A DNA stretch of 20,009 bases from a virus, in IMG/VR virus record IMGVR_UViG_3300048079_000025, positions 1 to 20,009 of that record; one strand, 5' to 3'. This document shows, in pieces, positions 1 to 20,009 of this stretch. The translations under genes and the position numbers were made by a program. The notes beneath the pieces are model-generated. The model searched no databases. It saw only the letters and a list, made by a program, of their open reading frames with translations, and was not told the origin of the DNA. The number at the start of each line of letters is the position of its first letter. Position 1 is the first letter of the stretch.

Positions 1-1312
1 CGGGGTCGTTGACGACATCCTCCGGTGCGTACTCGATCTTCGAGGGATCAAGGACCGTCTTTCGCATCATCGGAAAACCGTTCACGGAGATCTTTCCTGT
101 CTCTTCATAGCCCAATTTGTTCCAGTAGCTTTTCCCCTCTGTGGTGTTTATCATCGTGTTCTCAAGCTCGACATATTTAGCCCCGTACCGGCCGGCTTCT
201 TGCTCGAATGCACGAACCGTTTTCGTCCCGATGCCCGTCCCTTCGGTGTGCGAGATCACCGCGGTCAGGTACGCATGGCTCCCCTCGTAGATGTCGCCCT
301 GGAAGGTGACACCCTTCTCCGGATTCCCGGACACCCAGATCAACGTCCCTTCGTTGGTCTTGTACGGGCCGGAGATGCGGACAAGATCGGAGCGTTCAGG
401 AACGTACCGAGAGGGTTCCGGTTTGTTCACGGAGGCCACGTCCTGCGCGATGGTCACGTCGGTCAGCGAGTCCGCCGCCATGTCCGAGGGCCGGACCCCG
501 GTGTTGGCGAAGATGCCACGGGCTTTGGACACCGCGCGCTCCCCACCCTTAAACACGCCCATCACCACCAGAGAGTCCACAAACTCCATCGGCTCGGGTA
601 TGCGGAGTTCCAGCGCGGCACTCAGCGTGGTCAGGGTCGCGGCGTCCGAGGCCAGCATCGCCGCGCTCTTTACCGTGGGCGAGAGATACTTATCCGCCTT
701 CGGCCCGAGGAGGGCGCGCATTTTCACGATGCCAAATCCCTCGACATAACCCTTCGTGGTGTCCCAGGAGGCGCCGACCGCCCGATCTGCGAATTCCTTT
801 GCGCTCTTGACTTCCCCCTTGTCGTACTTGTCCATCATGATGCGCCGAAGGCCGGCGGTCAGCGCGAAGGAGCCCGCCACGCCTCTCGCGGTGGACCCTC
901 CGGACAGGGCCCCGAAGCCCATGTAGAACGGGAGATCCGCGACCATGCCGGTGAAGTTGGCGAACTGGCGCGCAAGGAACGGGGTATCGTTGTCCACTTC
1001 ATACGGAGAAGTCCGCTGTGTCGCACCCATCTCGAAGATCGACCCGAGGATCCCATGCTCGATCGCCTCGGGGATCGTCTTCACCGGCCACTTTTTCCTG
1101 CCGTGCGTTTCCTCCGTGGCGAGGTCCGCCGCCATGTGCTGTCGAATGGAGTCAGAGTTGAAGGGCGGGTCGCCATAGAAGGCGTCCACGTCGGTCCCGC
1201 TGAACCCGGCTTGCACCGCCTCGTTCCGTTCCTGATTGATCCCCTGCTGAATCTCTTCGTCAGAGAATCCCGCCGTCTTTGCTTTTTGGAGAAGCTCCTG
1301 GCCTTCGGTCAT
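1..1312 (-). CDS. Large internal virion protein (T7 gp16 position) with embedded GNAT acetyltransferase domain, partial
   Basis: An open frame runs from an ATG at 1312 through base 1 without a stop, giving 437 codons, so the 3' end lies outside the window. The ATG overlaps the upstream stop as ATGA. Near the N-terminus the motif AGFS occurs twice (AGFSDEEI and AGFSGTDVD), which I have seen as a repeat in large phage ejection proteins. Around residues 325-420 the sequence reads as a GNAT N-acetyltransferase: an acetyl-CoA loop EGTGIGTK with G358, G360 and G362, then a helix and a beta strand (AKYVELEN), then the typical late motif SYWNKLGYEETG near residue 396. The position after gp13-, gp14- and gp15-like genes indicates the protein ejected with the genome. 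Bcep22-like phages encode giant proteins at this place that collect enzymatic domains; that comparison is from family knowledge. No lytic transglycosylase motif is seen in the visible part. Confidence 0.8.
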   Translation of the reverse strand, partial: MTEGQELLQKAKTAGFSDEEIQQGINQERNEAVQAGFSGTDVDAFYGDPPFNSDSIRQHMAADLATEETHGRKKWPVKTIPEAIEHGILGSIFEMGATQRTSPYEVDNDTPFLARQFANFTGMVADLPFYMGFGALSGGSTARGVAGSFALTAGLRRIMMDKYDKGEVKSAKEFADRAVGASWDTTKGYVEGFGIVKMRALLGPKADKYLSPTVKSAAMLASDAATLTTLSAALELRIPEPMEFVDSLVVMGVFKGGERAVSKARGIFANTGVRPSDMAADSLTDVTIAQDVASVNKPEPSRYVPERSDLVRISGPYKTNEGTLIWVSGNPEKGVTFQGDIYEGSHAYLTAVISHTEGTGIGTKTVRAFEQEAGRYGAKYVELENTMINTTEGKSYWNKLGYEETGKISVNGFPMMRKTVLDPSKIEYAPEDVVNDP

Positions 1313-2844
1313 TGCTGCCGTTTCCGCCAATCCGGGTAGCTTTCCCCTGGCTTCCGCATTTTATCCGGCGTGAGCACTTGTGGCATCTTGACGTTGCCCC
1401 GGTACATGCCCTCTTTCATCGACTTGATGACTTCGAGCATCGTGCGCTTGTACGGCTCGATGACTTTGGGATCGCCCAGGTAGTCCGGGTGCTTGGGGTT
1501 GAAGAGGATATGGGGATCTTTCCCCGCCGCGCGATATTCCTCCACCACGCTGTCCACATACTCCCCGAATTCAAACGTCTTCTGCCGGCCAACCGGATCG
1601 TTCTTGATGGGCGTCGAATGATCGAGTTGCGGCTGAACGGACTTGAGGAAGGCCTCTCTTGTTTTGGACAGCCTCTCCCCGGCGGGGGTGCGAAGGTCCT
1701 GAAACTCTTTCCGGAGCTTCACGGTGTCTTCCCAAGAGAGCCCTCTATTTTTTTCAACACTTTGGGCGAAAATTTCCTCGATCTGGCTTTCATTCCGAAT
1801 CCCGTTCTCGGCCTCTGGATGCCGGATCCGATTCAGCACGTCCAGAAAGGTCGAGGGATCCCTGGCGATGGGCTTCTGCACGTCGAGCTTCGACTTCCAT
1901 TCGAGGAGCCGCGTCCAGTGTTCCTTCGAGTTCTCCCCGGTCGCGTCCAGGTTCGAGCGGGTAATCTCCCCGACCGCCAACTCGTCCTTCATCAGCTTCC
2001 CAAAGAAGTCGTTGCCGGTACTCTTCTGCGCGTCTTTCCGCATCCGGTCTTCCCGGCGCAGCACTCGATCTTCTTCGACCAGTTTCCCCCGGATCGCAAC
2101 CTCGGCGTGGCTCTGCAACACGGCCGTTTTGTCGGCGTCTAGGAATTTCGAGAATCGTCCGGACTTGATTGCCTTCTTCCCGAGTTCTCCGTCAATTTGA
2201 ATGAGGCCCTGGATCGCGGACAACGCCATTTGCTCCTGCGACGAGCGGAGCAGTTTCACGCGATCTGCCGCCGGCATTCCGGCGTAGAGGCCTTTGGGGT
2301 CTTCAATCGCGCGCTGCACGAACTGTAAACGGTTATCGAATTGTGTCGGGTCCAGCCAGAGCACGTTCCGCTCGGCATCGACCATCTGCAAGGCCGCCTG
2401 AGTCGCCCGCACCCCCACCAGACGAGCCTCCACCCGTCCAGACTCTACCATCAGCCTCGAACTGAGGTCCGCGGCCTCCCGTTTGAAGTATTGCCGCCCC
2501 TCCAAGGTGCGGGCCTTGGCCCCCATGCCGTCGATGTAGGCCCGCACCGACTCCTGGTACTTCTCGCCGAGCCCGATCGAGTCCTTGGGATCCCAGGTCT
2601 GTTCCAATTCCATCAGGTGCGTGGTGAGGTCCAGATTCGCCTTCGACATATCCGCATGGAGGTCGGTCAGGTCCGCGCGGACCTCCTGCGCCCGAATGTG
2701 CGTTCGCCCTTCCGACAGAATTTCCCCGACTTTCGCGAGGCCGGAGCCAAACGTGGAAAGTTCACGGCCCCCCGCCTCCGCCCTACGGCCGGGCGTCTCA
2801 ACCTGCGCGCTCGTCTGTTGTTCGTATTCCCGTATCTGAGGCAT
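1309..2844 (-). CDS. Internal virion (ejection) protein, T7 gp15-like position
   Basis: This 511-residue protein is mostly helical and rich in charged residues, with no signal peptide or membrane segment. It begins MPQIREYEQQTSAQVETPGRR, a start style common to phage inner core proteins, and contains long alpha-helical stretches (about residues 40-270) with many Glu, Lys and Arg. Its place between a gp14-like protein and the giant last gene fits the T7 core order gp14-gp15-gp16, proteins that form the ejected trans-envelope channel. The ATG follows an AAAGGA ribosome site after a 10-base gap, and its TGA overlaps the next ATG as ATGA, so the two are likely translated together. Assignment rests on position and composition, not on a motif that I can point to. 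Confidence 0.72.
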   Translation of the reverse strand: MPQIREYEQQTSAQVETPGRRAEAGGRELSTFGSGLAKVGEILSEGRTHIRAQEVRADLTDLHADMSKANLDLTTHLMELEQTWDPKDSIGLGEKYQESVRAYIDGMGAKARTLEGRQYFKREAADLSSRLMVESGRVEARLVGVRATQAALQMVDAERNVLWLDPTQFDNRLQFVQRAIEDPKGLYAGMPAADRVKLLRSSQEQMALSAIQGLIQIDGELGKKAIKSGRFSKFLDADKTAVLQSHAEVAIRGKLVEEDRVLRREDRMRKDAQKSTGNDFFGKLMKDELAVGEITRSNLDATGENSKEHWTRLLEWKSKLDVQKPIARDPSTFLDVLNRIRHPEAENGIRNESQIEEIFAQSVEKNRGLSWEDTVKLRKEFQDLRTPAGERLSKTREAFLKSVQPQLDHSTPIKNDPVGRQKTFEFGEYVDSVVEEYRAAGKDPHILFNPKHPDYLGDPKVIEPYKRTMLEVIKSMKEGMYRGNVKMPQVLTPDKMRKPGESYPDWRKRQQ

Positions 2845-2854
2845 GGTGGTAGAT

Positions 2855-3316
2855 TTATCCTTTCCGGTATGTTGAAGCGGCCTGCGCGCCCCCGACCAAC
2901 AGGGCCGAGGCTGCGCCTATGCGCCCCTGAGCCAGCGCCTCCTGCCCGGTGTAGTCTTCGTAGGCCGCTTCCGACTCGTACCCCATCGCTTTCACGCGGC
3001 CTTTATACAGGATGTTCTGCTTATCCATTTCGGCTTCGCTCGCGCTCATTGACAGGACATCCATCGGGGATCCTTCCAGACCGACCCCGGATGCCCCGGC
3101 AGACGCGCGGATGGCCCCCAGGCGGCGCCGGTTGATCCGGTCCTGCGCGTCGGCGTCCGCGTTGGCCTGTATGGACGCCGCGGCTGCTCTATTGCGGGCA
3201 GCGGCGGCGTTATACTCGGCCGCGTTTTTTGCCGAGGCCCCCTGCCGGAGTGCCCCCATTGCCTGCACAACTCCGGCGATAGCTGAGATGGCAGAGATAG
3301 CTACGACGGCGCCCAT
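2855..3316 (-). CDS. Internal virion protein, T7 gp14-like
   Basis: This protein has 153 residues. The N-terminal 20 residues are hydrophobic (MGAVVAISAISAIAGVVQAM), followed by an Ala/Gln/Asn-rich helix with the pattern YNAAAARNRAAAASIQANAD and a Gly/Ser turn region (ASGVGLEGSPMDVL). This combination is typical of the small gp14-class core proteins of podoviruses, which enter the host outer membrane during ejection. The C-terminal part is again Ala/Gly-rich. The ATG overlaps the upstream stop by one base (TAATG) and is preceded by GAAGGGAG. The next gene starts 10 bases after its stop. Confidence in the family is good; the detailed role is from T7. Confidence 0.78.
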   Translation of the reverse strand: MGAVVAISAISAIAGVVQAMGALRQGASAKNAAEYNAAAARNRAAAASIQANADADAQDRINRRRLGAIRASAGASGVGLEGSPMDVLSMSASEAEMDKQNILYKGRVKAMGYESEAAYEDYTGQEALAQGRIGAASALLVGGAQAASTYRKG

Positions 3317-3843
3317 TAAATTACTCCCTTCGGAAAGAGCACATATTTCATAAACGTCTCACCGTTTGGCCCGTACAGGGGCATGATACTTTCCGGCTGA
3401 AATCCGATGCGTGTCACCCATCGACACGCGACATCATCCGCGGACAGCACTTCACATTGCACGCGGCGGAGGCGCTGCTCCCTGATAATGCTCGTCATAT
3501 AGCCCATGACGTTCACATGAAAGGCCTTCGGGAACCGCTTGATCTCGTCTGACGCATTCACCCAGGCCATTCCAAGTCCGGGCCAGATTACCACGATGCC
3601 CGCGCAGACCACCACGCGGTCCCCCACCGTAGCGGAATAGGCCGGATGGTTCTCGTAAAACATCGCCGTCTCAAGCGACTTCTCATAACTCACCGCCGCG
3701 ACCACTTGATCCCGAGACGCGACGGCTAGAAAGTCCGCGGCCTGATACGGCCGAACTTCCCAGGTCAGCCCACGTCTTGCGTATGCAACTGCGGCATCAC
3801 GGCTAAAATCGTGCAGGGCACAGGCTGATCGATCCGCCAACAT
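3316..3843 (-). CDS. GNAT-fold virion-associated protein, T7 gp13-like (DUF2833 type)
   Basis: The 175-residue frame reads as a degenerate GNAT fold. It has a strand and helix near WEVRPYQAADFLAVASRDQ (residues 28-46), central strands around VVVCAGIVVIWPGLGMAWV, a helix, a strand (RVQCEVLSAD), and the late motif ACRWVTRIGFQPE (139-151). This is the layout of the T7 gp13-like family, which is needed for virion assembly and has an acetyltransferase-like fold. The acetyl-CoA loop is not obvious, so it may be non-catalytic. The only normal start codons are ATG at 3843 (AAAGGA upstream) and the adjacent TTG at 3840, which makes the first 79 bases overlap tail tubular protein B out of frame. A start nearer residue 26 would need a CTG. 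The stop overlaps the next ATG (TAATG). Confidence 0.75.
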   Translation of the reverse strand: MLADRSACALHDFSRDAAVAYARRGLTWEVRPYQAADFLAVASRDQVVAAVSYEKSLETAMFYENHPAYSATVGDRVVVCAGIVVIWPGLGMAWVNASDEIKRFPKAFHVNVMGYMTSIIREQRLRRVQCEVLSADDVACRWVTRIGFQPESIMPLYGPNGETFMKYVLFPKGVI

Positions 3844-6101
3844 ACATAGTTATCCTTTGTATAATCCCCCTCCCACCGGAATTCGTCTGTGAATCCGGTG
3901 AACAGAGGCGTGGGAAGAATCGGGTCCATCTGCGATGTCTGAAACACCAACGGTGTCAACTTCCCCGGGCCGCTCGTCTTAAACGTCGGGCCGACCTTGA
4001 TCCCGAGCGTGTCCAGGAACAGGAAGGCCACACGATGCGAGCGTTGGTACTTCGCCAGGGCCGTTCCGTCCGCGGCGCCCACGTCGAGCCGGAGCATCTG
4101 CCCGTCGCTGTTATAAGTATACCCTACTTGCACCTTGGACGCATTCGTGACGAGGGTAAATTTTCCAGTCGAATCGACCACGACATCCGGACGAGTGCCC
4201 CCGTCTGCCAGGACTTGCACGGTTTCCCCGATCAAATGCCCAAGGCCCCGCCATACGGTCTGCGGGGCGGCTGTGCCGGTGATCCCGCTGTCGAGATAAC
4301 TGGCATCGGCCTGAATGTCGCCGTGCTCGAACATGCGGGTTGAAAACTCGACATAGCGAACACTCCGGCCGTCAATGAATCGCTGCACCACCATCCAAAG
4401 TTCGTCGCGCTTTCCATCCGAGGAGGGGATGACGCAGATGGATTCCACCTTGGCCGGAACCGTCTTCGCGGCATCCGAGAATCCGCCCAGGATGTGCCGG
4501 CCCCACCCGAGAACCTTCTGATCGCGCTCGTAGGTGAATCCCAGGAGCACGCCGTCATTCCGGACGGCCCACAGGATCGAGATCGGATCCTGCTGAAACG
4601 CCAATTCCTTGATCCCGGAGGTTGCCACCGTGGGACCCTTGGTGATATGCTCGGCCAACACGGTCATGTCCGGGGCCCGGAAGGTGTTATCCTCAAACGA
4701 AAAGGCCAGTTCGCGCACTTTTCGCGTGGACTTTGTGACGTAGAGGACGGCCCCTCCTGTTCGCACCGCCTGAATGTCCGCGCTGCCGTAGAACCGGGAT
4801 TGTTTCGCGCTGATATTCGTCGGGCTCAACGCTTCATTCAATGCAGACGGCCGCACGATCCATTCTCCCTCGTAGGTTCCCACCAACATCCCCTGCTGAT
4901 CGCTTTTGAGCCATCGGAGCACTTGCACGTCGTCAGAGGAGAGCGTAAATGATACCGCATGATCGTCCACCACGGTCCCATCGGTGTCCGTTGGTGCGAA
5001 ATTGTTATAATCTCCGTTGCGCGAGCCATCAAGACGCTGTTGAAAGGTGGCGTTACCGCCCATCATCAAGCGGTCTTCATGGAAGGTGCCGCAGGACGGG
5101 AATCCGGTCGTATCGGAGAGCAAACCGAGACGCCAGTTCACTTTTGCATTGATGTTGGTCAGGGTTTTGATAACGTCCGCCTGAACATGCGTGGTATCCG
5201 TAAATATCGTTATCTGGACATACCCCCAGACGCCCCCTTCTTTCATCCGAATCAGTCGATTCACGTCCGTCGATTTGAATCCCGTGTCATTGTTGATCCC
5301 GACAATGGAAGAGGCGGTGACGGTAATCCCGGTCCCTGTTGCCGCGCTTGGGGTGAGCGTGGTGGTCGTGGAATTAACCGTAAGATACGGCCCGTCCAAA
5401 AAGGCGAGCTTTGTCACCGTCCAGTTGGTGTCGCTAAATCGATTGACCGTGCGTGGTGCGTACCCGGGATGGAAGACATAGAGCCGATCCGCAGATTGGG
5501 TGAATTTGAGTTGAAACAGATCCGCTTCCAGCCACGGAACATCCAATGTCACCGTAAAGATGCGCTGCGCGGTGCCGCCCGCGGTGTAGGCCGTGAACGC
5601 CAGACCGTTGATGTTCGTGCCACCGAGATTCGTGAGTTCAAACGTATCCGCCGTCTTATTCGCGACCTTAAAATCGCGATTGTTAATCTCCACCATGCCG
5701 CCCACCGCCAGGATCCGCACATGGTCGCCATTCACAAACCCATGCGCCACGGCGGTCACGACTACGGGGTTCGCGGCCGTGGCGCCGGTGATTGCTTTGG
5801 TCGCTTCGAGTACCGGGCCGTTATTTTTGTAGAAGCGAAGGGCTTGATTACTGAATTCAATGGCATACGCCGCGGTCGTGGAGAATTTGAACCGGACAAT
5901 ACGGGTGGCCTTCGTCGAGTCCCTCACTTCGGCGGCCCAATAGTTTCCCGGCCGGCGGGTCGCGCCTCCCTGGACGTAGGCGATCATGTTTTGGAAGAGC
6001 TTGAGCGAGGTTTTGTAGGCGTCAAAGTCCACGCGCCCGTCCATCAGGGGGGACAGTTCGCCTCCGTTGAAGCTCGTCTGACTCGGGGAGACTTTAGGCA
6101 C
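3765..6101 (-). CDS. Tail tubular protein B (T7 gp12-like nozzle protein)
   Basis: This protein has 778 residues and starts with GTG at 6101, three bases after the stop of tail tubular protein A. The N-terminus is the family hallmark: a PSQTSFNGGELSP stretch at about residues 5-17, followed by DAYKTSLKLFQNMIAYVQGGATRRPG-type sequence near residues 27-52. The rest is beta-rich, with Thr/Val/Asp strands, as expected for the propeller-like nozzle of T7-type tails. The protein extends the short tail below the gp11-like ring and opens for DNA release. Family and length agree with the T7 gp12 class (about 790 residues). The end overlaps the following gene by 79 bases in another frame. Position next to the gp11 homologue supports the call. 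Confidence 0.93.
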   Translation of the reverse strand: MPKVSPSQTSFNGGELSPLMDGRVDFDAYKTSLKLFQNMIAYVQGGATRRPGNYWAAEVRDSTKATRIVRFKFSTTAAYAIEFSNQALRFYKNNGPVLEATKAITGATAANPVVVTAVAHGFVNGDHVRILAVGGMVEINNRDFKVANKTADTFELTNLGGTNINGLAFTAYTAGGTAQRIFTVTLDVPWLEADLFQLKFTQSADRLYVFHPGYAPRTVNRFSDTNWTVTKLAFLDGPYLTVNSTTTTLTPSAATGTGITVTASSIVGINNDTGFKSTDVNRLIRMKEGGVWGYVQITIFTDTTHVQADVIKTLTNINAKVNWRLGLLSDTTGFPSCGTFHEDRLMMGGNATFQQRLDGSRNGDYNNFAPTDTDGTVVDDHAVSFTLSSDDVQVLRWLKSDQQGMLVGTYEGEWIVRPSALNEALSPTNISAKQSRFYGSADIQAVRTGGAVLYVTKSTRKVRELAFSFEDNTFRAPDMTVLAEHITKGPTVATSGIKELAFQQDPISILWAVRNDGVLLGFTYERDQKVLGWGRHILGGFSDAAKTVPAKVESICVIPSSDGKRDELWMVVQRFIDGRSVRYVEFSTRMFEHGDIQADASYLDSGITGTAAPQTVWRGLGHLIGETVQVLADGGTRPDVVVDSTGKFTLVTNASKVQVGYTYNSDGQMLRLDVGAADGTALAKYQRSHRVAFLFLDTLGIKVGPTFKTSGPGKLTPLVFQTSQMDPILPTPLFTGFTDEFRWEGDYTKDNYVCWRIDQPVPCTILAVMPQLHTQDVG

Positions 6102-6104
6102 GGC

Positions 6105-6725
6105 TTAGTCCCACACTCCGCGCAGCCAGTTGACATTCCCCGGGCTTCCGGCACGCCGGGCCGCCACCCAACTGTCCTCCGGGCCCTCGTCCGCGACCTT
6201 CTCAAAGGAATTCATTCGCCGGGCTTCCGACACGGCGAGTTTATACATGCGCTCCGCCTTCTCGAATTTCGAGGTACTCTGCGTGAGGTCCTCGCAAATA
6301 ATCAACGCGAGCGCCGCGGACACCGCATCGACAAAGTTGGGGTCAAAGAGATTCGGATCCACCACGCGCGAGATGTAGACGAGGTTGAGCGTGTCGCCTT
6401 CATTCGTCAGAATACACCGGAGACTGTTGTGCAATTCGAGGCTCCAATCCAGGCCCAGGCGCGAGGGGGGCAGGATCCGCAGGCAATCCGCCGGGATCGC
6501 AAACGCGAACGAGTAGTCAAACGCCGGCACCGCCACGTCCGGCGAGAGGACCGCCCGCTTCACGGCGAACCGCCAGGTGTGCGCGCGAAGCTCGGAGTCT
6601 CGCACCGCCACATATTCCGAGTCGCAGGACCGGAAATTCTTGCTGTCTTCCCCGATCGCGGCGATGCGCTGCGCCCCGAGAATCGTCAGCGCGGAATTGA
6701 AAATCTGTAAAGTTGAAGATGCCAT
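6105..6725 (-). CDS. Tail tubular protein A (T7 gp11-like adaptor)
   Basis: This 206-residue protein forms the ring that joins portal and nozzle in T7-type tails. The start MASSTLQIFNSALTILGAQRI is typical of the family, as are the motif LRAHTWRFAVKRA (about 46-58), the segment YSFAFAIPADCLRIL, and the late helix with TQSTSKFEKAERMYKLAVSEAR-type sequence (about 149-170) ending in an EDSWVAARR tail. The ATG is 12 bases after the LamG gene's stop and is preceded by GGAGG. The stop is followed after three bases by the GTG of tail tubular protein B, so the pair is co-translated. I see nothing irregular. Confidence 0.92.
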   Translation of the reverse strand: MASSTLQIFNSALTILGAQRIAAIGEDSKNFRSCDSEYVAVRDSELRAHTWRFAVKRAVLSPDVAVPAFDYSFAFAIPADCLRILPPSRLGLDWSLELHNSLRCILTNEGDTLNLVYISRVVDPNLFDPNFVDAVSAALALIICEDLTQSTSKFEKAERMYKLAVSEARRMNSFEKVADEGPEDSWVAARRAGSPGNVNWLRGVWD

Positions 6726-6737
6726 ACGTTGCCTCCG

Positions 6738-7445
6738 TCAGAAAATAAGATATTTTTGATTTAAGTACGTTGTGACCCGCCCGCGTTCAGTCGCATCTAA
6801 CACTTTATTATAGAGCACAATTTCAAAGAGATCGCTGTTCGACAGTTCCGCGGTTCCGGCATTAAGTCCATTCGTGCTCAAATCACTCGGCCCATAGAGC
6901 CCGTTCGCGTTCGTCGCTAACAGCCCCCCGTTGACATAGAAATGACCGACGTTGGTAGCCTCGACCCTGCTGGCGGCATACAGGCGCGCGGTCGTATCGT
7001 GTGCAGGGCCTCCGCCCGGCCCAAGGATCCAATCGCCCATATAACAGTTATCCATGCTGAGGGTGTAGAATCCGACGAGCCAGTTATTCCCGGCTCCGAC
7101 AATGCGCCCGGGAGTTGTTGTATTGGTATATTTTGCTACATAGAGAATCGTCATATTGGAGTCTACAAGACCAACAGTACGGGTTAAGACATTTTGACCG
7201 GCCACCGTATGACGAACCGAGGCCTTTCCATTCAGAATGTTCGTTTTATAGATCGGACGAGTGGCGTCAACGATTTTGTCGAGATGATTGCCGGCCCCGC
7301 TTTCGTCAACCCACTGATTGATCGGGTCGCCATCAGAAAGAGCGGAGAGAGATTCGGGACGAGTCCACAGGATCAGTCCGGTGATGTCCAAAGGAAAACT
7401 AGCTCCGCTGTTCAGAAGAAATGCTCGACGCCGTGATTGTCTCAT
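6738..7445 (-). CDS. LamG / concanavalin A-like lectin domain protein, probable tail adhesin
   Basis: This protein has 235 residues. After a basic N-terminus (MRQSRRRAF) the rest is one jelly-roll lectin domain. The conserved opening GLILWTRPESLSALSDGD, the segment QWVDESGAGNHLDK and the strand RPIYKTNILNGKASVRH match LamG-type domains frequent in phage and bacterial surface proteins. It continues through strand patterns such as MTILYVAKYTN and GHFYVNGG, and closes with the usual helix LDATERGRVTTYLNQKY. Such domains bind glycans, so a role in host attachment is likely. The gene lies between a repeat-bearing surface protein and tail tubular protein A. Spacing is tight, with the ATG three bases after the upstream stop and GGAG as ribosome site. 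No catalytic residues are evident. Confidence 0.85.
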   Translation of the reverse strand: MRQSRRRAFLLNSGASFPLDITGLILWTRPESLSALSDGDPINQWVDESGAGNHLDKIVDATRPIYKTNILNGKASVRHTVAGQNVLTRTVGLVDSNMTILYVAKYTNTTTPGRIVGAGNNWLVGFYTLSMDNCYMGDWILGPGGGPAHDTTARLYAASRVEATNVGHFYVNGGLLATNANGLYGPSDLSTNGLNAGTAELSNSDLFEIVLYNKVLDATERGRVTTYLNQKYLIF

Positions 7446-7448
7446 TGC

Positions 7449-8549
7449 TTATCTCCGCCGGCGCTTAAACAGCGCCATGAACCCGCTGCCCCCGCCTTCG
7501 CCGGGGATGAACAGCGTCCCGAGGACCGCCACGCCCACCGCGATCGCGGCCAGAGTCTTTTTATAAAGCGCCTTCGCCGCCAGCACCGGCACCCCGATCG
7601 CCACCGCAGCTATTGTAACAGTATGCTGTAAAATTGTCATCATGGTGGAAATCCCGATCACCACGGCCGCGAGCGTCTTAAAATGCTTGGCGGTTGCCAC
7701 GATCGTAGGAATCCCGATCGCCACCGCTGCGGGCGCCCTAAAACGCTTGGAAATCCTGGTCAGAACCGGCACCCCGATCGCCACCGCCGCGGGCGCCCTA
7801 AAACGCTTGACAAATCTGGTCAGAACCGGCACCCCGATTGAGACGGCAGGGATCGTTTGCGCGTTCCCTCCCGACTTGATCTCAATCCCAATCGCACCCC
7901 ACAGATCAGAGACATTTAGCGTACAGCCGACCGTGGTATCACCCCCGTTCGGGTTCTGATAATGGACGGTGAACCAATTACGTTCGGTTTCGTGGTTCTC
8001 GGCCAACTCGCTGCGGCCTTCGGTTTCCGTGAAGCCCACCAAGTCGTCCCGCACCACGCAGAGCAACAAGAGGTTGTCCGTCGCCCCAAACGCATTCATC
8101 GTGACGGCGGGCGCCGTACCCGTCCCCGTCGCTTTGACCACCTTCACAATCGTCCCGCTGTCATCCTCCCCTGAAATATAGAACAGGATGGCCGCACAGA
8201 CCGATTGCGTAGCAGGAGGATCAATACGGATAAGGGCCGTCCCTGTCGTGGTCGTCACATTGACCTGCCAGAGTGAGATGACACCCGTAGTCGCACTTAA
8301 CTCTAACTTGGTGTCGGTCGTTCCGTCAGTGACGAGAGAGAAACTGAGTGGTGTGCCGGCGGGATCGTGAACGACGGTATCCGGGTATTCTTGCGCGCCA
8401 GAGGAATAGTTCTCGACGAGCATGAAGTACCGACGCCCCGCGACAAGCTGGACGGTGTAGGTATTGGTCCCGGCACTCGTATCGTAAACGCCGAGGTTCG
8501 CTACATCGAACCACGTTCCGTTGACGAGGGTGGGGCCGGTGATCGCCAT
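7449..8549 (-). CDS. Virion surface protein with beta-rich head and six 20-residue C-terminal repeats
   Basis: This protein has 366 residues in two parts. Residues 1-227 are beta-rich with many Thr, Gly and Val and look like a phage fibre or jelly-roll domain (for example TGTGTAPAVTMNAFGATDN and the closing LWGAIGIEIKSG). Residues 231-350 consist of six exact-length 20-residue units of the pattern AAVAIGVPVLTRxxKRFRAP: a hydrophobic small-residue run followed by a basic stretch. The tail is Gly-rich and ends in KRRRR. The repeat could be a beta-solenoid or a set of membrane-inserting segments; sequence alone does not decide. The gene starts one base after the upstream stop (TAAGATG) and lies next to the LamG gene, suggesting a host-contact role. 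I do not recognise a named family. Confidence 0.8.
   Translation of the reverse strand: MAITGPTLVNGTWFDVANLGVYDTSAGTNTYTVQLVAGRRYFMLVENYSSGAQEYPDTVVHDPAGTPLSFSLVTDGTTDTKLELSATTGVISLWQVNVTTTTGTALIRIDPPATQSVCAAILFYISGEDDSGTIVKVVKATGTGTAPAVTMNAFGATDNLLLLCVVRDDLVGFTETEGRSELAENHETERNWFTVHYQNPNGGDTTVGCTLNVSDLWGAIGIEIKSGGNAQTIPAVSIGVPVLTRFVKRFRAPAAVAIGVPVLTRISKRFRAPAAVAIGIPTIVATAKHFKTLAAVVIGISTMMTILQHTVTIAAVAIGVPVLAAKALYKKTLAAIAVGVAVLGTLFIPGEGGGSGFMALFKRRRR
7500..7859 (-). repeat. Six tandem imperfect 60-bp repeats inside the surface protein gene
   Basis: The plus-strand motif CCGATCGCCACCGC recurs in the same register every 60 bases (for example at 7594, 7714 and 7774, with variants at 7654, 7534 and 7834). 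The two units around 7721-7833 are nearly identical, including GCGGGCGCCCTAAAACGCTTG. Units toward the gene's 3' end have diverged more in DNA than in hydrophobic pattern. Each unit encodes 20 residues, so copy-number change keeps the frame. Confidence 0.93.
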
Positions 8550-8550
8550 C

Positions 8551-8913
8551 TTATCCCGTCGTGCTGATGTCGCTTAGGAACGTCGGCAACCCGTCGCGGA
8601 TCGCTCTTGCAGCGTCTTGGCTCAAGTCAAGCGCGTTATAGAAGGCATCAATACCGATCTCGGCATCATGCGCTGTCTCGACAGTATCGAGCGCAAACAC
8701 CTTGTCCTCGATCTGCTGCGCTCTCGCAGTCCGCTGCCCTGGCACAATCATATCATCGGCACGCAGCGCGTTGAGGGCCAAGGTGTCGGCTTGGATCAGT
8801 TCGCTTACAAGTGCCCGTTCCGCGGCGTCTAACCGCAGATCGGTTTCAAGAAGGGCCAATCGCACCAGTGCCCCTTCGAGCGCGACCCGGACTGTAAAGA
8901 TTTCCAAAGCCAT
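8551..8913 (-). CDS. Hypothetical helical virion-region protein
   Basis: This 120-residue protein of unknown function is predicted by eye to be almost wholly alpha-helical, rich in Ala, Leu, Asp and Glu. It has heptad-like Leu/Val spacing in the first half (VALEGALVRLALLETDLRL) and a less regular second half. There is no Cys, no signal peptide and no membrane segment. It lies between a small structural gene and the repeat-bearing surface protein. Its position suggests a tail fibre adaptor or chaperone, but that is only inference. The upstream gap is 33 bases with no clear ribosome site, and its stop is one base from the next ATG, so translation may depend on coupling. Confidence 0.65.
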   Translation of the reverse strand: MALEIFTVRVALEGALVRLALLETDLRLDAAERALVSELIQADTLALNALRADDMIVPGQRTARAQQIEDKVFALDTVETAHDAEIGIDAFYNALDLSQDAARAIRDGLPTFLSDISTTG

Positions 8914-8946
8914 CGCTACGAGGCTCGGCAGAATCCCGCTGCCCGG

Positions 8947-9330
8947 TTAGGCCGACGTTTGCTGTAGGGTGATCGTAAACTGAATTTGGTCGTTGAGCGC
9001 CAGGACAATGCCGGTAAAATCGCCCTTGACGACGAGATTCCCGGCTGTGGACGCATCAAAGACCCCGGCGTTGGTGATCGTCTTGGCTCCGTCTGCGGTT
9101 AGCGTTGCCAGCCATTGATTCTTATCGGCGGTCGGCTGCGACACGGTGCCGCCGACGCGGGCTTCTGAGGCTTCGGTGAAGAGCGTGGTGTCCGCGTCCG
9201 TGGCCGTGCCCGCGCCCGTTCCCCATGCGACGAAGTTATTGCTCGTTCCAAGATTGGTGGGGGATGTCGCAGTTCCGTCAATGATGTCCACCACTTTGTT
9301 ACGCCCGTTGATGCAGTATTTTGTTGCCAC
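8947..9330 (-). CDS. Small beta-rich virion protein, GTG start
   Basis: This protein has 127 residues. I place the start at the GTG at 9330, read as (M)ATKYCINGRNK. It sits one base after the upstream stop and has GGGAG at a proper distance, whereas the next upstream ATG (9384) lies inside the preceding gene. The product is rich in Thr, Ala, Gly and Asp, with strand patterns such as NQWLATLTADGAKTITNAG and QIQFTITLQQTSA. This suggests a beta-sandwich decoration or tail protein. The series of similarly small beta-type genes between capsid and fibre genes supports a structural role. No family is recognised with certainty. Confidence 0.72.
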   Translation of the reverse strand: MATKYCINGRNKVVDIIDGTATSPTNLGTSNNFVAWGTGAGTATDADTTLFTEASEARVGGTVSQPTADKNQWLATLTADGAKTITNAGVFDASTAGNLVVKGDFTGIVLALNDQIQFTITLQQTSA

Positions 9331-9331
9331 G

Positions 9332-9556
9332 TTAGAACTTCTCCCGCGAAATGACGCCCAGATCTTCCCAGGTGTCGGTTGCACTACGATAGACTTTTGC
9401 GGCGACCGTTACCTCGCCGTGTGTATCACCCGCAACCCCCCCATCAAATTGAGAGCCATCATTACGGGCGAACGCACGTCCCCGTGAACCGTAGGGAGCA
9501 ACCCGGTGCTCCCCACGTCGCTTCATCTTCACCCAATCAAACAGGCGGCCGAACAT
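9332..9556 (-). CDS. Small basic hypothetical protein
   Basis: This 74-residue protein has a basic amphipathic N-terminus (MFGRLFDWVKMKRRGEHR) and a short beta-like second half (GEVTVAAKVYRSATDTWEDLG). The ATG directly follows the upstream TAA with no gap, and the stop is one base before the next start, so it is embedded in the late operon. It has no cysteine and no membrane segment. Function is unknown; location in the head/tail gene array suggests a minor virion component. Confidence 0.65.
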   Translation of the reverse strand: MFGRLFDWVKMKRRGEHRVAPYGSRGRAFARNDGSQFDGGVAGDTHGEVTVAAKVYRSATDTWEDLGVISREKF

Positions 9557-9910
9557 TTAATGGACCGTCCGAACAGCCAGGAGCGTGACCTTCGCCACCA
9601 CGCCGGTTCCCGCGGACACACGCGGACGAATATAACGGGGACGTTGCTTCACCGATTTCATTCCGGTCGCGGTGAAACTCAACGCGGCCCCATCATAGTC
9701 CGTCAGCGTAAAAAACGAAGTCAAGCTGTTCGATCCTTCAAGAACAACGACCGGCCCGGCCCCGGCCGAGATCTGAATCTCCATCGTGACATCCGAGCAT
9801 TCCGGGTATTCAAAGGCCTCACCGACATTGTTCGTTTCGGTCAGGTTGTCCCACACAACGTCTTTGGACCGAATACCAATGTCTGTGACAATGATCTTAA
9901 TCGTCGCCAT
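9557..9910 (-). CDS. Small beta-rich virion-type protein
   Basis: This 117-residue protein is rich in Val, Thr and Ile with alternating strand patterns (MATIKIIVTDIG, VTMEIQISAGAGPVVVLEGS) and a C-terminal strand region. The pattern resembles small head-completion or decoration proteins, but I cannot name the family. The ATG is 12 bases after the upstream stop and is preceded by AAGGGGA. Neighbours on both sides are late genes of similar size, indicating one polycistronic block behind the capsid gene. Confidence 0.72.
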   Translation of the reverse strand: MATIKIIVTDIGIRSKDVVWDNLTETNNVGEAFEYPECSDVTMEIQISAGAGPVVVLEGSNSLTSFFTLTDYDGAALSFTATGMKSVKQRPRYIRPRVSAGTGVVAKVTLLAVRTVH

Positions 9911-9922
9911 GTCTCAGTCCCC

Positions 9923-10117
9923 TTACGCGATTGGACTGGTTTCTTTGATCTGGATGTAGGATCGAATCGCTTCCAACGACAGTACCACGTCCATCTTGTT
10001 CGTGTAGATCGTATCGTTGACACGCAATTCGATCGCCTCTCCGGAGGTCGCGGCCCCTTCCGTCACTTTGTCCGGAAGGTGCTCGCCCTTAATCACGCTG
10101 TAAAATCGGTCAGCCAT
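9923..10117 (-). CDS. Small hypothetical late protein
   Basis: This 64-residue protein begins MADRFYSVIKGEHLPDKVTEG and ends ETSPIA. It mixes short strands and a helix (DVVLSLEAIRSYI) and is mildly acidic, with no Cys. A strong ribosome site (AAGGGGGG) precedes the ATG after a 24-base gap. It is the second gene after the capsid gene; a small virion protein is likely, but nothing in the sequence proves it. Confidence 0.7.
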   Translation of the reverse strand: MADRFYSVIKGEHLPDKVTEGAATSGEAIELRVNDTIYTNKMDVVLSLEAIRSYIQIKETSPIA

Positions 10118-10141
10118 GTATCAGCCCCCCTTTCGTACAGC

Positions 10142-10651
10142 TTACTGCGCGTATTCGCAGCGGACGCCGAGCGCCCCGAGGCCGGTCGTGACATCCACGG
10201 TCACGGTGAAACAGATGTCCAAGGAGGACTTGGGATCCTCGGCCATGCCCAACGCCTTCCACAACGGATCGTTGCGCTTGGCAATCGTGTTGGTGGCGGA
10301 CTCATTCGAGATTTCCGATCCATCCACGGCCGCGATCAAAGAAAGTGAGGAGGCGAAATAATCCGCATCCACCACCGCGCCCCCGTCCTTGTTGTTCCGG
10401 TACACGCCCACATGACCGTCTCCGGCCGCCTGAATAGCGGTATAGAACTTGAGACTCGTCACGATGGCATTGGACGGCACATCGCACAACCGGATGATCG
10501 ATGTCGCGCTGAGTCCAGCCGGCACCGACGCGAGAAACCCATACACAGAATGCAACCGAGATGCTCCACCGGCGCCAGGGTTGTTGGCGACGGAGGGGGT
10601 GGCTTCGCGATTCGCGATCGCCGTTGACTTGAGTGTGAGATCGATAGCCAT
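10142..10651 (-). CDS. Virion structural protein following the capsid gene (possible decoration protein)
   Basis: This 169-residue protein is beta-rich, with Ala, Ser, Val and Asp prominent. It contains a central strand pair (SIIRLCDVPSNAIVTSLKFY), a stretch GDGHVGVYRNNKDGG that looks like an exposed loop, and a C-terminal strand SLDICFTVTVDV. Its place directly behind the major capsid gene fits a capsid decoration or head-stabilising protein. It is separated from the capsid gene by a GC-only hairpin, so its expression may be lower. Start ATG 10651 with AAGGAG is well placed. The specific role is inference from position. Confidence 0.75.
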   Translation of the reverse strand: MAIDLTLKSTAIANREATPSVANNPGAGGASRLHSVYGFLASVPAGLSATSIIRLCDVPSNAIVTSLKFYTAIQAAGDGHVGVYRNNKDGGAVVDADYFASSLSLIAAVDGSEISNESATNTIAKRNDPLWKALGMAEDPKSSLDICFTVTVDVTTGLGALGVRCEYAQ

Positions 10652-10674
10652 GTGATGTTACTCCTTGTAATGCA

Positions 10675-10696
10675 GCGGGGGGTCCACGCCCCCCGC
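10675..10696 (-). terminator. GC-only hairpin after the capsid gene (attenuator or mRNA stabiliser)
   Basis: An 8-bp perfect stem (GCGGGGGG at 10675-10682 with CCCCCCGC at 10689-10696) closes a 6-base loop in the 56-base gap downstream of the capsid stop. On the transcribed strand it is not followed by a T run, so full intrinsic termination is doubtful. Partial termination, RNase protection or processing is more likely. The position is the same as the terminator after gene 10 in T7. Confidence 0.7.
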
Positions 10697-10707
10697 CGCG
10701 TTAAGAT

Positions 10708-11604
10708 TTAGACTCTGAACGATTCGATCTTGACGATCTTCTTCTCTTCGATGCGAGTGGCGCCGAAGGTGCCGAGCACATACGCCTGCCACGGTTCGCT
10801 CTGGATGTCGTGTCGCTGCGACACGGTGGCCGTGATGTCATTCCACACGCCCAGGTGCATCCCGGACCGAGCCCACACCGGCAGCAGCACTTCGCCGCCG
10901 ACGAGACTCAGGGATTCAAACAGTTCACAGTGAACCAGATTCATCCCGAGGAACTTCGTCACTTTACCATCCACCAGGACCGGGCGATCCGAGCCCGCGA
11001 AATCCGAACTGATGACCTGGATTTCGTTCAACAGCGCGCTGTGGTCCTTCGCCGTGATTCCGCAATAGACGGGATCATTGTCGAAGTCCACGAAGTTCGC
11101 CATCAAGATTTCCTTGGCCGTAATCATCTTCTGCACGTTGATGCGGGAGTTATTTCCACCCACATCTTCGTTGACGACCTGCGCGGCCGGGAAGATCGTA
11201 GTCGAACCACCCTGCTCGCCGGTCTTGGCATCGCCAAAGAACGCGGCGATGATCTCCGCATCCAGTTTCCGTCCAAGGGCGTACACCGCGTTCTGGACGT
11301 ACACCGATTCCGGATCCGTAATGAGGCGGAGTTTGTCGAATCTGTCGATCATCTGAGCGAGGTCGTAGTCCGTCGGGAAGACCCACCGACGATCGAGAAC
11401 CGCATCCGTGCGAGGCATCGGTCCAAACCGACTCGTCACTTTGCTGGCTTCAACTGACCCGACCTGATCGACAGGCGAGGCCTGTTTGCCAGTATAGTGC
11501 CCTTCATCCACGCACATTCGCAGCTTGGCGCCCTTCTGTTGGAGCAACACCTGGATGTTCGTGGAGAACCCGATTGTAAACTGTGTAGGAATATTAACAG
11601 ACAT
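10708..11604 (-). CDS. Major capsid protein
   Basis: This 298-residue protein forms the icosahedral shell. It starts MSVNIPTQFTIGFSTNIQVLLQQKG and carries the pattern of the podoviral capsid family also seen beside T7-class portals in BPP-1/Bcep22-like phages. Visible pieces include a helix-rich region around YDLAQMIDRFDKLRLI, a long central helix DAEIIAAFFGDA, a strand DPVYCGITAKDHSALL, and a C-terminal strand with GATRIEEKKIVKIE. A separate scaffold gene lies upstream and there is no prohead protease, which agrees with this family. It is the only gene with its own long leader (195 bases), a promoter-like element upstream and a hairpin downstream, as expected for the most abundant virion protein. 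Confidence 0.9.
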   Translation of the reverse strand: MSVNIPTQFTIGFSTNIQVLLQQKGAKLRMCVDEGHYTGKQASPVDQVGSVEASKVTSRFGPMPRTDAVLDRRWVFPTDYDLAQMIDRFDKLRLITDPESVYVQNAVYALGRKLDAEIIAAFFGDAKTGEQGGSTTIFPAAQVVNEDVGGNNSRINVQKMITAKEILMANFVDFDNDPVYCGITAKDHSALLNEIQVISSDFAGSDRPVLVDGKVTKFLGMNLVHCELFESLSLVGGEVLLPVWARSGMHLGVWNDITATVSQRHDIQSEPWQAYVLGTFGATRIEEKKIVKIESFRV

Positions 11605-11750
11605 TGTATACCCTCTCGAAAACGAAAGACTGTGATCGCTCTCGAAGGGCTTCCCGGCAGGACCGGACTCTTCTTGCCTAACCCACCCGGCTCAGGTGGC
11701 GGGACTTTCCCCGCGGTCAACCGGCTCTATCGAGTTCCCGGTTATCTAAT
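11605..11750 (-). promoter_or_regulatory. Structured-looking 5' leader of the capsid gene
   Basis: The about 140 bases between the promoter and the capsid ATG contain several short stems on the transcribed strand: GCGGG/CCCGC around a GAAAGT loop, CCACC/GGTGG, CCGG/CCGG, and a last hairpin CTTTCG-TTTT-CGAGAG. The 3' arm of the last hairpin overlaps the ribosome site GAGAGGG before the ATG. The octamer TTCGAGAG occurs twice, 27 bases apart, which would allow alternative pairing. No open frame fills the region. A regulatory leader is inference; individual stems are short. Confidence 0.45.
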
Positions 11751-11752
11751 GC

Positions 11753-11781
11753 AGCATATAACAAGCCTGGCCTGTTGTCAA
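11753..11781 (-). promoter_or_regulatory. Sigma70-like promoter for the capsid gene
   Basis: On the minus strand a perfect -35 box TTGACA (11781-11776) is followed, after exactly 17 bases, by TATGCT (11758-11753). An alternative extended -10, TGTTATATG, lies two bases earlier. Transcription would begin near 11746 and run into the capsid leader. The -35 box lies in the loop of the hairpin that follows the scaffold gene. Nothing comparable is seen in front of other late genes. Confidence 0.6.
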
Positions 11782-11789
11782 GCCAGGCT
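11764..11789 (-). terminator. Hairpin after the scaffold gene
   Basis: An 8-bp perfect stem AGCCTGGC/GCCAGGCT with a 10-base loop starts 10 bases beyond the scaffold stop, and three further pairs form outside a single mismatch. The transcribed strand then reads TTGTTATAT, a weak T-rich stretch. It could end or weaken read-through from upstream genes just where the capsid promoter begins. Confidence 0.55.
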
Positions 11790-11799
11790 CGTTACGCTC

Positions 11800-12696
11800 T
11801 TATTCCGGGTAGGCAATCGCGTGAAGACGCTGCATCTTCTCTCGCGACTCCGCCCTCGTCTTGGGATCGTGGCTGTTGAACATCTCCACGAAGTCCCGGT
11901 TATTCTTGAGGCGAGTGATTTCCAATGCGGCCGATTCCGGTGACAGGGCATTGAAATCTCGGTTCCCACCGCCGCCAATGAGCCCCTTATCCTCCACCGC
12001 GACCTTCGACCCGAGGTTATGCAGGAAGTTCATTGCCGCCTTGGGTCCCATCGCAGCCTTGAGTGCCAGAATGTGCGCCTCGCTCATACCGAAGGCCTTC
12101 GCGCAGTTGTCTACAATGGTACAGCGCGATTGATACTCTTTCCCCCATTCTGTCTTGAGTGCGGCGACATCGGCGGTGTGAGTTTCCTCCGTCTTGAGAG
12201 AGTCGGCTTTGATAAGCCCGGCCATGTGACCGTTCCATTTCTCCGCCAGTTTCACCGCCTGGTTCTGGCTCATGCCGAGTTCGTGAAACCACTTACCGGC
12301 TTCCTTGGCAAACTCGCCGGTATCCCCTTCGGGCACCGGGAGCTTGTACCCCTCCGCCGTGGCCGGCCGGCCGAGCTTGTCGTAAACCTGATTCCAGGAT
12401 TCGGGATTCGCGTCCGTGGGCAGTTTGATGATCTTGTCCGCGGGCACCCCGGTCAGCTTCTCAAGGTTTGTGTAGGACTTGAGAAGATCGCCTGGATTCT
12501 TCCATTGCCGCTCCGTCACCAGGGCCAGGCCAACCGGGTCCACCGAACCCTCCTTGGCCCAATCATACGCGGGAGCGGGCGCTCCGGGTGCTCCGGCGGC
12601 TCCGGGTGCTCCGGCGGCTCCGGGTGCTCCGGCGGCTCCGGGTGCTCCGGCGGCTCCTGTATCTGCTCCTGCTGCTCCTGCTGCTGCGTCTGCCAT
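11800..12696 (-). CDS. Capsid scaffold protein with collagen-like N-terminus
   Basis: This 298-residue protein assists assembly of the procapsid. The start is ATG 12696, with GGAGGAATAAT directly upstream; a longer frame to 12756 runs into the previous gene and is unlikely. Residues 1-42 are Ala/Gly/Pro only, mostly in Gly-X-Y triplets (GAPGAA repeated). The remainder matches phage scaffolds of this group: GVPADKIIKLPTDANPESW, then LGRPATAEGYKLPVPEG, then a helical core with GMSQNQAVKLAEKWNGHMAGL-type sequence, and a charged C-terminal helix. It lies immediately before the capsid gene, as scaffolds normally do. The collagen-like head is unusual; such triplets are better known from phage fibres. 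Confidence 0.87.
   Translation of the reverse strand: MADAAAGAAGADTGAAGAPGAAGAPGAAGAPGAAGAPGAPAPAYDWAKEGSVDPVGLALVTERQWKNPGDLLKSYTNLEKLTGVPADKIIKLPTDANPESWNQVYDKLGRPATAEGYKLPVPEGDTGEFAKEAGKWFHELGMSQNQAVKLAEKWNGHMAGLIKADSLKTEETHTADVAALKTEWGKEYQSRCTIVDNCAKAFGMSEAHILALKAAMGPKAAMNFLHNLGSKVAVEDKGLIGGGGNRDFNALSPESAALEITRLKNNRDFVEMFNSHDPKTRAESREKMQRLHAIAYPE
12581..12652. repeat. Four perfect 18-bp tandem repeats in the scaffold gene
   Basis: The unit GCTCCGGGTGCTCCGGCG (plus strand) occurs four times without change and is followed by a partial copy. On the coding strand each unit gives AGAPGA, the Gly-X-Y run of the scaffold N-terminus. Perfect identity at DNA level, third positions included, points to recent slippage expansion. 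Copy number may vary between relatives. Confidence 0.97.
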
Positions 12697-12697
12697 A

Positions 12698-12982
12698 TTA
12701 TTCCTCCCCCTTTGTCGGGCGTTGCCCGGTCCCGTAGAGCGTCCACATGGCGTCATCGGTCAACCGGAGATGATGTTGGATCCTCAGAAACACTTCCCGC
12801 CTCCCATCGAGCCGTGCGGCGACCGTGGGGTTCGGATGTCCCGTCGAATCATGCGCCCGACAAAAGGCGGCAAGATCCGCGAGCACAGTTTTCGCGTCCA
12901 GGTTGTCCTGCGAGAAGACCCGGAGATACGATCTCCGGCGACCCAGGAGAAACCTTCGCGCGCGTTCAACGAGTGGATTCAT
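12698..12982 (-). CDS. Bbp19-like small virion protein
   Basis: This protein has 94 residues and starts at ATG 12982, which overlaps the portal stop (TAATG). The longer frame up to 13189 lies inside the portal gene and is a shadow. The sequence has the Bbp19-like features: an N-terminal basic helix, then VFSQDNLDAKTVLADLAAFCRAH, a segment RLDGRREVFLRIQHHLRL, and the acidic turn TDDAMWTLYG. Bbp19 was first listed in Bordetella phage BPP-1 and regularly lies between portal and scaffold or capsid genes; its exact role is not known to me. The context here is identical. Confidence 0.85.
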   Translation of the reverse strand: MNPLVERARRFLLGRRRSYLRVFSQDNLDAKTVLADLAAFCRAHDSTGHPNPTVAARLDGRREVFLRIQHHLRLTDDAMWTLYGTGQRPTKGEE

Positions 12983-14643
12983 TAGACTCCGGCCGGAGCG
13001 CCTGCTCCGACTCCGATCGTTTTCGCCACGGACGCCGCGGCGGGCGCCGCGTCGATCGCTTGCTGCATCTCCGCGTCCTTCTGCCGCTCGGCGCGCACTT
13101 CCATGACTTTTTCCAGGGATCGCTGCCAGCGCGCGGGCACCGCCTGAATGTCGAGAATGTCCGGCATGGCGGTGTCCCACTCCACCCAATCAAGGGGGGT
13201 GGCGTCCTGCGTCACGGCCACATACTCCCGGACCCAATCGATTGTTCGGAAGAGCCCGGCCGCTTCTTCGGCGCGCTGCGCCCTCGACAGTGGTGAATCG
13301 TATTCAATCGCAAACTCCCCTTTGGCCTCCTTCAAGAGATCGGGCATCGGCGGAAGGATGTTCTGTAAGCCGAGGACATCGATCTCCCGGGGAATCATCG
13401 TGCCGAGCGCCTCGGATTGCTGCCGCCCCATCGTGGGGGACAGGAGGGCGCCCTTCTCGCGCGCCCGTTCCAGCACTTCGGTCGCGGTCATGCTCGGCGT
13501 ATCGACAAGGATCTGGAAGAGCGTCACCAGGAAAAAGTCGTTGATGGTCAGTTTTTCGGCGTCCATCATTTCTTTCGCCAGCGAGAGGTTGCCGACCGGC
13601 AGGGCATGAACCAACGGCCGGCCTTCGGCGCTCACGCCCCCCGGGTTCACGGCCCCAGGACGGAGAGAGAACGTATCGAGGATGCCGTCGTCGTGGGCGA
13701 GGAGCACAGGCTCGACGACGCGATGGCCTTGCTTCAAGACCGTGCGCTTTTCCTCGTTCAACGTCTTGATCGCGGGCAGCGCCATCATCGCGGGGGACCA
13801 CCCATAGATGTCCCCGGGCGCCAGCGTATACCGGCTGATCGAATAGGGGAAGTTATGAAAGCCGAGTTCTTTGACGATCTCGGGATCCTCGACGGCCACA
13901 TAACAGGAGGCGAATCTCATGCCCTTGACATCCTTGCGGGTCGGGTCGTACCCGTCCATCGACTCTTCCCTCGGGTAGACGGCATGGATAAACCAATAAT
14001 CCATTTGTGAGTTCTTTCCGTCCTTCGCGGCGGCCCGGATTTTCTCGGGGCAGTTCTCTCCAAACGCTTGAATGGCCTGGCGCGGCTTCATCGGAAACTT
14101 CCGATACGCGGAGTCAATGATCCCCTGGTGATTCTCAAGGAAGTAGATCTCGCCAAGGTGAATCGCCTTATACCGCAGCCCGCCTCCGTAGCCGTCGAGG
14201 GGGTCCGTGTAGATGCAGCCGGTCCCAAACGCTCCCAGGCTCATGTAGTCCTGGTGCTTCTGGGACGCGAAATTCGCTTGCGGCGCGTAGCGATACTTGA
14301 AAAGGAGTTCGGTGATTTCATCGAAGTAGAGCCGGACAGACCGATTCTTGAGGAGTTTCTTATCAGACGGAACGAGGCGGTGCCACATGGAGTTGCGCGG
14401 AGTGAGCATCGATTCCATCGCCGCGGCGAATCGGACGAGGGCGAGTGAGGCGGTTGCATCCACCATCTCGTCCGTGCGCGGGACGCCGCTCGTCTTCGAG
14501 GTATTGGAGAGGCTGAACGTGCCCGCGTGCGCGGGCAGGAGTTTCCGTGCGATCTCGTCCCATTGGGACTCCCACGGCCCCCGGATCAACACGGCTTCGC
14601 CGTGTCGCCGGACAATCTCTGCGGCCCGATCTTTGTTGACCAT
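12982..14643 (-). CDS. Portal protein (head-to-tail connector, T7 gp8 class)
   Basis: This 553-residue protein forms the dodecameric ring through which DNA enters and leaves the head. It shows the features of the podoviral head-to-tail connecting family: the opening WESQWDEIARKLLPAHAGTF (about 24-43), the segment DEMVDATASLALVRFAAAMES, the helix MTATEVLERAREK about two-thirds along, followed by the shortly spaced RQQSEALGTMIPREIDVLG. It ends in a charged helix with Ala/Gly-rich tail. Length agrees with the family (about 510-560). The ATG is three bases after the upstream stop, with AGGGTAAGGG in front. Upstream is the terminase pair, downstream the Bbp19-like gene, the canonical packaging-head order. 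Confidence 0.94.
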   Translation of the reverse strand: MVNKDRAAEIVRRHGEAVLIRGPWESQWDEIARKLLPAHAGTFSLSNTSKTSGVPRTDEMVDATASLALVRFAAAMESMLTPRNSMWHRLVPSDKKLLKNRSVRLYFDEITELLFKYRYAPQANFASQKHQDYMSLGAFGTGCIYTDPLDGYGGGLRYKAIHLGEIYFLENHQGIIDSAYRKFPMKPRQAIQAFGENCPEKIRAAAKDGKNSQMDYWFIHAVYPREESMDGYDPTRKDVKGMRFASCYVAVEDPEIVKELGFHNFPYSISRYTLAPGDIYGWSPAMMALPAIKTLNEEKRTVLKQGHRVVEPVLLAHDDGILDTFSLRPGAVNPGGVSAEGRPLVHALPVGNLSLAKEMMDAEKLTINDFFLVTLFQILVDTPSMTATEVLERAREKGALLSPTMGRQQSEALGTMIPREIDVLGLQNILPPMPDLLKEAKGEFAIEYDSPLSRAQRAEEAAGLFRTIDWVREYVAVTQDATPLDWVEWDTAMPDILDIQAVPARWQRSLEKVMEVRAERQKDAEMQQAIDAAPAAASVAKTIGVGAGAPAGV

Positions 14644-14646
14644 CCC

Positions 14647-14847
14647 TTACCCTAGAGAAGCGCGGGTCGAGGGCCCGACAGAGCCCAACCCACCCGTCAG
14701 CACGTTGGACGCGCCGCCCGATCGTCTGCGCCGAGCCTCTTCATCAGCCGCCGCCGTGACAGCCGGATCGTTCACAGTCGGGGGTTTCACAACAGGAGGC
14801 GGAGGCGGGGGCGCCGGGGCCTTAGGGGGACTGAAAAAGGAACCCAT
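14647..14847 (-). CDS. Small Pro/Ala-rich protein with MGSFF start
   Basis: This protein has 66 residues. It begins MGSFFSPPKAPAPPPPPP, a very recognisable start found in small proteins next to portal genes in many podoviruses and some other phages, and continues with a helical charged part (AADEEARRRRSG) and a Gly-rich tail. The role is unknown to me. The N-terminal Met-Gly and polyproline stretch suggest a flexible, perhaps membrane- or virion-associated peptide. The ATG lies four bases after the preceding small gene's stop, so it is probably co-translated. Confidence 0.75.
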   Translation of the reverse strand: MGSFFSPPKAPAPPPPPPVVKPPTVNDPAVTAAADEEARRRRSGGASNVLTGGLGSVGPSTRASLG

Positions 14848-14851
14848 GGAA

Positions 14852-15001
14852 TTATTCTCCCATCGCTTCTTTGAGGAGGTCCTGACGGGTCTTCGTCTTA
14901 TAGACCGGGACCTCGGTGATCTTCTTCGATGCCGGACCGGGTTCTGGCTGCGGGGCTCCTGGGGGCGCCTTCGGCTTTGACGGTGTAATGAAGGCGCTCA
15001 C
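14852..15001 (-). CDS. Very small Pro/Lys-rich protein, GTG start
   Basis: An open frame of 49 codons starts with GTG directly after the TAA of the large terminase, with AGAGGGG eight bases upstream inside the terminase end. It encodes a proline-rich first half (PSKPKAPPGAPQPEPGP) and a helical second half (YKTKTRQDLLKEAMGE). It fills the otherwise empty 150 bases exactly and ends four bases before the next ATG, which supports that it is real. The helical end resembles short tails seen in phage small proteins next to terminases, but I cannot name a family. Confidence 0.65.
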   Translation of the reverse strand: MSAFITPSKPKAPPGAPQPEPGPASKKITEVPVYKTKTRQDLLKEAMGE

Positions 15002-16594
15002 TTACCAACCCCTCTCGTAGTTCCTCGGGCGCGGCTGTTGCCCCGGTCTTGATGTGCCCTTATTATCACCCCCAAAGATCGGATAGTCAACCCCCTCGGC
15101 AATCCGCACTCGGCTGGACCCCCGACTCAGGTGATTGTCACGCCGGGGGACGCGCACCGCGAACGTCAGGGCGAGGGCGTCCCCGTGGTCCGGGCTCGGG
15201 AATCCCCGGGCCTTCAAGCTCTCCTTGGCCTCCAAGCGCACCGAGTCCTGAGCCTTCCCGTAGTAGTCGTACTCGGGGGCCGTGAAATCGCGGAACAGGT
15301 CGGGCGAGTCGTCGAGGGATCCGCCGCCGAGCCAATCTCGCATATCGGCCCACATCTCCGTCCGCTTGTCGGCCCACTCTTTCGAGTCGGCTTTCGATCC
15401 AAACCAGACTTCGTTGACGCGGTACTTCATTTCGCGGAGGCGGTCGATGACCCCGGTGCCGTTCCCCGCGTCCACGTTCACGGCGTCGGGCTGCACCTTG
15501 TCGATCCACCGGGCGATCTCTTTGGCGACGTACATATTATCGCGGTCCTTGATGACGACGGGCGGCAGGCTTTTCGCGTCCCGGCCCTGACGGAAGCGAA
15601 ATACGGTCGAATCGTCCCCATAGCGCGCAATGTCGCAGCCCATAATGAGGGGCGCCCCGACATCGCCCGCGATCTCCCGCTTCTGCGCGGCGTAGACGAG
15701 GCCGTTGCTGATGAACTGGCGGTTCCCCTGTTTCGGAAACTGCCCCAGGATCTCGATTCGCACCGTGTCGGAGTCGATGCCGTACTGCTCGATCATCTCC
15801 TCGAAGAGATGTTGATCGGTGCCTTCGACCGTGCGTGAATCGATCTGTCGGGTCTTCCACCCCGGGCTCTGGAACGACTCGTAGAACCCGCCCGAATTGC
15901 GCCGGGGGTTGGAAAAGGTGTGCCAATAGCGGTCCAGCACGGGCTCGGTGAAGAACCCTTGGGTGATGATGTAGATCGGAATGGGAATGCCGGCTGCCTC
16001 GTCGTAGATCACTTGGACGCCGTGGGGATTGTGGACGCCGGCGAAGGCGTCGGGCTTCTCCTCCGACCACAACTGCCCCTGCACATAGTAGTACCCGGTC
16101 GAGATCTGCAACTGTTCTTCGACCATTTGCTTGAACCAGGGCGCCGGGACGACACTCAGATTGGTCGTCATAAACCAGTGCGCGTTCAGGAGCATGGTCG
16201 TCCACTTACTCATTTCGGCAAAGGTGCGCGACTTCAACTGCGCTTCCGTGTTGGCCGTGATAATGGTCGTCGAGCCGATGCGCGTACTCACCATCCAATC
16301 GGACAGCCACGCCACCAGGGTCGATTTGCCCGGGCCGCGGCCGGAGGCCGTCGCCTCTTTGAGCATCTCCGGGTCAAACCCGATCGCGATCCGATTCTTT
16401 TGGGCGGCGATGTGCTCTGCCATCTCCTTCAAATACCCGTGCTGCCAGGTCCGGGGACCGACATAGGCCTCAAGGGGCATTCCGCCTTTGCCCCACGGGT
16501 AGGCGAAGAGGACGAAGGCCGCGGGGTTGTCCGCGATCGCCGGGTCCATGATCTCGGTAATCAACGCGCGCTCACTGGCTATCGTGTATTTCAT
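15002..16594 (-). CDS. terL: Terminase large subunit (packaging ATPase/nuclease)
   Basis: This 530-residue protein drives DNA packaging and cuts concatemers. The Walker A loop is SGRGPGKST (about residues 84-92), and the Walker B strand is VQVIYDEA with D198 and E199. The C-terminal RNase H-like nuclease shows GCDIARYGDDST (D321), VNVDAGNGTG (D375) and the last acidic motif PDHGDALAL (D469/D472). All key residues are present. The basic Gly/Arg-rich tail is ordinary. The ribosome site GAGGAG lies in the last codons of the small subunit gene, three bases before the ATG, which ties expression of the two. Length is within the usual range. Confidence 0.96.
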   Translation of the reverse strand: MKYTIASERALITEIMDPAIADNPAAFVLFAYPWGKGGMPLEAYVGPRTWQHGYLKEMAEHIAAQKNRIAIGFDPEMLKEATASGRGPGKSTLVAWLSDWMVSTRIGSTTIITANTEAQLKSRTFAEMSKWTTMLLNAHWFMTTNLSVVPAPWFKQMVEEQLQISTGYYYVQGQLWSEEKPDAFAGVHNPHGVQVIYDEAAGIPIPIYIITQGFFTEPVLDRYWHTFSNPRRNSGGFYESFQSPGWKTRQIDSRTVEGTDQHLFEEMIEQYGIDSDTVRIEILGQFPKQGNRQFISNGLVYAAQKREIAGDVGAPLIMGCDIARYGDDSTVFRFRQGRDAKSLPPVVIKDRDNMYVAKEIARWIDKVQPDAVNVDAGNGTGVIDRLREMKYRVNEVWFGSKADSKEWADKRTEMWADMRDWLGGGSLDDSPDLFRDFTAPEYDYYGKAQDSVRLEAKESLKARGFPSPDHGDALALTFAVRVPRRDNHLSRGSSRVRIAEGVDYPIFGGDNKGTSRPGQQPRPRNYERGW

Positions 16595-16597
16595 CGA

Positions 16598-17026
16598 TTA
16601 CTCCTCAAACGGATCCTCGGGGTCGGGGGCCGATAGCACCGGGATCCCCACAATGTCGATCACGGCATGGGCGCGCTTGCGGCCGTCCTCGATCGCGCCG
16701 CGCAGGTCCACCGCCTCGACCTTGATTTCGATCTTGTCGCCGAAGATGCGGGCCAGCAGCTTGCCGGCGATCCACTTGATGTTGTCCGACTTGAGCCGGA
16801 GCGTCTGAAAATCCACCAGGGGGTTGTCTTCGACGATCGTGGTGAGGTCGTCGGCAATCAACTGAATCCCGATCTCGCGGGACTTTTGAAAGCGCCGGGC
16901 GAAGTCGGGCGAGTCGTCCAGATGTCGGGCAAGCTGAGACGGGGAAATGGTGATGCCGGCCGCAATCTTCTTGAGCGGCTGGCCTTCCGCGGCGAGTTCA
17001 CAAGCTTTGACTTCGTTGATGTCCAA
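16598..17026 (-). CDS. terS: Terminase small subunit
   Basis: This 142-residue protein recognises phage DNA for packaging. An N-terminal helix-turn-helix-like region (ACELAAEGQPLKKIAAGITISPSQLARHLDD) is followed by the family segment SPDFARRFQKSREIGIQLIADDL and a central helix ending in KWIAGKLLARIFGDKIEIK, then an acidic tail (PDPEDPFEE). The layout matches phage small terminases of the HTH type. The start is TTG at 17026. An in-frame TAA lies three codons upstream, no ATG or GTG fits, and there is no Shine-Dalgarno sequence, only an A/T stretch (eight A's in front of the TTG). Translation is therefore probably weak or atypical. It is the first gene of the leftward operon. Confidence 0.85.
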   Translation of the reverse strand: MDINEVKACELAAEGQPLKKIAAGITISPSQLARHLDDSPDFARRFQKSREIGIQLIADDLTTIVEDNPLVDFQTLRLKSDNIKWIAGKLLARIFGDKIEIKVEAVDLRGAIEDGRKRAHAVIDIVGIPVLSAPDPEDPFEE

Positions 17027-17507
17027 TTTTTTTTATAAATTATTTTTCAAAACTGCCACAGACACCGAGCCAACATGCCGCTAGGTCGAGGAGCGGCGCG
17101 GAAACCCGGGGCACCCCGCCCGGCACCTCCCCCTATCGAATCGGACACAAGCAGCATAGCCCACCGACATCTCCTTACCTATTTCTTGAGGGCATCGGCG
17201 CCTCAGATATGAGGGCCCCCAACCGGCCCGATGCCGGGTTCCGCTTGCGCGTCAATCTGGGATATGTCGGATGTTCCGCCATAAGGTGCCCTTTGATGCA
17301 GACCTGAGCATATCATGGTGGGCTCAGGATCGCAAGCGTCCCCTTGCACAATCAGATAGGAAGCGGCCTACCCATTGTGTAGCGGGTTCCACAATGCCGT
17401 GTCATTCATAAGCCGCTATTGTCTGGTTTTGTCAGGCCTTGTCTTATGATTTGATCTAGCATTGGCTTTGCTTCTCTTAGGAAGTGTGGACGGCGAAAAG
17501 AAAAGGC
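17027..17507. promoter_or_regulatory. Divergent control region without credible genes
   Basis: This 480-base stretch between the leftward late genes and the rightward small-gene operon holds no convincing frame. It contains dyads CCTGAGC-N12-GCTCAGG (17303-17328), CATTGTG-N10-CACAATG (17373-17396) and GCCGCT-N9-AGCGGC (17077-17097), with the same hexamer pair again at 17362-17367/17412-17417. A potential nested stem set lies between 17164 and 17270 (CCGACAT/ATGTCGG outside, GGCATCGG/CCGATGCC inside). Seven-base dyads with short spacers are only slightly above what chance gives in 500 bases, so single sites need support from relatives. No clear leftward promoter for the terminase is seen; the 17027-17050 part is very A/T-rich. 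Confidence 0.6.
17419..17443 (+). repeat. Three TTGTC motifs at exact 10-base spacing
   Basis: TTGTC occurs at 17419, 17429 and 17439, one DNA turn apart, and is followed directly by a -10-like TATGAT at 17445. This places three equal motifs on one face of the helix, as for protein binding sites (operators, activator sites or origin iterons). The motif is short, so this is a suggestion only. Confidence 0.4.
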
Positions 17508-17536
17508 TTGCAATGAAGGAAACAATCTGCTATAAG
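17508..17536 (+). promoter_or_regulatory. Sigma70-like rightward promoter
   Basis: TTGCAA (17508-17513) and TATAAG (17531-17536) are separated by exactly 17 bases; the boxes match consensus at four and five of six positions. Transcription would start near 17543 and serve the small-gene operon. If so, the short frame starting at 17546 would be nearly leaderless and its AGGGGGA ribosome site would not be transcribed from this promoter. Confidence 0.6.
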
Positions 17537-17545
17537 GGGGACACC

Positions 17546-17629
17546 ATGCACACCATCAACCTATTCAAGCGCCGGGGAGCGGAGGACTCCCCGGTCGTCT
17601 TGAATTCACCGAGGAGGAACAACTCATGA
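17546..17629 (+). CDS. Possible 27-residue leader peptide
   Basis: A short frame starts at ATG 17546 with AAGGGGGA upstream and ends as ATGA on the next start. It encodes MHTINLFKRRGAEDSPVVLN plus seven residues, with no recognised motif. The perfect ATGA coupling and the ribosome site speak for translation. The promoter position immediately upstream speaks against use of that ribosome site. It also spans the leader hairpin, so its translation could control the hairpin. Confidence 0.4.
   Translation: MHTINLFKRRGAEDSPVVLNSPRRNNS
17572..17594 (+). terminator. GC-rich hairpin in the operon leader
   Basis: A perfect 8-bp stem CCGGGGAG/CTCCCCGG with a 7-base loop lies about 30 bases after the predicted transcription start. 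It is followed by TCGTCTTG, without a real T run. It could be an attenuator, a stabilising 5' structure, or an antitermination signal. Confidence 0.5.
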
Positions 17630-17763
17630 CACGACTTGAAACGCGCTACAATCTGAATGGACCCACGCAGTACATCGTCAGCAACGATCGAGGTCGTTTG
17701 CTTCACTCCTTTTCCTTCAGTGAAGCGATCGGCTTCTTTCTCTCACTACTCGAAGGGAGGTGA
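17626..17763 (+). CDS. Small hypothetical protein (45 residues)
   Basis: The ATG at 17626 has a strong GAGGAGG site ten bases upstream and overlaps the preceding short frame as ATGA. The product starts MTRLETRYNLNGPTQYIVSN and ends FFLSLLEGR. The pattern, with polar strands first and then an amphipathic helix SEAIGFFLSLLEG, resembles small one-domain phage early proteins. No cysteines and no family recognised. Its last codons (GGG AGG TGA) form the ribosome site of the next gene, so the two are coupled. Confidence 0.65.
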   Translation: MTRLETRYNLNGPTQYIVSNDRGRLLHSFSFSEAIGFFLSLLEGR

Positions 17764-17770
17764 TTCATTC

Positions 17771-17923
17771 ATGCGGGGAGCATCAGAGAGTTGGAAAGCC
17801 CAGCAGGACGCCGTCATTCAAGCTTACGTGGCGGCCGTCGAAGCGGGCGAGACCGAGAAGGCAGCCGAGATCAAGGCCGCCCATCCGGACGTCGAGTTCA
17901 CCGTCAAGACGACGGAAGGATAA
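17771..17923 (+). CDS. Small helical protein (50 residues)
   Basis: The start is ATG 17771, seven bases after the GGGAGGTGA that ends the previous gene; the longer frame from 17657 overlaps that gene and is unlikely. The protein starts MRGASESWKAQQDAVIQAYV and has a second helix (AGETEKAAEIKAAHPD) before a short strand (VEFTVKTTEG). It looks like a compact helical hairpin of acidic character. Function unknown. Confidence 0.65.
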   Translation: MRGASESWKAQQDAVIQAYVAAVEAGETEKAAEIKAAHPDVEFTVKTTEG

Positions 17924-17991
17924 CGCCGAACACAATCACCAGGAGGGCCCCACGGCAGAAGTGAAATTATTGCCTGCCCACTGCTATTGCC

Positions 17992-18420
17992 ATGCTGACG
18001 GGCTCAGATCAGGATACTATCGCGGGCTTTATGACGCGGCTTTTACCTTCCTTCCTTCCGGGGAAAGGGAGGCCCGTTCCCGTCGGATTTTGGGTCACCA
18101 TCGAAAGGATTATGATCGCCGTGTCCCCCGTTCCTGTTCGGCTTGTTCAATATGGACGGGCATCCGGGCTGAGGGGCAAGGTGCCCGCAAAGGTAATTGC
18201 AACGGCACGTCTACAGGAAGGAACGGTATCGAACGAACGCGGCTTACTCTGCATTTGGTTTAGATCAGGCCGCGCAAGTAAGGGGCACGCCATCGCATTC
18301 GAAAATGGCATCATGTTCGATCCAGAACTGAGCAGGCCGATGCCGTATAAAGAGTGGCGCCTCTTCTACGGTAGGATTCACAATTTCAGGGTAGACTATA
18401 TGGAGGCCTTGACACCATGA
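17992..18420 (+). CDS. Hypothetical protein, start uncertain
   Basis: The frame of 142 codons ends at 18420 and overlaps the next ATG as ATGA. The C-terminal half looks like real protein: ERGLLCIWFRSGRASKGHAIA followed by a FENGIMFDPELSRPMPYKEW-type stretch (about 103-122). The Gly-His-Ala-x-Ala then Phe-Asp-Pro pattern, with C87 before it, faintly recalls papain-like or C39-type folds, but no complete active site can be shown. The N-terminal half is less convincing. ATG 17992 has no ribosome site, ATG 18112 has GAAAGG very near, and a second frame (GTG 17961 to 18263) also reads plausibly. The AGGAGGG at 17941 is too far from either. A frameshift between the two frames is possible. Confidence 0.5.
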   Translation: MLTGSDQDTIAGFMTRLLPSFLPGKGRPVPVGFWVTIERIMIAVSPVPVRLVQYGRASGLRGKVPAKVIATARLQEGTVSNERGLLCIWFRSGRASKGHAIAFENGIMFDPELSRPMPYKEWRLFYGRIHNFRVDYMEALTP

Positions 18421-18749
18421 AAGACTCGCTGAAAATCCTCGATCGTGGGATGGTGCTTGATCCAGACATTGCATCGCGGGCTGCTAAGGCGCTTGTCGGG
18501 AAGGTACGACAGCGGACGTGGAAGAACTTGAACGGCGTAGAGTATGTGGATTACACCTGCGGATATTGTATGACGGTTATTCCCGACCTTGCGAGAGGGT
18601 GTCATCATTGTTTCGCGACAGCCGCAAGGGACAGGCACAAAGCGGAACGGTTCAAAGAATTCTTGAACGAGAAGCAAGCGGAACAAGACGTAGCGGATCA
18701 TCTCACGGCGGACGCCATCGAAACAAGGAAGGGAGAATTAGGGCTATGA
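18417..18749 (+). CDS. Small zinc-ribbon-like protein (CxxC-x10-CxxC)
   Basis: This protein has 110 residues. The centre holds CGYC at 48-51 and CHHC at 62-65, ten residues apart, a four-cysteine zinc site of the rubredoxin/zinc-ribbon knuckle type. The N-terminal 40 residues are helical, and the C-terminal part (66-110) is a charged helix rich in Glu, Lys and Arg. GGAGG precedes the ATG, which overlaps the upstream stop (ATGA). Such proteins usually bind nucleic acid or partners; the target here is unknown. Next genes also encode Cys4 proteins. Confidence 0.78.
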   Translation: MKDSLKILDRGMVLDPDIASRAAKALVGKVRQRTWKNLNGVEYVDYTCGYCMTVIPDLARGCHHCFATAARDRHKAERFKEFLNEKQAEQDVADHLTADAIETRKGELGL

Positions 18750-18952
18750 ATCATCAAACAGCCAGGCATGATCCAGAGCCGGACCCGGATTCTTTCGAGA
18801 CTGAGGCCCTAGAGGATTTAATCAACTCTATGGCCCCATGCCCGGTCTGCTACGGCGAACCCGTGTACCTCGGCACGCTAGGCCGCTACCCTCAATTTAG
18901 GTGTAGGGATTGTGGGATCGGATACTACACGGAATTGGAGGCCTCATGTTAA
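18746..18952 (+). CDS. Small zinc-ribbon-like protein (CPVC/CRDC)
   Basis: This 68-residue protein is read from ATG 18746, which overlaps the upstream stop (ATGA); a longer frame from 18518 lies across the preceding gene. The first 30 residues are acidic (DPEPDPDSFETEALED). CPVC (32-35) and CRDC (53-56) form a complete Cys4 zinc ribbon with strand residues between them (PVYLGTLGRYPQFRC). This kind of short ribbon is frequent in phages as a Lar-like or restriction-alleviation-type protein, but I see no proof for that function. The end overlaps the next start by seven bases. Confidence 0.78.
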   Translation: MNHQTARHDPEPDPDSFETEALEDLINSMAPCPVCYGEPVYLGTLGRYPQFRCRDCGIGYYTELEASC

Positions 18953-19206
18953 ATCTGTTTTGCCCGTTTTGCGCTCAGGATGGGATCACGGCGCGGGCTG
19001 CGTACTTCGCGCCTCAGTCCCTTGACCGGGGGAAAACAATCTCTTGGACAACACCATGCAAGGATCACGCGGCCTATTGGAATGAAGGAGGAGACTGGCA
19101 GGCGCCGCTTGTCCCGATTAGGAAGGAGAACTCATCATCCTTCCGTGGTGGGGTTATTTATACGTTGACCCGGTACCCGTCAGCCATCCACGCGGAAGTG
19201 GATTGA
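18946..19206 (+). CDS. Cysteine-containing small protein with a tail derived from a duplicated gene start
   Basis: This protein has 86 residues and starts at ATG 18946 (TTGGAGG in front), overlapping the previous gene by seven bases. The N-terminal part has CPFC (6-9) and CKDH (38-41), a possible CCCH zinc site. Residues around 51-60 (WQAPLVPIRK) are encoded by the first copy of a tandem duplication. The last 20 residues (RGGVIYTLTRYPSAIHAEVD) correspond to the start of the next gene (RGGVLYVGPVPVGVRVEVD). In the second copy the same frame would end SSCSPSS after 25 residues, so this gene probably once had a shorter end and gained the present tail by the duplication. Confidence 0.72.
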   Translation: MLNLFCPFCAQDGITARAAYFAPQSLDRGKTISWTTPCKDHAAYWNEGGDWQAPLVPIRKENSSSFRGGVIYTLTRYPSAIHAEVD

Positions 19207-19338
19207 AGGGGGAGACTGGCAGGCGCCGCTTGTCCCGATTAGGAAGGAAAAATCATCATGCTCACCATCAAGCTAACCGTCCGGGGTGGGGTTCTTTACG
19301 TTGGCCCGGTGCCCGTCGGCGTCCGCGTGGAAGTGGAT
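19083..19338 (+). repeat. Diverged tandem duplication (121 + 135 bases)
   Basis: Copy 1 is 19083-19203 and copy 2 is 19204-19338, directly adjacent. The first 45 bases agree at all but one position, with 38 in a row identical (19090-19127 and 19211-19248), including the ribosome site AGGAAGGA. Copy 2 then has 17 additional bases that include the start codon of the next gene; the second halves agree in most positions and end in GGAAGTGGAT in both. Confidence 0.92.
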
Positions 19339-19461
19339 GAACAGGATAACAAGGAACGGTACACGGTCAAGGCCCACTGTGCCCAATGTGAGCAAGAAGC
19401 AACTACAACGTGCAAGTGTGCTCTGCCCGCGTGCCGAAAGCATTTTAACGAATGCTTTTGA
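19258..19461 (+). CDS. Small Cys-rich protein with cross-brace-like zinc motif
   Basis: This 67-residue protein starts at ATG 19258 with AGGAAGGA upstream, inside copy 2 of the tandem duplication. The first 35 residues form strands (MLTIKLTVRGGVLYVGPVPV). The C-terminal part has C41, C44, C52, C54, C59, H62 and C66 in the spacing CxxC-x7-CxC-x4-CxxH-x3-C. This resembles B-box or HIT-type cross-brace fingers that bind two zinc ions and mediate protein contacts. The family is not identified. The gene is separated from the next by a 25-base gap. Confidence 0.76.
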   Translation: MLTIKLTVRGGVLYVGPVPVGVRVEVDEQDNKERYTVKAHCAQCEQEATTTCKCALPACRKHFNECF

Positions 19462-19486
19462 CGCCGGGAATTGAAAGGAAAATAAC

Positions 19487-19717
19487 ATGAGCGCAAACAC
19501 AAATTGTCTTCAAGGGATGTCCTGCCCGAACCCTAACTGCAAAAGTGAAGGCCCGTTTCGAATTACCGTTACTGTAACAGTGCTAATGCACGACAACGGA
19601 AGTGAAGAAGACGGGGGGGACGGGAATCAAGAATGGGACGAGGATTCATACTGCGAGTGTCCCGCGTGCCAATTCACCGGCACGGTAGAGGCTTTTCGAG
19701 TACCAGAGAAAACATGA
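19487..19717 (+). CDS. Small zinc-ribbon-like acidic protein
   Basis: This 76-residue protein starts with AAAGGA upstream. It has CPNPNC (13-18) and CECPAC (56-61), the two halves of a zinc ribbon, around a strand (FRITVTVTVLM) and a strongly acidic insert (GSEEDGGDGNQEWDEDS). The opening MSANTNCLQGMSCP and the order 'Cys pair, strand, acidic loop, Trp, Cys pair' recall small conserved phage proteins that I have seen in many genomes without a function. The stop overlaps the next ATG as ATGA. Confidence 0.8.
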   Translation: MSANTNCLQGMSCPNPNCKSEGPFRITVTVTVLMHDNGSEEDGGDGNQEWDEDSYCECPACQFTGTVEAFRVPEKT

Positions 19718-19929
19718 TCCGGGTTCTGTTCCTATTGTGGGCCCTGAGCATCGCGGGCCCCCCGGTCAAGCCCGTAGTCATTCAAGGATACGAAACACGC
19801 CTGCCATGTACGGCACACGCGCAGGCCTTAAACCGGATCGCGCTACGAGAAAACAAAACCCTACGCTTTGTCTGTCTCCCCCGTAGGGAAAGACCGGCAG
19901 GCGCCGTTAAATGGAGGATCACGCCATGA
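19714..19929 (+). CDS. Small probably exported protein
   Basis: This protein has 71 residues and starts at ATG 19714, overlapping the upstream stop (ATGA). The N-terminus MIRVLFLLWALSIAGPPV has a basic residue and a hydrophobic core like a signal peptide or membrane anchor, although the cleavage site is not clear. The mature part has exactly two cysteines (C32 and C54), which could form a disulfide bond in the periplasm, and is basic at the end (PRRERPAGAVKWR). Small exported two-cysteine proteins are common in phage early regions; the role is not known. Stop and next ATG overlap as ATGA. Confidence 0.68.
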   Translation: MIRVLFLLWALSIAGPPVKPVVIQGYETRLPCTAHAQALNRIALRENKTLRFVCLPRRERPAGAVKWRITP

Positions 19930-20009
19930 TGGTATGGTATAACACGTCGGGGTCAGGGAAACTGTACGATAAAAAACTTTCCCCTAAAGACTTACAGGTG
20001 CAAGGGGTT
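19926..20009 (+). CDS. Partial small gene at the window end
   Basis: An open frame begins with ATG 19926, overlapping the previous stop as ATGA, with GGAGG upstream. The visible 28 residues start MMVWYNTSGSGKLYDKKLSP. No stop is reached in the window. Too little is visible for a function; it continues the coupled operon. Confidence 0.6.
   Translation, partial: MMVWYNTSGSGKLYDKKLSPKDLQVQGV

Follow-up and report, generated by a model that had tools for sequence, protein, structure and literature searches.

What role might be played by a virus protein that ends in a series of short tandem repeats, and into what fold might such repeats assemble? These questions are raised by the gene for a 366 aa repeat protein (REP), found on the minus strand at 7449..8549 of the window, by which we mean the whole of the DNA analysed here, an entire IMG/VR virus record of 20,009 bases. 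The window carries podovirus structural genes, as judged from PHROG matches (terminase, portal, a scaffold-like protein, major capsid protein, tail tubular proteins A and B, and internal virion proteins), and the contig is clearly the structural region of a podovirus, a short-tailed bacterial virus. Located on the minus strand are the major capsid protein (10708..11604; phrog_3437, E=5e-66), and proteins like tail tubular A (6105..6725; phrog_394, E=1.7e-48) and tail tubular B (3765..6101; phrog_376, E=1.4e-177). Small genes resembling those for internal virion proteins lie at 3316-3843 and 2855-3316, the first of which overlaps the tail tubular B gene and shows a further likeness to acetyltransferases (phrog_4177, phrog_308). 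The scaffold-like protein (11800-12756) contains (GAPGAA)n close to its N-terminus, encoded by a perfect (100%) 18-base repeat of 4.3 copies at 12581-12693.

The repeat array

The array of REP consists of six uninterrupted units of 20 residues (window 7488-7847, minus strand), which begin at residues 235, 255, 275, 295, 315 and 335, and so exactly every 20 residues, in agreement with a preliminary description of six in-phase units of equal length (60 bp). On the minus strand, unit 1 (AVSIGVPVLTRFVKRFRAPA) occupies 7788..7847, unit 2 (AVAIGVPVLTRISKRFRAPA) 7728..7787, unit 3 (AVAIGIPTIVATAKHFKTLA) 7668..7727, unit 4 (AVVIGISTMMTILQHTVTIA) 7608..7667, unit 5 (AVAIGVPVLAAKALYKKTLA) 7548..7607 and unit 6 (AIAVGVAVLGT) 7488..7547, the last of which passes after about 11 residues into a Gly-rich tail. 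A core of A-[VI]-x-[IV]-G-[VI]-[PSA] is common to the units. Two longer motifs previously ascribed to every unit are more restricted: KRFRAP is present only in units 1 and 2, and an exact AAVAIGVPVL only in units 2 and 5.

That the array is real, and far beyond chance, is evident from its lag-20 self-identity of 0.456, a value reached by none of 20,000 shuffles (shuffle maximum 0.214); when units 3-6 are taken alone, the count remains 0/20,000. Tandem Repeats Finder reports a repeat of period 60 at 7713-7838, with 94% matches. At the DNA level, units 1 and 2 share 51/60 bases (85%), differing by 3 amino-acid replacements and 4 synonymous codon changes. The near-identity of DNA noted earlier for two units thus holds for this pair, but not for any other, as all remaining pairs are identical at only 21-38 of 60 bases.

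The array sits at the C-terminal end of REP and is followed by FIPGEGGGSGFMALFKRRRR (7452..7511, minus strand), a FIPG/Gly-rich linker with a basic end, with which the protein terminates. Upstream of the array, residues 1-228 (7866..8549, minus strand) form a beta-rich region that belongs to no detectable family and has no weighty match in Pfam, NCBIfam or PDB; our structural model is unreliable in this part.

Relatives among uncultured phages

Relatives were retrieved from IMG/VR by degenerate DNA patterns with 60-base spacing, and then sorted by local profile searches. The first such pattern returned mostly antisense frames of (VG)n, pentapeptide repeats and leucine-rich repeats. Approximately ten non-redundant repeat proteins of uncultured phages were recovered (L236, L207/L222, L124/L129/L140, L131, L191, L244, L245, L247/L249, L251 and L240; loci joined by a slash are identical or near-identical contigs), the consensus unit of which is ARTLAATAVGVAVLTRVATL. 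Scored against a profile from which it had been withheld, the window reached 71.2 bits; none of 500 shuffles exceeded 12.3, and the window in reverse obtained 10.6. Reversed members of the family also reach as much as 84 bits, which means that raw E-values overstate significance for sequences as periodic as these.

Unit length among the relatives ranges from 18 to 23 residues, with most indels located in the loop that surrounds the basic/aromatic stretch; in the 18-residue variant (e.g. ATAVGVAAVARKISMTLA, ATAVGSAALVKKMFVTLT) two loop residues are missing. Two unit types occur within one array in L244 (2363-4789), L124, L236 and L207, namely a 20-residue type A and an 18-residue type B (x-KK-x-x-x-TL), and in L244 type B recurs at about every fourth unit (78 aa). 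The domains fused to the array also differ: a LamG domain (Pfam Laminin_G_3, E=3e-15; in L247) and a carboxypeptidase-regulatory-like domain are each present in one member, and inspection of the L244 sequence indicates three tandem beta-type domains.

A Gly-rich linker and basic tail close the arrays of several relatives, preceded by TFIPG or TFISG in three of them. The tail of REP resembles the ends of L124 (TFISGGGGGGG...LIKRR), L131 (TFIPGGGGGG...RRNKNRKQQN) and L207 (TFIPGAPP...), and also that of L247, which is Gly-rich and basic but lacks FIPG. Acidic residues are nearly absent from these arrays: that of REP contains 13 basic residues and none that are acidic, and in close relatives acidic residues make up 0.3-2.6%, compared to 5-13% for basic residues. 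A basic face is not universal, however, since more distant arrays of 20-residue units, those of the SDTVGITD type, are rich in acidic residues.

Those distant arrays merit a brief comment. Long arrays of a repeat of the type SDTVGITDxLSRxxxFIRSL occur in phage proteins at L120, L069, L111, L125, L133, L141, L144 and L149; its spacing is like that of the REP unit offset by one, its composition is acidic, and it possibly represents a sister repeat family. Short phage proteins with repeats of about 20 residues (VTGVSAATAVGSVQVDITVP) were also encountered (L169, L171, L174, L177-L178 and some 25 similar loci), and these share a conserved terminal motif, WNPITYTQxPxWTKIAA, and constitute a separate widespread repeat family.

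The earlier suggestion that the repeat lacks a named family is upheld in Pfam, NCBIfam and PDB, where we found no weighty or solved match to it, while unnamed PHROG clusters do contain it (see below). Pfam matches of REP to RNase_P_Rpp14 and CBM_56 fell below the cut-off and were disregarded. No close relative was found in IMG/VR with the whole REP protein or with tail tubular protein B as query, and a strict repeat pattern recovered only unrelated repeats from 84,980 prokaryote genomes. REP-type queries yielded no tblastn match among cultured phages, for which a low-complexity filter is possibly responsible, and literature searches did not return a description of a REP-type repeat.

Predicted fold of the repeat

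Two monomer models were compared, one of the window protein, from an eleven-row alignment (the window and ten relatives), and one of the ten-unit array of L236, from a thirteen-row alignment; a 52-row sliding-window alignment was too gappy for folding and was dropped. The window model is of low confidence (mean pLDDT 38.9; array about 50, remainder 30-40) and places two strands in each unit. Structural comparison nonetheless matched its residues 217-348 to right-handed solenoids (2.6-3.2 Å over 116-124 residues), including 3lyc (2.6 Å over 124 residues, at residues 217-347), cyclase-associated protein (3.0 Å over 116), filamentous haemagglutinin and bactofilins. The L236 model is all-beta (pLDDT 78.5, pTM 0.74). 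Solved structures on which it could be superposed include the HxuA secretion domain (4i84; Z 14.9, 2.9 Å over 187 residues), DUF2807-type 3lyc (Z 14.2, 2.7 Å over 175), a PL6 lyase (3.5 Å over 202) and Cthe_2159 (3.4 Å over 186). Left-handed LpxD and GlmU, in contrast, could be aligned to it only at more than 10 Å rmsd, and REP has no Pfam hexapeptide match; neither result fits a hexapeptide left-handed beta-helix. Foldseek searches of PDB and BFVD returned nothing at E<=0.001, the BFVD matches being uncharacterised phage proteins, one of them at TM 0.71 and 3.7 Å.

A right-handed beta-solenoid with one coil per unit is therefore supported by prediction, with agreement between two models built on different alignments, and the guess of a beta-solenoid made from the window is borne out to this extent. 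A near-constant unit of about one coil with loop indels, as characterises such solenoids, is found here (20 residues in the window, 18-23 in relatives), and the superposition on solved right-handed solenoids is one of predicted models. AlphaFold tends to draw solenoids for tandem repeats.

A rather unlikely alternative, though one to be taken seriously, is that the repeats form the shaft of a homotrimeric fibre (a triple beta-spiral or a related intertwined beta-fibre), in which strand, Gly/Pro turn, strand and variable loop would alternate and no monomeric solenoid would exist. Phage fibre shafts are mostly trimers, the Gly(-x-Pro) turn between hydrophobic strands together with an 18-23-residue variable loop is reminiscent of a triple beta-spiral, and the paired strands per unit of the low-confidence window model would suit such a shaft. 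Yet the monomer model of the L236 array has reasonable confidence and fits right-handed solenoids of solved structure at 2.7-2.9 Å, and the period is 20 residues, as opposed to the 15 of adenovirus-type triple beta-spirals.

It was also proposed that the units are membrane-inserting segments that aid genome entry, a possibility that we consider very remote. The array is 61% hydrophobic, and hydropathy averaged over 19 residues peaks at 1.6-2.04 in units 4-6, values that would be compatible with insertion. However, each hydrophobic run is only some 10 residues long and is cut by Gly and Lys/Arg in every unit, beta structure is predicted throughout, and the amphipathic spacing is unchanged in longer relatives.

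A conserved gene neighbourhood

Upstream of REP on the minus strand lie, in turn, a 120-aa gene (8551..8913) of helical appearance by sequence and with no Pfam or PHROG match, a gene for a Gp80-like fibre/collar protein (8947..9330; PF23140, E=9e-6, marginally below the Pfam cut-off), and a 74-aa gene (9332..9556), a similar small gene being present, as judged by eye, ahead of the collar gene in L244 and L131. Alignment to homologues indicates that the collar gene probably starts at a GTG at 9330, the longest ORF running from 9384. A collar homologue in L222 matches PF23140 (Gp80, podophage GP4 fibre I) above the cut-off (E=1.8e-8), and a search with a profile of the collar family matched no solved structure. 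Downstream of REP is a LamG/ConA-like virion protein (6738..7445, minus strand; phrog_10356, E=6e-10), a homologue of which (E=7e-11) likewise follows immediately after the REP homologue in L191.

The 250 loci were collected by repeat pattern alone, independently of the collar gene. Each of the six non-redundant relatives for which upstream DNA is available (L124, L131, L222, L244, L247 and L251) nevertheless has a collar homologue just ahead of its repeat gene, a placement seen at no other locus. By inspection, the gene order in L140 is major capsid, small genes, collar, REP and tail genes. The window itself has, beside REP, the Gp80-like anchor gene by which a Gp80-type neck/tail-fibre module would be recognised.

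A similar layout is seen in two public phages, BUCT-ZZ01 (L253) and MW202796 (L252), that were found by using the collar protein as query. In BUCT-ZZ01, a cultured Synechococcus phage whose host is S. elongatus PCC 7942, the collar gene is followed by a 150-aa gene and then by a 395-aa protein with 20-residue periodicity (0/500 shuffles by residue class), whose profile match is marginal (5.6e-5 in a small set). In MW202796, a protein at 9372-10661, encoded right after an annotated 'tail collar fiber protein', carries an 18-residue repeat, TYLSSSTSTIIKAVSTTLS; despite this clear periodicity it has no profile match, and we do not count it as a member of the repeat family.

This neighbourhood bears on the suggestion that REP is a fibre or host-contact protein, to which the adjoining Gp80-like collar and LamG-like genes lend indirect support; the label of phage surface protein is one that we infer. 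The long fibre of phage DEV has been reported to have a 15-membered, podophage GP4-like collar (PMC10925440), and the neck fibres of A-1(L) are assembled from the separate proteins gp82, gp81 and gp80 (PMC10966104). We call REP a fibre component because of these precedents together with its collar/LamG neighbourhood, and gene order suggests that it may attach to the Gp80-like protein.

An alternative location is the interior of the virion, where a nucleic-acid-associated REP would bind packaged DNA or the inside of the capsid through its basic array and KRRRR tail. The charge of the array and of the C-terminus fits such a role, but REP adjoins the collar and lectin-like genes, away from the genes for internal virion proteins (1309-3843), in its relatives the array is joined to LamG or to several beta domains, and the helical features of ejection proteins are absent; we therefore judge this explanation improbable.

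Variation in unit number

Unit number is not fixed, as between 5 and 18 units were detected per relative, supporting the gain and loss of units over evolutionary time as read from these sequences. The preliminary description went further and proposed ongoing copy-number change, a contingency-like switching that would vary the length of a host-contact protein. Although the spread among lineages and the 85% DNA identity of units 1 and 2 in the window might be taken to favour such switching, it is improbable: unit number is the same within each group of identical or near-identical contigs (L124/L129/L140; L207/L222, with 2 base differences; L247/L249), units 1 and 2 are no more than 85% identical, and tandem duplication at the DNA level is undetectable in L236 and L244 and weak in L207.

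A proposed role for REP

On balance, we lean towards the view that REP is a component of a podovirus neck or tail fibre, the C-terminal half of which is a short, basic, right-handed beta-solenoid rod. REP would thus be a virion appendage protein within a neck/tail-fibre module led by the Gp80-like collar protein. Each 20-residue unit would form one turn of a right-handed parallel beta-solenoid, with the small and hydrophobic ATAVGVA segment and the conserved Gly packed inside, and the stretch bearing R/K and aromatic residues (K-x-F-x-K/R) exposed to solvent at one corner. Solenoids usually rise by about 0.48 nm per turn. The six turns of REP would give a stub of approximately 3 nm, and the rods of relatives with 8-18 units would extend further. 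Binding or docking is probably the function of the beta-rich head at the N-terminus, which is exchanged between relatives, for LamG in L247 and for three tandem beta domains in L244. The solenoid may act as a spacer, one face of which is basic, and the Gly linker and KRRRR end as a flexible basic anchor or point of contact. The location of REP in the virion, the end by which it is attached, its oligomeric state, its ligand and an anionic partner (perhaps a surface polysaccharide or a virion component) are parts of this scheme that we infer.

As the same repeat is found in 5-18 copies beside the same collar gene in many uncultured phages, it looks like a widespread and uncharacterised building block of phage attachment fibres. 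More tentatively, and with less conviction than for REP itself, we suggest that these proteins may represent an undescribed and widespread class of neck/tail appendage in phages. Such appendages would be modular rods, assembled from interchangeable beta-solenoid coils of 20 residues or of 18 (type B), with one basic face, a tail of Gly and basic residues and a gene next to that of a Gp80-like collar; their heads would be swapped, and their length would be set by unit number. An anonymous repeat can now be treated as a definable family, with a predicted fold and a conserved address by the Gp80-like collar gene, and the cultured Synechococcus phage BUCT-ZZ01 offers a candidate relative that would be tractable. 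If correct, the proposal would provide phages with a simple modular means of setting appendage length and presenting interchangeable binding heads, and a self-stacking 20-residue coil would be of interest for protein design.

Comparison with known systems

Solenoid rods in virion appendages are of a known kind, while for the REP repeat, its genomic address and the modular way in which it is used we found no description in the sources searched. Its closest known counterparts include two unnamed and unannotated phage protein clusters of unknown function whose profiles cover the same repeat: PHROG 22415 (L244, 5e-10; L247, 3e-6; the window only weakly, at 0.0053) and PHROG 23524 (L207, 3e-5; L240, 8e-4). 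Among solved folds, the DUF2807/head GIN domain (PF10988; 3lyc, 3pet) is a right-handed beta-solenoid and the best-fitting class for both models, yet REP has no PF10988 match at E<=1 and one relative reaches only E=0.027, and GIN domains occur in bacterial surface proteins and lack the REP-unit motif. The secretion-domain beta-helix of HxuA and FHA is similarly right-handed (the 2.9 Å match over 187 residues of the L236 array), but belongs to far larger bacterial TPS proteins for which no sequence relation to REP was found. In module organisation, Gp80 (PF23140, podophage GP4 fibre I) and the A-1(L) neck fibres are comparable, with a Gp80-like anchor gene followed by separate genes for distal parts, although A-1(L) neck fibres are not built of 20-residue repeats. 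Finally, the BACON repeats of crAss-like phages (PMC6949934) are also tail-associated tandem arrays whose number evolves by duplication, but there the repeated element is a whole Ig-like domain, whereas in REP it is a unit of 20 residues.
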